Origin: Lachnospiraceae bacterium
GTDB lineage: Bacteria; Bacillota; Clostridia; Lachnospirales; Lachnospiraceae
DNA: 64,000 bases
Direction: 5' to 3'
NCBI GenBank assembly: GCA_017624835.1
Contig: JAGAMG010000052.1
Location: 1 to 64,000, forward strand
Within the stretch, counting starts at the first letter, position 1; each line of letters begins with the position of its first letter. The notes under the pieces are model-generated. The model was not told the origin of the DNA. It worked only from the letters and a program-made list of their open reading frames with translations, and searched no databases. Positions 1 through 64,000 of the stretch are shown here, piece by piece. A program made the position numbers and the translations under genes.

Positions 1-575
1 GAAGTAGTATTATGCCTCAGAAAAAGAATCCTGATATTGCAGAATTGGTAAGAGGAAAGACAGGGCGTGTATATGGAGCTTTGGTTTCCCTTTTGACTAC
101 TATGAAGGGCTTGCCTTTAGCATATAATAAGGATATGCAGGAGGATAAGGAAGTGGCATTTGATGCCATGGATACCGTGAAGGATTGTTTATTATTATTT
201 ACCGGTATGGTTCGCACCATGAAATTTAGAAAAGAGCGTATGGCAAAAAGTGCAATGAATGGCTTTACCAATGCTACCGATGCGGCAGATTATTTGGTAA
301 ATAAGGGTGTGCCTTTCCGTGATGCACACAGCATTATCGGAAGATTAGTATTGTACTGTATTGAGAAGGATACTTCTATTGACGCTTTAAGTCTGGAAGA
401 ATTGCAGGCTATCAGCGATAAATTTGAAACAGATATTTATGAGGCAGTTTCTTTGAAAACCTGTGTGGAGAAGCGTTTGACTATCGGCGCTCCGGGACCG
501 GATGCCATGAAAGAGGTTATTCGTATTAACCGTGAGTACCTGGCACAGGAAGCAATACAGGTAAAAGAACATTAA
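1..575 (+). CDS. argH: Argininosuccinate lyase, C-terminal part (runs off the left edge)
   Basis: The last step of arginine synthesis: cleavage of argininosuccinate to arginine and fumarate in the cytoplasm. The frame is open from base 3 and begins with [11 protein letters not shown], the signature loop of the fumarase/aspartase/argininosuccinate lyase superfamily, whose serine is the catalytic one. The rest matches the C-terminal helical part of ArgH, including the GVPFRDAH and [10 protein letters not shown] stretches. About 190 residues are present, so more than half of the enzyme lies outside the window. The stop is 20 bases before the asd start, which has its own GAGGAG ribosome site, so the two genes are probably cotranscribed. 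Confidence 0.95.
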
Positions 576-595
576 GCAAAAGTGAGGAGAAAATT

Positions 596-1681
596 ATGAG
601 TGACAAGTTAAAGGTTGGTATTTTAGGTGGAACAGGTATGGTTGGACAGAGATTCATTTCTCTGCTTGAGAATCATCCCTGGTTCGAAGTAACTACAATT
701 GCAGCAAGTCCCCGTTCCGCAGGAAAGACTTATGCAGAGGCAGTAGGTGACAGATGGAAAATGACCACTCCCATGCCTGAAGCTGTAAAGAATATTGTAG
801 TTATGAATGTAAATGAAGTGGAAAAAGTAGCTGCAGAGGTGGATTTTGTATTCAGTGCAGTTGACATGACTAAGGAAGAAATTCAGAAAATCGAAGAAGA
901 TTATGCAAAAACTGAGACTCCTGTAGTTTCCAATAACAGTGCTCACAGATGGACACCTGATGTGCCCATGGTAGTGCCTGAGATTAATCCTGAGCATATG
1001 AAGGTAATTGATTTCCAGAAGAAGCGTCTGGGAACCACCAGAGGCTTTGTGGCTGTTAAGCCTAACTGTTCCATTCAGAGCTATGCACCTGTATTGACTG
1101 CATGGAAGGAATTTGAGCCTTACGAGGTTGTTGCAACTACTTATCAGGCAATTTCCGGTGCAGGAAAGACCTTCAAGGATTGGCCTGAAATGGTGGAAAA
1201 TATTATCCCTTACATTGGCGGAGAGGAAGAGAAGAGTGAGAAAGAGCCTCTTCGTATTTGGGGTGAGATTAAGGACGGTGTTATCGTTCCTGCAACCAGT
1301 CCTGTAATTACCTGTCAGTGTATCCGTGTACCTGTTTTGAACGGTCACACCGCAGCTGTATTTGTTAAGTTTAAGAAGAAACCTACCAAAGAGCAGTTAA
1401 TCCAGAAATTAAAAGAGTTTTCCGGTGAGCCTCAAAGACTTGAGCTTCCCAGTGCTCCCAAGCAGTTCATTCAGTATCTGGAAGAGGATAACAGACCTCA
1501 GGTACACATGGATGTTGACTATGAAAGAGGAATGGGTGTCAGCGTAGGACGTATCCGCGAGGATTCCGTATATGACTTTAAGTTTGTAGGCTTGTCCCAC
1601 AATACAGTACGTGGTGCAGCCGGTGGTGCTGTACTTTGCGCAGAATTATTAAAGGCACAGGGATATATTACAAAGAAATAA
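596..1681 (+). CDS. asd: Aspartate-semialdehyde dehydrogenase (USG-1/archaeal-yeast type)
   Basis: Reduces aspartyl phosphate to aspartate semialdehyde with NADPH, the branch point to lysine, threonine and methionine. At 361 residues it has the length of the fungal/archaeal-type Asd. The N-terminal GILGGTGMVGQRF is the Rossmann glycine motif; KPNCSIQSY holds the catalytic cysteine (Cys158); the region around residues 188-222 (SGAGKTFKDWP and a PYIGGEEEKSEKEP run) is typical of this subfamily. A GAGGAG ribosome site lies about seven bases before the ATG. It follows argH by 20 bases and precedes an EAL-protein gene by 29 bases. Nothing unusual seen. Confidence 0.96.
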   Translation: MSDKLKVGILGGTGMVGQRFISLLENHPWFEVTTIAASPRSAGKTYAEAVGDRWKMTTPMPEAVKNIVVMNVNEVEKVAAEVDFVFSAVDMTKEEIQKIEEDYAKTETPVVSNNSAHRWTPDVPMVVPEINPEHMKVIDFQKKRLGTTRGFVAVKPNCSIQSYAPVLTAWKEFEPYEVVATTYQAISGAGKTFKDWPEMVENIIPYIGGEEEKSEKEPLRIWGEIKDGVIVPATSPVITCQCIRVPVLNGHTAAVFVKFKKKPTKEQLIQKLKEFSGEPQRLELPSAPKQFIQYLEEDNRPQVHMDVDYERGMGVSVGRIREDSVYDFKFVGLSHNTVRGAAGGAVLCAELLKAQGYITKK

Positions 1682-1710
1682 GTTTAAATTTTTAGTAATG
1701 GAGAGACATT

Positions 1711-3426
1711 ATGAATGAAATGCGCTATCAATTAGATTTGTTGAAAGCGATGAATCAGAAATTAAGTGAAAAGGAACGGATGTATCGCCTGCTTTGTGAG
1801 ACTTCTGATGCTGCATATCTGTATTATTCCTTTGCGAAGAATGAATTCACGACTCTTGGAAAATGGAGTGATTTTTTTGAATTTAATATTACGGATGTGA
1901 GAGAGCTTGCAAACCTTTTTGAAATGGTTGATGAAGCGTATGTTATGCCTCTCCGTGATGTATTATTCTTAGAGAAGAATGGAAAAGACCAAGCTTCTGT
2001 AGAATGTATGCAAAAAAACAAAAAAATATGGTTACAGTTTAATTGTCATGTAATATACGAGAATGGACAGCCGACGGATAAGTTGATTTCCGTCAAAAAT
2101 ATTACAAAGCGTAAAGCGCAAAATGAAGAACTGTTATATATGGCGTATTATGACAGTATGACAGGACTTTACAATCGTAATTATTTTGTCAGCCAATTGG
2201 GTGAATTTGTCAGAAGGGCAAAGGAGAACAATAATATTGTCAGTCTGATTATGATTGATATTGATGATTTTAAGAATGTCCGTGATGGTATGGGCATGGT
2301 AGTGGGTGATGAATTGATACAGCTCTTTGGTAATTTCTTAAAGGAATTTACCAAAGAGAATGTGATTGTCAGCCACATGAACAGTGATGTTTTCGGTATC
2401 GCTATTTATGATCCCGCCGGAGAGAGTACGGTGGACAACATTATAAAGGTAATTCAAAAGCGAAATAAGGAGCCTTATTATCTGGTTGATGGTCAGTCCT
2501 TAAGTATAACAGTAAGTATCGGTGTTGCTGAATTTCCTGAAGCAGCAACCTCTACCTTGGATTTAATCAACTGTGCGGAAATTGTTATGATTAAGGCGAA
2601 GGATAAGGCTAGGAACAGTGTTCATTATTTTGATGCGCCTGTATTAAATGAATTTCTTCATGCAGTAGAAATTGAAAATAAATTGAAGGAAGCTGTTCAT
2701 GAGCAGAATTTTATCCTTTATTTTCAGCCCCAGTATTATTCAGGGAGCAAGGATCTTCGAGGTGTAGAAGTGTTGCTTCGTTGGCGTGACAATGATGGCA
2801 GAATTATCAGTCCGGCTACCTTTATTCCCATTGCAGAAAGGAATGGCACCATTATACCAATCGGTCAATGGGTTGTGGAAGAAAGTATTAAAACCTATGC
2901 CAGATGGAAAGCACAATATGGAGTTCGTTTTGTGTTGTCCATTAATATTTCAGCTTTGCAGTATAATGAAGCGGATTTTGTAGATACTTTGATCAGTACC
3001 ATTAAAAAGTATAATGTAGAACCTGCAGAAATTGAATTGGAGATTACGGAAAGTGTATTAATAGACGATTTTGAGTCGGTAATAGAAAAGCTTAAATCTT
3101 TAAGGGATTACGGTATTAAGATTTCCTTGGATGATTTTGGTACAGGTTTCTCATCCCTGTCTTATTTAAAACAGCTTCCTATTAATACCTTAAAGATTGA
3201 TAAGTCCTTTATCGATACTGTTATGCAGGATTCTGCTACCAGAGTAATTACAGAGTCATTGATTAATATGGTTAAGGCCTTGGGGTTGGAATCCATAGCG
3301 GAAGGTGTGGAGGAGGAACAGCAGTATAAATATCTTCATGCAATCGGTTGTGATATGATACAGGGATATTTAATGGGCAAACCTATGCCTCCTGAAGATT
3401 TGGAGTGTATTATTGCGGGACTGTAG
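1711..3426 (+). CDS. Sensor protein: PAS-like, degenerate GGDEF, then EAL phosphodiesterase
   Basis: 571 residues with no obvious membrane segment. Residues 1-130 look like a PAS-type sensory region, 140-310 a GGDEF domain and 320-571 an EAL domain. In the GGDEF domain the signature is replaced by NSDVF (224-228), so cyclase activity is unlikely; such domains often serve as GTP-sensing or regulatory modules. The EAL signature reads EVL (353-355), a tolerated variant, and the other catalytic elements are present: EITES (444-448), DDFGTG (474-479), Glu531 and the QGYL end motif. The expected activity is hydrolysis of cyclic di-GMP to pGpG. The gene starts 29 bases after asd with a GGAGAG ribosome site and is followed by a terminator hairpin. 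Confidence 0.9.
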   Translation: MNEMRYQLDLLKAMNQKLSEKERMYRLLCETSDAAYLYYSFAKNEFTTLGKWSDFFEFNITDVRELANLFEMVDEAYVMPLRDVLFLEKNGKDQASVECMQKNKKIWLQFNCHVIYENGQPTDKLISVKNITKRKAQNEELLYMAYYDSMTGLYNRNYFVSQLGEFVRRAKENNNIVSLIMIDIDDFKNVRDGMGMVVGDELIQLFGNFLKEFTKENVIVSHMNSDVFGIAIYDPAGESTVDNIIKVIQKRNKEPYYLVDGQSLSITVSIGVAEFPEAATSTLDLINCAEIVMIKAKDKARNSVHYFDAPVLNEFLHAVEIENKLKEAVHEQNFILYFQPQYYSGSKDLRGVEVLLRWRDNDGRIISPATFIPIAERNGTIIPIGQWVVEESIKTYARWKAQYGVRFVLSINISALQYNEADFVDTLISTIKKYNVEPAEIELEITESVLIDDFESVIEKLKSLRDYGIKISLDDFGTGFSSLSYLKQLPINTLKIDKSFIDTVMQDSATRVITESLINMVKALGLESIAEGVEEEQQYKYLHAIGCDMIQGYLMGKPMPPEDLECIIAGL

Positions 3427-3434
3427 GTACAATT

Positions 3435-3468
3435 AAGAGAGGTGTCGGTAAGACAGCTCTCTTGTTTT
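3435..3468 (+). terminator. Intrinsic terminator after the EAL gene
   Basis: An AAGAGAG/CTCTCTT stem with an inner TGTC/GACA pairing is followed by TTGTTTTGTT. It lies directly behind the EAL-protein stop and before the topB ribosome site. Confidence 0.7.
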
Positions 3469-3504
3469 GTTAACTGCTTTTTAGTATGAAGAAGGTGGTA
3501 ATTT

Positions 3505-5592
3505 GTGGAAAAAAGTTTGTTTATAGCAGAAAAACCCAGTGTGGCAAGAGAGTTTGCCAATGCTTTAAAATATAATATGAAATCCAGGGATGGCTATTTA
3601 GAGTCCGAGCAGGCCATTGTAACCTGGTGTGTGGGACATCTGGTAACTATGAGTTATCCGGAAGTATATGATGAAAAATATAAAAGATGGAGCTTTGACA
3701 CCATTCCGTTTTTACCGGAAACCTTTAAATATGAGGTGATTGATAGTGCCAAAAAGCAGTTTAAGATTGTAAGCTCCCTTTTAAACAGAGCGGATGTAAC
3801 TACAATTTATGTGTGTACTGACTCGGGACGGGAAGGAGAATATATCTACCGATTGGTGGAGCAGATGTCCGGTGTAAAGGGAAAGGTCAGGAAGCGTGTT
3901 TGGATTGATTCCCAGACAGAGGAAGAGATTTTGCGTGGAATCCGTGAGGCAAAAGACCTTTCAGCCTATGATAATCTCAGCAATGCAGCTTACCTGCGTG
4001 CCAAAGAGGATTATCTTATGGGTATCAACTTCTCCCGTGTATTGACTTTAAAATATGGAAGAACCGTAAAGGATTATTTAAAGCGAGACAGAGCAGTGAT
4101 TTCCGTAGGTCGAGTTATGACCTGTCTGCTGGGGATGATTGTGAATAGAGAACGTGAAATTCGTTCCTTTGTAAAAACCCCCTTTTACCGTGTCATGGGG
4201 AAATTCAATTTGCAGGATAAAAGCTTTTCGGGAGAATGGAAGGCAGTAGAGGGTTCTCATTATTATGCTTCCCCTAAGTTGTATAAGGAAAATGGTTTTA
4301 AAGCAGAAGAAGATGCAAAACAATTGATTGACTATTTGAGTCAGGAACCTGTGGGGGAAGTGGTTGTAGAAAGTATTGAGCGGAAAAAAGAAAATAAAAA
4401 TCCCCCCTTGCTTTACAATTTGGCAGAGCTTCAAAATGATTGCTCCAAATATTTTAAAATCAGTCCTGATGAGACCCTGCGTATAGTGCAGGAATTATAT
4501 GAAAAGAAGATGGTAACCTATCCCAGAACCGATGCCCGTGTGCTTTCCACGGCGGTGGCTAAGGAGATACATAAAAATATAGCAGGTCTTCGGAATTATT
4601 CCTATGTGGGGAATTTCGCAGGGGAAATATTGGAGAAGGGCAGTTATAAAAATCTGGCGAAAACCCGTTATGTAAATGATAAGCAGATTACCGACCATTA
4701 TGCCATTATTCCTACCGGTCAGGGCTTAAATAATTTGTCGGGATTGCCCCCTACGGCAGCAAAGGTGTATGAGATTATTGCAAGACGCTTTTTGAGTGTT
4801 TTTTATCCACCGGCGGTATATCAGAAATTTGCTCTTTGTGTGGGAGTGAAGGAAGAGAAATTTTTTGCTAATTTTAAGGTGTTGGCGGAAGAAGGCTATT
4901 TAAAGGTTACGGAGTTTTCTTTTAAGAAGGATGCCCCGGCAAAGAAGGATGCTGGTGGAACGGCAAAAAATGAAAATGATGCTGCCGAAAAGGAAGTGGA
5001 AGAAAAAGAGGGAGATGAAAGGGAAAGCGAGGAAAGATGTGATGCAGAATTTGTAAAGCTTTTGATGGAGCTTAAGAAAGGAACTGTCATTGCTGTGGAT
5101 TCCTATGAAATCAAAGAGGGAGAGACCTCACCGCCTAAGCGTTATACCTCGGGAAGCATTATTCTTACCATGGAAAATGCTGGTCAGTTTATTGAGGATG
5201 AGGAACTTCGTGCCCAGATAAAGGGTAGTGGTATCGGCACCAGTGCAACCCGCGCTGAAATTCTCAAAAAGCTTGTAAATATTGAGTATCTGGCGTTAAA
5301 TAAAAAGACCCAGGTATTAACCCCTACACTGATGGGAGAAATGATTTATGATGTGGTAAACAGTTCTATTAAGCCACTTCTTGACCCGGCGCTTACGGCA
5401 AGCTGGGAAAAGGGGTTAACCCTTGTGGCGGACGGAAATATTACCTCCGAAGAATATATGAAAAAGCTGACAGATTTTGTGGGAAGAAGAACCAATATTG
5501 TGAAGCAACTGAATAATCAGGGAATGCTTTACAATCAGTTCAGAGCTGCAGAAGTAAATTATGTTTCAAACAAAAAAGGTGCAAAAGGCTAA
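3505..5592 (+). CDS. topB: DNA topoisomerase III (type IA)
   Basis: Relaxes and decatenates DNA through a transient 5'-phosphotyrosine break. The GTG start at 3505 gives MEKSLFIAEKPSVAREF, the canonical Toprim opening. TDSGREGE (106-113) carries the metal-binding acidic residues and VTYPRTDAR the catalytic tyrosine (Tyr339). The protein is 695 residues and ends without the C-terminal zinc-ribbon cysteines of TopA, as is usual for TopB. An unusually charged low-complexity insert rich in Lys, Glu and Asp lies around residues 475-515. A GGTGG-like ribosome site is seen, but start choice rests mainly on homology. The gene stands alone between a terminator and a separate start region. Confidence 0.95.
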   Translation: MEKSLFIAEKPSVAREFANALKYNMKSRDGYLESEQAIVTWCVGHLVTMSYPEVYDEKYKRWSFDTIPFLPETFKYEVIDSAKKQFKIVSSLLNRADVTTIYVCTDSGREGEYIYRLVEQMSGVKGKVRKRVWIDSQTEEEILRGIREAKDLSAYDNLSNAAYLRAKEDYLMGINFSRVLTLKYGRTVKDYLKRDRAVISVGRVMTCLLGMIVNREREIRSFVKTPFYRVMGKFNLQDKSFSGEWKAVEGSHYYASPKLYKENGFKAEEDAKQLIDYLSQEPVGEVVVESIERKKENKNPPLLYNLAELQNDCSKYFKISPDETLRIVQELYEKKMVTYPRTDARVLSTAVAKEIHKNIAGLRNYSYVGNFAGEILEKGSYKNLAKTRYVNDKQITDHYAIIPTGQGLNNLSGLPPTAAKVYEIIARRFLSVFYPPAVYQKFALCVGVKEEKFFANFKVLAEEGYLKVTEFSFKKDAPAKKDAGGTAKNENDAAEKEVEEKEGDERESEERCDAEFVKLLMELKKGTVIAVDSYEIKEGETSPPKRYTSGSIILTMENAGQFIEDEELRAQIKGSGIGTSATRAEILKKLVNIEYLALNKKTQVLTPTLMGEMIYDVVNSSIKPLLDPALTASWEKGLTLVADGNITSEEYMKKLTDFVGRRTNIVKQLNNQGMLYNQFRAAEVNYVSNKKGAKG

Positions 5593-5643
5593 GAAAATTA
5601 CTTAGTTTTTATAAAATTCTACGGAATAGAAGGAGTATGAAAA

Positions 5644-6309
5644 ATGAAAAATGTTACTGTTTCTGAGCTTTATGATTTAAAAGAAACCATTGCAACCGGA
5701 CTTTTTGAGGGTGTTTCCTATCCCTGGGAGGTATTGCCTAAGATTCATGATTTTATTATTGCTTTGGGTGAAACCTTACCTGAGGATGTATATGAGAAAC
5801 GTGGCGAAAATATTTGGGTGGCAAAAAACGCCAAGGTGGCACCTACCGCATGCTTAAACGGCCCTTTGATTATCGATGAGGAAGCAGAGGTTCGTCATTG
5901 TGCTTTTGTAAGAGGAAATGCTATTGTAGGTAAGGGTGCTGTAGTTGGTAATTCCACAGAATTAAAAAATGTGGTGCTGTTTAACAAGGTTCAGGTACCT
6001 CATTATAATTATGTTGGGGACAGTGTCCTTGGCTTTAAATCCCATATGGGTGCCGGTTCCATTACCTCCAATGTAAAAAGTGATAAGACTCTTGTAGTAG
6101 TAAAAGGTCAGGATGGTCAGATAGAAACCGGTTTGAAAAAAATGGGTGCCATGCTGGGTGATAATGTAGAGGTCGGCTGTAACAGTGTGCTGAATCCCGG
6201 AACGGTAATCGGCAGAAATTCCAATGTTTACCCTACCTCCTGTGTAAGAGGTGTGATTCCTGAAAATAGTATTTTTAAGGCACAGGATAAAATTGTGGCG
6301 AAGGTGTAA
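5644..6309 (+). CDS. Left-handed beta-helix protein related to GlmU/acyltransferase domains
   Basis: 221 residues. From about residue 60 onward there are hexapeptide-type repeats (for example AKVAPTACLNGPLIID, AIVGKGAVVGNSTEL, GDNVEVGCNSVLNPGTVIG), the signature of left-handed beta-helix acyltransferases. It resembles the C-terminal domain of UDP-N-acetylglucosamine pyrophosphorylase GlmU, but no pyrophosphorylase domain is present; the N-terminal 55 residues are a short helical segment. The substrate is not known and the acyltransferase role is inferred from fold only. A GAAGGAG ribosome site precedes the ATG. It lies 51 bases after topB and a hairpin follows it. Confidence 0.8.
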   Translation: MKNVTVSELYDLKETIATGLFEGVSYPWEVLPKIHDFIIALGETLPEDVYEKRGENIWVAKNAKVAPTACLNGPLIIDEEAEVRHCAFVRGNAIVGKGAVVGNSTELKNVVLFNKVQVPHYNYVGDSVLGFKSHMGAGSITSNVKSDKTLVVVKGQDGQIETGLKKMGAMLGDNVEVGCNSVLNPGTVIGRNSNVYPTSCVRGVIPENSIFKAQDKIVAKV

Positions 6310-6325
6310 TGTGGAGGTGTAGCTA

Positions 6326-6350
6326 AGTTCTGCTGTATCTGGCAGAACAG
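6326..6350 (+). other. Hairpin downstream of the beta-helix gene
   Basis: GTTCTGC and GCAGAAC form a perfect 7-bp stem around an 8-base loop about 20 bases after the stop. There is no clear T run, so it may be an imperfect terminator or an mRNA-protecting hairpin. The remaining 130 bases before the next gene are A/T rich and hold no gene. Confidence 0.4.
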
Positions 6351-6479
6351 TTACATAAAAATACAAAAAAACACAAAAAAGTCTAGATTTTTTATAGTAA
6401 ATATGAGAGAATGTAGACGATGATTATGATATTATTTTATCAATAGTATTGTAAGTTATATATTGAAAGGAGATTTCAC

Positions 6480-7172
6480 ATGATTTATTCAAAGGAAGTT
6501 GAAGAAATGTGTCCAGTAGCGCAGGGCGTGTCTCACGGCTGTGCTCCTATCCCAGAAGAAGCAAAATGGGTTAAAGCAAAAGATGTAAAAGATATTTCCG
6601 GTTTAACACACGGTGTAGGCTGGTGTGCTCCTCAGCAGGGTGCATGTAAGCTGACTCTGAATGTTAAGGAAGGTATCATTCAGGAAGCATTGGTTGAGAC
6701 TATCGGATGCTCCGGTATGACTCACTCCGCAGCTATGGCATCTGAAATTTTGCCCGGCAGAACCGTTATGGAGGCATTAAATACTGACCTTGTATGTGAT
6801 GCTATTAATACTGCAATGAGAGAGCTGTTCTTACAGATTGTTTACGGACGTACCCAGAGTGCATTCTCTGAGGATGGTCTGCCTGTAGGTGCAGGTCTGG
6901 AAGACCTTGGTAAGGGATTAAGAAGCCAGGTTGGTACTATGTATGGTACTTTGGCAAAGGGTCCTCGTTATCTTGAAATGGCTGAAGGCTATGTTACCGG
7001 TATCGCTCTGGATGCAGAGGATCAGATTATCGGATACCAGTTTGTAAGTCTTGGAAAGATGACAGACTTCATCAAGAAGGGTGATGATCCCAATACTGCA
7101 TGGGAGAAGGCTAAGGGACAGTATGGTCGTGTAGCTGATGCGGTTAAGATTATCGACCCTAGACATGAATAA
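6480..7172 (+). CDS. NifU/IscU-like iron-sulfur cluster scaffold protein
   Basis: 230 residues. The stretch ETIGCSGMTHSAAMASE followed by LPGRTVMEAL (about 73-100) matches the IscU/NifU core, in which a cysteine sits in a GC-x-S context followed by a conserved helix. Other cysteines at 11, 21, 49, 56 and 106 could serve as cluster ligands. The protein is longer than IscU (about 130 residues); the extra C-terminal 100 residues are not recognised. A strong AAAGGAG ribosome site precedes the ATG. The next gene, a GGGtGRT protein, starts 18 bases downstream with its own AGGAGG, so the two form an operon and very likely a functional pair. No cysteine desulfurase gene is adjacent. Confidence 0.82.
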   Translation: MIYSKEVEEMCPVAQGVSHGCAPIPEEAKWVKAKDVKDISGLTHGVGWCAPQQGACKLTLNVKEGIIQEALVETIGCSGMTHSAAMASEILPGRTVMEALNTDLVCDAINTAMRELFLQIVYGRTQSAFSEDGLPVGAGLEDLGKGLRSQVGTMYGTLAKGPRYLEMAEGYVTGIALDAEDQIIGYQFVSLGKMTDFIKKGDDPNTAWEKAKGQYGRVADAVKIIDPRHE

Positions 7173-7190
7173 TATAGGAGGACAATTAAG

Positions 7191-8201
7191 ATGGCATTAT
7201 TTGAATCATATGAAAGACGAATTGACAAAATCAATTCCGTATTAAACAGCTATGGTATTGCTTCTATCGAAGAAGCTGAAAAGATTACCAAGGATGCTGG
7301 ACTTGATGTATACAACCAGATTAAAGGCATCCAGCCTATCTGTTTTGAAAATGCATGCTGGGCTTATATTGTAGGTGCAGCTATCGCAATTAAGAAAGAC
7401 TGCAGAAGAGCAGCAGATGCAGCTGCAGCAATCGGTGAAGGTCTTCAGGCATTCTGTATCCCCGGTTCCGTTGCAGATACCCGTAAGGTAGGTCTTGGTC
7501 ATGGTAACCTTGGAAAGATGCTTCTTGAGGAAGATACCGAATGCTTCGCATTCCTTGCAGGTCATGAGTCCTTCGCAGCAGCAGAAGGTGCTATCGGTAT
7601 TGCAGAGAAGGCTAATAAGGTTCGTCAGAAGCCTCTTCGTGTTATTCTGAACGGTCTTGGAAAGGATGCAGCTCAGATTATCGCACGTATTAACGGATTT
7701 ACTTTTGTTGAGACCGAGTATGATCCTTACACCAACACTGTTAAGGAAGTATTCCGTAAGTCTTATTCTGAAGGACTTCGTGCAAAGGTTAACTGCTATG
7801 GTGCAAACGATGTTTGTGAAGGTGTAGCAATCATGCACAAGGAAGGTGTAGACGTATCCATTACCGGTAACTCTACCAATCCTACCAGATTCCAGCATCC
7901 TGTTGCAGGTACTTACAAGAAAGAGTGTCTTGAGCAGGGTAAGAAGTACTTCTCCGTAGCATCCGGTGGTGGTACAGGACGTACTCTTCATCCCGATAAC
8001 ATGGCTGCAGGTCCTGCTTCCTACGGTATGACCGATACCATGGGACGTATGCATTCTGATGCACAGTTTGCAGGTTCTTCTTCCGTACCCGCTCACGTAG
8101 AAATGATGGGTCTTATCGGTGCAGGTAACAACCCTATGGTTGGTATGACTGTTGCAGTTGCTGTTTCTATTCAGGAAGCAGCTGAACAAGGCAAATTCTA
8201 A
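7191..8201 (+). CDS. GGGtGRT family protein of unknown function
   Basis: 336 residues. The name-giving motif GGGTGRT is at 259-265, which identifies the GGGtGRT family; no enzymatic activity is established for that family as far as I know. Visible features are Cys51, Cys56, Cys71, Cys89, Cys118, Cys202, Cys209 and Cys246, and glycine-rich loops (for example GLGHGNLGKM at 101-110) that could bind a nucleotide or cofactor. Codon use leans toward GGT, CGT, AAC and ATC, as in highly expressed genes. The gene follows the NifU-like gene by 18 bases and is closed by a strong terminator, so the pair is a two-gene unit. A role in iron-sulfur cluster formation is inferred from the neighbour only. Confidence 0.85.
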   Translation: MALFESYERRIDKINSVLNSYGIASIEEAEKITKDAGLDVYNQIKGIQPICFENACWAYIVGAAIAIKKDCRRAADAAAAIGEGLQAFCIPGSVADTRKVGLGHGNLGKMLLEEDTECFAFLAGHESFAAAEGAIGIAEKANKVRQKPLRVILNGLGKDAAQIIARINGFTFVETEYDPYTNTVKEVFRKSYSEGLRAKVNCYGANDVCEGVAIMHKEGVDVSITGNSTNPTRFQHPVAGTYKKECLEQGKKYFSVASGGGTGRTLHPDNMAAGPASYGMTDTMGRMHSDAQFAGSSSVPAHVEMMGLIGAGNNPMVGMTVAVAVSIQEAAEQGKF

Positions 8202-8252
8202 CGAATTTACCTGGTAAGTTCTAAAAAAGTATTAAAAAACCTTGATTTTTGG

Positions 8253-8296
8253 GGACAAACCAAGTCGTAGTATGGCGTGGTTTGTCCTCGTTTTTT
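8253..8296 (+). terminator. Intrinsic terminator after the GGGtGRT gene
   Basis: A perfect 10-bp stem GGACAAACCA/TGGTTTGTCC (8253-8262 with 8278-8287) is followed by CGTTTTTT. It closes the conserved operon and marks the left side of the accessory island. Confidence 0.88.
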
Positions 8297-8300
8297 ATGC

Positions 8301-8344
8301 CTACCTACCCTCTACCTACCCCGACTTTTTTAGTGTAGGTAGGT
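8301..8344 (+). repeat. CTACCTACC direct and inverted repeats upstream of the integrase
   Basis: CTACCTACC occurs at 8301-8309 and 8312-8320, and its inverse GTAGGTAGG at 8335-8343. Short direct plus inverted repeats just upstream of an integrase gene fit arm-type binding sites, an operator or part of an attachment site. Which of these applies cannot be told without the matching right end. Confidence 0.55.
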
Positions 8345-8395
8345 AAATAAATAGCTGATATACATCGAAAGAGAAATGAAAGGATGGTATAAGCT

Positions 8396-9556
8396 ATGGC
8401 TAGAAAGAAAGCAGTCAGAAGAGAGAATGGACGAGGTACGGTAGAGAAAACAAATAGTAAGAAGAATCCGTTTAAGGCAAAGGTACCTGTGGGAACCAAG
8501 ATAGATAAGAACGGAAAAACACAGGCAGTTTATAAAACTCTTGGAACTTTCCCTACGAGAGAGGAAGCGGAGAATGCCTTGGCTGATTTTTCAAGAACTC
8601 CTTATGATATAACAAATTCCGTTAAGACATTTGCAGATTTATATGAAGCTTGGTCAAAATATTATTTCTCCACGTTAAAAGGGGATAGTTCCATGCGTAC
8701 AGTGACCAGTGCCTATGCATATTGTAGTGGACTATACGATATGCCGGTTCGTAAGATTGGTCCGGGGCATATCAGGGATGCAATGGAGCAGGGCTATGTT
8801 ATTCTTACGACTGGAAAAGATAAAGGGCAGAAAAGATATGCTTCAATAAATACGCAGGAAAGAATTAAGTCTATGTGTAATCTGATGTTTGATTATGCAT
8901 TGGAGAGAAGAATAGTTCTTACTAATCCGGCAAGGGCGTTTAAGATTGGTAATCTGTTGAATGAAATCCAGAAGAAGTCAAAGGGCAAGATACCATTTAC
9001 GCAGGAGCAGGTAAATGAGCTGTGGAAATATGTGGATGATATACCTTGGGTGGATATGGTGCTGATTGCTATGTATACCGGATTCCGTCCGCAGGAAGTG
9101 GCGATTTTGGAAACAAAGAATATCTTCTTGGATGAAAACAAGATTATCGGTGGTATTAAGACGGATAACGGCAGAGACAGAGTTGTACCTATTCATCCGG
9201 CTATTAAGTCCTTGGTAGAGAAGAGATTCATACAGGCAACGGAGCGTTATCATAGTGACCGACTTTTCAATGATCCGAAAGGTCAGCAAAGTACCAAGAT
9301 GACTTACGATATGTACAGGGGAAGATTTATGAATGTGATGAAAGAGATGGGCTTTAAGGGGCTTACGCCTCACTGTACAAGACATACATTTTCTACACAG
9401 GCAAAGCGTTGTGGTATGGATGCCGGAATTAGAAAGCGAATTATGGGACACAGTTTAGATAAGGATGTGACAGAGTGAGTATATACACATCCTACCTTTA
9501 GAGATTTGGTGCATGAGATGAATAAATTGGATTTCTCGGTTATGGAATATGTATAA
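8396..9556 (+). pseudogene. Tyrosine integrase, interrupted by an in-frame stop before the catalytic tyrosine
   Basis: A phage/ICE-type tyrosine recombinase. Residues 1-65 look like an arm-binding N-terminus, about 75-180 the core-binding domain and 195 onward the catalytic domain. Catalytic residues visible are Arg231 (GFRPQE), His326 and Arg329 (HCTRHTFS) and His352 (GHSLDKDVT). At 9476-9478 an in-frame TGA ends the reading frame. Immediately beyond it the same frame continues as VYTHPTFRDL, which contains the expected nucleophilic tyrosine (codon 9482-9484), and runs to TAA at 9554-9556. A single C-to-T change of CGA (Arg) would explain the stop. Without readthrough the product lacks the nucleophile and should be inactive. 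The ATG has an AAAGGATGG ribosome site. Confidence 0.9.
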
Positions 9557-9577
9557 GTGAATATGGTTTAGTGCTTT

Positions 9578-9609
9578 GGAGAGTAGTGAAATATCTACTC
9601 TCTATTTTT
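9578..9609 (+). terminator. Intrinsic terminator after the integrase
   Basis: GAGAGTAG and CTACTCTC pair over 8 bp around TGAAATAT and are followed by TATTTTTT. It starts about 20 bases beyond the second integrase stop. Confidence 0.8.
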
Positions 9610-9674
9610 TGCCTAAAAGCTGTAAGCGGTGCAATTTACAGAGTGAAGCACAAAGAAAGCGAGGAGCGTTATCT

Positions 9675-10316
9675 ATGAAACAAAGTACAAAAACAACTAA
9701 TCGTGCATTTATGCACAACAATATTCCTTACAGATATTGCTATGAAGAGGGTGGGATGATTGAGATTGAAAAGGACATTTATACAGGTTCTTATGAAATT
9801 ATGCCGCCTAATAAGGAAATGAAGGGAAGCTATAATTGCAAAATGACAAAGATGATTATGGAGGATATTTTACAGAAGCTTGCCGAAAAGTTTTCCTTTC
9901 AGTTTACCATTCGTAACCGTTACAGGGATAAGGATGAATACCTTGCAAGTGTGATGATTGATGAAAAGGGAACAGGGGATGCCTATAGTCACTTGAAAGA
10001 CCTTTATAATAACGTGCTTCAGGAGAATTGTGATATTGGGCATATTGAGCCAAGGATTATTGAGTCTGCCAGACGTAAGGCAAAGGAGCAGGAAAAGAAG
10101 CGTAAGGCTAAAGAGGCTATGGAGGCGGCCAAGGCTTTGGAGGAAATGACGGTTAAGCCGGGAGATGAGACGAAGACCAAGGAGCAGTTGCAAAAGGATT
10201 TGGAAAGCAGAGAGAAGCTTCCGAAGGAAGAGTCGTCAGAGGTGCTTGCAAAGTATAAAATTAGCCAGATGCAGATATTGGATTCCTATTCGCCAATGTA
10301 TGAGTTTGAGGAATAA
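9675..10316 (+). CDS. Accessory protein resembling the N-terminus of conjugative VirB4/TraE-type ATPases
   Basis: 213 residues from the ATG at 9675, which has a GAGGAG ribosome site; a longer frame upstream crosses the integrase terminator and is not used. The first 110 residues (including AFMHNNIPYRYCYEEGG and NVLQENCDIGH) look to me like the N-terminal region of VirB4-like ATPases of integrative conjugative elements. This is recognition from memory, not a search result. After CDIGH the sequence changes to a charged Lys/Glu helix (about 120-180) with no Walker motifs, so the ATPase part is absent. It may be a truncated and repurposed fragment or a separate small family. It lies between the dead integrase and the AbiE-like pair. 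Confidence 0.5.
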   Translation: MKQSTKTTNRAFMHNNIPYRYCYEEGGMIEIEKDIYTGSYEIMPPNKEMKGSYNCKMTKMIMEDILQKLAEKFSFQFTIRNRYRDKDEYLASVMIDEKGTGDAYSHLKDLYNNVLQENCDIGHIEPRIIESARRKAKEQEKKRKAKEAMEAAKALEEMTVKPGDETKTKEQLQKDLESREKLPKEESSEVLAKYKISQMQILDSYSPMYEFEE

Positions 10317-10338
10317 AGGATATAATAAAAATATTAAT

Positions 10339-10376
10339 CTAACAAAAATATTGAATACTAACAAAATATATGTTAG
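10339..10376 (+). promoter_or_regulatory. Possible operator of the AbiE-like pair
   Basis: CTAACA occurs at 10339-10344 and 10358-10363, 19 bases apart, and the inverse TGTTAG at 10371-10376. All three lie in the A/T-rich 70 bases before the regulator gene. AbiEi-type antitoxins are known to repress their own promoters through inverted repeats, so an autoregulatory operator is a reasonable guess. Confidence 0.4.
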
Positions 10377-10406
10377 GATGAAATAAAAATGTTAAAAGGT
10401 GCTTTT

Positions 10407-11366
10407 ATGAAAAAATATTTGGCTGAGATCTTCGGGTTAAACGTTAAAATTGAAAACTGGGATGGTAAGAGTAAATTGCCACTGTATTTGAGAAATAAAA
10501 GGGAATATTTTGTGCTTTCTATTGGAAATGTACAGAGTGTTTTAATGAAGAATAACTCTGACAATTTTAATGTTTCCGGTTTTGAAAAAGAAATGCAGGA
10601 AATTGAAAAATACGCTGAAATGTCAGTTATACTGTGGCTGGATGCTGTTTCCACTTATCAGAGGAATGCATTAGTTAAAAGTAGAATTCCATTCATTGTA
10701 CCAAATTCGCAGATTTTTGTACCGGAATTAGGAATGAGCCTGAAAGAATTTTGTGTAGGCAAGAGAGAAAAAGTTGAAAAAATATCTGCTGCAACACAAT
10801 TTTTGCTTCTATATTTTATTTATCAAAAGAAGCATGAAGAAAAGAGCCAGTCAGAGATAGCAGAATACCTTAATATGTCAGCCATGAATGTTAGTAGGGC
10901 TGTACAGGAGTTACAGGAACTTGGTTTGTTGGAAAGTCGAAAGGAAGGAACAAGTAAGGTAATCAAATCTGTAGCAACAGGAAAGGAACTGTATCAGCTT
11001 TCGAGTGGATATTTACAGTCACCGGTTCAGAAGAAAATTTATGTGAGTCTTAAGTATTTTGACATGGATTTACCATTTGCAGGAGAGACTGCATTGGCAA
11101 AAAGAAGTATGTTGAATTACCCGAAATGTACAGTTTTTGCTATGGATAAGAAGCTGTTAAAGGACATTCCGAAGGATGCCATAGTGGAACCAAAGCTTAT
11201 GACAGATAATGATTATGTGGAAATTGAATTATGGAAATATAATCCGTCAGTATACACATCTGATGAAATGGTAGATATCGTGTCATTGGTGCAAAGCCTT
11301 AAGGATGTGGAAGATGAACGTGTGGAAATGCAGATTGAAGAGATTATGGAGGAATACAAATGGTAA
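10407..11366 (+). CDS. AbiEi-like winged-helix protein (putative antitoxin/autoregulator)
   Basis: 319 residues from the ATG at 10407, which has AAAGGTG six bases upstream; an in-frame ATG at 10389 is a possible alternative. A winged-helix segment is clear at about 149-181: QSEIAEYLNMSAMNVSRAVQ followed by ELQELGLLES. The N-terminal third may be a nuclease- or PelA-like fold but I cannot assign it. The stop overlaps the start of the nucleotidyltransferase gene (ATGGTAA), which implies translational coupling, the typical arrangement of AbiEi/AbiEii type IV toxin-antitoxin systems. Function is inferred from context. It could also be annotated as a MarR-like regulator. Confidence 0.65.
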   Translation: MKKYLAEIFGLNVKIENWDGKSKLPLYLRNKREYFVLSIGNVQSVLMKNNSDNFNVSGFEKEMQEIEKYAEMSVILWLDAVSTYQRNALVKSRIPFIVPNSQIFVPELGMSLKEFCVGKREKVEKISAATQFLLLYFIYQKKHEEKSQSEIAEYLNMSAMNVSRAVQELQELGLLESRKEGTSKVIKSVATGKELYQLSSGYLQSPVQKKIYVSLKYFDMDLPFAGETALAKRSMLNYPKCTVFAMDKKLLKDIPKDAIVEPKLMTDNDYVEIELWKYNPSVYTSDEMVDIVSLVQSLKDVEDERVEMQIEEIMEEYKW

Positions 11367-12112
11367 TAGGATTGGAAGCTTTTAGAGAAGCATTTAAGGG
11401 GTATGAGGATTGCTATACAATTATCGGTGGCACGGCTTGTGATATTCTGATGAACAAAGCAAACCTTGATTTTAGGGCAACCAGAGATATTGATATGATT
11501 TTGTTGATTGAAAACAGATTTGAAGAGTTTGGGGAAGTATTATGGAAATTCATTAAGGATGGTGCATATAGATGTGGTTGGAAAAGTTCTGAGAAGCTGC
11601 ATTTCTATCGTTTTACTGAGCCACAGAATCCGAATTATCCAATAATGATAGAACTGTTTTCAAAAGATCCGGGGTATCAGTTACATGAGAGTGATATGGT
11701 AATCACTCCATTACATATTTCAGATGAAGTATCCAGTCTTTCGGCAATTATGTTGAATGATAACTACTATGAGTTTATGATGAGTGGAAGAAAAGTAGTG
11801 AATGGTGTGGGTGTTCTAGGAGCAGAGCATCTGATTCCGTTTAAGATGAGAGCGTGGTTAGACCTTTGCAGACGAAAAAGTGAAGGTGAGCATGTGAATT
11901 CAGCTGACATCAAGAAACATAAAAATGATGTATTCCGTTTGATGAATGTAATAAATCCTGATGAAGTAATTAGCGCTCCAGAAATGGTTAAGGATGATGT
12001 CAGACAGTTTATAGCAAGAATGCCGGAAGAACGTATCAATATGAAGAATATTGGGCTTGATATGGAATTGGATGTAGCATTACATACATTGGAAAATATG
12101 TATTTGGCATAG
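11360..12112 (+). CDS. AbiEii-like nucleotidyltransferase (putative toxin)
   Basis: 250 residues. IIGGTACDIL (21-30) followed by RATRDIDMI (39-47) gives the nucleotidyltransferase pattern of a GG loop and two metal-binding aspartates (Asp43 and Asp45), as in the AbiEii/AbiGii toxin superfamily. Members transfer nucleotides to tRNA or other targets and stop growth, but the target here is unknown. The start codon overlaps the end of the upstream winged-helix gene. A 100-bp repeat unit begins 16 bases after its stop. The gene appears intact. Confidence 0.7.
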   Translation: MVIGLEAFREAFKGYEDCYTIIGGTACDILMNKANLDFRATRDIDMILLIENRFEEFGEVLWKFIKDGAYRCGWKSSEKLHFYRFTEPQNPNYPIMIELFSKDPGYQLHESDMVITPLHISDEVSSLSAIMLNDNYYEFMMSGRKVVNGVGVLGAEHLIPFKMRAWLDLCRRKSEGEHVNSADIKKHKNDVFRLMNVINPDEVISAPEMVKDDVRQFIARMPEERINMKNIGLDMELDVALHTLENMYLA

Positions 12113-12127
12113 ATTATATGCTTTGAG

Positions 12128-12230
12128 TTAAAAGTTAGGTGATTTTGCACTGAAGATTTAAATGGAAAACATAAAAGTTTACATTCTCGCTTAAAATAAC
12201 AAAAATTTAAGCGAGAACGTAAAGCGTAAT
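12128..12230 (+). repeat. Island direct repeat, copy 1
   Basis: About 100 bp with roughly 85% identity by eye to the copy at 12883-12986. It contains a perfect 12-bp inverted repeat TTCTCGCTTAAA/TTTAAGCGAGAA (12184-12195 and 12206-12217) and a GGTGATTTTGCAC motif near its start. It lies 16 bases downstream of the intact nucleotidyltransferase gene. Confidence 0.85.
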
Positions 12231-12298
12231 TAAAGAAATTGTACTGATTGCGGCAGGTGCTGCATCTCTGATTCGAACCATTGTGTTAATGGCATATT

Positions 12299-12818
12299 GA
12301 TACCACGGTTAAGGAATTACCATTGAATGAAAATGATGCTGAAAGAATTATATCGGAAATATGTTCAATTCCTCTTGAAGATGGCGTGACTTTCAGTATT
12401 ACATCAGTAACCAATATTATGACGGATTTTGAATATCCGGGAATCAGAATGATATTAGAAGCAAAACTGGACCGGATGCGACAGAGTATAAAACTTGATA
12501 TTTCTACAGATGATGTTATTACACCGTCTGCTGTGGAATATGAATATAAGCTGATGTTTGAGGATAGAACAATTTCACTTCTTACATATAATACTGAAAC
12601 GTTGCTTGCGGAAAAGGTACAGACAATTTTTACAAGGGGTATTGCCAATACCAGAATGAGAGATTTTTATGATGTATATGGCATTGTGAAGATGAACGCA
12701 GAGAAAATTGACAAGGATGTTCTGAAAGAAGAACTTTTTCGTTGGTGATTTACAGTGGGACGAAGTAATATGTGATGTGTTGAAGACAATAGATGAATAT
12801 AGATTAATGTATTTTTAG
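12299..12818 (+). pseudogene. Remnant of a second AbiEii-type nucleotidyltransferase
   Basis: The frame from 12299 reads DTTVKELPLNENDAERII and continues with features typical of AbiEii proteins, including YEYKLMFEDRTI, LLAEKVQTI and MRDFYDVYG, up to a stop at 12746-12748. The N-terminal half with the GG and DxD catalytic motifs is absent, and a stop lies directly upstream at 12287-12289. After the stop, one frame over, the sequence continues as GDLQWDEVICDVLKTIDEY and ends at 12818, so a one-base shift truncates the C-terminus. It therefore carries at least two lesions. The remnant sits between the two copies of the 100-bp repeat. Confidence 0.75.
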
Positions 12819-12825
12819 TGTTTTC

Positions 12826-12867
12826 TTGCAGTTTTGGCAAAAATGATAAAAATTGCCGAAACTGCAA
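12826..12867. other. Long hairpin behind the nucleotidyltransferase remnant
   Basis: TTGCAGTTTTGGCAA (12826-12840) pairs with TTGCCGAAACTGCAA (12853-12867), a 15-bp stem with one G-T wobble and a 12-base A-rich loop. There is no good T run; it may be a weak terminator or a recombination-related palindrome. Confidence 0.6.
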
Positions 12868-12882
12868 TTTATATGTTTTCAT

Positions 12883-12986
12883 TTAAAAGTTTGGTGATTT
12901 TGCACCGAAGTTTAAAATGAAAACAATAAAAACTTTACATTCTCGCTTAAATAATTGCGTCTTTAAGCGAGAGGGTAAAGGATAAT
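12883..12986 (+). repeat. Island direct repeat, copy 2
   Basis: Second copy of the unit at 12128-12230, with an 11-bp perfect inverted repeat TCTCGCTTAAA/TTTAAGCGAGA (12941-12951 and 12962-12972) and GGTGATTTTGCACC near its start. It ends two bases before the ABC transporter stop codon on the other strand, so it marks the right edge of the accessory island. Confidence 0.85.
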
Positions 12987-12988
12987 CT

Positions 12989-14719
12989 TTATTCCATACT
13001 TTGTATCTGCTGCATCCGATAATAAATGCCCTCTTGGGCGATTAATTCCCCGTGGGTTCCCTGTTCTACAATTTCCCCTTCATGAATAACCAATATCAAG
13101 TCTGCATCACGAATTGTGGAAAGTCTGTGGGCTATGGCTACAATGGTTCGCTTGCCTGCCAGATTTTGAATGGCATGCTGAATCTGGCGTTCGGTTTCCA
13201 CATCCACGGAGGCGGTTGCTTCATCCAAAATAATAATGGGTGATTTGCGAAGAATTGCCCTTGCAATAGCCACTCGTTGTTTTTGTCCACCGGAAAGTCG
13301 CAAACCTCGTTCACCTACAGGTGTTTCATACTGTTGGGGCATATGTAATATGTCCTCATGTATGTTGGCAGCTTTTGCCGCTGCCTGAATCTCTTCTAAG
13401 CTCGCATCAGGCTGGGCATAACCGATGTTTTCAGCGATAGTTCCATTGAAAAGAAAGGTATCCTGAAGTACCGGAGAAATATTCTGCCTTAGGCTTTCCA
13501 GTGTAACCTTTTTGATATCCTTTCCATCAATTAAAATCCTTCCGGTTATGGGGTCATAAAAGCGGGAGATTAATTGTGTAATCGTTGTTTTTCCTACTCC
13601 GGTAGGGCCTACCAGGGCAATCATCATTCCCGGCTTGCAGGAGAAGGAAAGATTTTTTAGTACGGGGATTTCATTACTGTAATGGAAGTTTACATTTTCG
13701 AAGGTAATTGCACCTTCCACCTTACCAATATCAGTTGCATCTTCAGCATTTACAATGGCGGAAGGTGTATCCAAAATCAAAGTAACTCGTTCCGCACCGG
13801 CAAGGGATTGTTGCAGGTTTTCCAACAACGTGGCAAGTCCGGAGACCGGAGCATAAAACAAGGATAAGTATAATACGAAGGCAACAATGTCTTCTACGGA
13901 AAGCTGATTCTGATAAGCCAGATACCCACCAAAAAATACCACTAAAATTGTTCCCGCAGAAGAGAGAAATTCCACACAGGGATGGAAGAGTGCGCTGGCG
14001 CGAAGGGCGCGGAGCATGGCTCTTACCTGTTCGAAATTCTTTTCCTTGATACGCTGATTCTCATAGGATTCCTGGCCGAATGATTGGATTTCATGGAGAC
14101 CGGATAAATTGTCCTGAAGCTGTGCATTCAGTTCTCCCATACATTTCTGGGAAGCCTTAAAGAATGGTCGAACTTTTTTGGAAAAAATCACTCCGGAAAA
14201 TAAAATCAGAGGAATGGGACAGCAGGTAATCAATGCCAGCTTCCAATTGATGGAAAGCAGAATGGCAAGGACGCCCCCAAAGGTTACCAGGTTTGTAATA
14301 ATATCCGGTATCATATGAGCGTAGAGAAGCTCAAAATCCCTGGTATCATTCACAATACGGCTCATTAAATCACCGGTTTGTTTATCGTGAAAAAAGCCCA
14401 AATCTAAACTTTGTAATTTATGATACATACGGCTTCGTAAATCGCCTACAAGATACCAGGCTGCTTTATGGGCAAGGTAATTGCTTAAAAAACGAAAAAC
14501 GATACGGAACAAATATAGAATTAATAATATTACAGCCAGCTGCATAATGGTTGTTAATGCAGCGTTCTCCATTTCGGCGCTTACTATGCCTGTCATAGTG
14601 GAAAGCACCTTGGGGGCTGCAAGATTAATTCCTGTTAGGCATAGTGTGGACAGAATTGCCAATACATAGAGCCCCTTATATCTGGTCGCTTCTTTTGTAA
14701 GTTTCCATAACATTTTCAT
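12989..14719 (-). CDS. ABC exporter, fused membrane and ATPase domains
   Basis: 576 residues. A type IV exporter half-transporter (MsbA/LmrA-like): six membrane segments in residues 15-300, then a nucleotide-binding domain with Walker A GPTGVGKTT, signature LSGGQKQR and Walker B IIILDEATAS. It should work as a homodimer or with a partner; no partner gene is adjacent, and the substrate cannot be read from sequence. The start is chosen at 14719 because a GGGAGA ribosome site lies about nine bases upstream; a second ATG two codons later is less well placed. The gene is read alone on the minus strand behind the terminator of the HD-GYP gene, and its 3' end abuts the accessory island. Confidence 0.92.
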   Translation of the reverse strand: MKMLWKLTKEATRYKGLYVLAILSTLCLTGINLAAPKVLSTMTGIVSAEMENAALTTIMQLAVILLILYLFRIVFRFLSNYLAHKAAWYLVGDLRSRMYHKLQSLDLGFFHDKQTGDLMSRIVNDTRDFELLYAHMIPDIITNLVTFGGVLAILLSINWKLALITCCPIPLILFSGVIFSKKVRPFFKASQKCMGELNAQLQDNLSGLHEIQSFGQESYENQRIKEKNFEQVRAMLRALRASALFHPCVEFLSSAGTILVVFFGGYLAYQNQLSVEDIVAFVLYLSLFYAPVSGLATLLENLQQSLAGAERVTLILDTPSAIVNAEDATDIGKVEGAITFENVNFHYSNEIPVLKNLSFSCKPGMMIALVGPTGVGKTTITQLISRFYDPITGRILIDGKDIKKVTLESLRQNISPVLQDTFLFNGTIAENIGYAQPDASLEEIQAAAKAANIHEDILHMPQQYETPVGERGLRLSGGQKQRVAIARAILRKSPIIILDEATASVDVETERQIQHAIQNLAGKRTIVAIAHRLSTIRDADLILVIHEGEIVEQGTHGELIAQEGIYYRMQQIQSME

Positions 14720-14755
14720 TTGCTTTATCTCCCTATATATTTTTGAACTTTTAAG

Positions 14756-14804
14756 AAAAAAGCTCTAATCCATTCCAAATTAATATGGAGATTAGAGCTT
14801 TTTT
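14756..14804. terminator. Bidirectional terminator between HD-GYP and ABC genes
   Basis: AAAAAAGCTCTAATC and GATTAGAGCTTTTTT form a 15-bp stem around a 19-base loop. It ends transcription of the minus-strand HD-GYP gene and isolates the ABC transporter gene. Confidence 0.9.
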
Positions 14805-14812
14805 ATTCCGTA

Positions 14813-15865
14813 TTATGCAGTATGACTGTCGGCATGTCCGGAGCAGGTAGAAGAGAAATCCTGATTGGTAAGTAAATCGGTAATGGTAACATTTAAGGTT
14901 TTCTGGAGATTAATAATATTACCGTTTTCCAATCTTACAATAGGCCTGTTCAGGAATTCCTCGTTATTTTTAATAACCTGTGCTGTGTGACCGGTAGAGA
15001 GCACTACTGAAGTACCTACAGGATAGGGGGCTACATGTTTAATGAAGGCTTCCAAAACAGCTTTATCAAACATGGTTCCGACATGTGCCATAAGATATTC
15101 CAAAGCATCACCGGGATTCAAGGGTTCCTTATAGATTCGTCTTGCAGTTAAGGCATCATATACATCGGCAATATGAATGATTTTTGCAAATAAATGGATT
15201 TTATCGGAGGTTAATCCCCGAGGATATCCGGTTCCATCTTCGTTTTCATGGTGTGAATATACGGCATTTCTTACAGTAGAAGAGACATTTTCATTATTCT
15301 TTAGGATATCATAGCCATAACGGGGATGCTTTTGAATCTCTTCAAATTCATCCAAGGTAAGGATATCAGGCTTGTTTAATATTTCCTTAGGAACACAGGT
15401 CTTTCCAATATCATGCAACAGGGCAGCTTTGGATAGATTGCGAAGCTGTTCATCGCTTAGTCCCAATGCGATTCCTGTAATAACGGAAAGGATGTCCACA
15501 TTTACACTATGTAAATAGGTATAATTATCATAGGTACTTAAATTTACAGTTTCCATCAGCATGGATTCACTGCAACGAATTTCATCAACGATTTCATTGG
15601 CAAGATATATGCACTTGTCAATGTTAAGACGTTTTAACGCATTAAGCGCAGTACGTCTGGTATGTTCGGAAATCAGTTCATTGTGAATGGCAACTTCATT
15701 ATCCTCATAGATGTAAAGTCCATGATAATCTAATTGTTGGATTCTTTTCACATTATGCAGAGTTAATTTGTGATTGGCACGCAACAGAATATTATCATTA
15801 TCATCATAGAGGGTTGTTGCAAGTACCATATCAGGTATTAGTTCATTTTTCTTTATATATCTCAT
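14813..15865 (-). CDS. HD-GYP domain protein, cyclic di-GMP phosphodiesterase
   Basis: 350 residues, soluble. After an N-terminal 100-residue domain comes an HD-GYP domain with HDIGK (151-155) and HHENEDGTGYP (205-215), both complete, so hydrolysis of cyclic di-GMP is likely. A C-terminal 60-residue stretch is shared with the second HD-GYP protein in this window, whose N-terminus also aligns. The ATG at 15865 is the first methionine; the nearest strong ribosome site (AAGGAGAG, 15893-15900) is about 27 bases upstream, so a non-ATG start a few codons earlier cannot be excluded. The gene has its own promoter. Confidence 0.9.
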   Translation of the reverse strand: MRYIKKNELIPDMVLATTLYDDNDNILLRANHKLTLHNVKRIQQLDYHGLYIYEDNEVAIHNELISEHTRRTALNALKRLNIDKCIYLANEIVDEIRCSESMLMETVNLSTYDNYTYLHSVNVDILSVITGIALGLSDEQLRNLSKAALLHDIGKTCVPKEILNKPDILTLDEFEEIQKHPRYGYDILKNNENVSSTVRNAVYSHHENEDGTGYPRGLTSDKIHLFAKIIHIADVYDALTARRIYKEPLNPGDALEYLMAHVGTMFDKAVLEAFIKHVAPYPVGTSVVLSTGHTAQVIKNNEEFLNRPIVRLENGNIINLQKTLNVTITDLLTNQDFSSTCSGHADSHTA

Positions 15866-15908
15866 TACTTTGTTTGGGTGAATCCCAAAGCTCTCTCCTT
15901 AAAGTGGT

Positions 15909-15918
15909 CAACCGGTTG
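15909..15918. other. Perfect 10-bp palindrome CAACCGGTTG in the HD-GYP leader
   Basis: It lies about 20 bases downstream of the putative promoter -10 box and upstream of the ribosome site, a position that would suit an operator. No matching regulator is known to me. Confidence 0.3.
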
Positions 15919-15938
15919 CACACCTAACTGCCATGATA

Positions 15939-15967
15939 AGTATATCAAAGACAAAAAAACTTTTGAA
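15939..15967 (-). promoter_or_regulatory. Putative sigma-A promoter of the HD-GYP gene
   Basis: On the minus strand TTCAAA (15962-15967), a 17-base spacer and TATACT (15939-15944), about 75 bases upstream of the ATG. Confidence 0.6.
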
Positions 15968-15986
15968 TAGGAAATATGACATATTT

Positions 15987-17165
15987 TTACTTACTTCCCA
16001 ATCGATATTTGAAATCCTGATAAACAAATCGTGCCAGTAATTCTAAGGAACCGTTTTCATGTATTACCCAAATATCCGGTAGAGGCATACCATTAAAGGT
16101 ATTGTTTTTGCAGGTGGAGTAGATTGCCATATCTTCAAAAAGAAGCGTATCCCCCTCTTGTAATGGAGTGTCAAAGCTAAAGTCTCCGATAATGTCTCCT
16201 GCCAGACAGGTAGGCCCACCAAGACGATAGGTATATGGTTTTTCAGAAGGCTTACCGGCATTGTATAAAGGAGGCGTATAAGGCATTTCTATTACATCCG
16301 GTGTATGGCAGGCAGCGGACATATCAAGGATGGCAATTTGGGTATCCTTATTCTGTATCGTATCTAAGACACGAGTATACAAATAGCCTGCATTTAAAGC
16401 AACCGCTTCGCCGGGCTCTAAATAAATTTCTAAATTATACTTTTCTTTTATAGTTAAAATACATTTTTTTAGTAAATTCAAATCATAGTCGGGACGGGTA
16501 ATGTGATGCCCGCCCCCCATGTTTAACCATTTTATTTGATGAAGATAGGTACCAAATTTTTCTTCCACGGCAGATAGAGTTACTGCAAGGGCATCAGAAT
16601 CCTGTTCACAAAGAGTGTGAAAATGAATACCATCAAGAATCCCAATTAAATCAGGTGTCATAGAAGCCTGCCATTGTGCCAGGGTAGTGCCCAGACGACT
16701 GCCGGGAGCACAGGGGTCATAGATTTCATGACCTTCCTGAGTGGAGCATTCCGGATTAATACGAATACCAATTTCTTTCCCGGCATCTTTGGCTCTAAAG
16801 CCATATTTTTTTAATTGGGAAGGACTGTTAAATACAATATGGTCTGCGTATTTTAACAGCTCTACAAATTCCTGTTCCTTGTAAGCAGCACAAAAAACAT
16901 GGCATTCCTTGCCCGGCATCTGCTCAGCTCCCAGACGCGCCTCATAAAGTCCGCTTGCTTCCGTACCGGCAAGATAGGGAGCAATAGCGGGATAGAGGTC
17001 GTAATTGGAGAAGGCTTTTTGTGCAAGTAGTACCTTACAGCCTGTGTCATCCTGTAGCTTTTTTAGGATTCGGCAGTTGTTTAATAGAGCTGCTTCGTCC
17101 AGAATATAACAGGGGCTGGGGAGGCGGGTATTTAAAATTTTGTCCTGTGCTTTCGTTTTTTCCAA
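15987..17165 (-). CDS. nspC: Carboxynorspermidine/carboxyspermidine decarboxylase
   Basis: 392 residues, a PLP-dependent fold III decarboxylase. It removes the carboxyl group from carboxy(nor)spermidine to give (nor)spermidine. The PLP lysine is Lys50 in KVLLAQKAFS; HFHTLCEQDSDAL, GGGHHITRPDYD and LEPGEAV are typical of NspC. The start is a TTG at 17165 with AAGGAG nine bases upstream; no better ATG exists nearby. It is the last gene of the operon and starts 46 bases after the dehydrogenase that makes its substrate. With putrescine from SpeA and SpeB the product should be spermidine. Confidence 0.92.
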   Translation of the reverse strand: MEKTKAQDKILNTRLPSPCYILDEAALLNNCRILKKLQDDTGCKVLLAQKAFSNYDLYPAIAPYLAGTEASGLYEARLGAEQMPGKECHVFCAAYKEQEFVELLKYADHIVFNSPSQLKKYGFRAKDAGKEIGIRINPECSTQEGHEIYDPCAPGSRLGTTLAQWQASMTPDLIGILDGIHFHTLCEQDSDALAVTLSAVEEKFGTYLHQIKWLNMGGGHHITRPDYDLNLLKKCILTIKEKYNLEIYLEPGEAVALNAGYLYTRVLDTIQNKDTQIAILDMSAACHTPDVIEMPYTPPLYNAGKPSEKPYTYRLGGPTCLAGDIIGDFSFDTPLQEGDTLLFEDMAIYSTCKNNTFNGMPLPDIWVIHENGSLELLARFVYQDFKYRLGSK

Positions 17166-17211
17166 GGTAGGATACTCCTTTTCTTTTTAGGTTCTGATAC
17201 TGGAAGAAGAA

Positions 17212-18471
17212 TTAATCCACTAATATGGGATTATAGCTTTCTCTGTGAGGAAGTCCATATTTTCCTAATGCTTCCAGATAGGGATCCGGATCAAATTCTT
17301 CTACGGTATAGACTCCGGGCTTATTCCATTTGCCGGTAAGCAGCATTAATGCGCCACACATTGCAGGAACGCCGGTGGTATAGGAGATTGCCTGAGATTC
17401 CACTTCCTTGTAGCATTCCTGATGGTCGCAGATATTGTAAATATAATAGGTCTTAGGCTTGCCGTCCTTGGTTCCGGTAAAGATACAGCCAATATTGGTT
17501 TTACCCTTGGTACGGGGACCCAAGGTTGCCGGGTCGGGCAGTAATGCCTTCAAAAACTGAATGGGTACAATTTCCTTACCTTCATAATTAATAGGAGTGG
17601 TAGAAAGCATTCCTACGTTTTCCAGACAACGCATATGGTCTAAATAGCTTTGGCCGAAGGTCATAAAGAAGCGGATGCGCTTTACGCCGGGGATGGTCTG
17701 TGCTAAGGATTCAATTTCTTCATGGTGAAGGAGATACATATCCTTCTGACCTACTTCTTCAAAATTATATTCCCTCTTAATGCTCATAGCAGGAATCTCT
17801 ACCCAATGACCGTTTTCCCAATAGCTTCCCGGTGCGGATACCTCACGGAGATTGATTTCGGGATTGAAATTGGTAGCAAAGGGATAACCATGGTCACCTC
17901 CGTTGCAGTCTAAAATATCAATGGTATCAATTTGGTCAAACTCATGCTTCAACGCATAGGCACAATATGCCTGAGTAACGCCCGGGTCAAAGCCGGAGCC
18001 AAGGAGAGCAGTAAGGCCGGCTTCCTCAAATTTCTTACGGTATGCCCACTGCCAGGAATAGTCAAAGTAGGCAGAGAAGCATTCTTCCTTACAGCGTTTG
18101 TCATAAATAGCACGCCACTGTGGGTCTTCGATATTTTCCGGTTCATAGTTGGCAGTATCCATATAATTTACACCGCAGGCAAGGCAGGCATCCATAATGG
18201 TAAGATCCTGATAGGGCAGTGCAATATTCATTACCAATTCCGGCTTGTAGGAATTGATTAAAGCAATGACTTCCTCTGTATTATCTGCATCCACCTGTGC
18301 AGTGGTAATTTTGGTTGTGGTTTTATCCTTTAATTTTGCTGCTAATGCGTCACATTTGGATTTGGTTCTGCTGGCAATACAAATTTCGGTAAAAACCTCG
18401 CTAACCTGACAACATTTCTGAATTGCTACGGAAGCAACACCGCCGCAGCCGATAATTAAAACTCTGCTCAT
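17212..18471 (-). CDS. Carboxynorspermidine (carboxyspermidine) dehydrogenase, saccharopine dehydrogenase family
   Basis: 419 residues. Reductively joins aspartate semialdehyde with putrescine or diaminopropane to form carboxyspermidine or carboxynorspermidine with NAD(P)H. The N-terminus VLIIGCGGVASVAIQK is a Rossmann fold; MNIALPYQDLTIMDACLACG and the DTANYEPEN stretch are typical of this branch of the saccharopine dehydrogenase family. The assignment is strengthened by the adjacent nspC. The start has a GGAG ribosome site. The co-substrate aspartate semialdehyde is the product of asd at 596-1681. Confidence 0.9.
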   Translation of the reverse strand: MSRVLIIGCGGVASVAIQKCCQVSEVFTEICIASRTKSKCDALAAKLKDKTTTKITTAQVDADNTEEVIALINSYKPELVMNIALPYQDLTIMDACLACGVNYMDTANYEPENIEDPQWRAIYDKRCKEECFSAYFDYSWQWAYRKKFEEAGLTALLGSGFDPGVTQAYCAYALKHEFDQIDTIDILDCNGGDHGYPFATNFNPEINLREVSAPGSYWENGHWVEIPAMSIKREYNFEEVGQKDMYLLHHEEIESLAQTIPGVKRIRFFMTFGQSYLDHMRCLENVGMLSTTPINYEGKEIVPIQFLKALLPDPATLGPRTKGKTNIGCIFTGTKDGKPKTYYIYNICDHQECYKEVESQAISYTTGVPAMCGALMLLTGKWNKPGVYTVEEFDPDPYLEALGKYGLPHRESYNPILVD

Positions 18472-18537
18472 TTTGTTTTCTCCATTCTCTAGGTATTGTT
18501 ATATTTTGATTTTATGTACGAATCATTCCACGCTAAA

Positions 18538-19404
18538 TTACTTATTTTTTAGGAGAGCAAGCATAAGCTCCCTTACCACCTTACAGGCAAGAGCAGTACT
18601 TGCACCACTGGTATCCAGCATGGGACTTAATTCATTTATATCTGCGCCTACTACATTACATTTGCTGACCATTTGTAAGGCACCTAATAATTCCATAAAG
18701 GTTACACCTCCGGCTTCGGGAGTGCCTGTTCCCGGGAAAGCGGAAGGATCCAGACAATCTAAATCAATGGTAAAGTAAATGGGGGCATCGCTAATCTGTA
18801 TTAGAGCTTCCTCCAGACCATCAAAATTAAATTTATGCAGATTGGTATGTTCCTTTGCAAAACGAAATTCTTCCCGCTCCCCGCTTCGGATGCAAAATTG
18901 GTGGATTCTGCCGTCGCCAATTAAATCATGGCATCTGCGAATAACGCAGGCATGACTTAATTTTGCACCCAGGTAGTCATCCCGCAGGTCTGTATGGGCA
19001 TCAAAGTGAATGATATGTACATCAGGATATTTTTCATGGATTGCCCGGAAGGAACCTAAGGTAACCAAGTGTTCTCCGCCTATTAAAAGAGGGAATTTGT
19101 TATCCTGTAAAATTTGTTTTGTGAGACTTTCGATATCAGCAAGAGCTGCCTCAGAGGAACCAAAGCACAGTTCTAAATCTCCAAAATCAAACACCTGATA
19201 ATCGGTTAAATCCTCATCCTGATAGGGGCTGTAGGTTTCTAATCCAAAGCTCTCATGCCGGATGGCAGAAGAGCCGTAGCGGGTGCCGGGACGATAGCTT
19301 GTGGTGCTGTCAAAGGGAGCCCCGAAGAGTACTAAGGAAGCATCCTGATATTCTGCATCACAGCCGATAAAGGTTTCTATATTGGGATGAAACATTGTAT
19401 TCAT
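18538..19404 (-). CDS. speB: Agmatinase (ureohydrolase)
   Basis: 288 residues. Hydrolyses agmatine to putrescine and urea at a two-manganese centre. Metal ligands are seen in GGEHLVTLG, HFDAHTDLRDDY and DLDCLDPSAFPGTGTPEAGG, the three signatures of the arginase/agmatinase family, and the length is normal. The start at 19404 has AAAGGA upstream. It lies between speE and the carboxynorspermidine dehydrogenase gene. Because speE but no speD is present, it could also act on an aminopropylated agmatine, but that is speculation. Confidence 0.93.
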   Translation of the reverse strand: MNTMFHPNIETFIGCDAEYQDASLVLFGAPFDSTTSYRPGTRYGSSAIRHESFGLETYSPYQDEDLTDYQVFDFGDLELCFGSSEAALADIESLTKQILQDNKFPLLIGGEHLVTLGSFRAIHEKYPDVHIIHFDAHTDLRDDYLGAKLSHACVIRRCHDLIGDGRIHQFCIRSGEREEFRFAKEHTNLHKFNFDGLEEALIQISDAPIYFTIDLDCLDPSAFPGTGTPEAGGVTFMELLGALQMVSKCNVVGADINELSPMLDTSGASTALACKVVRELMLALLKNK

Positions 19405-19437
19405 TAATCCTTTCTTTCGTTAATAGGGTTAAAAGTG

Positions 19438-20292
19438 TTAGGCTTCTACTTCCTCCAGCATTTCTTCCAAAAAGGCGGGAAGATAGAAGGCACCCTTATG
19501 AAGTCTGGTGGTGTAATATTTGGTGCGTAAATGGAGCTTGTTCCAGCTTTCCGCATCCAAATCATCAATGGGATGATATTTCTTGCTGGCAAAGCCGAAG
19601 AGCCAATAGCCTGCAGCATAGGTGGGAATATGTGCCTGATAAACCCGGCTGATGGGGAAGGTATTTACAATACGCTTATGACTGCGCTGCATGGCTTCTG
19701 CATCCTGCTTGTAAAAAGGGCTTCCCTGCTGATTTACCATAATACCGTCTTCCTTAAGTGCCTTATAGCAGTTACCGTAGAATTCCTTGGTAAACAAGCC
19801 CTCGGAGGGACCGTAGGGATCATTGGAGTCTACAATAATTAAATCATATTCATTTTCGCAGTACCGGATATGCTTTAAGGCATTTTCATAATGAATTTTT
19901 ACTCGTTCATCATCAAGCTGGCAGGCATTACCGGGGAGATATTGTTTGCAGGCTTCCACTACCATGGGATCCATTTCAACTAAATCAATATGTTTAATTC
20001 GGCTGTAGCGTGTTAATTCCTTTACAACACCGCCATCGCCGGCACCGATAACCAAAACCTTTTCAATATTCTGGTGCACTGCCATGGGTACATGGACAAT
20101 CATTTCATTATAAATAAATTCATCCCGCTCCGTCAGCATAATATTTCCGTCTAGGGAGAGGATTCGACCGAATTCCCGGCTTTCCAGAATATCGATTCGC
20201 TGGTAATCGCTTTCCTTAGAAAAAAGCTGTTTTTCAATGCGGATGCTGAGCTTTACATCGGGAGTATGTTTTTCACTAAACCATAAATTCAT
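19438..20292 (-). CDS. speE: Spermidine synthase (aminopropyltransferase)
   Basis: 284 residues. Transfers an aminopropyl group from decarboxylated S-adenosylmethionine to putrescine. GAGDGG (nucleotide loop), DLVEMDP, DSNDPYGPSEGLF and HIPTYAAGYW are the family motifs; Asn replaces the common Thr in the DSTDP block. The ATG has AAGGAG upstream and follows speA by 37 bases. No S-adenosylmethionine decarboxylase (speD) is found in the operon or elsewhere in this window. An aminopropyl acceptor other than putrescine, such as agmatine, is possible. Confidence 0.92.
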   Translation of the reverse strand: MNLWFSEKHTPDVKLSIRIEKQLFSKESDYQRIDILESREFGRILSLDGNIMLTERDEFIYNEMIVHVPMAVHQNIEKVLVIGAGDGGVVKELTRYSRIKHIDLVEMDPMVVEACKQYLPGNACQLDDERVKIHYENALKHIRYCENEYDLIIVDSNDPYGPSEGLFTKEFYGNCYKALKEDGIMVNQQGSPFYKQDAEAMQRSHKRIVNTFPISRVYQAHIPTYAAGYWLFGFASKKYHPIDDLDAESWNKLHLRTKYYTTRLHKGAFYLPAFLEEMLEEVEA

Positions 20293-20329
20293 GTGGATTC
20301 TCCTTAATTGTGGGGTACTTTTAACATTT

Positions 20330-21796
20330 CTATTTTAATACATTCAAATGCTCAATTTCCGGGTCTTCCGGACCTGTCATGCTACAGCCTTTTTCCTTGG
20401 CATATTGAATATATTGTAAAATGTCTGCCGTAATTTTTTCTCCCGGAGCTAAGATGGGAATTCCGGGTGGATAACACATTACAAATTCACTGCAGACACG
20501 ATTTTCAGTTTCCATAATGGGAAGGCTGATTTTATCTGCGTAAAAGGCTTCCTGGGGACTGGCAATTACCTGAGGTGGAATATATTCCTGGGATAGGAGA
20601 CCGGATTTATCGCGCTGATAACGTCTGCGAATTTCTGCCAGGGCACTTACCAGACGTTCCACCTCCTGAATACGGTCGCCTATGGAGAGGTAAGCCAATA
20701 TATTTCCAATATCACCAAACTCTATCTGAATATCATAATCGTCCCGAAGCAAATCATAGACTTCGATACCTGCCAGACCGATATCCAGCGTATGAATACT
20801 GAGCTTAATGGGGTCAAAGTCATAGATGGAATCCCCGTTAATCAGCTCCTGACCGAAGGCATAATAACCGCCGATGGAATTGATTTCATTTCTTGCATAT
20901 TCCGCGATATGGCGTACCTGTTCAAATATTTTTTCCCCACGAAGGGCAAGATTTCTGCGGGAAATATCCAGACTACTCATTAATAAATAGCTTCCTGAGG
21001 TGGTCTGAGTAAGATTGATAATCTGGCGTACATAGCCCTCGTTTATATTGGGACCTGCAAGAAGGAAGCTGGACTGAGTCAGGCTTCCACCGCTTTTATG
21101 CATGGATACGGATGCCATATCTGCACCTGCTGCCATAGCGGAAATAGGTAAATCCTTGCCAAAGTAAAAATGGGTGCCATGAGCTTCGTCCGCCAGACAA
21201 AGCATATTGTGCTCATGGGCAAGCTTTACGATTCCCTTCAAATCAGAGCAGATACCATAGTAGGTAGGATTGTTTACCAATACAGCCACTGCCTTGGGGT
21301 GCTCTTTAATGGCACGTTCCACCTGTTCTAATTTCATACCCAACGAAATACCCAGTCTGTGGTCTACTTCGGGATTCACATAAACAGGGATGGCACCGCA
21401 TAGGACAAGGGCATTGATAACACTTCTATGTACATTTCTTGGCAGGATGATTTCGTCCCCCCGTTTACAGGCTGTAAGTACCATGCTTTGTACGGCACTG
21501 GTAGTACCGCCGACCATGAGGAAAGCATGAGCTGCACCAAAGGCATCCGCTGCCAGTTGTTCTGCTTCACGAATCACAGAGACAGGGTGGCAGAGATTAT
21601 CCAGAGGCTTCAAGCTGTTAACGTCCACGGAAACACATTGCTGTCCTAAAAATTCTGTCAGCTCAGGATTGCCCCTGCCGCGTTTGTGTCCGGGTACATC
21701 AAAAGGAACCACTCGTTTTTGGCGAAAACCTTCCAAGGCTTCGTGGATGGGAGCTTTATTTTGGTTAAGGGCGTAAGAATGCATTGTCTGATTCAT
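20330..21796 (-). CDS. speA: Arginine (Orn/Lys/Arg-type) decarboxylase
   Basis: 488 residues from the ATG at 21796, which has TAAGGAG about eight bases upstream. A frame open further upstream would add 54 poorly conserved residues and is rejected. It is a PLP fold I decarboxylase: DEAHGTHFYFG and DMASVSMHKSGGSLTQSS carry the cofactor aspartate and the PLP lysine. The substrate is taken to be arginine because agmatinase is in the same operon; sequence alone cannot exclude lysine or ornithine. It is the first gene of the five-gene polyamine operon and sits behind a long structured leader. Confidence 0.9.
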   Translation of the reverse strand: MNQTMHSYALNQNKAPIHEALEGFRQKRVVPFDVPGHKRGRGNPELTEFLGQQCVSVDVNSLKPLDNLCHPVSVIREAEQLAADAFGAAHAFLMVGGTTSAVQSMVLTACKRGDEIILPRNVHRSVINALVLCGAIPVYVNPEVDHRLGISLGMKLEQVERAIKEHPKAVAVLVNNPTYYGICSDLKGIVKLAHEHNMLCLADEAHGTHFYFGKDLPISAMAAGADMASVSMHKSGGSLTQSSFLLAGPNINEGYVRQIINLTQTTSGSYLLMSSLDISRRNLALRGEKIFEQVRHIAEYARNEINSIGGYYAFGQELINGDSIYDFDPIKLSIHTLDIGLAGIEVYDLLRDDYDIQIEFGDIGNILAYLSIGDRIQEVERLVSALAEIRRRYQRDKSGLLSQEYIPPQVIASPQEAFYADKISLPIMETENRVCSEFVMCYPPGIPILAPGEKITADILQYIQYAKEKGCSMTGPEDPEIEHLNVLK

Positions 21797-21869
21797 GACA
21801 GTTCTCCTTATGGTAATGGATTTTGATGATATATTTTGCGACCTGCAAAAGGAGAATAGAAAGAAGCAT

Positions 21870-21902
21870 AAAAAAGCAGGTCCACGTATGTACGCAGCCT
21901 GC
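21870..21902 (-). terminator. Possible attenuator terminator in the speA leader
   Basis: On the minus strand GCAGG pairs with CCTGC (21898-21902 with 21876-21880), with an inner CGTA/TACG pairing, and is followed at once by six T. It lies about 75 bases before the speA start, inside the transcribed leader. ACCTGC of the 3' arm is also exactly complementary to GCAGGT at 21846-21841, which would give an alternative pairing. Confidence 0.5.
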
Positions 21903-22095
21903 ATTATCGCTTTACCGTGATAGAGTATTTGGAATACAAAATTACAGAAAAAAATCAAAATATCAACAGAAGAGAAGTTGACATAAAATTTACTGTAATA
22001 TCAGGTATAGGATTCGGGATTATCAGAGTCTATATAGCAATCACTTTTACTACTCTTATTGACCGTTTCACAAGTCTGCGCTTATTGCACAATTC

Positions 22096-22256
22096 GGTTA
22101 TGAAGTAACCAACTTATAAAATTTGAGCTTTTAACTCAATCAATAAGGCAACCTTAAGTTGCCAATCGGCAGTGGACCCGGCTGTCCGTATGGCCTTAAC
22201 TCCTATGGAGTGGTCCCAATAATTGCTTGGAAAGACTCCGAAATCAATCCTTCCAA
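22096..22256 (-). ncRNA. Structured 5' leader of the polyamine operon, family unknown
   Basis: On the minus strand seven consecutive helices can be drawn in about 160 nt: 22256-22248 with 22235-22227 (9 bp, one wobble), an outer 22216-22212 with 22178-22174 enclosing 22211-22207/22203-22199 and 22195-22193/22182-22180, then 22163-22158/22152-22147, 22139-22135/22127-22123 and 22110-22106/22100-22096. A three-way junction closed by GGACC/GGTCC is the core. I recognise no T-box, lysine, SAM, cobalamin or guanidine consensus. It lies between a strong promoter and the possible attenuator before speA. The remainder of the 690-base gap (22111-22122 and 21903-22095) holds nothing I can name. Confidence 0.5.
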
Positions 22257-22265
22257 AGTGGTGTT

Positions 22266-22294
22266 ATAATAGCATTAATTTATTGTTATGTCAA
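22266..22294 (-). promoter_or_regulatory. Strong putative promoter of the polyamine operon
   Basis: Minus strand TTGACA (22289-22294), 17-base spacer, TATTAT (22266-22271). It would start RNA near 22259 and so give a leader of about 460 nt before speA. Confidence 0.75.
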
Positions 22295-22400
22295 TGAAAA
22301 AATGGAAATCATATAAAAAATGTAAAACATATAAAAATTACATAAATGTAAATATGAACAAACAATTGTCGAAAAATAATGTCAAGATTTTTTAAAAAAG

Positions 22401-22429
22401 TTGAAAAAATATATCAAAAATAGTATAAT
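22401..22429 (+). promoter_or_regulatory. Putative promoter of the H-cluster chemoreceptor gene
   Basis: TTGAAA (22401-22406), 17-base spacer, TATAAT (22424-22429), 60 bases before the ATG. Confidence 0.7.
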
Positions 22430-22489
22430 ATAGTGATTATTTACTATGTTAGAATTATAATTACATAATAAGTATTTGGGAGGAAAGAA

Positions 22490-24373
22490 ATGGTATTTAC
22501 AAATGAGAAATGTGTAGGCTGTAACAAATGTATCAGAACCTGTCCTGTTTTAACGGCAAACGTTGCCCGGAACGGCAAAATTGATGTGGATGAAAGTGTA
22601 TGTATACAATGTGGTGCCTGTTTTGATAATTGTAGACATGGTGCAAGAGATTTTGATGATGATACAGCTAAATTTCTGGCAGATTTAAAAGTAGGAAAAA
22701 AGTTTTCCATTATTGTAGCACCTGCTTTTATTGCTAATTATCCAAAGACCTACAAAAAGATTTATGGCTATTTGAAATCTTTAGGTGTAGAGCATATATA
22801 TAGTGTAAGCTTTGGTGCAGATATTACGACATGGACCTATATTAGTTATTTAAAAGAAACCGGTAAGCAGGGACTTATCAGTCAACCCTGTCCGGCAATT
22901 GTAAATTATATTGAGAAATATCAGCCGGAGCTGATTCCTATGCTGATTCCTCTGCATAGTCCCATGATGCAGGAGGCAATTTATTTAAAGAAATATAAGA
23001 ATACCAAAGAAGATTTGGTTTTCTTAAGCCCATGCATTGCAAAGCGTTTGGAAATTAATGACCCTAATACCGGTGGGTATGTAAAATATAATGTTACCTT
23101 TAAAAAGTTATTAGAAGCAATTGGTGATAAATATATGTCAGCACCGGAAGCGGAGGAAGAGTCCAGCTATGGTTTGGGTGCAAGATATCCCAAGCCCGGT
23201 GGATTAAAGGAGTGTGTACATTTCTTCCTGGGCAATAAAACGGCAGTATTGCAGGTGGAAGGCGAGGAAGAGGCCTATAAGTTTTTGAAAGAATATGCAA
23301 AGCGTAAGAGTAATTTACCTTTTATGGTAGATATTTTGAATTGTCAAAAGGGATGTATCCGCGGAACCGCAACGGATGAGAATATTGATGACATTGATGT
23401 GGAATTGGCAATTAATGAAATGAATAAATTGGTTGTCAATGAAACCAAAAGGAATGAAAAAAGTAATCCATGGAACAGTGCTTTATCCATGGAAAAGAGA
23501 TGGGAGAATTTCTGTGCCCAATTTAAGGATTTGGATAGAAATGATTTTGTGCGTGCCTATACTAATAAAAAGGTGGATATCAAGATTCCTTCCGAACGGG
23601 ATTTGGATTTGATTTATAAGGATATGAAGAAATATACTTCCGAATCCAGATGTATTGATTGCTCCTGTTGCGGTTATGCTACCTGTAAGGATATGGCGTC
23701 TGCCATTTATAACGGTGTGAATGTAAAGGAAAATTGTATTCATTATATTAAGGCGTTGGCTGAAGATGAGAGAAACGAAATTGAAAAGCTTCATAATGAA
23801 ACCATGGAAGCTCAGAGAAATCATAATGAAATGCTGAATGATATTATCGCACAGTTTGACCAATTAAACAGTGGAGTGATGGAATTGGCGGAAGCAAATG
23901 CCATTACTGCGGATGATACCAATAATGTTACCAATATTGCGGCAGAGGTTATGGAGCAGTGCGAGACTATTACAGAATCCCTGAAGCTTTTTGCTGAATT
24001 TATAGAGGTATATAAGGAGGGCAACAGTAATATTGCCGGAATTGCGGGAAAAACCAATCTCTTAAGCTTAAACGCAAGTATTGAGGCTGCAAGAGCGGGA
24101 GAAGCCGGAAGAGGTTTTGCGGTTGTAGCAGGAGAAATCAGAAATTTAGCAAATTCTACTCAGGAATTAATCGAGAAGAATGATAAGCAGGCTGCGGATA
24201 CAATTCCCCAAATTAATGAGAGTATAGAATTAATTAAGGGACTGATTTCCAGTATTTCTTCCATGAATGACCGTATTTCCAATATTGCGGCAACTACGGA
24301 GGAAATCTCAGCCCAGAGTGATAATATTCGCAATCTGTCCAATGATATTCAGGATGCAGTAAGGGAAATATAG
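22490..24373 (+). CDS. [FeFe]-hydrogenase-like sensory protein fused to a chemoreceptor signalling domain
   Basis: 627 residues, no membrane segment. Order: two [4Fe-4S] ferredoxin motifs (Cys8/11/14/18 and Cys38/41/44/48); a hydrogenase H-domain (about 70-300); a further CxxCxCC-type cluster motif near residue 390; a coiled coil; and a methyl-accepting chemotaxis hairpin ([20 protein letters not shown], about 525-560). All four cysteines that should hold the H-cluster are present: Cys134 in SQPCPA, Cys182 in SPCIAK, Cys285 and Cys289 in NCQKGC. The residue before Cys134, a proton-relay cysteine in catalytic hydrogenases, is proline, and the third motif lacks the GGGQP tail. This favours hydrogen or redox sensing over turnover. 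The output would be chemotaxis-type signalling through a CheA kinase. Confidence 0.85.
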
Positions 24374-24459
24374 ATTCAAAAAATCAAGAAAACCTCCGTT
24401 TCATTTGTTATAGTATATTCAGAAGTACTTCTTAACAACAAAATGAAAGGGATGGAGCC

Positions 24460-25263
24460 ATGAACAATCTTGATATATTGGCTAATGCTTTTGAGTATAT
24501 TGAACAGCATCTTCGAGAGGATATCAAAACAGAAGATGTTGCGGCAGCCTGCTATTGTTCCAAGTCCAAATTGGAAAAGATATTTCGGTATATTAATCAT
24601 AATGGCGTACATCATTATATTGTCCGACGTAGAATGATGGTGGCGGCAAAAATGATTGTAGCCAATCCAGAAACCGGCCTTTTGGAGGTGGCATTAAGCT
24701 GCGGTTACAGCACGAATGAATCCTTTACCCGTGCGTTTCGAAGTGTATGGAATTGTAATCCTTCGGATTTCAGAAGCAATGACCATTTTACGGAATTGTA
24801 TCCCAGGCGCTATCCACCCAGACAGGATGGAGGTATTTTCAATATGAGAGTAAATTTGGATATCAGTGAGCTTTATGAAACATTCAGACAGAGAAAAGAC
24901 TGTTATTTTGTATGCTGCGACATTAAACGCTTAGTTCCCATCAATGAGATATCACACAAGGCAGGAGATTTGGCGATTTTAGAATCCTTAAAGCGTATGC
25001 AGGAGGCTGCCGGCGACGAGGACATTGTTTTTCGTATCGGTGGGGATGAATTTGTTATGCTGACCAATAGTGAGGATATTAAATATGCGGAAGATGTAAT
25101 GGAACGAATCAGAAGCTATAATGGTCAGCCCATAGTTTTTGAGGATAAGGAAATTCCCTTGAGTCTGCATATAGCAGTTGTGAAATTTGAAGGTGACAAA
25201 AATATTAAGTATCGTGATTTGTTTGAGCAGTTACATACAGCTATTTTGGAAAGCAGAAAATAA
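24460..25263 (+). CDS. AraC-type DNA-binding domain fused to a GGDEF domain
   Basis: 267 residues. Residues 1-105 form the double helix-turn-helix of AraC/XylS regulators (ending at CGYSTNESFTRAFRSVWNCNP). Residues 140-267 form a compact GGDEF domain with an intact RIGGDEF signature. The usual upstream metal aspartate block appears as CCDIKRL, but the substrate-contacting Asn-Asp part is altered. It could make cyclic di-GMP, or bind GTP or cyclic di-GMP to control DNA binding. The gene lies 87 bases after the H-cluster chemoreceptor on the same strand with no terminator between, so the two may be cotranscribed. The ATG has AAAGGGATGGAG upstream. Confidence 0.85.
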   Translation: MNNLDILANAFEYIEQHLREDIKTEDVAAACYCSKSKLEKIFRYINHNGVHHYIVRRRMMVAAKMIVANPETGLLEVALSCGYSTNESFTRAFRSVWNCNPSDFRSNDHFTELYPRRYPPRQDGGIFNMRVNLDISELYETFRQRKDCYFVCCDIKRLVPINEISHKAGDLAILESLKRMQEAAGDEDIVFRIGGDEFVMLTNSEDIKYAEDVMERIRSYNGQPIVFEDKEIPLSLHIAVVKFEGDKNIKYRDLFEQLHTAILESRK

Positions 25264-25288
25264 GTGGAATAAATGCAAAATGAACAAA

Positions 25289-25330
25289 AATAGGAAAAGC
25301 ATAGGAAATTAGGCTTTTCCTATTTTTTTT
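25289..25330 (+). terminator. Intrinsic terminator after the AraC-GGDEF gene
   Basis: AATAGGAAAAGC pairs with GCTTTTCCTATT and is followed by eight T. Confidence 0.9.
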
Positions 25331-25426
25331 GTAATAGGACTAGAAAATATAAATATTATTTTGTATAATAACTTAATGGTATACATATAAGGGTATATTT
25401 ATAAAATACAAGAGGGAGGATAAATA

Positions 25427-25861
25427 ATGTATTTTTGTAAAAATTGCGGTGAAGCATATATGACGGATGAAGCAGTTATGTGTGTAAAGTGCGGTGTTGC
25501 AAAAGGACAGGGAAGCAGCTATTGCCATAATTGCGGAAAGCCTGTTGCAGCAGATACTGCGGTTTGCATGAATTGTGGAGTACCCAACAAGAAGCCCGTG
25601 CCTGCCAATGCAAAATCAAAGGTTGCAGCCGGACTTTTAGCGATTTTCCTTGGTAATTTTGGTGTACATAATTTTTATCTGGGATATGTGGGTAAGGCTG
25701 TTACACAGCTTGTGCTTACCATTTTAGGAATTCCGTTATGCTGTATTGTAATCGGTGCGTTAATGATTTTAGCTGCCTGGGTGTGGGCTCTGATTGAAGG
25801 AATTATGATTTTAACCGGAAGTATCAATACGGATGCGGATGGAAATCCTTTGACGGATTAA
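25427..25861 (+). CDS. Zinc-ribbon and TM2 domain membrane protein
   Basis: 144 residues. Two zinc ribbons of the CxxC...CxxC kind fill residues 4-52 (CKNC, CVKC, CHNC, CMNC). Residues 65-135 form a TM2 domain: two membrane helices joined by a short turn after the typical GNFGVHNFYLG motif. The function of TM2 proteins is not known in detail. A TATAAT box lies at 25364-25369 and a strong GAGGGAGG ribosome site precedes the ATG. It is the first of four small membrane-protein genes on this strand. Confidence 0.88.
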   Translation: MYFCKNCGEAYMTDEAVMCVKCGVAKGQGSSYCHNCGKPVAADTAVCMNCGVPNKKPVPANAKSKVAAGLLAIFLGNFGVHNFYLGYVGKAVTQLVLTILGIPLCCIVIGALMILAAWVWALIEGIMILTGSINTDADGNPLTD

Positions 25862-25913
25862 TAAGGACTCAGGTCATAAAAGAAATAAGTGAATTTTAGA
25901 AAGAAGGAAAAAC

Positions 25914-26318
25914 ATGGACGGACAGAATTTTCAGAATGAGCAGAATACTGACAATCAGCAGAATAACGGAGTAGAAGAAACCGGGTTCAGTAATAATTAT
26001 TATCAGGATTATACGGCAAATGTACAGCCGGCACCTGTAGAACAGCCTAAGGAGAAAAAAAGCAGTGGCTTGGCAATTGCCAGTCTGGTGCTTGGTATTA
26101 TTTCCATCGTTATGGGTTGTTGTGGAGGTGGTTTCCCTTTCAGTATCGGTGGTATTATCTGTGGAGCCATTGCGAACAAGCAGGAAAAGGATGGTATGGC
26201 AAAGGGCGGTTTGATTTGCTCCATCATTGGTTTGGTTCTCTCTATTGCAATTACAATTTTTGCTGTAGTTATCTATGTTATGATTTTAGGAGAAACCATG
26301 GCATACGGATATTACTAG
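25914..26318 (+). CDS. DUF4190-type membrane protein
   Basis: 134 residues. The first 45 are a hydrophilic Gln/Asn-rich tail; two membrane helices follow around 48-85 and 98-125, with the pattern SGLAIASLVLGIISIV and GLICSIIGLVLSI typical of DUF4190 proteins. Function unknown. It follows the TM2 gene by 52 bases and its stop lies two bases before the next start (TAGGATG). Confidence 0.82.
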   Translation: MDGQNFQNEQNTDNQQNNGVEETGFSNNYYQDYTANVQPAPVEQPKEKKSSGLAIASLVLGIISIVMGCCGGGFPFSIGGIICGAIANKQEKDGMAKGGLICSIIGLVLSIAITIFAVVIYVMILGETMAYGYY

Positions 26319-26319
26319 G

Positions 26320-26757
26320 ATGAAGAAATTAAAAAGAGGAAGAACCCTGGAGGAGGAATTATATTATCTGGGGCTTATTTTTCTGGTACTTGGATGCATT
26401 GAATTATTTTTATATTTTAAGGTACTTTTACCCCAAATCCCAACATTTCCCTGTGTTATGTATAAGCTGTGGGGAATTTATTGTCCCGGCTGTGGCGGCA
26501 CCCGCGCGGTTCTTGCATTGTTTCACGGGAGGATTTTAGAATCCCTGTGGTATCATCCCTTTGTATTGTACGGAGTGATGATATATGGAGGATTTATGCT
26601 GAGTCATACCCTGGAGCGTCTGCGTGTGCCACGGATAAAAGGTTGGAAATTCCATAATTGGTATTTGATTATGGCAGTTGTGATTTTGGTATTAAATTTC
26701 CTGATAAAAAATATTTTACTTCGATGCTTTCACATTACACTTGACTGTATTTGGTAA
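26320..26757 (+). CDS. DUF2752 membrane protein
   Basis: 145 residues with three predicted membrane helices and the DUF2752 signature CPGCGGTRAVLALFHG (about 51-66). Family members are uncharacterised; the cysteine pair could bind a metal. The ATG follows the stop of the DUF4190 gene by one base, so the two are translated together. Confidence 0.85.
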   Translation: MKKLKRGRTLEEELYYLGLIFLVLGCIELFLYFKVLLPQIPTFPCVMYKLWGIYCPGCGGTRAVLALFHGRILESLWYHPFVLYGVMIYGGFMLSHTLERLRVPRIKGWKFHNWYLIMAVVILVLNFLIKNILLRCFHITLDCIW

Positions 26758-26811
26758 AATTTACATATACAGAATTTTTAAGCACAAAAGAGTGCGGATA
26801 GGAGAAAAAGA

Positions 26812-27117
26812 ATGGATAAGAAAACAACAGGTATTGTAGCGTACATCACATGGGTTGGTTTGTTGGTTGCATTTCTTGCAGGTGACAAGGAAGGTGCTAA
26901 GTTCCATTTGAATCAGGCATTGGTTCTTTGGGTTGGCTGTGTTATTGCAAATCTTGCTTCCGGTGTAATTGGTGCAATCATCCCAGCAGTTGGTGGATTA
27001 CTTAGTTTGGCAGTCAGCGTTTTTTCCATCGTATGTATGGTATTAGGTATTCTTGCTGCAAGCAAAGAAGAAGAGAAGGAGCTGCCTATTATCGGTCAGA
27101 TTAAGATTTTAAAATAA
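26812..27117 (+). CDS. Small DUF4870/Tic20-like membrane protein
   Basis: 101 residues with two or three membrane helices. The DKEGAKFHLNQALVLW stretch fits the DUF4870 (Tic20-like) pattern, in which a conserved His-x-NQ motif lies between helices. Function unknown. It has a TAGGAG ribosome site and ends the run of small membrane-protein genes before a bidirectional terminator. Confidence 0.8.
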   Translation: MDKKTTGIVAYITWVGLLVAFLAGDKEGAKFHLNQALVLWVGCVIANLASGVIGAIIPAVGGLLSLAVSVFSIVCMVLGILAASKEEEKELPIIGQIKILK

Positions 27118-27151
27118 TTTCATACAAGAGAAGGAATGCTTAATGCATAAA

Positions 27152-27195
27152 AATAGGATGTTCTGAACGGTAAGCGTTAGAACATCCTATTTTCT
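27152..27195. terminator. Bidirectional terminator between convergent genes
   Basis: AATAGGATGTTCT and AGAACATCCTATT pair perfectly around a 14-base loop, with A and T runs on the two sides. It serves the DUF4870 gene and the minus-strand lipoprotein gene. Confidence 0.9.
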
Positions 27196-27661
27196 ATTCA
27201 CTGATTGTTAAGTCCACATCATCGGGTTCTTCCCCATGAAGGAAGGAAATGATAATTTGAATTCGTTTATAAGCACGAATATAGTTTTCTTTGGCATATT
27301 CGGCGGTTACTTCATTGTAGGAATCTCCTTCATAGGCTTCCTGATAGCTATTGACTGCAGTAGTCATATATTCGCTTGCTTCGTCTGCAAGCACTTCCAG
27401 ATAGTCAAATTCTTCGGGAAAATCCAATTCTGCAAAAACTTCAAATTCCGCATCCAAATCCTTTAAATAGATAAGTAACTCCGCTATTGCATAATCAGAA
27501 TCTGCATCTACATTGTTAATGGAGGTGTCTATTTCAGAAATCGCAGTACAAAATGCATCTACTTCGTTTCGAAATTGTGTAAGCTCAGGGTTTGCACCGC
27601 AACCTGTCAAAAAGCAGAATATAATCAGTGCTGTCACAATTGCCTTAAATCTGTTTTTCAA
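27194..27661 (-). CDS. Small lipoprotein of unknown function
   Basis: 155 residues starting at a TTG (27661) with AAGGAGA five bases upstream. The N-terminus has basic residues, a hydrophobic stretch and the lipobox LTGC at 19-22, so the mature protein should be lipid-anchored on the outer face of the membrane. The rest is acidic and mostly helical (Asp and Glu rich) without a family I recognise. It is transcribed away from the methionine synthase gene. Confidence 0.75.
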   Translation of the reverse strand: MKNRFKAIVTALIIFCFLTGCGANPELTQFRNEVDAFCTAISEIDTSINNVDADSDYAIAELLIYLKDLDAEFEVFAELDFPEEFDYLEVLADEASEYMTTAVNSYQEAYEGDSYNEVTAEYAKENYIRAYKRIQIIISFLHGEEPDDVDLTISE

Positions 27662-27781
27662 GTGTGTCTCCTTTGAATGAAAATTAATTACAATATAAAG
27701 AATTTATCATATTCTTTCTTTTTTAGCAACTTAATTATAGAAATGAATAAATTTACCACAAAAATATATTAAATCGTCCCC

Positions 27782-27811
27782 TTTACGAGTAAAACCGCCT
27801 TATGGTATGAT
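27782..27811 (+). promoter_or_regulatory. Putative promoter of the methionine synthase gene
   Basis: TTTACG (27782-27787), 18-base spacer, TATGAT (27806-27811), about 30 bases before the start. There is no room for a SAM riboswitch. Confidence 0.55.
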
Positions 27812-27841
27812 AGATAGAATGACAGAAAGAGGAGTATGAAA

Positions 27842-30388
27842 ATGACAAGAGAAGAGTTTTCAACTTTAATAAACGAAAAGATACTATATCTTGATGGTGC
27901 AACCGGCTCCAATCTGGTGAAAGCAGGGATGCCCTCCGGTGTTTGCCCGGAGCAATGGATACTGGAGCACCCTGATGTGATGCTGGCATTACAGAAGGAA
28001 TATGTAAAAGCCGGTACGGATATTCTATATGCCCCCACCTTTACTGCCAATCGTGTGAAATTAAAGGAGTATGGGTTAGAAGCTGATATGCAGAATATGA
28101 TAGGGAAGCTGGTTTCCATATCGAAAGAAGCTGCTGGAAGTGTTTCGGAGCGCAGGGTATATGTTGCCGGAGATATTACCATGACCGGGGAACAGTTAAA
28201 GCCCGTGGGTAATATGGAATTAGAAGAGTTGATAACCATATATAAAGAACAGATATCCTACCTTGCGGAAGCAGGTGTGGATTTATTGGTTGTGGAAACC
28301 ATGATGAGTCTCGCTGAGGTAAGAGCGGCATTAATTGCAGCAAGAGAGGTTTGTGAGTTACCTGTTATGGTAACCTTTAGCTTTGAAGAAAATGGACGTA
28401 CCTTATTTGGTACGGATGCAAAGACTGCTGCCATTGTAGTGGAAAGTCTGGGTGCCTGTGCTGTAGGAGCTAACTGCTCCACCGGTCCTGCTCATATGAA
28501 GCAAGTGATTGCGGATATGGCTTCTGTTACCCGGATTCCCATTATAGCAAAACCCAATGCAGGCCTTCCCTTTTTGGATGCAGAGGGAAATACCTGTTAT
28601 GACATGTCTGCACAGGATTTTGTAGAGGAAATGAAGGTATTGGTAGAGACGGGAGCTACAATACTGGGTGGGTGCTGTGGTACTACACCGGAGTATATTG
28701 GCGGCATCAGGAATGCTTTTGGAGTTACTAATACATTAATTGATAATGTATCCAGACGTCCGGAGGGGATTCGTTATCTAACCTCGGAGAGACAGACCGT
28801 AGCTTTTGGTTTGGATGATAATTTCATGATTGTGGGAGAGCGGATTAATCCTACCGGAAAGAAGTTACTTCAGGCAGAGTTACGAGAAGGAAAAATGGAC
28901 AGAGTACTGCAATTTGCAGAAGAACAGGAGAAATGTGGAGCCTGTATCTTAGATGTCAATATGGGTATGAGCGGTATCGATGAGAAGGAAATGATGCTTC
29001 GTGCGCTGGAGGAAATCAGCGGCGTAACCAATTTGCCCCTATCCTTGGACTCCAGTTATGTGGAGGTAATGGAGGCGGCGCTTCGTCATTATCCCGGCAG
29101 GGCATTGATTAATTCCATTTCTTTGGAAACGGAGAAATTTGAAAAATTACTTCCCATTGCGGCAAAATATGGTGCTATGTTTATCCTGCTTCCATTGTCG
29201 GACAAGGGCTTACCTGAAAATTTGGAGGAAAAGAAACAGATTATTCAGCAGATTTATGAGAGAGCCCTTTCCTTGGGAATGAACAAGGAGGATATTGTGG
29301 TAGATGGTCTGGTTACTACGGTTGGTGCCAATAAAAAGGCAGCGTTAGAGACCCTGGAAACCATTCGTTATTGTAAGGAGCTTGGTTTTGCAACCATCTG
29401 CGGACTTTCCAATATTTCCTTTGGTATGCCGGAAAGAAGCTTTGTTAATACAGCATTTTTAACCCTTGCCATTCAGAACGGACTTACCATGGCAATTGCC
29501 AATCCCTCCCAGGAATTATTGGTAAGCTGTGCTTTGGCTACGGATTTATTGTTGGCAAAGGATGAGGCTGATATCAGATATATAGAATATGCCAATGTGG
29601 TGAAGGAGAACCGGGAAATTAAGGAAGCTGAGTTAAACGCAAAATTAGCGTTGGTTCAAAGTCATGGTGCACCTGTCGGGATGGAGAATGCTGCTTTGCA
29701 AAAAAGTGCACAGGCAGAGTCGAAGTCTCTTCACAACAGTTGCCAAAATAGCAGTCAGGAGGCACTCTACAATGCTGTTATGAAAGGAAATCGCAACGGA
29801 ATTGTAGACATTACCAACAAAGCTCTGGAAGCTGGCGAGGATGCTTCCGTATTGTTAAATGAAGTATTATTACCTGCCATTAATGCAGTTGGCGATTTGT
29901 TTGATAAAGGAAAATATTTCCTGCCACAGCTGATAGCCAGTGCGGAGGCAATGAAGCTTTCCATTGAGAGGCTTGAGCCTCTTTTGAAAAAAGATTCTGA
30001 AGCAGGGGAGATGCCCGTAGTAGTGATTGCTACAGTGGAAGGGGATATCCATGATATTGGCAAGAATCTGGTAGCTTTAATGTTAAAAAACCATGGTTTT
30101 CAGGTGATTGATTTGGGAAAGGATGTAACCAAGGAGACCATTGTTGCCACAGCCAAGGAGCATCATGCTAGTTTTATTGCGCTTTCGGCTCTTATGACTA
30201 CTACCATGCAGCGGATGCGTGAGGTAGTGGAATATGCCAAGGCAGAGGGTGTGGATGCTAAAATTATTATTGGAGGTGCCGTCATTACTCAGGAGTATGC
30301 GGATGAAATCGGTGCGGATGGTTATTCCAGTGATGCAGCAGATGCAGTTAAGTTGGCAAAGCGCTTATATGATGAAAATGCAAGATAA
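27842..30388 (+). CDS. metH: Cobalamin-dependent methionine synthase without the reactivation domain
   Basis: 848 residues from the ATG at 27842, which lies seven bases after GGAG; the ATG at 27836 is too close to it. Order: homocysteine-binding barrel with zinc cysteines in GANCSTGP and GGCCGTTP (1-290); methyltetrahydrofolate-binding domain (about 320-580, starting IVGERINPTGKK); cobalamin cap and Rossmann domain with DIHDIGKNLV (about 640-848). The C-terminal S-adenosylmethionine-binding reactivation domain of Escherichia coli MetH is missing, as is common in Clostridia, where a separate reactivation protein is used. A low-complexity linker rich in Ser, Gln and Ala lies near 610-640. ilvB starts 80 bases later. 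Confidence 0.92.
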   Translation: MTREEFSTLINEKILYLDGATGSNLVKAGMPSGVCPEQWILEHPDVMLALQKEYVKAGTDILYAPTFTANRVKLKEYGLEADMQNMIGKLVSISKEAAGSVSERRVYVAGDITMTGEQLKPVGNMELEELITIYKEQISYLAEAGVDLLVVETMMSLAEVRAALIAAREVCELPVMVTFSFEENGRTLFGTDAKTAAIVVESLGACAVGANCSTGPAHMKQVIADMASVTRIPIIAKPNAGLPFLDAEGNTCYDMSAQDFVEEMKVLVETGATILGGCCGTTPEYIGGIRNAFGVTNTLIDNVSRRPEGIRYLTSERQTVAFGLDDNFMIVGERINPTGKKLLQAELREGKMDRVLQFAEEQEKCGACILDVNMGMSGIDEKEMMLRALEEISGVTNLPLSLDSSYVEVMEAALRHYPGRALINSISLETEKFEKLLPIAAKYGAMFILLPLSDKGLPENLEEKKQIIQQIYERALSLGMNKEDIVVDGLVTTVGANKKAALETLETIRYCKELGFATICGLSNISFGMPERSFVNTAFLTLAIQNGLTMAIANPSQELLVSCALATDLLLAKDEADIRYIEYANVVKENREIKEAELNAKLALVQSHGAPVGMENAALQKSAQAESKSLHNSCQNSSQEALYNAVMKGNRNGIVDITNKALEAGEDASVLLNEVLLPAINAVGDLFDKGKYFLPQLIASAEAMKLSIERLEPLLKKDSEAGEMPVVVIATVEGDIHDIGKNLVALMLKNHGFQVIDLGKDVTKETIVATAKEHHASFIALSALMTTTMQRMREVVEYAKAEGVDAKIIIGGAVITQEYADEIGADGYSSDAADAVKLAKRLYDENAR

Positions 30389-30467
30389 AAAAGTCCTAAA
30401 AGTAGTATGGTTAGTGAGAAATATTTGTGAAAAATAAAAGAAGAGTGATATGTCAGGAGGATTACAT

Positions 30468-32081
30468 ATGAATGGTGCAGATGCCATAATTAAATGTTTG
30501 GAAGCGGAAGGCGTAGAAACAGTCTTTGGTTATCCGGGAGTTGCAATCTGTCCTTTTTACAATAGTATTTTAGAGTCAGATATCAGAACCATTTTAATTC
30601 GTACCGAGCAGAATGCTGCCCACGCAGCAAGCGGTGTGGCAAGAATTACAGGTAAGCCCGGTGTTTGTGCTGTAACATCCGGTCCCGGTGCTACCAATGT
30701 GATTACCGGAATTGCAACTGCCTTTGCAGACAGCATTCCTTTGATTTGTATTACCGGACAGGTAAACAGCGAGCTTTTGGGAAGTGATGTATTTCAGGAG
30801 GCGGATATTACCGGTGCGGTGGAGTCCTTTGTAAAGTACAGCTATCTGATTAAGGATGTAAATGAGATTCCCCGGGTGTTTAAAGAGGCTTTTTATATTG
30901 CAAACACCGGTAGAAAGGGTCCTGTATTAATTGATATTCCCATTGATATTCAGAATGCAACCATTAATAAATTCAAATATCCCGAGGAAGTAAAGCTGCG
31001 TACCTATAAGCCCACAGTAAAAGGAAATGCAGTACAGATTAAAAAGGTTATCAAGGAATTGGAAAAAGCCAAAAGACCTATTATCTGTGCCGGCGGTGGT
31101 GTGCTTTTAAGTGATGCCCAGGAGGAACTGCGCAGATTTTCTGAGGAGCATCAGATTCCTGTGGTTTCTACCATGATGGGTATTGGTGTAATGCCTACCA
31201 GACATCCCATGTATTTTGGTATGGTGGGAAATAATGGTAAGGCCTATGCAAACCGTGCCATGAATGAGTCCGATTTGCTGATTATGGTAGGCGCCAGAGT
31301 GGCAGATCGTGCAGTAAGTCAGCCGGATTTGATTACCAAGGGCAAGATTTTGGTACATATTGATGTGGATCCTGCGGAAATCGGTAAGAATGCCGGAGCA
31401 ACCATACCTTTGGTTGGAGACGCAAAGCATATTTTCCAAGACTTTTTGAATGAAGAAGTGACAGGTAATTATGAAGACTGGTTAAATACTCTTTGTGAGT
31501 ATCGTTCCACTATGGAAAAGAAGAGAACTCCCAATCCTGACTATGTAGACCCGGCTGCTTTTATTACCAGACTTTCTGAAAAAATGCAGGATGACGGTGT
31601 TTATGTGGCGGATGTAGGACAGAATCAGATTTGGTCCTGCGGTTATCATATTGTGAAAGAAGGGCAATTTTTGACCTCCGGCGGTATGGGTACCATGGGG
31701 TATTCCATTCCTGCCGCATTGGGAGCAAAGGTTGCGGCACCCCACAGACAGGTGATTGCGGTGTGTGGTGACGGTTCCTTCCAGATGTCCATGATGGAGC
31801 TTGCAACCATGAAGCAGCATAATGTGCCTGTGAAAATTATCGTTTTGAAAAATAATTATCTTGGAATGGTTCGTCAGTATCAGCATTTTACCTACAAGGA
31901 TCATTATTCCGTAGTGGATTTGTCCGGTAGTCCCGATTTGGAAAAGCTGGCTGCTGCATACGATATTCCTTTCTTACGCCTTATGAATATGGAAAAGGTG
32001 GAAGAAACCATTGATGCCTTTCTGCAGAAGGATGAAAGTATGCTGTTGGAATGTATCATTGACCCCATGGATTTGGTATAA
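30468..32081 (+). CDS. ilvB: Acetolactate synthase, large catalytic subunit
   Basis: 537 residues. Condenses two pyruvates, or pyruvate with 2-ketobutyrate, in valine, leucine and isoleucine synthesis. The start is the ATG at 30468 because AGGAGG lies just upstream of it, inside the longer frame. The catalytic glutamate is in RTEQNAAHAASG; the thiamine-diphosphate motif is GDGSFQMSMMELATMKQHN ending in KNN. The length is somewhat short but complete. It is followed at 17 bases by the first of two small-subunit genes. Confidence 0.94.
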   Translation: MNGADAIIKCLEAEGVETVFGYPGVAICPFYNSILESDIRTILIRTEQNAAHAASGVARITGKPGVCAVTSGPGATNVITGIATAFADSIPLICITGQVNSELLGSDVFQEADITGAVESFVKYSYLIKDVNEIPRVFKEAFYIANTGRKGPVLIDIPIDIQNATINKFKYPEEVKLRTYKPTVKGNAVQIKKVIKELEKAKRPIICAGGGVLLSDAQEELRRFSEEHQIPVVSTMMGIGVMPTRHPMYFGMVGNNGKAYANRAMNESDLLIMVGARVADRAVSQPDLITKGKILVHIDVDPAEIGKNAGATIPLVGDAKHIFQDFLNEEVTGNYEDWLNTLCEYRSTMEKKRTPNPDYVDPAAFITRLSEKMQDDGVYVADVGQNQIWSCGYHIVKEGQFLTSGGMGTMGYSIPAALGAKVAAPHRQVIAVCGDGSFQMSMMELATMKQHNVPVKIIVLKNNYLGMVRQYQHFTYKDHYSVVDLSGSPDLEKLAAAYDIPFLRLMNMEKVEETIDAFLQKDESMLLECIIDPMDLV

Positions 32082-32098
32082 GAAAGGAGGAGCGGAAG

Positions 32099-32590
32099 AT
32101 GAAAAAGAGAATTTATTCCGTATTGGTTGAAAACCGTTCCGGTGTCCTCTGTAAGGTGGCGGGACTTTTCTCCAGAAGATGCTTTAATATTGACAGTCTG
32201 GTAGTAGGAGAGACGGATAATCCGGATGTATCCTGTATGACCATTGTCAGCAGCGGTGACGAGCGTACCATTGAGCAGATCGAAAAGCAACTGAATAAAA
32301 AACTGGATGTTATTAAGGTTAAGACCTTTTCAGAACGCCAGTGTATTACCAGAGAGCTTATGCTGATTAAGGTAAAGTACAATAAAAATAATCGTCGGGA
32401 TATTATGGAGCTTTGTGATATCATGAAGGCTCAGATTGTAGATATGTCCAAGCATTTTATGATGATTCAGATTTGCGATACCCCGGATAAGATTGAACTG
32501 ATGATACATATGCTGCAGGGTATCAGTGTGGTGGAGGTTGCCCGTACCGGAACCCTGGCATTGTCCAAATGTATGGAAAATGATGACTAA
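32099..32590 (+). CDS. ilvN: Acetolactate synthase small subunit, first copy
   Basis: 163 residues with an N-terminal ACT domain (1-75: VLVENRSGVLCKVAGLFSRR) and the C-terminal small-subunit domain. It should bind to IlvB, raise its activity and mediate valine feedback. Compared with the second copy it has CFNID where most ACT domains have GYNI, and more divergent C-terminal residues. AAGGAGG lies just before the ATG, and the gene sits 17 bases after ilvB. Confidence 0.9.
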   Translation: MKKRIYSVLVENRSGVLCKVAGLFSRRCFNIDSLVVGETDNPDVSCMTIVSSGDERTIEQIEKQLNKKLDVIKVKTFSERQCITRELMLIKVKYNKNNRRDIMELCDIMKAQIVDMSKHFMMIQICDTPDKIELMIHMLQGISVVEVARTGTLALSKCMENDD

Positions 32591-32634
32591 ATGCAATAGT
32601 AATTTAAAGTTTTAGAGAACTAAAGCGTTTTCTG

Positions 32635-32663
32635 TTGACATTTTCATTTGAACTTGCTATATT
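32635..32663 (+). promoter_or_regulatory. Putative promoter of the second small-subunit gene
   Basis: TTGACA (32635-32640), 17-base spacer, TATATT (32658-32663). It separates the second acetolactate synthase small subunit, and perhaps ilvC, from ilvB-ilvN. Confidence 0.72.
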
Positions 32664-32727
32664 AGTAGGAAAGCGCAGCTTTTGAGAAGGATGAGAAGCT
32701 GTAGGTTACAGAAAGGCATGGATTTTT

Positions 32728-34357
<1,630 letters not shown>

Positions 34358-34395
34358 TTTAGGCTGAAGCAAAGAAGATTATCATAATTGATAGG

Positions 34396-34427
34396 TAAAG
34401 GGATGCGTTAGCATCCCTTTATTTTTA
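34396..34427 (+). terminator. Intrinsic terminator after ilvC
   Basis: TAAAGGGATGC pairs with GCATCCCTTTA around a four-base GTTA loop and is followed by TTTTT. Confidence 0.93.
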
Positions 34428-34464
34428 CATATTGAAAACTCTTTGGAAAAAGGAGAGCATTGTC

Positions 34465-36270
34465 ATGGAAGATTTTCGTTTTAAAGTAAATTTGCGAGGG
34501 ATGATAGAAATTTTATCCGACCATCTTTATAGCAGTCCGGATGTGTACATCAGGGAGCTTCTGCAGAATGCAGTTGATGCCGTAACCGGATTAAAAAAGT
34601 GGAATGAGCAGACCGGTAAGGAATCGATATATGAGGGGAACGTTACTTTGGAAATTGAAGAAAATAAATCCCTGATTTTTTCGGATAATGGACAAGGTCT
34701 GACGGAGGATGAAATACATCAGTTTCTGGCTATTATAGGAGAGTCTTCAAAGCGTGACATAGCACATGGTATGGTGGAGGAAGATTATATCGGGCGTTTT
34801 GGTATTGGATTGCTTTCCTGCTTTATGGTAGCAGATGGTATTACTATGCTTACAAAATCCTGTAAACAGCCGAATGCACCGGTATTGCAATGGTGTGGAA
34901 AGCCGGATGGTACTTATACCATAGAGCATGTGGAAGAGGAACAATTTTTAGAGGAATCGGGAACCAAAGTAATTCTTCATGCCAAGGCGGGAATGGAGCA
35001 ATATTTTACCAGAGAGTGTCTTGAAAAGCTGGTTATTCATTATGGTATGCTGTTACATATTCCTATTACAATACGTCAGGACGGAGAAAGCAAACAAATT
35101 AATCCTACTTATCTGCCATGGGAGGAGCATACTGCTAACGGGCAGGAATTGATGATATTCGGACAGATGATGTTTGGAGAACAGTTTTTTGATTGCATAC
35201 CCTTTCAGTTTGAAGAGGGAGGGATATCCGGTGTAATATATATCGTAAATTATAGCAGATTACCTTCAGCGAAAACGGAACACAAAATTTATCTGAAGAA
35301 TATGCTTCTGACAGAGAAAGGCGACAATCTAATACCCGATTGGGCAGTTTTTACAAGATGCCTTGTAAATGTTATGAGTTTGCGCCCCACAGCCTCCAGA
35401 GAAGGCTTTTATGTGGATGAGGACTTAGCAAAGGCAAGGGAGCGTATAGAAGATGTAATATGTAATTATATTATAGAGCTTGCACAAAAGGAGCCTAATC
35501 GATTTCATCAGTTTTTCTCCATACATAATTTAACCCTGCGTTCCATTGCACTTCGTTCCGAAAAATTATTTGAAACCTTAATAGATTATTTGGAGTTTGA
35601 AACAACCAGAGGGATATTGACGGGCTATGATTTGAAAAATGGTGGAGAAGATTTGATTTATGCGCCTACCGAAGAAAAATATAAGCAGTTATCCCAATTG
35701 TTTTTTGCCCGGGACAAACTGTTAATTAATGTGACTTATGTGTACTCCCTGGAGTTGTTAGAGTGTTTGGGAGAACTGTATGAAATAAATGTTTGTGCGG
35801 TGGAGGAATGGGAAATAGAAGATTTGATGCGGGATTTGTCGCCGGAGGATGCTGATACCGGATTTGAGTTTCTGGAGAATGCAAATCAAATTCTGAAAAA
35901 ATACGATTGTCAGGCAGAGTTAAAATATTTTGCGCCATACCATCAGCCCACTTTTTATTTGATTGATGAGAATACGCTTTTTCAACGTCAGATTGCTGCC
36001 TCCAGAGAACAGGCAAGCTCTATGTTTTTTAATATGCTGGATGCTTTTGCAACGGAGTATTCCAACAAAATGGCAGCCACCTTATTCTTTAATTATAATA
36101 GCCCGGTTGTGAAAAAAATCGTGCAACTGGAGGAAACAGAATTGCAGAAAATTATTGTTGAAATTCTTTATGTTCAGGCGTTACAGGTAGGAGGTTTTGC
36201 CTTACATAATAATGAAATGAGTTTGTTGAATCGCAATATATTAGCCTTAATAGAGAGGGGGATTTCATAA
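34465..36270 (+). CDS. HSP90-family (HtpG-like) ATPase of a divergent branch
   Basis: 601 residues from the ATG at 34465, chosen for the AAGGAGAG site upstream. The N-terminal GHKL ATPase fold is clear: ELLQNAVDAV with Glu31, Asn35 and Asp38, DNGQGL as the nucleotide aspartate loop, and GRFGIGLLSCFMVAD as the lid region. The middle domain keeps a candidate catalytic arginine in RPTASREGF. Beyond about residue 350 similarity to HtpG is weak, so the client or dimer region is divergent. It is translationally coupled (TAATG) to an uncharacterised helical protein, which may be a dedicated partner. Client unknown. Confidence 0.85.
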   Translation: MEDFRFKVNLRGMIEILSDHLYSSPDVYIRELLQNAVDAVTGLKKWNEQTGKESIYEGNVTLEIEENKSLIFSDNGQGLTEDEIHQFLAIIGESSKRDIAHGMVEEDYIGRFGIGLLSCFMVADGITMLTKSCKQPNAPVLQWCGKPDGTYTIEHVEEEQFLEESGTKVILHAKAGMEQYFTRECLEKLVIHYGMLLHIPITIRQDGESKQINPTYLPWEEHTANGQELMIFGQMMFGEQFFDCIPFQFEEGGISGVIYIVNYSRLPSAKTEHKIYLKNMLLTEKGDNLIPDWAVFTRCLVNVMSLRPTASREGFYVDEDLAKARERIEDVICNYIIELAQKEPNRFHQFFSIHNLTLRSIALRSEKLFETLIDYLEFETTRGILTGYDLKNGGEDLIYAPTEEKYKQLSQLFFARDKLLINVTYVYSLELLECLGELYEINVCAVEEWEIEDLMRDLSPEDADTGFEFLENANQILKKYDCQAELKYFAPYHQPTFYLIDENTLFQRQIAASREQASSMFFNMLDAFATEYSNKMAATLFFNYNSPVVKKIVQLEETELQKIIVEILYVQALQVGGFALHNNEMSLLNRNILALIERGIS

Positions 36271-37379
36271 TGTACGATGCACAACAACTATTGAAGGATT
36301 TTGAGAAGATTGAGCATGGGAAGAGTAGAATTGCAGCAATTCGTTCTGCAATCCGTCTGGCAGATGAAAATCATGATTTACCCTATCAGTTGGGATTTCG
36401 TATGGATTTATGTTATGAATCCAATTTCTATCATGACAGTATGGATATGATGGTTGTCTTTCCGGAAGCCTTGGCATTAGTGGACAAATTTCCTGATATC
36501 CCCGCTACACCGGATGCGGATTGGTACAAGAATGGTCTGGCACGTGTGTTAGATGTTTATAAATGGGTTATTAATACTTGTGATGCATTTTATCAAATTC
36601 CCTATGAGGATTGCATGAAGTTTTTTGAGGACTTCAAGCGACGCAGTATTGCCTTTGGATATAATTTAAAGCCATATTATAAAACCTTATATAATTTTTT
36701 TGAGGTTATTGATGAAGCACAGGCAGAACAATATTTTAAGGAATTTCAAAAATTACCCAAGGATGATAATGGAGATTGTAAAGCCTGTGATAGAAATTTT
36801 GAAATTAGTTATTATTTGTTTAGAAAAAAAAGAGTAGACATTGCAGATAAGCTGGCAAAGGATATAGAGAATATGCAGCTGCGCTGCGGAACAAATACCA
36901 ATTATGCATGGCTGCGTCTTAAGGGTCACTATTTAGAGTATTACCTTGAACAGAAGGACTATGAAAAGGCCGGGGAATATGTAAGGCTTCTGGAACAATA
37001 TAGCAGAAATGAAAAAATGTCGGAATATGATTATGATGATGCGTTCTTTCTGTTTTATACCCACATGGATATGGGTAAGGCATTAAAAATTTATAAGAAG
37101 GATTGGAAGGAATGGTTTGAGGAAAGATGCCCCTATGAAAGATTTTATTTAGATTCCCGTATTGCGTTGTTTTTCCGGGAATTGGGGAAACAAAGAAAGG
37201 GGAATACCATAAAGCTGAAGCTGAATCCCACCTTCCCGTTGTATTCTGAGGACGGTATTTATAGCATTCAGGAATTGGAAAAATTCTATTATAATAATGC
37301 GAAGGATATCGCGGTTAAATTTGATCAAAGAAATGGTTCAAAGTATTATCAGAAGGAATTAGAAGCGCTGATACAATAA
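36270..37379 (+). CDS. Uncharacterised helical (possibly TPR-like) partner of the HSP90-like protein
   Basis: 369 residues, soluble and predicted almost wholly helical, with repeating aromatic and acidic helices suggestive of a TPR or similar solenoid (for example YAWLRLKGHYLEYYLEQKDYEKAGEYV). No catalytic motif was seen. The start overlaps the HSP90-like stop by one base (TAATG). TPR proteins are classic co-chaperones of HSP90, so an adaptor role is a plausible inference, but family membership is not established here. Confidence 0.75.
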   Translation: MYDAQQLLKDFEKIEHGKSRIAAIRSAIRLADENHDLPYQLGFRMDLCYESNFYHDSMDMMVVFPEALALVDKFPDIPATPDADWYKNGLARVLDVYKWVINTCDAFYQIPYEDCMKFFEDFKRRSIAFGYNLKPYYKTLYNFFEVIDEAQAEQYFKEFQKLPKDDNGDCKACDRNFEISYYLFRKKRVDIADKLAKDIENMQLRCGTNTNYAWLRLKGHYLEYYLEQKDYEKAGEYVRLLEQYSRNEKMSEYDYDDAFFLFYTHMDMGKALKIYKKDWKEWFEERCPYERFYLDSRIALFFRELGKQRKGNTIKLKLNPTFPLYSEDGIYSIQELEKFYYNNAKDIAVKFDQRNGSKYYQKELEALIQ

Positions 37380-37439
37380 TGGTTAGAAACAATTGTTGTA
37401 GTAATATAAGTGAATTTTTTAGAAAGGCATGGTTTTACA

Positions 37440-39245
37440 ATGTCAGATTTTGAAGCAAAAATGAAATCTCCCAAGGGCATAGAGCCTGAGCGCTGGTTTA
37501 CGGAAATGTATCGTAAGCATCAGGGACATCCCCTCCGTACGCTGATTGCGTTATACAAGGGCAATTATCATAAGTTTTTATTGGCAGTAGTGTTTTTTAC
37601 TTTGAAGCATTGCTGTGTATGGGTGTTGCCCATTGTAACGGCAAATATTATTAATGATATTTCGGTTAAAAATCCGAATACAGTGCGAAATATTGTATTT
37701 TATACCCTATTGATGATTTTCCTGATAGGTTTAAATATTCCTATGAATTATCGTTATGTGGATTATAAGAGTCAGGCCACCAGATATGCGGAAACCGGCC
37801 TTCGCAAGGCGTTGATTCGGAAATTACAGCAGCTGTCCATACGTTTCCATGTGGAAACACAGTCAGGACGTCTGCAGTCCAAAATTATGCGAGATGTAGA
37901 AGCGGTGGAGGGCTTATCAACCCAATTGTTTTTAAGCACCTTAAATATTGTTTTGAATATTTCCATTGCTTTGGCGGTAACAATAACAAAGAGCTGGGTG
38001 GTTTTTCTGTTTTTTTTGGTAACAACACCCATTGCAGCTATTACCATGGTATCCTTCCGAACAAAAATGAAGAGGCGAAACTATGAGTTCAGAAAGGAAA
38101 TGGAAGAGACTTCTGCAAGGGTTATGGAGATGGTAGAACTGATTCCTGTAACGAGAGCTCATGCGCTGGAGGAGGAAGAGGTGGAGAAGATGAGTCGCCA
38201 GCTTTTTACTGCTGCGGAAAAGGGATACCGACTGGATTTGATTCAGGCACTTTTTGGTTCGGTAGGATGGGCTGCTTTTCAGGTATTCCAAATAATCTGT
38301 CTTGCTTTTACCGGATATTTGGCTTTTAAGGGAGATATTCTGGCAGGTGATATCACCTTATACCAAAGCTATTTTGCAAGCATTGTGAATCAGGTATCCG
38401 CTATCATTACACTGGTTCCCACTATCACTAAGGGTATCGAATCCGTGAATTCCATCGGTGAGGTGCTTTTATCCGAGGATGTGGAGGAAAATGAAGGGAA
38501 GCGCCCCATTGAGACTGTGGAAGGTCATTTTGAATTCAAGGATGTGTATTTTTCCTATCATGATGGAGAGAAGGATATTTTGCAGGGCTTAAATCTTGAG
38601 GTAAAACAGGGGGAGACCATTGCACTGGTAGGGGAGTCGGGAGCAGGCAAATCTACTATTTTGAACATGATTATCGGATTTTATCTGGCGGATCGGGGAA
38701 AAGTATTGCTGGATGGTCAGGATTTGAGGGAAATAGACCTTCGTACCTATCGGAAATACCTTGCGGTGGTGCCTCAGACTTCTATATTGTTTTCGGGGAC
38801 AATCCGCGATAATATTATTTATGGATGTGAAAATGTAACGGAGGAGCAGCTGCAGGAGGTTCTCAGGGCTGCCAATTTAAAGGAGTTTGTAGATTCGCTC
38901 CCCAAGGGCTTAGATACCTTGGTGGGAGAGCATGGAGGCAGGCTTTCCGGCGGACAGAGACAGCGAATCTCCATTGCCAGAGCGCTTATTCGTGATCCTC
39001 GTATTATTGTGCTGGATGAAGCCACCTCTGCACTGGACAGTATTTCCGAGAAGCTGATTCAGAGTGCGGTAAATAATCTGACTGCCGGTCGTACCACATT
39101 TATTGTTGCCCATAGACTGTCCACCATAAGGGATGCCGATAAAATTGCGGTAATTGGGGATGGAAGATGTGTGGAATATGGTACCTATGAAGAATTGATG
39201 GAGCGTAAGGGTGCATTTTATAAATTAAAGAAAATGCAAACCTAA
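37440..39245 (+). CDS. ABC exporter, fused membrane and ATPase domains
   Basis: 601 residues from the ATG at 37440; a GTG at 37410 would add ten residues but lacks a ribosome site. Six membrane segments lie in about 40-310 and the ATPase domain has Walker A GESGAGKST, signature LSGGQRQR and Walker B IIVLDEATS. Substrate unknown. It lies 60 bases after the helical protein with no terminator between, so it may belong to the HSP90-like operon. A GAAAGGCATGG motif precedes the start. Confidence 0.9.
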   Translation: MSDFEAKMKSPKGIEPERWFTEMYRKHQGHPLRTLIALYKGNYHKFLLAVVFFTLKHCCVWVLPIVTANIINDISVKNPNTVRNIVFYTLLMIFLIGLNIPMNYRYVDYKSQATRYAETGLRKALIRKLQQLSIRFHVETQSGRLQSKIMRDVEAVEGLSTQLFLSTLNIVLNISIALAVTITKSWVVFLFFLVTTPIAAITMVSFRTKMKRRNYEFRKEMEETSARVMEMVELIPVTRAHALEEEEVEKMSRQLFTAAEKGYRLDLIQALFGSVGWAAFQVFQIICLAFTGYLAFKGDILAGDITLYQSYFASIVNQVSAIITLVPTITKGIESVNSIGEVLLSEDVEENEGKRPIETVEGHFEFKDVYFSYHDGEKDILQGLNLEVKQGETIALVGESGAGKSTILNMIIGFYLADRGKVLLDGQDLREIDLRTYRKYLAVVPQTSILFSGTIRDNIIYGCENVTEEQLQEVLRAANLKEFVDSLPKGLDTLVGEHGGRLSGGQRQRISIARALIRDPRIIVLDEATSALDSISEKLIQSAVNNLTAGRTTFIVAHRLSTIRDADKIAVIGDGRCVEYGTYEELMERKGAFYKLKKMQT

Positions 39246-39266
39246 TATCGCAAAAAAACTTATAAT

Positions 39267-39312
39267 AAGCGGGCGAATGGTAAAAAAGTACTATTCATCC
39301 GTTTCTTTTTAT
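39267..39312 (+). terminator. Probable terminator after the ABC exporter
   Basis: An imperfect stem (GCGGGCGAATGGTA with TACTATTCATCCGTT, one mismatch and three wobbles) is followed by TCTTTTTATG. Confidence 0.6.
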
Positions 39313-39404
39313 GTTAAAATATTAAAAAATACTTTGAATATAAAAGTATTGCAATATAAAATTATTGTAATGAAAAAGGAATCACAAAAGCTGTGGAGGT
39401 ATCT

Positions 39405-41507
39405 ATGGAGTATAACGAGAAAGCGTTTGCCAAAAGTGCAAATAAAAAGGCAATGGGAATGTGGCTTGTAATGTCCATTGTGTTATCGGCGGCATATGCC
39501 ATTGAAATTGTGAAAGGATTGAAAACAGTTCAATATTTTGTAATTATGGAATTAATCTGTTGGATTCCTTTTATATTTGGATTGATTGTTTTAAAGGTAA
39601 AAGGCTGGCATACCAAGCTGTATCAGGATATTGTGGGATTTGGTTATGGTGCTTTTTATCTTTATATAATGATGACTTCACCGGGAACCTTGGCATTTAC
39701 TTACATTTTACCTTTGATGAGTATGCTGATTATTTACAAAAATAAGAATTTTATTTTGCGCTGTGGTGTTGCCAGTGTTACTGTTTTGGTTATTACAATT
39801 GTGCGAAATTATTTGAAGGGTATGAATACTCCAAATGATATTTCCAATTATGAAATTCAGTTTGGTATTATTCTCTTTTGTTATATCGGATATATTGTGG
39901 CAATTAATCATATGATAAAGTCCGATGGCGCATTGCTGGACTCTGTAAAGGATAATCTGGCTAAGGTGGTTACTACGGTTGAAAAGGTAAAGGTGGCAAG
40001 TAATTCGGTTGTAGATGGTGTAACCGTGGTAAGAGAATTGGCTGAGGAAAATAAAGAAGGTGCTAATATTGTTGTTGGCAGTATGGATGAATTGGCTGAA
40101 AAAAACATGGTATTAAGCCAGAAAATCGATTCTTCCATGGAAATGACGGAGGACATTGACAATCAGGTTGGAAATGTAGCTGAGTTGGTAGCACATATTG
40201 TAGAAATTAGTGAAAAATCAGCTAATCATGCTAATATCAGTGCGAAGGATTTGAAAAATGCGGTGGATGCCACTAATGCAATGGCAAGATTGTCTTCGGA
40301 AGTGGAAGATATTTTAAATGAATTTAAGAATCAGTTTGATAAAGTAAAAAGTGAAACAGGAACCATCGAAAATATTACCTCCCAGACCAATCTTTTGGCA
40401 TTAAATGCTTCTATTGAAGCTGCCAGAGCAGGAGAAGCAGGAAAAGGCTTTGCTGTGGTTGCGGATGAAATTAGAAATTTGAGTATGGGGACTCAGAATT
40501 CTTCTAACAGTATTATGGATGCTTTAAAGCTTTTGGAGGAAACCTCAGGTAAAATGACGGAATCCATTACAACCATTCTGAATCTGATTTCCGAAATCTT
40601 AGAAACCATGCAGACTGTCAATGCCAGTGTTGATATGATAGCAAAGGATTCCAAACAGCTTGGTGAGGAAATTCAGGTAGTGGACTCTGCTATGAATCAG
40701 GTGGAATGCTCTAACAAAAACATGGTAGATAATATGAAGCAGGTGCAGGATATTATGGTTACCATGACGCAGAGTGTATCTGAATCTGCCACAACCACAT
40801 CAACCATGCTAAGTAAATATGAGGAGACTGCCCGCAATGTAATTAACATTGAATCTGTTGTTGGTAAATTGGTAGAAGAATTAGGTGCCGGCGGATTTAT
40901 GAGTTTGGAAGATGTTACTGCCGGAATGAAAGTGATTTTGGTTGAGCAGGGCAGTAAGACGGATTATCATACAGAGGTCGTAGATGTACAAAAAGAAAAG
41001 GTAATGATACCTGTTTCAGACGCTTTGGAAAATTATCTGACAGGGAATACGGGCAAGAAGAAATATGAAGTTCGTATTATTGTAAATAATACGGTTTATG
41101 TTTGGTATGATGTGGAGATTGGCAAGCGAACAAAGAATGCCAATGGACAATATGCTCTTGTACTGGATGACAATCCCAAGGTGTTAAATCGTAGAAAGCA
41201 TCCCCGATTGCCGTTGGCAAATTCCTGTGAAATTTTGTTGAAAGCTACAGGAAAAGCTTATTCGGGAAAGGTAGTAAATATCAGTGCCGGTGGTTTTGCT
41301 TTTGCCTGTAAAGCACAGGAATTTGCAAGGGTTAATGGAGAGATAGTGGAATTAACCATTCAGGATTTTGAATTATTAAAAGGAAAGGCGCTTACAGGTA
41401 TTGTTATTCGTTCCACTGATGATCATGGAACCTATATTGTAGGTTGTAGAATGCCTGAGGATAATGCAGTAATTCAAAAATATGTCAATGAAAAAACGAT
41501 GAAATAA
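39405..41507 (+). CDS. Membrane chemoreceptor with C-terminal PilZ domain
   Basis: 700 residues from the ATG at 39405, which has TGGAGGT upstream. About six membrane helices fill residues 20-175, without a large outside loop, so sensing is probably in or at the membrane. A methyl-accepting signalling region follows (about 180-480) with the hairpin tip [20 protein letters not shown]. The last 110 residues form a PilZ domain: RKHPR (the RxxxR motif) and NISAGG (the N/DxSxxG motif) are both complete, so cyclic di-GMP binding is expected. The receptor could couple chemotaxis to cyclic-di-GMP levels. It stands alone and is followed by the 53-bp periodic array. Confidence 0.88.
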
Positions 41508-41567
41508 ATGTATTTCTGATGGTATTAAAATGATGATTTACAACTGGAATAGAAAAAATTAAGCTAA

Positions 41568-41905
41568 TTGGGGAAAGAGTATAAAACTATACCAATTGAT
41601 AATAGGAAAATATAATCTGATTGGGATAAAATTATAACACTATACCAATTAAAATTGAGAAAATATGATTTGATTGGTAGAAAATTCAAGTGCGTTACCA
41701 ACTAAAATATGAAATGCATAATTCTGTTGGTGTATAAGTCAGGTGAAATGCCAATTGTGATATGAAATTCTCAATTATGTTGGTATAGGAAAGGAAGAAT
41801 ATACCAACTAAATCTAAAAGATATATTTTGAGTTGGTATAATGACAAGAAATGCTCCCAATCAAAGTGCGAAAAAACTAAATAAATTGGTATTTGTACCA
41901 TATAA
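41568..41905. repeat. 53-bp periodic array of TTGGK-N18-MCCAA sites
   Basis: TTGG begins exactly every 53 bases at 41568, 41621, 41674, 41727, 41780, 41833 and 41886. In the first six units the partner CCAA follows at a fixed distance: five bases, 18 bases, then ACCAA, GCCAA or CCCAA, then 25 bases to the next unit. The seventh is a short hairpin TGGTA-TTTG-TACCA. Sequence between the sites varies strongly; only a GAAA near the middle of the second spacer and general A/T richness recur. No reading frame spans the array. It lies between the chemoreceptor-PilZ stop and a terminator, so it may be in a 3' untranslated region or be a DNA element. Confidence 0.88.
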
Positions 41906-41916
41906 ATTTTCTAAAG

Positions 41917-41945
41917 ATATCGGACATGCTTCCGGTATCTTTTTA
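41917..41945 (+). terminator. Intrinsic terminator downstream of the array
   Basis: GATATCGGA pairs with TCCGGTATC (nine pairs, one wobble) and is followed by TTTTT. It would end the chemoreceptor-PilZ transcript, or a separate RNA containing the array. Confidence 0.8.
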
Positions 41946-42089
41946 AATGATTAAAATAAAGGAATAATATTCAAAATCTTTAGAAAATCTTTGGATTTTT
42001 ATGACGGTTCTGTTTATTTTTTTCTTTTATACTCCGGTTATCATAATCATTTATAACAAGAGGAGGAATGTTGTATGGATTTTCTATTA

Positions 42090-42118
42090 TTGCGATGACC
42101 GCATAGGGGCAGTATAAT
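42090..42118 (+). promoter_or_regulatory. Putative promoter of the two-component system
   Basis: TTGCGA (42090-42095), 17-base spacer, TATAAT (42113-42118), 62 bases before the response regulator start. Confidence 0.65.
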
Positions 42119-42180
42119 AGACTTGCTGTATAAAAAAGCAGCTTGGTTGTCAAAAAAATAATACATAGGATGATAAAAAC

Positions 42181-42894
42181 ATGGATAACAGTAAATTTCA
42201 TATTTTAATAGTGGAAGATGATAAGGAAATTCGTGAGGGTGTAGAAATTTATTTGAAAAATCAGGGATATGTGGTTTTTCAAGCTGCTAATGGACAGGAA
42301 GCGCTAAAGATAATCGAGGAACAGGAGATACATTTGGCAATTGTGGATATTATGATGCCGGTTATGGATGGTGTGACCATGCTTATGAAACTGCGTATGC
42401 TTGAATATGAATTTCCTGTAATTATGCTTTCTGCCAAGTCTGAGGAAGTGGATAAGATTATGGGGTTAAATATGGGGGCGGACGATTATGTGACAAAGCC
42501 CTTTACACCGCTGGAGCTTTTGGCAAGAGTAAATTCTCATTTGAGAAGGTATTCCAAATATTTATCAGCAGTCAATGAATACAGCAATAAGGAGCAGATT
42601 TATACCATTGGCGGACTGGAGCTGAATGAGGACAGAGTGGAGGTCAGTGTGGATGGAGAACCTGTAAAGCTGACTCCCATGGAATTTAAGATAGTACAGC
42701 TTCTCATAAAAAATCCCGGAAGGGTTTTTCCGGCGGATGAAATTTACGAGCGTGTTTGGAATGAAAAAGCAGTAAATACCGATACCATTATGGTTCATGT
42801 AAGAAATATAAGAGAAAAAATTGAAATAGATCCTAAGAATCCCAAGTATTTGAAGGTGGTTTGGGGTGTTGGATACAAGATCGATAAGCAGTAG
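42181..42894 (+). CDS. OmpR-family response regulator
   Basis: 237 residues. Receiver domain with acidic pocket Glu12, Asp13 and Asp14 and phospho-acceptor Asp56 (VDIMMPVMDG), the conserved MLSAKS serine and lysine, and KPF. The C-terminal winged-helix DNA-binding domain (about 130-237) is of the OmpR/PhoB type (LTPMEFKIVQLLIKNPGRVF). The partner is the histidine kinase encoded 31 bases downstream. Target genes unknown. Confidence 0.93.
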   Translation: MDNSKFHILIVEDDKEIREGVEIYLKNQGYVVFQAANGQEALKIIEEQEIHLAIVDIMMPVMDGVTMLMKLRMLEYEFPVIMLSAKSEEVDKIMGLNMGADDYVTKPFTPLELLARVNSHLRRYSKYLSAVNEYSNKEQIYTIGGLELNEDRVEVSVDGEPVKLTPMEFKIVQLLIKNPGRVFPADEIYERVWNEKAVNTDTIMVHVRNIREKIEIDPKNPKYLKVVWGVGYKIDKQ

Positions 42895-42925
42895 CATAAC
42901 CAGCTGCTGCGGAAAGGTGGCAGAC

Positions 42926-45316
42926 ATGTCTGAAAATCAAGAAATAAAGCAGCAAATAATGGAAAAACAACAGAATGATAAACCAAATGAGATAGAAAAA
43001 GCAGCGAAAAAAACGAAAAGAGAGAAGCATAAATGGATTGTGGCAGGTATCTGTGTGTCCATGGTTATGGCAATTGTGTTTACCTCCTTTTACGGGGTGT
43101 TTGAGAATGCAGCCAGAAAAAATCTAAATAGTCCCTTGGAGTCGGAGGAGCAGCTTGCCTATTTGTTTAACAATACCTATGTGCTTTATCGGGATTTATA
43201 TAATAAAAAGAATCAAACAAACGCAGATTATGCAGATATCTATTTAAAGCCCAAAGAAGGGTATGAGTGGCTTTTGGAGGATGCCACTCTGGAATTGCCG
43301 GAGGATGAATTTTTTGCTAAATTTTCCGATAGGGATTTTTCTGTTAATTCGGAGGACGTCGAAATAACAGAGGATATGTGGGAATTTTATGAGGGCTACC
43401 ATGCCACTATGGAATATGTAAACCATCGGTTTCTGGCATTGGAAAGTGAATTTACAAATTTAAATTCCATTTATGATTATTTGATAGAGGATACAAGCAC
43501 TCTGGAGATTGTTACCAATTTGACAATACCCAATGTGAATTTTGAAGAACAGTTTCTTTATATTTCTTTTGTTTTTGATGAGAATGGGAATGTATCCCTT
43601 GACAGCAATATTAAGGGAAATGATATCACAAAGCTTCGAAAAAACGCAAATGAAGTCATGAGAAATCTCGCTTTACAAAATATGATGGAAAGCAGGGAAA
43701 TTATTTCCGGGGGCTATCTGGAAATTGTGATGCCAAAAGACTGTAAGGTAACCTTTTGTATCAGCAATACGGATTGGAAAAAAATGGAGTCCGATGGTAT
43801 CTATGTAATTGACAGTGCCTTCATGATTATGAACCGATTTGATGCTTATTCTAATAGCCCTTGTATCTATGTGTATATGCTGATAGCATTATTGGTGCTT
43901 TCGTTCGCATTGTTTTTTTCGGGATTAGAGGAAGAAAAACCCTGGAATGAGGTGGGATTATGCAACTGTATGCCCGCAGAAGGATTGCTTGTCCTTGCTT
44001 TTATATCATTGGGGCTGATGGCGGCTGTCATATATCTTGTAATGTGGGTAAATAGTGGGAGTAGTGTAGATAGCTTTGCAGTATTTCTACCAAGACATTT
44101 TGCTAAGTGGATTGTTTATGGCATCAACATTCTTGCCATTACAGCGATTCTTTTTATACCATGGTATATGGGGATCTGTTTAAGAGCCTTGAGAGAATGG
44201 GGGGGGAAGAAATACTTTCGGGAACGAAGCTTACTTTATCAGATATTCCCTTATGTAAAAAGGAAATATCAGGAGCTTTATGAGGAGGCAAGTCACTTTG
44301 ATGTGACAAAAAATGCCAAAAAGCTGATTTTGAAAATCGTAATTTTAAACGGTATTATTCTTTTTGTAATTTGCTGTTTCCCTCTTGGCGGTTTTGCTGT
44401 TGCCCTTGTGTATTCGGTATTATTGTATTTTGTTTTAAAGAAATATATCAGTAATTTGCAGCAAAAATACAGTATTTTATTGGGAGCCACCAATGAAATC
44501 GCAGAAGGAAATCTGAATGTCAGCATGAAAGAGGATTTGGGTGTTTTTGAACCCTTTAAACCTCAGATAATCAGGATTCAGAGCGGTTTTAAGAAAGCGG
44601 TGGAAGAGGAGACGAAGAGCCAGCGGATGAAGTCCGAGTTGATTACGAATGTTTCCCATGACTTAAAGACTCCCTTAACTGCGATTATTACTTACATTAA
44701 CCTTTTAAAAGAGGAGGATATTACGGAAAAACAACGGAAAGAATATCTTGATACCTTGGAGAGAAAATCCATGCGACTTAAAGTGCTGATTGAGGATTTG
44801 TTTGAAGTCAGTAAGGCAAATTCCCAAAATCTGACACTTAATATAATGGATGTGGATATAGTCAATCTATTGAAGCAGGTTTCCTTTGAAATGAATGATA
44901 AATTAAAGGAAAAGCAATTAGAGGTACGTATGGATTTGCCCGAAGAAAAGGTGATTTTGCCATTGGACAGTCAGAAAACCTATCGTATTTTTGAGAATCT
45001 GTTGGGAAATGTGGCAAAATATGCCATGACGAGTACCAGAGTATATATTCAGTGCCTAAACAAAGATGAAGAAATATCAATTATTATCAAGAATATTTCT
45101 TCCCAGGAAATTTTAGTGAGTGCTGAGGAATTAACAGAGCGTTTTGTCCGTGGAGATGTCTCCAGAAATACGGAGGGAAGCGGATTGGGACTTGCGATTG
45201 CCAAAAGTTTTACTGAATTGCAGGGTGGAAAATTCAATATTAATCTGGATGGAGATTTGTTTAAGGTAACCGTCTTTTTTGAGAAGAAAACGCAAAAAGA
45301 AACTGTAGAAGGATAA
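42926..45316 (+). CDS. Large membrane sensor histidine kinase
   Basis: 796 residues from the ATG at 42926, which has GGAAAGGTGG upstream; the frame open further upstream overlaps the response regulator. One membrane helix near residues 40-62, an extracytoplasmic domain of about 240 residues, then a cluster of four to six membrane helices (about 310-520), a dimerisation domain with His578 in NVSHDLKTPLTA, and an ATPase domain with ENLLGNVAKYAM and GSGLGLAIAKS. The membrane layout, with an outside domain between a first helix and a later helix bundle, is uncommon; the ligand is unknown. Confidence 0.88.
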   Translation: MSENQEIKQQIMEKQQNDKPNEIEKAAKKTKREKHKWIVAGICVSMVMAIVFTSFYGVFENAARKNLNSPLESEEQLAYLFNNTYVLYRDLYNKKNQTNADYADIYLKPKEGYEWLLEDATLELPEDEFFAKFSDRDFSVNSEDVEITEDMWEFYEGYHATMEYVNHRFLALESEFTNLNSIYDYLIEDTSTLEIVTNLTIPNVNFEEQFLYISFVFDENGNVSLDSNIKGNDITKLRKNANEVMRNLALQNMMESREIISGGYLEIVMPKDCKVTFCISNTDWKKMESDGIYVIDSAFMIMNRFDAYSNSPCIYVYMLIALLVLSFALFFSGLEEEKPWNEVGLCNCMPAEGLLVLAFISLGLMAAVIYLVMWVNSGSSVDSFAVFLPRHFAKWIVYGINILAITAILFIPWYMGICLRALREWGGKKYFRERSLLYQIFPYVKRKYQELYEEASHFDVTKNAKKLILKIVILNGIILFVICCFPLGGFAVALVYSVLLYFVLKKYISNLQQKYSILLGATNEIAEGNLNVSMKEDLGVFEPFKPQIIRIQSGFKKAVEEETKSQRMKSELITNVSHDLKTPLTAIITYINLLKEEDITEKQRKEYLDTLERKSMRLKVLIEDLFEVSKANSQNLTLNIMDVDIVNLLKQVSFEMNDKLKEKQLEVRMDLPEEKVILPLDSQKTYRIFENLLGNVAKYAMTSTRVYIQCLNKDEEISIIIKNISSQEILVSAEELTERFVRGDVSRNTEGSGLGLAIAKSFTELQGGKFNINLDGDLFKVTVFFEKKTQKETVEG

Positions 45317-45348
45317 AATAAATCAAGTAATAAGTTATAAAAAGTCTA

Positions 45349-45377
45349 TTTAAAAACGCCGCTGATTGTGTTATGAT
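45349..45377 (+). promoter_or_regulatory. Putative promoter of leuC
   Basis: TTTAAA (45349-45354), 17-base spacer, TATGAT (45372-45377). The -10 box overlaps an ATG that would lengthen LeuC, which supports the later start. Confidence 0.55.
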
Positions 45378-45417
45378 AGCAAAAGACATATATTTCGTTG
45401 GTTTGGAGGTTCAAAAC

Positions 45418-46680
45418 ATGGGAATGACAATGACACAAAAGATTCTGGCTGCGGCGGCTGGCCTTGAAAAGGTAGAGGCAGGACAGTTAATCGAAGCGAA
45501 GCTGGATTTGGTGCTTGGGAACGATATTACAAGCCCTGTAGCAATTAAGGAAATGGAAAAAATGAAGGTGGACGGCGTATTTGACAAGGATAAAATCGCT
45601 TTGGTTCCCGATCATTTTGTACCCAATAAAGACATTAAATCTGCTGAGCATTGCAAATGCGTAAGAGAGTTTGCAAGACGTAATGAGATTACCAATTATT
45701 TTGAAGTGGGAGAGATGGGTATTGAGCATGCACTGCTGCCTGAAAAAGGTCTTACCGTAGCAGGTGATGTGATTATCGGCGCGGATTCCCATACCTGTAC
45801 CTATGGTGCCCTTGGTGCCTTCTCCACAGGTGTTGGAAGTACCGATATGGCTGCGGGAATGGCTACCGGAAAGGCATGGTTTAAGGTGCCTTCCGCAATC
45901 CGCTTTAATCTGGTAGGTAAGCCTAGTGAATGGGTTAGCGGTAAGGATGTGATTTTACATATTATCGGTATGATTGGTGTGGATGGTGCGCTCTATAAAT
46001 CCATGGAATTTGTAGGAGAGGGTATTGCGAACCTTACCATGGATGACCGTTTTACCATTGCCAATATGGCAATTGAGGCGGGCGGTAAGAATGGTATCTT
46101 CCCCGTGGATGAGCTGGCAGAAAGTTATATGAAGGAGCATTCCACCCGTTCCTATACTGTATATGAAGCGGATGAGGATGCCGTTTATGATGAGGAGTAT
46201 ACCATTGATTTAAGTACCCTTCGTCCTACCATTGCATTCCCCCATCTGCCTGAAAATACTCATACCATTGATGAGATTAATGCAATGGAGGATATTGTAA
46301 TAGATCAGGTAGTAATCGGCTCCTGTACCAATGGTCGTTTGGATGACTTAAGAATTGCTGCCAAGGTTCTTGCAGGCAAGCACATCAAAAAAGGAATGCG
46401 TTGTATTGTAATTCCAGCAACTCAGGCAATTTATATGCAGGCAATGGAAGAGGGACTTATCAAGACCTTTATTGAGGCAGGTGCAGTTGTCAGCACTCCT
46501 ACCTGTGGTCCTTGTCTTGGAGGATATATGGGTATTCTTGCAGAGGGCGAGAGATGTGTATCCACTACTAACCGTAATTTTGTGGGACGTATGGGACATG
46601 TAAATTCTGAAATTTATCTGGCAAGTCCTGCTGTTGCGGCAGCCAGTGCCATTACAGGTAAGATTTCCAGCCCAGCATAG
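45418..46680 (+). CDS. leuC: 3-Isopropylmalate dehydratase, large subunit
   Basis: 420 residues from the ATG at 45418, with GGAGG eight bases upstream. Isomerises 2- to 3-isopropylmalate with a [4Fe-4S] cluster in leucine synthesis. Cluster ligands are seen in GSCTNGR and in [29 protein letters not shown] is the aconitase-family motif. The length fits the bacterial/archaeal short LeuC type. It is separated from leuD by 122 bases holding two hairpins. leuA and leuB are not in the window. Confidence 0.95.
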
Positions 46681-46739
46681 CGTAAAAAGTAAATCTAAGT
46701 CTGCAAAAGACGCAGACTAAGATTTACTAAGTTTTACGC
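46680..46739 (+). other. Long intercistronic hairpin between leuC and leuD
   Basis: GCGTAAAA (46680-46687) pairs with TTTTACGC (46732-46739), and inside it GTAAATCTAAGTCTGC (46689-46704) pairs with GCAGACTAAGATTTAC (46712-46727) with one mismatch, making a stem of about 24 bp. It starts on the last base of the leuC stop codon and has no T run. Confidence 0.85.
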
Positions 46740-46740
46740 A

Positions 46741-46762
46741 GAAGAACGCTAAAGCGTTCTTC
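46741..46762 (+). other. Second intercistronic hairpin before leuD
   Basis: GAAGAACGCT and AGCGTTCTTC form a perfect 10-bp stem with a two-base loop, directly after the long hairpin. The two may protect or process the mRNA and set the LeuC to LeuD ratio. Confidence 0.8.
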
Positions 46763-46802
46763 GATAAATAAGTCAGCACAAAAAGTGCAGAATGGAGTTA
46801 GT

Positions 46803-47294
46803 ATGAATAACGCAAAAGGTATAGTTTTTAAATATGGTGATAATGTAGATACGGATGTAATCATCCCTGCAAGATATCTGAATTCCTCAGATCCTGCAGA
46901 GTTGGCTACTCATTGTATGGAAGATATTGATAAGGAATTTGTAAATAAAGTAAAAAAAGGGGATATTATCGTAGCTGAGAAAAACTTTGGCTGCGGCTCC
47001 TCCAGAGAGCATGCCCCCATTGCAATTAAGGCTGCAGGTGTCAGCTGTGTAATCGCAGAAACCTTTGCCCGTATTTTCTACCGTAATGCCATTAATATCG
47101 GACTTCCCATTATTGAATGTCCCGAGGCTTCTAAAGGGATTGATGCAGGGGATGAGGTAGAGATTGATTTTAACACCGGTGTAATCACCAATGTAACCAA
47201 GGGAACTACCTTTAAAGGACAGGCATTTCCGGAATTTATGCAAAAAATTATTGCAGCAGAAGGACTTATCAATTATATTAACAGTAATCAATAA
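46803..47294 (+). CDS. leuD: 3-Isopropylmalate dehydratase, small subunit
   Basis: 163 residues from the ATG at 46803, with TGGAG upstream. It forms the swivel domain of the isomerase with Leu[18 protein letters not shown] and [19 protein letters not shown] are the family signatures, the latter holding the substrate-binding SSR. The length is normal for the short archaeal/clostridial type. Probably in one operon with leuC despite the 122-base gap. Confidence 0.95.
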
Positions 47295-47317
47295 TTTATA
47301 TTGTAAAAAAGAATCCA

Positions 47318-47360
47318 TGGCTCACAGCGCAGAAAACTTTGCGCGGTGGGTCATGTTTTG
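47318..47360 (+). terminator. Probable terminator after leuD
   Basis: GGCTCAC and GCGCA pair with TGCGC and GTGGGTC (several wobbles, one bulge) and are followed by ATGTTTTG. Imperfect but well placed. Confidence 0.5.
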
Positions 47361-47382
47361 TGTGTGACGGAAAGGAACTATT

Positions 47383-48768
47383 ATGGAACAGGTAAAAGAA
47401 AAACGTCAATCAAAGGATAAAAAATATGAAATTGATATGTGTAACGGCCCTTTGCTTGGAAAGATAATGATTTTTTATATTCCCCTAATGCTTTCAGGAG
47501 TGTTGCAGTTATTGTTTAATGCGGCAGATATCATTGTGGTAGGACGTTTTGCGGGAAGTGAGGCTTTGGCGGCAGTAGGGTCTACCAGCTCTTTAATTAA
47601 TTTCCTGGTCAATCTGTTTATTGGCTTATCCGTAGGCGCCAATGTTCTTGTAGCACGTTTTTATGGTGCCGGTCAGAAAAAAGAATTATCAGAAATGGTA
47701 CATACTGCCATTTTGACTTCTGTAGTCAGTGGAGTGATTTTAGTATTAGTAGGAGTTTTGGTAGCAGCACCGGCTTTACAGTTGATGGGGACTCCGGAGG
47801 ATGTAATTGAGCATTCCGTCCTGTATATGAGAATTTATTTCTGTGGTATGCCTGCCATGATGGCATATAATTTTGGCAGTGCAGTACTACGCGCTGTGGG
47901 CGATACCAAGCGTCCCTTATATTATCTGTTGTTTGCCGGTGTGGTAAATGTGGTGTTAAATTTAATTTTTGTAATCTGTTTTTCCATGGGTGTGGCAGGA
48001 GTTGCTTTGGCAACTGTGATTTCACAAGTGATTTCAGCTGTGCTGGTGCTTCGATGCTTGGTAATGTCAGATGCGGATTATCGTCTGGTATTAAAGGAGT
48101 TAAAAATAGTACCGGATAAGCTGATTAAGATGGTACAGATAGGTGTTCCGGCAGGCTTGCAGGGAGCTTTGTTTTCCATATCCAATGTGCTGATTCAGTC
48201 CTCTGTAAATTCCTTTGGTTCCATTGCCATGGCTGGAAATACAGCAGCTTCTAACATTGAGGGGTTTGTGTATACCTCCATGAATGCTTTTTATCAGACG
48301 GCAATCAGCTTTACCGGACAAAATTACGGTGCTCAGAAGTTTAAACGAATCGGTAAGATTGCCCTCATTTGTCAGGGGATGGTAATTCTGGTAGGTTTAC
48401 TGTTGGGAAATGCTGCTTATTTCTGTTCGGGAACCTTATTAAAGCTGTATTCCACAGAGGCAGAGGTAATTCGATATGGTATGCTTCGCATGAGCTATAT
48501 CTGTGTCACTTATTGTCTCTGCGGCATGATGGATGTAATGGTGGGACTGCTGCGTGGAATGGGATATTCCATTATGCCCATGCTGGTATCATTAACAGGT
48601 GCCTGCCTTTTCAGAGTGGTATGGATATATACTATATTTCAGCAGTACAGAACCTTGGATTGCCTGTATATTTCTTATCCTATTAGCTGGACACTGACTT
48701 TTATAGTACATCTGATTTGTTTTTGTGTGGTATATTTTAAACTTTTGAAAAAAGCAGAGACGACATAA
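47383..48768 (+). CDS. MATE-family efflux transporter
   Basis: 461 residues with about twelve membrane helices in two halves, the MATE fold. The opening MCNGPLLGKIMIFYIPLMLSG and LFNAADIIVVGRFAG are characteristic. It exports organic cations or drugs using a sodium or proton gradient; the substrate is unknown. GGAAAGGA serves as ribosome site. It is probably its own unit between the leuD terminator and the ruvA promoter. Confidence 0.9.
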   Translation: MEQVKEKRQSKDKKYEIDMCNGPLLGKIMIFYIPLMLSGVLQLLFNAADIIVVGRFAGSEALAAVGSTSSLINFLVNLFIGLSVGANVLVARFYGAGQKKELSEMVHTAILTSVVSGVILVLVGVLVAAPALQLMGTPEDVIEHSVLYMRIYFCGMPAMMAYNFGSAVLRAVGDTKRPLYYLLFAGVVNVVLNLIFVICFSMGVAGVALATVISQVISAVLVLRCLVMSDADYRLVLKELKIVPDKLIKMVQIGVPAGLQGALFSISNVLIQSSVNSFGSIAMAGNTAASNIEGFVYTSMNAFYQTAISFTGQNYGAQKFKRIGKIALICQGMVILVGLLLGNAAYFCSGTLLKLYSTEAEVIRYGMLRMSYICVTYCLCGMMDVMVGLLRGMGYSIMPMLVSLTGACLFRVVWIYTIFQQYRTLDCLYISYPISWTLTFIVHLICFCVVYFKLLKKAETT

Positions 48769-48791
48769 GTACAAAATGATGAAAAAATCTC

Positions 48792-48820
48792 TTGAAACAT
48801 ATGTTCGGGTATGGTAAACT
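48792..48820 (+). promoter_or_regulatory. ruvAB promoter with a LexA-like SOS box
   Basis: TTGAAA (48792-48797), 17-base spacer, TAAACT (48815-48820). AAACATATGTTC (48795-48806) overlaps the -35 and spacer and differs by one base from the core GAACATATGTTC of the Gram-positive LexA/DinR box. ruvAB belongs to the LexA regulon in Bacillus subtilis. Confidence 0.65.
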
Positions 48821-48892
48821 GTTTGCAGATAGAAAGACGGAAGGGACAAATGACGGAAGAAAAGGATACCACCGTGACAGGAGTTTGAGATT

Positions 48893-49501
48893 ATGATTGC
48901 TTATGTAAATGGAATTATAGAAGATATTGCAGAGGATAATGTGGTGCTTGATGTGGGCGGAATCGGATACAATGTACGAATCTCCGCAGATACGGCAGCA
49001 AGACTTCCGGGAGTGGGCGAGCAGATTAGACTCTATACCTATACCTGTGTGAAGGAGGATGCCTTTTTACTCTATGGTTTCCTATCAAGGAATGATTTGG
49101 CTATGTTTAAGCAGTGCATTACCGTCAACGGAATTGGTCCTAAGGGCGCTTTGGCAATCTTGTCTGTGATGGATGCGGATTCCTTGCGGTTTGCCATTAT
49201 GTCCGGTGATACGAAGGCTATATCCAAGGCTCCGGGTATCGGCGCCAGAACGGCACAGCGTCTGATTTTGGAATTAAAGGACAAGATTTCCATTGATGAT
49301 ACATTAATTAGTAAAGAAATTGCTGCAACTGCGTCCGGTAGAGTCAGTGCAGACAGCATACAAAAGAAGGAAGCGGTGGAAGCCTTGGTTTCTTTGGGCT
49401 ATGGTCAGGCGGAAAGCTTGAAGGCTGTCAATGCAATTAAGGGCATTGAGGAGATGGATTCCGGTGCTATTCTTAAGGCAGCATTAAAGAAAATGTTTTA
49501 A
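48893..49501 (+). CDS. ruvA: Holliday junction branch migration protein RuvA
   Basis: 202 residues. Binds four-way junctions as a tetramer and loads RuvB. The N-terminal OB fold ([23 protein letters not shown]), helix-hairpin-helix motifs ([12 protein letters not shown] and [18 protein letters not shown]) and a C-terminal RuvB-binding three-helix domain (about 155-202) are all present. GACAGGAG serves as ribosome site. ruvB begins 17 bases after its stop. Confidence 0.97.
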
Positions 49502-49518
49502 GATATAAGGATATTCTT

Positions 49519-50517
49519 ATGGCGAAAAGAATGATAGAAACAAATATAACAGAAGAAGATGTAAAAATCGAAGGTTCTCTTAGACCTCAAACGTTGAATG
49601 ACTATATTGGTCAATCAAAGGTAAAGGAGACTCTTAAGGTATATATTGAAGCTGCGAAGCTTCGTGGGGATGCCTTGGATCATGTGCTCTTTTATGGTCC
49701 TCCCGGTCTTGGCAAGACCACCCTTGCAGGAATTATTGCCAATGAAATGGGAGTACATCTGAAGGTAACAAGTGGTCCGGCTATTGAGAAGCCCGGTGAA
49801 ATGGCAGCAATCTTAAATAATCTGGAAGAGGGAGATTTGCTTTTTGTGGACGAGATTCATCGTCTCAACCGTCAGGTGGAAGAGGTGCTATATCCCGCCA
49901 TGGAGGATTATTGTATTGATATTATGATTGGAAAAGGCTCCAGTGCCCGTTCTGTGCGTTTGGATTTACCCAAGTTTACACTGGTTGGTGCTACCACAAG
50001 AGCCGGACTTTTGACAGCACCACTCAGAGACCGTTTTGGTATGATTCATCATTTGGAATTTTATACTGTTGAGGAATTGCAGCAGATTATTATGCATTCC
50101 GCCAGGATCCTGAATGTGGATATTGAGCCCGGTGGTGCCAGAGAGATGGCAAAGAGAAGTCGGGGAACCCCCAGACTTGCCAATCGTATTTTAAAGAGAG
50201 TTCGGGATTTTGCCCAGGTAAAATATGATGGCATTATTACGGAAGAGGTTGCCCGAACCGCTCTTGATTTAATGGATGTAGACAAAATGGGATTGGATCA
50301 TATAGATCGGAATATCCTGTTGACTATGATTCAGAAATTCAGTGGTGGTCCCGTAGGCTTGGATACCCTTGCAGCTGCCATAGGTGAAGATCCAGGAACC
50401 ATAGAAGATGTTTATGAGCCATATCTGATCAAAAATGGTTTCATTAACCGTACCCCTAGGGGAAGAGTGGTTACTGAATATGCTTATCAGCATCTTAATA
50501 TAGAAAAATTATCTTGA
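49519..50517 (+). CDS. ruvB: Holliday junction helicase RuvB
   Basis: 332 residues, an AAA+ motor. Walker A is GPPGLGKTT, Walker [11 protein letters not shown], sensor 1 VGATTRAG and arginine finger region LRDRFG; the C-terminal winged helix ends with [13 protein letters not shown]. Drives branch migration with RuvA. ruvC is not nearby, as is usual in Firmicutes, which use RecU. Complete and ordinary. Confidence 0.97.
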
Positions 50518-50543
50518 AATTAAGACGAAACCATTAAAAATAC

Positions 50544-50572
50544 TTGCCTGTACCTGTAATCTGATATATAAT
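50544..50572 (+). promoter_or_regulatory. Putative promoter of zapA
   Basis: TTGCCT (50544-50549), 17-base spacer, TATAAT (50567-50572), 74 bases before the zapA ATG. Confidence 0.7.
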
Positions 50573-50645
50573 AGATGTTGTGTTGATTTTTGTAAACATA
50601 GCATATTTTGTATTTATCACAGAAATAAACAAAAGAGGTGCAGCT

Positions 50646-51050
50646 ATGTCTTCTTCCAAAACAGATACAGAGGTTATCATAGGTGGCAAGGTATTTACAT
50701 TAAGTGGTTATGAAAGTGAAGAATATCTGCAAAAGGTAGCTTCTTATATCAACAATAAAGTAAATGAATATGGTAAAATTGATAGCTTCAGAAGACAGCC
50801 TCTTGATACACAGGCTGTGCTTTTGCAGCTTAATATTGCGGATGATTATTTTAAAGCAAAGAAACAGATTTCTGAATTGGAAGAGGAATTACAAACCAAG
50901 GAAAAGGAATTGTATGATTTAAAGCATGAGTTGATATCTACCCAGATGAAACTTGAAAGTGCTGAAAAACGTTCCAGAGAATTTCAAGTTGAATTATCTG
51001 AAGCATCCAAAAAGATTGTTCGATTAGAGACACAGTTAAAAGAGAAATAA
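50646..51050 (+). CDS. zapA: Cell division protein ZapA
   Basis: 134 residues from the ATG at 50646, which has AGAGGTG upstream; a longer frame begins inside the promoter region. The N-terminal part (TEVIIGGKVFTLSGYESEEYL) is the ZapA globular domain and residues 70-134 are a long coiled coil. ZapA bundles FtsZ filaments at the division ring. The C-terminal coil is longer than in many homologues. It is followed 84 bases later by the U32 peptidase gene. Confidence 0.88.
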   Translation: MSSSKTDTEVIIGGKVFTLSGYESEEYLQKVASYINNKVNEYGKIDSFRRQPLDTQAVLLQLNIADDYFKAKKQISELEEELQTKEKELYDLKHELISTQMKLESAEKRSREFQVELSEASKKIVRLETQLKEK

Positions 51051-51134
51051 ATGATAGCTGTCCGTATTCGGGCAGCTATTTGTTATCTATAGTTCTATAG
51101 TCATTAAGCATGCAGTTAATGGGAAAGGCATGGT

Positions 51135-53360
51135 TTGAGAATGCAAAAAAAGAAAGTGGAGCTGCTTGCACCTGCCGGAAATGCGGAAGCCTTTTATGGA
51201 GCTATTCATGCCGGTGCAGATGCCATATATTTGGGTGGAAATCGTTTCGGTGCCAGAGCATACGCAGATAACTTTTCAGAAGAGGAATTAATTTCCTGTA
51301 TTAGATATGCACATTTGTTTAACAGAAAGGTTTATCTGACAGTAAATACCTTAGTGAAGGAAAATGAATTTTCGGAGTTGTACTCCTATTTATGTCCTTT
51401 TTATGAAGCCGGACTGGATGGTGTTATTATACAGGATATTGGTGTTTTTACTTATATCAGGGATATGTTCCCGGGAATGGAGCTTCATGTCAGTACTCAA
51501 ATGACTGTTACCGGAAAATATAGTGCAGCACTTTTGCAGGAGATGGGAGCTTGTCGAGTGGTTCCGGCAAGGGAGTTGAGTCTTGCAGAAATTAAAGATA
51601 TAAAGACTGCTACCGGTATGGAGATAGAATGCTTTATTCATGGAGCTATGTGCTATTGTTATTCCGGTCAATGTTTGTTTAGTAGTATTTTAGGTGGCAG
51701 AAGCGGTAATCGGGGCAGGTGTGCCCAACCCTGCAGATTGCCCTATTCTGTAAAGGGACAAGGGCATACGTCAGAGGAGTGTTTCCCTCTTAGCCTAAAG
51801 GATATGTGTACCATAGAGCGAATTCCCGAATTGATTGAAGCGGGAATTGATTCCTTTAAAATAGAAGGGCGCATGAAAAAGCCTGAATATGCAGCCGGAG
51901 TTACTGCCATATATCGCAAGTATATTGATAAGTATTATAAAAATCCTCATCAACCTTTCCGTGTATCCCGGGAGGATTTAGACAAGCTTTCCAAACTATA
52001 TATCAGAAGTGAACGTCAGGATGGTTATTATGATAAACATAATGGCAGAGATATGGTTACTTTAAAAAGTCCTGCTTACAGTGGCAGTGATGAAGGGTTA
52101 CTGTATGAAATACGTAAACGGTATTTGGAGAATTCGCCAAAGCTTCCGGTTATGGTATTTGGATATTTTCAGCCCGGTGAAAAAGCAATGGTAACTTATA
52201 CTTGTAAGGACTTATCTGTTACGGTAGAAGGAGAAATTGTTCAGCCGGCTTCCAAACAACCTTTATCTCAGGAGAATGTGGTAAAGCAATTGGGGAAATT
52301 AGGGGATACGGTTTTTGATATAGAAGATATGGTGGTTTCTTTGGGAGAACAGGCTTTTTATTCTCTGAAAGCATTGAATGAGCTTCGAAGAGAAGCTGTG
52401 AGCCAATTGGAAGCTGCCCTGATAAGCGCCAATGGTTTCCCTGTTAAAAGAGAAAAACAAAGCAAAGCAAATTCCATAGGACAAGAAGAATCCGGTGGCC
52501 GAAGAGAAGCAAAACTTCATTTATCCGTACAAACATTGGCGCAGCTTGTGGCTGTCAAAAAATCGGACTATAGGAATAGAATTACCAGAGTATATATCAA
52601 TGGTGATTTGTTTGTTGAAAAGGATAGCCCGGAGCTTTGGAAGATGTTGGAGGGATGGAAAGCCGAGCTTATTATTTCCATGCCCTATATTCTTAGAATG
52701 AGGGATGCCTCTTATCTGGAAGAATTATTAAGGATTGCCCGGGAAAACAAGGACAAAATACAAGGTTTTCGTGTAAGTTCCCTTGAAGCATTTGGATATT
52801 TGAAAAGCAAAGCATATCATGGGAAGATATATGGTGATGCAGGATTTTATGTATGGAATCATGAAACTATGAAAAGCTGGGAAGGAAAGTTGGCAGGTTT
52901 TTGTATGCCTCTGGAGTTAAAAAGCGGGGAGCAAAAACTACTGATGCAGGGAGATTCTGCAAAAGAAACGCTTCCTTGTGAAAAGATTTTTTATGGAAGA
53001 ATTCCAATGATGCTAACGGCAAACTGTGTGGCAAAAACCACGGATGCTTGTAAGAAAAATACCAATGAAGAACAGATGCTTTTGATTGACCGATATCAGA
53101 AGGCGTTTCCGGTGGTTTTGAATTGTGTGCATTGTATGAATATTATATACAATACTGTTCCGCTTTCCCTTCATAATGAATGGGGAAAGTGGAAGGAAAA
53201 TTGTGATATGCGACTTGATTTTACAATAGAAAAGGAAAAAGAAGTCTTGGAAGTCCTGGATTTCTTTGGTGGACTTCTGGCGGGAGAGTTTAATTCAAAG
53301 GGGTCTTTGCCGCCATATAAAGAATATACCACCGGTCACGAAAAACGTGGTGTGGAATAA
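51135..53360 (+). CDS. U32-family peptidase/hydroxylation-type protein with DUF3656-like tail
   Basis: 741 residues from a TTG at 51135; an ATG two codons later is an equally possible start. The N-terminal half is a U32 barrel (VELLAPAGNAEAFYGAIHAGADAIY) with the signature around ECFIHGAMCYCYSGQCLFSS and further cysteines in GRCAQPCRLPY that could hold an iron-sulfur cluster, as in RlhA. The C-terminal half (about 380-741) corresponds to the DUF3656-type extension and has CVHCMNIIYNT near its end. U32 proteins are annotated as collagenase-like proteases, but RlhA and relatives hydroxylate RNA bases, so the label peptidase may be wrong. Confidence 0.85.
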   Translation: MRMQKKKVELLAPAGNAEAFYGAIHAGADAIYLGGNRFGARAYADNFSEEELISCIRYAHLFNRKVYLTVNTLVKENEFSELYSYLCPFYEAGLDGVIIQDIGVFTYIRDMFPGMELHVSTQMTVTGKYSAALLQEMGACRVVPARELSLAEIKDIKTATGMEIECFIHGAMCYCYSGQCLFSSILGGRSGNRGRCAQPCRLPYSVKGQGHTSEECFPLSLKDMCTIERIPELIEAGIDSFKIEGRMKKPEYAAGVTAIYRKYIDKYYKNPHQPFRVSREDLDKLSKLYIRSERQDGYYDKHNGRDMVTLKSPAYSGSDEGLLYEIRKRYLENSPKLPVMVFGYFQPGEKAMVTYTCKDLSVTVEGEIVQPASKQPLSQENVVKQLGKLGDTVFDIEDMVVSLGEQAFYSLKALNELRREAVSQLEAALISANGFPVKREKQSKANSIGQEESGGRREAKLHLSVQTLAQLVAVKKSDYRNRITRVYINGDLFVEKDSPELWKMLEGWKAELIISMPYILRMRDASYLEELLRIARENKDKIQGFRVSSLEAFGYLKSKAYHGKIYGDAGFYVWNHETMKSWEGKLAGFCMPLELKSGEQKLLMQGDSAKETLPCEKIFYGRIPMMLTANCVAKTTDACKKNTNEEQMLLIDRYQKAFPVVLNCVHCMNIIYNTVPLSLHNEWGKWKENCDMRLDFTIEKEKEVLEVLDFFGGLLAGEFNSKGSLPPYKEYTTGHEKRGVE

Positions 53361-53380
53361 ATGGGCAAAAGGATTGTATT

Positions 53381-54730
53381 ATGCAGGAATATGTAATTGA
53401 ACTATCAAAATATTTTATCAATATATTGATGATTGTTTATACACTGACTTGTTTTTATGCGTTTCGATATCGCATGGAAAAGGAAAGAAAAGGAGTGTAT
53501 ATCGTTCAGACAATATTAATGTTTTTGATTCAGATTTTAAGTTTCGTAAATCTTACTATGGTGGGCAAGGATATACAATATTTATTTTTCTTCTTGTTTA
53601 TTTTGTTATTCCTTTTTGCGTCCGTGACCTTAGTACCTATGATTTATGAAAATATTAATCGATTTTTACTAAATAATATGTGTATGCTTTTGGGTGTGGG
53701 ATTGTGTATTGTATCCAGATTATCCTTTCAAAAGGCAATTCGGCAATATATTATTGTTTTAGCGTCCTTGACCATTTCGCTTTTTATTCCTTTTTTGATG
53801 GGAAGAATTCATTTTTTTAAAAAGCTTACCTGGTTATATGCGGCAGTGGGAATTTCTTTATTGAGTACTGTACTTATTTTGGGAGAAGTAACTCACGGCT
53901 CCAAAATATCCTTTTCATTAGGAGGAATTACCTTTCAACCCTCTGAATTTGTAAAAATTTTATATGTGTTTTTCCTGGCGGGAGCCTTGTGGGAAAAGAC
54001 CTCCTTTGGAAGGGTAGTGCTTACTGCAATTTTAGCCGGAATGCATGTAATTGTATTGGTGGTATCAAAGGATTTAGGTAGTGCCTTAATCTTTTTTATC
54101 GGTTTTGTATTTGTTGTTTTTGTTGCTACCAGAAATTATCTTTATCTGTTGCTTGGTGCATTGGGCGGAAGTGCCGCCGCACTTGTTGCCTTTCAACTAT
54201 TTTCCCATATTCGTACCCGAGTGCTTGCATGGCAGGATCCCTGGAGCTATATTGACAATCAGGGGTATCAGATTACACAATCCCTTTTTGCCGTGGGAAG
54301 CGGTAGTTGGTTTGGCATGGGATTGTTAAAGGGAAATCCTACTGCGATTCCTTATGTGGAAGCGGATTTTATTTTTTCATCCATTTGTGAAGAGTTGGGT
54401 GTGATTTTTGGAATTTGTCTGATATTAATATGTGTCAGTTGTTTTATTATGATGATGTATATTTCCACCAAAATATTTGATCGTTTTTATCAGTTAATCG
54501 TATATGGAATTGGTATTATGTATATATTCCAGATATTTTTAACTGTGGGAGGCGGTATCAAATTCATTCCTTTGACAGGAGTAACCCTGCCTTTTATCAG
54601 TTATGGCGGAAGCTCGGTTATGACTACCATGATAATGTTCTTTATTATTCAAGGTATTTATATCCGCTTGCATCAAGAAAGGGAAAAGTATGAATATAGA
54701 AAAAAACGAGCGGAACAATCAGAAGGTTGA
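53381..54730 (+). CDS. FtsW/RodA/SpoVE-family glycan polymerase
   Basis: 449 residues with about twelve membrane helices. The SEDS signatures are present: FQPSEFVKI, KDLGSALIFF, YQITQSLFAVGSGSWFGMGL and LPFISYGGSS. This family polymerises lipid II with a partner penicillin-binding protein, here encoded by the next gene, which overlaps by 41 bases. The N-terminal extension with three or four extra helices is longer than in classical FtsW. Division versus elongation role cannot be decided; the penicillin-binding partner suggests an autonomous pair. Confidence 0.9.
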   Translation: MQEYVIELSKYFINILMIVYTLTCFYAFRYRMEKERKGVYIVQTILMFLIQILSFVNLTMVGKDIQYLFFFLFILLFLFASVTLVPMIYENINRFLLNNMCMLLGVGLCIVSRLSFQKAIRQYIIVLASLTISLFIPFLMGRIHFFKKLTWLYAAVGISLLSTVLILGEVTHGSKISFSLGGITFQPSEFVKILYVFFLAGALWEKTSFGRVVLTAILAGMHVIVLVVSKDLGSALIFFIGFVFVVFVATRNYLYLLLGALGGSAAALVAFQLFSHIRTRVLAWQDPWSYIDNQGYQITQSLFAVGSGSWFGMGLLKGNPTAIPYVEADFIFSSICEELGVIFGICLILICVSCFIMMMYISTKIFDRFYQLIVYGIGIMYIFQIFLTVGGGIKFIPLTGVTLPFISYGGSSVMTTMIMFFIIQGIYIRLHQEREKYEYRKKRAEQSEG

Positions 54731-56177
54731 AGAAAAACAAAAACGTTCTGAGGGAAAGAAACGCCGAATGGGAAATCAGCGTGAAATATGGATTACAACA
54801 GCCTTTTTTTCTTTGGTATTTATTGGGATGCTTGGATATCTGGTACATTTTGTAGCAACCAGTGAACAGGATATGATTAACAACAGTTATAATTCCAGGC
54901 AGGAAATTTTACTGTCCAGAAATTATAGGGGCAGTATTCTTTCCAGAGACGGAGAGGTACTTGCTCAGACGAAATTGGATGAGGAACAAAATGAAACCAG
55001 AGAGTATCCCTTTAGCAATCTTTTTTCCCATATTGTAGGTTTTTCTACTCAGGGCAGAATGGGAGTGGAAGCATCTGCTAACTATTATTTGATTAATACC
55101 AATACTTCTATTTCTAATAAGGTTGCAAATGATATGGCGGAGATAAAAAATCCCGGAGATGATGTTTATACCACTTTGGATGTTCAGATTCAGCAAATTG
55201 CAAACGAACAGTTGAATATTTATAGGGGAGCAATTGTGGTTACAGAGGTGCAGACAGGAAAGGTGCTGGCATTGGTATCCCATCCGGATTTCGACCCCAA
55301 TGAGATTCCTGAGATTTGGGAACAATTGGTGGAAAGCGATTCCAGCTCTGTGCTGGTGAATCGTGCCACACAGGGTCTATATCCCCCCGGTTCTACCTTT
55401 AAAATTATTACTGCATTGGAGTATCTTAGAGAAAATGATAATTCTTTCAATCAATACAGTTATAACTGCAATGGTTCCCATAGAGAAGGGGACAGCAAAA
55501 TAAACTGCTATCACGGTTCCAATCATGGAAGTATCGGATTTGAGCGTTCCTTTGCCAAATCCTGTAATTCCTCTTTTGCCAATATTGGTATGGATCTTGA
55601 CAGAGCTGCTTTTGCTGAAACCCTGGAGGATTTATTGTTTAACCAGGAATTACCTTTAACTTTGAATTATTCCAAGAGTACTGCGGCGGTATCCGATGAA
55701 TTGTCCACGGATGAAATGATGCAGACCTCCATCGGTCAGGGAAAAACACAAATAACTCCCATGCATTTAAATATGATTACAAGTGCCATTGCCAATGGGG
55801 GAATTTTGATGAAACCCTATGTTGTGGAACGGGTGGAAAATGATGCCGGAAATATTGTGAAAAGTTTTAAACCCAATAGCTATGGTCGCTTGATTACAGA
55901 AGAGGAAGCAACAATTCTAACGGAACTGATGACTGCGGTAGTAGAAGAGGGAACAGCTTCTAAGCTGAAAGGCTTAAGCTATACTGCGGCAGGAAAAACC
56001 GGTTCGGCAGAATACAATAATGTAAAGGGAGATAGTCATGCATGGTTTACCGGTTTTGCACCGGTAGAAAACCCTGAGGTAGCTGTGACTATTATTGTAG
56101 AAGGTGCAGGCTCAGGCGGTGATTACGCTGTCCCTATGGCAAGACGTATATTTGATGCCTATTTTGCAGAAAAATAA
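54690..56177 (+). CDS. Penicillin-binding transpeptidase (class B-like), partner of the SEDS protein
   Basis: 495 residues with one membrane helix near 34-55, a short dimerisation region and a transpeptidase domain. Active-site motifs: STFK (catalytic serine), SCN and KTGSAEY. The start overlaps the FtsW-like gene by 41 bases in another frame, a strong sign of translational coupling. It cross-links peptidoglycan outside the membrane. It is shorter than PBP2 or PBP3 and similar in layout to the PbpA proteins that pair with an FtsW/RodA in Actinobacteria and Clostridia. Confidence 0.92.
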   Translation: MNIEKNERNNQKVEEKQKRSEGKKRRMGNQREIWITTAFFSLVFIGMLGYLVHFVATSEQDMINNSYNSRQEILLSRNYRGSILSRDGEVLAQTKLDEEQNETREYPFSNLFSHIVGFSTQGRMGVEASANYYLINTNTSISNKVANDMAEIKNPGDDVYTTLDVQIQQIANEQLNIYRGAIVVTEVQTGKVLALVSHPDFDPNEIPEIWEQLVESDSSSVLVNRATQGLYPPGSTFKIITALEYLRENDNSFNQYSYNCNGSHREGDSKINCYHGSNHGSIGFERSFAKSCNSSFANIGMDLDRAAFAETLEDLLFNQELPLTLNYSKSTAAVSDELSTDEMMQTSIGQGKTQITPMHLNMITSAIANGGILMKPYVVERVENDAGNIVKSFKPNSYGRLITEEEATILTELMTAVVEEGTASKLKGLSYTAAGKTGSAEYNNVKGDSHAWFTGFAPVENPEVAVTIIVEGAGSGGDYAVPMARRIFDAYFAEK

Positions 56178-56205
56178 GAATTAGAGTTGCACCGGGAGGT
56201 TTTTT

Positions 56206-56658
56206 ATGATAGAAGCAACAAGCTGTGGAGGAGTGGTTATTTTTCGTGGAAAGATATTGCTTCTTTACAAGAATTATAAAAACAAATATGAGGGCTGGGT
56301 TTTGCCCAAGGGAACGGTAGAGGAAGGCGAGGAGTACAAGGATACTGCATTACGTGAGGTACTGGAGGAATCCGGTGCCAAGGCTACCATAATCAAATAT
56401 ATCGGAAAAAGTGAATATTCCTTTGCGGTGCCGGAGGATACAGTGGAGAAAGAGGTTCATTGGTATCTGATGATGGCGGATAGTTATTATAGTAAGCCGC
56501 AAAGAGAAGAATTCTTTATGGATTCCGGATTTTATAAATATCATGAAGCATACCATTTGCTTAAGTTTGCCAATGAAAAGCAGATTTTGGAAAAGGCTTA
56601 TAATGAATATTTAGAATTGAAAAAGAATAATTTATGGGGTAGTCGGAAGTATTTTTAA
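56206..56658 (+). CDS. Nudix hydrolase
   Basis: 150 residues. The Nudix box reads GTVEEGEEYKDTALREVLEE followed by SG, and matches Gx5Ex7REUxEExGU in full. It is likely a nucleotide diphosphate or diadenosine polyphosphate hydrolase; the substrate is not readable. CCGGGAGG is the ribosome site. The last eight codons form the left arm of the terminator. Confidence 0.88.
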   Translation: MIEATSCGGVVIFRGKILLLYKNYKNKYEGWVLPKGTVEEGEEYKDTALREVLEESGAKATIIKYIGKSEYSFAVPEDTVEKEVHWYLMMADSYYSKPQREEFFMDSGFYKYHEAYHLLKFANEKQILEKAYNEYLELKKNNLWGSRKYF

Positions 56659-56680
56659 TATTCCGACTACCCCAATTTTA
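56636..56680. terminator. Bidirectional terminator overlapping the Nudix stop
   Basis: GGGGTAGTCGGAA (56636-56648) pairs perfectly with TTCCGACTACCCC (56661-56673), with T and A tracts on either side. It serves the Nudix gene and the convergent HD-GYP gene. Confidence 0.92.
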
Positions 56681-56686
56681 ATTGGT

Positions 56687-57739
56687 TTATAGGTTTTTGG
56701 AGATTTCCAAATCTTTTCTGGATAATAAATCCAAGAATTCATTTTTTTCATTACGAAGAATGGGACGGGACAAGTGGTTGGGATTTATCAATTGAACTTC
56801 CCATACGGAATTGTCACTGAGCTGAACCGTACTGCCAATCTGTGCATCCGCCATTCGTTTCATCAGAGGCATCAGCAATTCTACATCGTATTTGTGGAGA
56901 CTTGCCTCAAAGTTTCCTAAAATTTGAAGGGGTGTGAGAGCGCTTCTGTGAGCACGGGGGGATGCCATAGCAATATAAGCATCTGCAATTGCAATATAAC
57001 GTGCAAATATATCAATATTATCTCCGGTAACATGATAGGGATAACCGCTTCCGTCAAGACGTTCATGATGCATGATGACGGAATTTTTTACATGCTCATT
57101 CATATCAAGTCCACGTACCATCATGTAACCGATAACGGTGTGATGCTTTACCAAATCATATTCGTAAGGTGTCAGCTTGCCGGGCTTCCACAAAATATCA
57201 TAGGGAATACGTAATTTACCAATATCATAATAGAAACCACATAATACCAGGGTTTTTTTGTCTTCCTCACTCATGGAAACCCAATCCGCAATGGCTCCTG
57301 CCAAGAGTGCTACGTTTAAGCAGTGGGTATAAGTAAGCTCGTCCTCATCAGGCGTCATATTATAGAGGTAATCCAATAAAATTCCACCGGTAGGAATATA
57401 GGTAAACAACTCATCGTAAATACCCAGCAGAACTTCGTCAGAAGGCTTTACACCGGTATGAAGAAAAAGCTTCATCTCTGCCTTATACTGACTTAACAAC
57501 ACGGTATAAGTCTTTTCAAAGGCTTTAAAATTCTCATTAAAGCGAATTTTCTCAAAGTGTGTAGTTGCCAAATCAATATCTTCCAATATGGTAACGCACA
57601 TAACCTCGTGACGATTTAATTTTGCAATAATCTTATCATCAACCTTTGTTCCGGCATCATATAAAAGCTTATCCTTATCAACAACAGGTTCACCGATAAT
57701 CATGCCGGGCTTTAATTCCATTCTAGTAATTGTTTTCAA
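56687..57739 (-). CDS. HD-GYP domain protein with the HD histidine replaced by tyrosine
   Basis: 350 residues from a TTG at 57739. This start is chosen because GGAGG (57749-57753) lies nine bases upstream, the promoter would leave only a few bases before the ATG at 57766, and the resulting N-terminus (KTITRMELKPGM) aligns with that of the other HD-GYP protein (RYIKKNELIPDM). The HD motif reads YDIGK (171-175) instead of HDIGK; the codon is TAT at 57229-57227, one transition from CAT. The GYP block HHERLDGSGYP is intact. Loss of a metal-ligand histidine should lower or abolish phosphodiesterase activity, so it may be a cyclic-di-GMP receptor. Confidence 0.88.
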   Translation of the reverse strand: MKTITRMELKPGMIIGEPVVDKDKLLYDAGTKVDDKIIAKLNRHEVMCVTILEDIDLATTHFEKIRFNENFKAFEKTYTVLLSQYKAEMKLFLHTGVKPSDEVLLGIYDELFTYIPTGGILLDYLYNMTPDEDELTYTHCLNVALLAGAIADWVSMSEEDKKTLVLCGFYYDIGKLRIPYDILWKPGKLTPYEYDLVKHHTVIGYMMVRGLDMNEHVKNSVIMHHERLDGSGYPYHVTGDNIDIFARYIAIADAYIAMASPRAHRSALTPLQILGNFEASLHKYDVELLMPLMKRMADAQIGSTVQLSDNSVWEVQLINPNHLSRPILRNEKNEFLDLLSRKDLEISKNL

Positions 57740-57779
57740 AGTTTTTATCCTCCAATCGTAACCCATCTCCCTATATTTA

Positions 57780-57807
57780 AGTATAAAATATTCTTTAAAA
57801 AAGTCAA
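57780..57807 (-). promoter_or_regulatory. Putative promoter of the second HD-GYP gene
   Basis: Minus strand TTGACT (57802-57807), 16-base spacer, TATACT (57780-57785). Confidence 0.65.
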
Positions 57808-57828
57808 TAATAATCTCACCCTGATAAA

Positions 57829-57857
57829 TTGTTTTTAGGAATAATATATGCTATACT
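57829..57857 (+). promoter_or_regulatory. Putative promoter of the DUF2953/GerW operon
   Basis: TTGTTT (57829-57834), 17-base spacer, TATACT (57852-57857), about 50 bases before the first gene. Confidence 0.65.
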
Positions 57858-57905
57858 AATCATGTTCACCCGGTAGGCGTGCCAAAACTGCAGGCATAAA
57901 GGAAG

Positions 57906-58235
57906 ATGGAAATGACTAGAAATTTGAAATTTCACAAGAAAATATATCTTGGTGAAAGCATTGAACCCAAAAAAGTGGATAAGCTAAAAAGAAAACTGCG
58001 TGTTAAACCCTTTCTTGCCCCTGTATTTCTGATTGTACCGGCCAGAAATCCCAATGATATGCTTGATATTTTTGATGCCAGGCAGTTGGTACAAAAATAT
58101 TATGAAAAGGAATCTTTTGTGGTTTTGGGAATTGCGGGAGATTATTCAGAAGCATTAAGACTTGTGGAGCGCATGGTGCAGGATTGCCTGAAAGAACGGG
58201 GAGATTGTCGGTTGAGGGAGTATTTACTATGTTAG
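57906..58235 (+). CDS. Small conserved-looking protein of unknown function
   Basis: 109 residues, soluble, basic in the first 35 residues and helical at the end (SEALRLVERMVQDCLKERG). No motif recognised. The ATG at 57906 follows GAAGATGGAA, and a second ATG two codons later is also possible. The stop overlaps the start of the DUF2953 gene by seven bases, so it belongs to that operon. Confidence 0.7.
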   Translation: MEMTRNLKFHKKIYLGESIEPKKVDKLKRKLRVKPFLAPVFLIVPARNPNDMLDIFDARQLVQKYYEKESFVVLGIAGDYSEALRLVERMVQDCLKERGDCRLREYLLC

Positions 58236-59158
58236 ATATTGTCCTGAAAATAATAACGGTAATAGGCATTATACTATTGGCTTTATTGGGGCTCGTTGTG
58301 TTTTTGCTACTGCTGGTATTGTTTTTCCCCATTTCCTATCGGGTAAAAGGGGAGAAGGAGGCAGAGACACTTAGCCTGGCAGTAAAACTGGACTGGCTAT
58401 TTGGATTTCTGAGAGGAAGATATTTTTATCCTACCCCGGGTAAAGTGGTAGTAAAGCTTTTATGGTTTACCCTGTATGATTCTTCTGTACCGGAAAAGCA
58501 GAAGGAAGGAAAAACAAATGATGCAGGCAGTGAGCCCGGTCAGAAAACAAGCACTTCTTCAGAAACAGCAGAGGTTCGAGCACCTCAACAGGAGCAGGGA
58601 CTTCAGCAAGACAAGGGTTCTTCGGAAAAGATAGAATCCGGGAAAGATGCAGAAGCAATGACGGATTCTGCGCCGGACACAGGCAAAGAGCCGGGGAAAG
58701 GTCTGTTTGGCTTTATTACTGCAAAATATGAGAAGATAAAGTACACAATTTCTAAAATCTATGATAAAATAAAACATATTTGGGATAATATTACATTTTA
58801 TCGGGATTTGTTTCAGGAAGAGGAAACCCAGGGATTGCTGAAGCATGGAATGGAACGTCTCAAGAAAATTTTTAAAAATATACGTCCCAGAAAACTAAGA
58901 GGAAATGTTCTGTTTGGTACCGGTTCCCCGGATACTACCGGATACATTTTAGCAGTATGTGGAATTTTTTCTCCCCTATACGGAGGAGCCATCAATATTA
59001 CACCGGATTTTGAGCAGACAGTTTTGCTTGGAGATTTTTATATAGCAGGTCATATTACCATTTTTCAGGTATTGTTTCATAGTCTGATGTTGATATTTGA
59101 TAAACGTTTAAAACGCTTAAATACTAAATTAAAGAAGCATAGAATGCAAAATAGTTAA
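58229..59158 (+). CDS. DUF2953 protein (YtfI-like)
   Basis: 309 residues from the ATG at 58229, which has GAGGGAG upstream and overlaps the previous stop. One or two membrane helices occupy residues 5-35, then a low-complexity Glu/Gln/Ser/Thr-rich stretch (about 95-155), then the DUF2953 region. In Bacillus subtilis ytfI (DUF2953) is next to ytfJ (gerW), and the same order is seen here, which supports a role with the GerW protein. The low-complexity insert is longer than expected. Confidence 0.82.
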   Translation: MLDIVLKIITVIGIILLALLGLVVFLLLLVLFFPISYRVKGEKEAETLSLAVKLDWLFGFLRGRYFYPTPGKVVVKLLWFTLYDSSVPEKQKEGKTNDAGSEPGQKTSTSSETAEVRAPQQEQGLQQDKGSSEKIESGKDAEAMTDSAPDTGKEPGKGLFGFITAKYEKIKYTISKIYDKIKHIWDNITFYRDLFQEEETQGLLKHGMERLKKIFKNIRPRKLRGNVLFGTGSPDTTGYILAVCGIFSPLYGGAINITPDFEQTVLLGDFYIAGHITIFQVLFHSLMLIFDKRLKRLNTKLKKHRMQNS

Positions 59159-59193
59159 GATGCACACAGTATTGTGCAGGAATGGAGAAAATT

Positions 59194-59601
59194 ATGGCAG
59201 AAAAAGATAACCAGTTTCAAGGAGTTGTTGATTCTCTCTTAAAGGGAATGGATACCGTTTTATCAACCAAAACAGTGGTTGGAGAGCCTACCAAAATAGG
59301 GGATACCATTATTTTACCTTTGGTGGATGTTTCCTTTGGTGTTGGTGCCGGTGCCGGCAATTCTGCAAATAATTCTGCAAAAGGTGGCGGTGGCTTAGGC
59401 GGAAAGATGACCCCCAGTGCAGTTTTGGTAATTCAAAATGGAACCACCAAGCTGGTAAACATCAAGAATCAGGATGCAGTTACCAAGATTTTGGATATGA
59501 TACCTGAGCTTGTGGATCGTTTTACTAAGCCCAAGGATGGGGAAATGACGGATGCTGAGGTAGTGGATATTGCCTTCCCGGAGGATGGAACGACAAAATA
59601 A
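59194..59601 (+). CDS. gerW: GerW/YtfJ family protein
   Basis: 135 residues from the ATG at 59194, with GGAG upstream. The glycine-rich core FGVGAGAGNSANNSAKGGGG and the pattern GDTIILPLVDVSFG are typical of YtfJ/GerW, a spore protein needed for germination in Bacillus. Its presence suggests a spore-former or descendant of one, though the family also occurs in non-sporing Clostridia. It follows the DUF2953 gene by 35 bases. Confidence 0.9.
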   Translation: MAEKDNQFQGVVDSLLKGMDTVLSTKTVVGEPTKIGDTIILPLVDVSFGVGAGAGNSANNSAKGGGGLGGKMTPSAVLVIQNGTTKLVNIKNQDAVTKILDMIPELVDRFTKPKDGEMTDAEVVDIAFPEDGTTK

Positions 59602-59662
59602 TCCCAGTCACAATACGCTGACTTTTGCATAAGATATAGGGAGAAAATGCATATGGAGTGGT

Positions 59663-59803
59663 ATGAGAAAGCTGTTTGGAATGATTGTTTTTTTCATAGC
59701 GATAGGTATGCTTTTAATGCTTTTTATTCATAATCGTTTTATTGGTCTGGTTATAATAGCCCTCCTGTTATTTGCAGGGTATAATTGTTTTTGTGATAAT
59801 TAA
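59663..59803 (+). CDS. Very small membrane protein (46 residues)
   Basis: ATG at 59663 with TGGAG about five bases upstream, ending TAA at 59801-59803. The product is almost entirely hydrophobic: two membrane helices (about 5-22 and 26-41) joined by HNRF. It sits between gerW and the coiled-coil gene on the same strand and is 11 bases from the latter. No family recognised. Reality is supported by ribosome site, position and composition only. Confidence 0.6.
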   Translation: MRKLFGMIVFFIAIGMLLMLFIHNRFIGLVIIALLLFAGYNCFCDN

Positions 59804-59814
59804 GAGGTTGTGTG

Positions 59815-60342
59815 ATGATTGATTGGGAAGAAATTCTTCATGCTGAGGATTTGGATGAACTGAAGCAGGCAAAATTATGGCTGTTTCAGGAAAATATGCG
59901 CTTAAAAGACGAAAGAGAAGAGTTTGAGCGTTATCGGGACAAGTTCTTGGGAGAACGTGCAAAGCTACGTGAAGAGATAGCTTCTTTAAATAAAAAAACA
60001 GTTCTGGAGCGGAAACGGCTAAAACAGGAATCCCTCTTTTTCGATAAAAAAATGGAGATTTTAAAGGATGGATTTCGTCAGCTTGAGGAGGATAGAAAGG
60101 CTCTGGAAGCTGAAAAAAGGAAATTCCTGATAGAAAAAAACGAACTGCGGGAAACAGAAACGGCCTGCGGTGAAACAGCGAATGTTGCTGAGGTTTTGTT
60201 TAGAAATGCTTTAAATCCATTGGCTCTGAGAAAACGTTACAAGGATTTGATAAAGATTTTTCATCCGGACAATCTGTTTGGAGATGCGGATCTGGCACAA
60301 CAGATTAACAAAGAATTTACAAAGCGTAGGAAGCAGGAGTAA
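59815..60342 (+). CDS. Coiled-coil protein with a C-terminal J-like (HPD) segment
   Basis: 175 residues from the ATG at 59815 with AGAGG upstream; a GTG one codon earlier is an alternative. Residues 20-115 form a long charged coiled coil. The last 45 residues (NPLALRKRYKDLIKIFHPDN onward) resemble helices II and III of a J domain with the invariant HPD motif. A DnaK-interacting role is possible but the segment is shorter than a full J domain. The gene ends the operon before a bidirectional terminator. Confidence 0.75.
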   Translation: MIDWEEILHAEDLDELKQAKLWLFQENMRLKDEREEFERYRDKFLGERAKLREEIASLNKKTVLERKRLKQESLFFDKKMEILKDGFRQLEEDRKALEAEKRKFLIEKNELRETETACGETANVAEVLFRNALNPLALRKRYKDLIKIFHPDNLFGDADLAQQINKEFTKRRKQE

Positions 60343-60367
60343 TTTTTTGAATAAATGGAACACTAAA

Positions 60368-60404
60368 AAGGGTAGGAACTTATCATTCCTACCCTTGCTT
60401 TTTA
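60368..60404. terminator. Bidirectional terminator before rpmB
   Basis: AAGGGTAGGA (60368-60377) pairs with TCCTACCCTT (60387-60396), followed by GCTTTTT and preceded by an A run. It serves the coiled-coil gene and the minus-strand rpmB. Confidence 0.9.
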
Positions 60405-60427
60405 AAATCTAATATTTATCAAGTTAA

Positions 60428-60613
60428 TTAAGCTCTTTCAACTTTACCAGATTTTAAGCAGCTGGTGCAAACATGCATTCTTTTAGAGCCGCCGTTCACC
60501 TTACATTTTACACTCTTAACATTAGAGTTCCAAATTGCGTTGCTTCTTCTATGAGAATGGCTTACGTTATTACCGAAATGAACGCCTTTACCACAAACAT
60601 CACACTTAGCCAT
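60428..60613 (-). CDS. rpmB: 50S ribosomal protein L28, zinc-binding form
   Basis: 61 residues. MAKCDVCGKGVHFGNNVSHSH and the C-terminal HVCTSCLKSGKV show the two CxxC pairs of the zinc-containing L28. It carries a strong AGGAGG ribosome site. As is common, it stands alone on the opposite strand just before the asp23-fakA-recG set. Confidence 0.97.
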   Translation of the reverse strand: MAKCDVCGKGVHFGNNVSHSHRRSNAIWNSNVKSVKCKVNGGSKRMHVCTSCLKSGKVERA

Positions 60614-60816
60614 TTTGACACCTCCTCAACTCTGCGTTGGTACGCTTAATTTACTATTTTACAAATGTAATCTGTTTACAACATTGTTATATTAACAGAA
60701 AAAGCAAATAAAAGCAAGCAAAAAATATTTATTTTTTTAATTTTTATGTTTCTTTTTTATTAGAAAGCTGTTAAAATACATTATATATGTCTGAAAGTCA
60801 CAAAAGGAGGTTCTAT

Positions 60817-61176
60817 ATGAAAGGTTCGTCTATGAATACCCACATGGGTAACATTGTCATTGACAATGAAGTTATTGCTCAGTATGCAGGCAGTGTTGCA
60901 GTAGAATGTTTTGGTATTGTAGGTATGGCAGGTGTTAGCGTAAAGGATGGTCTGGTACGTCTGCTGAAAATGGACAGTATTACAAGAGGCATTAATGTAT
61001 CTCTTAATAATAATAAACTGATTCTTGATTTTCATGTAATTGTATCTTACGGAGTAAGTATTCTTGCAGTAACCGATAATTTAATCAGCAATGTGAAATA
61101 CAAGGTAGAAGAATTTACCGGAATGGAAATCGAAAAAATCAACATCTTTGTTGAAGGTGTAAGAGTGATTGATTAA
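60817..61176 (+). CDS. Asp23/Gls24 family protein (YloU type)
   Basis: 119 residues from the ATG at 60817, which has AAGGAGG about eight bases upstream; ten extra residues of the open frame precede the ribosome site. The Asp23/Gls24 fold is recognisable (GNIVIDNEVIAQYAGSVAVE and YKVEEFTGMEIEKINIFVEGV). The gene next to a FakA/YloV-type kinase and recG matches the Bacillus order yloU-yloV-recG. Function in envelope homeostasis is only loosely known. Confidence 0.9.
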   Translation: MKGSSMNTHMGNIVIDNEVIAQYAGSVAVECFGIVGMAGVSVKDGLVRLLKMDSITRGINVSLNNNKLILDFHVIVSYGVSILAVTDNLISNVKYKVEEFTGMEIEKINIFVEGVRVID

Positions 61177-61188
61177 GGAGGATTTACT

Positions 61189-62916
61189 GTGAGTTTACAA
61201 ACAATCGACGCTAAGATGCTTTCAAAGATGTTCTTAGCCGGCGCAAAGAATTTGGAAAATAAAAAAGAATGGATTAATGAATTGAATGTTTTCCCCGTTC
61301 CCGATGGTGATACCGGTACCAATATGACCATGACCATTATGTCCGCTGCAAGAGAGGTTGCCGCATTAGGTGATGATGGAACGATGGAAACAATTTGTAA
61401 GGCTATTTCCAGTGGTTCCCTGCGTGGTGCAAGAGGTAATTCCGGTGTTATTTTATCCCAGCTTTTCCGTGGATTAACCAAGGGAATTAAGGAAGAAACC
61501 GAGATTTCCATACCTGTTTTTGCAGCTGCCTTTGAGAAAGCGGTGGAAACTGCATATAAGGCAGTTATGAAGCCCAAGGAGGGTACCATTTTAACAGTTG
61601 CCAAGGGGGCGGCTGATAAGGCTCGTGAATTGGCTGATGATGGTGTGGAAGATTTGGAAACCTTTTTTGGCGGAGTTTTGGAGCATGCAAAATATGTGCT
61701 CAGCCAGACTCCGGAGATGCTTCCTGTTTTAAAACAGGCAGGTGTGGTGGATTCCGGCGGTCAGGGACTTGTGGAGGTAATGATCGGAGCATATGATGCA
61801 TTCCTTGGCAAGGAAATCGATTTGACTGTTGAGCCATCTGCACAGTCTACAGTAGGCATGAGCGCAAAGAGTTCTTACGACGTGCAGGCAGAGGCTGATA
61901 TTAAATTCGGTTACTGTACAGAATTTATTATTTTATTAAATAAAACCTTTAATATTAAGATGGAGATGGATTTTAAGGCATTTTTGGAATCCATCGGTGA
62001 TTCAATTGTATGTGTGGCAGACGATGATGTTGTTAAGGTACATGTACATACCAATGACCCCGGTCTGGCTATCCAGAAGGCGTTAAAGTATGGTGCATTA
62101 TCTAATATGAAGATTGACAATATGCGTCTGGAGCATCAGGAAAAACTTTTTAAGATGTCCGAAAAAGGCGCGGCTGAAGCTATTGATTTGGAAGAAACAG
62201 CTTCCCCACAGGCGAAGGATGCTGAGGTCAAGCAGGCGCAGACAAATGAGCCGGCTAAGGAAGTTGGTTTCATAGCTGTTTCCGTAGGTGAGGGTATCAA
62301 TGAAATTTTTAAAAGTCTTGGTGTAGATTATATAATTGAAGGGGGACAGACCATGAACCCCAGCACTGCTGACATTTTGGATGCGGTGGATAAGGTTAAT
62401 GCTAAGACAATTTTCATTCTTCCCAACAATAAGAATATTATTTTGGCAGCAAATCAGGCGGCTGAATTAATGACGGAAAAAGATTTGCTGGTTATCCCTA
62501 CCAAAACGATTCCTCAGGGAATTACAGCAGTTATCAATTATGTTCCTGAGTTGTCGGTGGATGAAAATGAAGAAACCATGCTTCAGGAAATTGGTAATGT
62601 AAAGACCGGTCAGGTTACCTACGCAGTGCGTGATACCATGATTGATGATAAGGAAATTACCAAGGGAGACTACATGGGCATCGGTGATAAGGGAATTCTT
62701 GCTGTGGGACGTAATATGGTGGATGTTACAGAGCAGATGATTTCTGAATTGGTTGATGATAGTTCTGAATTAATCAGCATTTACTATGGCTGCGATGTGG
62801 AAGAAGAAGAGGCGGAAGCACTCCGCGAGGATGTGGCAAATGCTTATCCTTCCTGTGATGTTGAATTACAATATGGCGGTCAGCCCATTTATTATTATGT
62901 GATTTCTGTGGAGTAA
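61189..62916 (+). CDS. fakA: DAK2-domain fatty acid kinase, FakA/YloV type
   Basis: 575 residues from a GTG at 61189, with AAGGAGG eight bases upstream. The N-terminal kinase domain has FPVPDGDTGTNM and SGSLRGARGNSGVILSQL, the DAK-type ATP and metal loops (1-205); the middle and C-terminal parts (about 210-575) bind the FakB lipid-carrier protein, with a low-complexity Glu/Ala linker near 330-360. FakA phosphorylates fatty acids held by FakB for phospholipid synthesis. No fakB gene is seen here. Confidence 0.9.
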   Translation: MSLQTIDAKMLSKMFLAGAKNLENKKEWINELNVFPVPDGDTGTNMTMTIMSAAREVAALGDDGTMETICKAISSGSLRGARGNSGVILSQLFRGLTKGIKEETEISIPVFAAAFEKAVETAYKAVMKPKEGTILTVAKGAADKARELADDGVEDLETFFGGVLEHAKYVLSQTPEMLPVLKQAGVVDSGGQGLVEVMIGAYDAFLGKEIDLTVEPSAQSTVGMSAKSSYDVQAEADIKFGYCTEFIILLNKTFNIKMEMDFKAFLESIGDSIVCVADDDVVKVHVHTNDPGLAIQKALKYGALSNMKIDNMRLEHQEKLFKMSEKGAAEAIDLEETASPQAKDAEVKQAQTNEPAKEVGFIAVSVGEGINEIFKSLGVDYIIEGGQTMNPSTADILDAVDKVNAKTIFILPNNKNIILAANQAAELMTEKDLLVIPTKTIPQGITAVINYVPELSVDENEETMLQEIGNVKTGQVTYAVRDTMIDDKEITKGDYMGIGDKGILAVGRNMVDVTEQMISELVDDSSELISIYYGCDVEEEEAEALREDVANAYPSCDVELQYGGQPIYYYVISVE

Positions 62917-62919
62917 AGT

Positions 62920-62945
62920 GAGGAGGCGTTTTGCCTCCTCTTTTT
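62920..62945 (+). terminator. Intrinsic terminator after fakA
   Basis: GAGGAGGC pairs with GCCTCCTC around a short T-rich loop, followed by TTTTT. recG begins 38 bases later, so some readthrough or a separate promoter must supply recG. Confidence 0.9.
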
Positions 62946-62982
62946 CACACAAATAATGTATGCGGTGAGAGGATGCAAAATT

Positions 62983-64000
62983 ATGAATCGTGATACTTCC
63001 ATTACAAGCATAAAGGGTGTTGGAGAAAAAACTGCAAAGCTGTTTCAAAAATTGGATATTACCTCCGTCGGAGAGCTGATTTCCCATTATCCCAGAGATT
63101 ATGAAACCTTTCGGGAGCCTGTTAGTATTGCAGAGGCAAAGCCCGGTGAGGTATGTGCTGTTTACGCGGTGGTTACGGCAATTCCCAATCAAAAGAGAGT
63201 TAGAAACTTAACAATTCTGAATGTGAATATTCGGGATAATACCGGAAATATGCAATTAACTTTTTTTAATATGCCCTTTTTAAAGAATGTTTTGAAGCCC
63301 GGAGGCTTCTATACTTTTCGGGGGATTGTACAAACCAGAGGTGGAAGAACGTCGGTACCATCCTTGAAAATTATGGAACAGCCAAAGATTTATTCCTTGG
63401 AAGAGTATCGTAAACAGATAAGCCAATTACAGCCGAAATATGCACTGACTAAGGGGCTTACCAATCAGACTATACAAAAGGCAATGAAACAGGCATTGAC
63501 CTATTATGAGTATGAGGAAGAATTTTATCCGGCAAAAATCAAGGAAAAATATCGACTTGTCTCAGAGAAAGAGGCTTTGGCAGGCATTCATTTCCCTATA
63601 GATTTTGAACACATGGCAGAAGCCAGAAAACGAATTGTTTTTGATGAATTTTTTTCCTTTTTATTTTATTTACGCAAAAACAAAGAGCTGGCGGCAAAGC
63701 TGGAAAATCAATATCCCATGTATGAAACTGCAGATACGGTGCGTTTTTTAGAGCAGATGCCTTTTGCATTAACCAAGGCTCAAAAAAAGGTTTGGCAGGA
63801 AATCAGAAATGACCTGGGCAGTCATTTTTGTATGAATCGTTTGATTCAGGGTGATGTGGGAAGCGGAAAAACCATTGTAGCGGTACTGGCTTTACTGATG
63901 TGTGCTGCAAATGGTTTTCAGGGAGCCATGATGGCGCCTACGGAAGTACTTGCTGTGCAGCATTATGAAAATATTGTGGAATATACCGAAAAGTATCAAT
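62983..64000 (+). CDS. recG: ATP-dependent DNA helicase RecG, N-terminal part (runs off the right edge)
   Basis: ATG at 62983 with GAGAGG about six bases upstream; 339 codons are in the window, about half of the enzyme. The wedge (OB) domain fills about 60-200 after an opening SITSIKGVGEKTAKLF. The helicase Walker A motif is GDVGSGKT and motif Ia MAPTEVLAVQH, both diagnostic for RecG. It remodels stalled replication forks and Holliday junctions. Its place after yloU- and yloV-like genes is the usual Firmicute order. Confidence 0.95.
   Translation, partial: MNRDTSITSIKGVGEKTAKLFQKLDITSVGELISHYPRDYETFREPVSIAEAKPGEVCAVYAVVTAIPNQKRVRNLTILNVNIRDNTGNMQLTFFNMPFLKNVLKPGGFYTFRGIVQTRGGRTSVPSLKIMEQPKIYSLEEYRKQISQLQPKYALTKGLTNQTIQKAMKQALTYYEYEEEFYPAKIKEKYRLVSEKEALAGIHFPIDFEHMAEARKRIVFDEFFSFLFYLRKNKELAAKLENQYPMYETADTVRFLEQMPFALTKAQKKVWQEIRNDLGSHFCMNRLIQGDVGSGKTIVAVLALLMCAANGFQGAMMAPTEVLAVQHYENIVEYTEKYQ

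Follow-up and report, generated by a model that had tools for sequence, protein, structure and literature searches.

Dispersed intergenic arrays of CCAA–TTGG modules at a 53-bp step, in and beyond a Lachnospiraceae genome

An intergenic array of TTGG and CCAA half-sites, found in the window (the whole 64-kb stretch of DNA that was analysed), is one member of a real and selected family of arrays spanning at least 12 genomes, namely its own, ten MAGs and G341. The distribution of the family is patchy. The arrays consist of regularly spaced modules whose cores are conserved while the spacers drift, the flanks of the half-sites are species-specific, and the few linkers of clearly different length lie near whole helical turns. 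On balance, we lean towards reading each array as a row of operators for a putative dedicated DNA-binding protein, aligned on one face of the helix.

In the window, TTGG occurs at 41568, 41621, 41674, 41727, 41780, 41833 and 41886, a step of exactly 53 bp, and CCAA occurs at 41592, 41645, 41698, 41751, 41804 and 41857. Each CCAA starts 24 bases after the start of a TTGG, which gives the layout TTGG-N20-CCAA-N25 in strict alternation with a period of 53. The sequence thus confirms the seven evenly spaced TTGG of the preliminary description, as well as a CCAA after each of the first six; the distance between the two, given there as 23 bases, is corrected here to 24. A scan of every tetramer at periods of 12–199 over the whole window recovered runs of at least five at period 53 for TTGG (7), CCAA (6) and TGGT (5), and at period 15 for GAAA (5). 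The autocorrelation of the array region, proposed earlier as a check, is highest at 53 (0.517), followed by 159 (0.436) and 106 (0.414). Tandem Repeats Finder reported 2.6 copies, at 41548-41686, because the later units have drifted.

Read as 33-bp modules of the form CCAA-N25-TTGG on the forward strand, the array comprises complete modules at 41592..41624, 41645..41677, 41698..41730, 41751..41783, 41804..41836 and 41857..41889, the last of which carries the final half-site; the exact half-site is absent from the next expected positions in our array-end analysis. A degenerate module precedes them at 41540..41571, with ACAA at 41540, a step of 28 bp before the first TTGG, so that seven modules occupy 41540-41889. 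Between successive modules, within 41572..41856, run six 20-bp linkers that have drifted in sequence and are constant in length. Upstream lies a forward-strand gene that encodes an MCP signalling domain and PilZ according to the domain scan (39393..41507), its stop codon 60 bp before the first TTGG. Downstream, 26 bp past the array, our own script placed a terminator-like hairpin with a trailing T run on the forward strand (41915..41940, -12.2 kcal/mol), which is absent from the output of a consensus terminator scan. The array thus sits between the MCP-PilZ stop codon and this hairpin, and the next forward-strand gene encodes a response regulator with Trans_reg_C (42181..42894, domain scan). 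Elsewhere in the window, a match to the SpF59 sRNA (RF02440) lies on the reverse strand at 22166-22216, scoring 70.6 bits where the cut-off is 37.2.

The window array is one of nine in its own genome, all intergenic and each on a different contig. There, the pattern TTGG-N20-CCAA-N25-TTGG has 39 forward and 41 reverse matches, and the reversed pattern has 0 and 0. A search of relatives, suggested in the preliminary description, recovered the spacing pattern in ten other MAGs at 30 loci; these came from a species-genome collection, described as covering 84,980 species, that was scanned with an exact 20-base pattern, the reversed control being run on the own genome instead. Nine of the ten assemblies are labelled Lachnospiraceae and one Clostridiales, and the titles of six refer to the gut of deer, sheep or goat. 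Arrays were present in 2 of 299 genomes of a family sample and in 2 of 138 from the genus, the own genome being included in both counts, and in 2 of the 4 genomes of the SIG299 genus. With looser spacing, 28 of the 138 genus genomes had a match: G000 with 43 and 42, G341 with 5 and 4, all within one array, and the other 26 with one to three, a setting in which the reversed control also matches in some genus genomes. A phage origin was rejected, as the five-half-site pattern had no match in viral contigs.

To quantify the spacing, half-sites were chained in 39 arrays of 11 genomes. Chaining, which admits only steps of 22-26 (TTGG to CCAA) and 27-31 (CCAA to TTGG) and favours exact cores, gave 24 in 204 of 221 TTGG-to-CCAA steps and 29 in 211 of 245 CCAA-to-TTGG steps, the others being off by one or two. 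Because the loci had been fetched by exact pattern, one matched stretch per array was dropped, and 135 of 152 and 142 of 176 steps, respectively, were still exact. The core itself is exact in 493 of the 505 chained half-sites; the 12 degenerate cores are in L031, L033, L039, L053, L056 and L060, four of them in a single array of the own genome.

The first half-site is CCAA in 33 of the 39 arrays and the last is TTGG in 30 of 39, and some of the exceptions are arrays cut by the end of the stretch. Since arrays mostly open with CCAA and close with TTGG, the unit is CCAA-N25-TTGG with 20-bp linkers between. The oriented profile used 36 of the 39 arrays (L024, L045 and L058 left out). Among the 35 arrays with both ends within the locus, the number of modules rounds to 6 or 7 in 25; counts of 2 and 3 (L024, L045 and L097) arise where unusual linkers break up the array, and the linker measurements give these arrays 5-6 modules. 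Linkers were measured in 40 loci, two of which had no module at the chosen score cut-off. Overall, 178 of the 199 linkers are 20 bp long and 11 are 19 or 21 bp, five are 72, 73 or 126 bp and are read as skipped degenerate modules, and five are 9-11 or 52 bp. Neighbouring deviations in spacing did not compensate each other significantly (p 0.08). Past most array ends, the end analysis found no further half-sites in phase, and module matches outside the arrays of the own genome number 4 and 5 by strand, versus 2 and 3 for the reversed control. In L047, an extra TTGG lies 8 bp past the array end without a module of its own, and was excluded from the linker variants.

The preliminary description had proposed selection on spacing more than on sequence, with the sites as protein-binding half-sites. 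In support of selection on half-sites and spacing, core identity within the window array is 1.00 versus 0.44 for the spacers, and the flanks of the half-sites differ by species. Across the 14 arrays compared, spacer identity is 0.40-0.55 in eight at a core identity of 1.00, reaching 0.40 in the SIG299 arrays L023 and L043, for which composition alone gives 0.28. Between SIG299 arrays, the N20 linkers are near chance (0.32 vs 0.30) and the N25 interiors above it (0.46 vs 0.35). The interiors retain A/T beside both cores and an A-rich centre. The bases around TTGG are genome-specific, the half-site being TCGTTGGGT in RGIG4203, TTTGTTGGT in SIG299 and AGTTGGTAT in the own genome. The E04__bin383 array (L031:2332-2627) has CTTGGCT half-sites, in which TTGG is preceded by C, a departure from the consensus of the other genomes compared. 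RGIG5355 and RGIG4203 have one array place in common, where the half-sites differ despite three neighbour proteins that are 88, 88 and 96% identical. A TwoAYGGAY RNA (RF01731) lies beside the array at this common locus in both genomes (L028:6431-6597 and L042:5136-5301), on the strand opposite the neighbouring genes.

These comparisons also bear on a neutral, decayed minisatellite (VNTR), an alternative raised in the preliminary description. Some arrays are indeed homogenised (spacer identity 0.91 in L049 and 0.76 in L057), and the number of modules differs at the RGIG5355/RGIG4203 locus, 6 versus about 12. A minisatellite should be about equally similar along its unit, and the window array is not, with cores at 1.00 while spacers drop to 0.40-0.44 there and in the SIG299 arrays. 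Nor do relatives carry near-identical copies that have lost the spacing: they keep it, and several of their arrays have mutually unlike spacers, though others are homogenised. The constancy of linker length and the presence of the same TTGG/CCAA layout on unrelated spacers in different genomes further argue against neutrality. Mycobacterial MIRU and other intergenic VNTRs are likewise dispersed tandem repeats of about 50 bp, and MIRU copies are near-identical, whereas the half-sites and spacing of our arrays persist where the spacers have drifted. We therefore regard a neutral minisatellite as very improbable, although a minisatellite process may describe how the arrays grow.

The anatomy of the module is what an operator would look like. 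In the form CCAAY-N23-RTTGG, it offers two inverted half-sites (AGTTGGTAT in the own genome) around an AT-rich centre, the shape expected of a symmetric-dimer site. Modules recur every 53 bp, about five turns, and therefore bound dimers would share one face of the helix. In line with this alignment, already suggested in the preliminary description, the five linker variants are near whole helical turns: linkers of 9, 10 and 11 bp in L097 and of 52 bp in L024 and L045 give module steps of 41-43 and 85 bp, about four and eight turns (Rayleigh p about 0.007, with n=5 from three arrays and three of the values from one array). In a whole-genome search of six genomes, the compact form had 3 and 3 matches in G288, all within the L097 array, one match in G000 and two in G435, with controls at 0 or 1 per strand. 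Inside the unit, AT content has its strongest period near 8.5-9 bp and none at 10.5 bp, and helical phasing within the module is therefore unsupported. We infer both protein binding and the dimer state; bound dimers would build a regular nucleoprotein rod, usually of 6-7 units, in intergenic DNA. That such a rod acts as a local chromosome-structure or transcription-boundary element is a guess, and we hold it to be rather doubtful. Phased operator or centromere-like arrays of the parS/parC type combine repeated half-sites, helical spacing and a dedicated binding protein; the present arrays differ in that nine of them lie in one genome beside ordinary genes, and partition families were absent among the 55 neighbour proteins scanned.

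A search for the putative binding protein among the genes beside the arrays gave no lead. The 55 distinct neighbour proteins that were scanned are of ordinary and varied kinds, which led us to reject a common gene theme, and the window array has no tie to chemoreceptor genes that extends to the other arrays. One recurring neighbour cluster has 14 members, of which the two scanned were an ABC transporter ATPase and nothing else; the others have few members and, where scanned, comprise MATE, response-regulator, kinase and chemoreceptor proteins. None of the scanned clusters stands out as a binding factor, and the lack of a candidate among these recurrent neighbours counts against the operator reading, as do the twelve degenerate cores, the pairing signal described below and the absence of arrays from most genomes of the genus. 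Near the C49 array, about 2.4 kb away, is a chemoreceptor-like stretch with three in-frame stops (G000:C49:45146-45934), and in RGIG1692 a T-box leader just over the cut-off (L040:6409-6632) lies about 90 bp before the array.

The main difficulty for the operator reading is strand polarity, which is unexpected for a symmetric dimer site. Among the 33 of 39 arrays with unanimous flanking-gene orientation (six with mixed neighbours were left out), the purine fraction of the gene-sense strand is 0.683 in arrays; the values for intergenic flanks and for genes are 0.592 and 0.568. It is above 0.5 in 30 of the 33 and exceeds that of the intergenic flanks in 23 of 26 arrays and that of the neighbouring genes in 30 of 33. 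At the module centre, A outnumbers T in 31 of the 33. This polarity may reflect a role in transcription, in replication or as RNA.

The last of these roles would make the arrays co-transcribed strings of CCAAC/GUUGG hairpins with A-rich loops, read in the messenger by a protein or an RNase. The preliminary description had raised a similar possibility, a run of hairpins in the 3' untranslated region, and part of the evidence is compatible with it: the arrays are polar and co-oriented with their genes, as just described, and the pairing tests are mixed. A terminator-like hairpin follows within 160 bp downstream of 2 of the 39 arrays, the window array and L056. In N25, the first position pairs in 163 of 216 cases versus 141 in shuffles and the second in 145 of 216 versus 126, with 0 of 5000 shuffles as high; this pool used within-genome shuffles, with five single-locus genomes as one group and homogenised arrays included. 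The own genome (p 0.010) and RGIG4203 (p<0.001) have longer N25 arms; in SIG299 (p 0.016) and RGIG1692 (p 0.003) it is the N20 arms that are longer. Two core pairs have changed together, to TCGG-N20-CCGA, in L033 and L042. In contrast, the first N25 pair is independent in the least homogenised arrays, those of SIG299 (16 vs 15.4), and borderline within the arrays of the own genome (p 0.053); the first positions of N20 show no excess (p 0.12 and 0.90), and several inner positions pair less often than shuffles.

Folding likewise cuts both ways. Both strands fold better than shuffles (34 and 37 of the 39 arrays have z below -2), and the z-scores are equal by strand (-5.6 and -5.8), so there is no strand preference; on the sense strand, about 135 of 236 paired CCAA have a partner other than the neighbouring TTGG. 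The identity of the core is itself kept, beyond what pairing demands, and six arrays are flanked by genes of opposite orientation, convergent in three cases and divergent in three. Rfam searches of ten sources yielded no array match at gathering score, and the single match to the window array reached 19.6 bits (cut-off 76, E 0.4). Overall, the covariation evidence for RNA hairpins is mixed, and an RNA function of the arrays appears unlikely to us.

We also considered whether the arrays are selfish interspersed repeats, akin to REP/BIME or MITE, that a palindrome-reading transposase spreads and keeps. In the portions of PMC2817692 on which we draw, REP/BIME are described as regularly spaced units whose orientation alternates; most lie outside genes, they are species-specific, and roles in organising the chromosome and in terminating transcription have been proposed for them. 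To the extent of that description, the arrays are alike, being regularly spaced palindromic units in alternating orientation in intergenic DNA, and their species-specific sequence and patchy distribution fit as well. The gap between mnmA and PHP in SIG299 fits too, in that it holds an array where three members of the genus lack one, their mnmA being followed by another gene (G436 and G435) or by other DNA (G437). By our reading of the DNA, the gene after mnmA in G436 and G435 (L091 and L093 vs L050) resembles UDP-galactopyranose mutase. The last linker and two half-sites of the SIG299 array form a long, near-perfect hairpin between convergent genes (L050:3805-3831), possibly a terminator. A comparable empty site at the MCP-PilZ locus was rejected, as synteny is lost downstream of the G305 ortholog of this gene.

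Several differences set the arrays apart from such repeats. Few units lie outside arrays in the own genome, and the linkers are free in sequence and fixed in length. Complementary change, expected of a REP palindrome, gave mixed results in the pairing tests. No flank duplication was detected, the longest shared word of the 25-bp flanks being 4.29 versus 4.41 in shuffles (31 of 39 arrays with enough flank). The transposase search, which consisted of Y1_Tnp (PF01797), gave no match in the bearers tested, G000, G341 and G288 (G000 and G341 about 85% complete), whereas 7 of the 17 genomes in which no array was detected had one; we therefore do not assign the arrays to REP/BIME, although the layout resembles a BIME, and consider a selfish repeat quite improbable. 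The pneumococcal BOX element, as far as the part of PMC3049150 used here describes it, is likewise dispersed and has a middle module that is repeated in tandem a variable number of times; it is described by sequence models and a stem-loop structure. The arrays resemble it in being dispersed and built of tandem modules of variable number, and differ from that description in showing no shared end modules, the flanks of the arrays compared being different.

A CRISPR-like array of 33-nt repeats and 20-nt spacers might be suspected, given that the palindromic 33-mer is semi-conserved and that the 20-mers alternating with it are near random between SIG299 arrays. However, the repeats are not identical (N25 identity is 0.50 within SIG299 arrays), the N20 are themselves repeated within RGIG4203 arrays (0.74), and Cas families are absent among the 55 distinct neighbour proteins scanned. 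Three single SIG299 N20, out of 35, were compared with viral contigs and gave no exact match, a weak test. We give this interpretation almost no credence. Integron attC sites have RYYYAAC/GTTRRRY cores with cassettes between the sites; the RGIG4203 half-site GTTGGGT resembles such a core, and the 20-bp linkers leave no room for a cassette gene.

No description of such arrays was found in a narrow search of the open-access literature, subscription papers being mostly outside its reach. Extending the operator reading, we tentatively put forward, as a possibility that is far from assured, that the arrays represent a new class of bacterial chromosome element, in which a genome carries about nine dispersed and polar operator arrays in helical phase. 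The DNA-binding protein that reads them would evolve fast, its specificity shifting from one species to another in concert with its entire set of sites, and the bound arrays would form regular nucleoprotein rods at transcription or replication boundaries. If true, this would be a dispersed bacterial element that conserves geometry rather than sequence, with site sets that differ in their flanking letters between near relatives. It would also provide a clean case for the co-evolution of a DNA-binding protein with dozens of its sites, and possibly reveal a new bacterial way to mark or insulate places on the chromosome.
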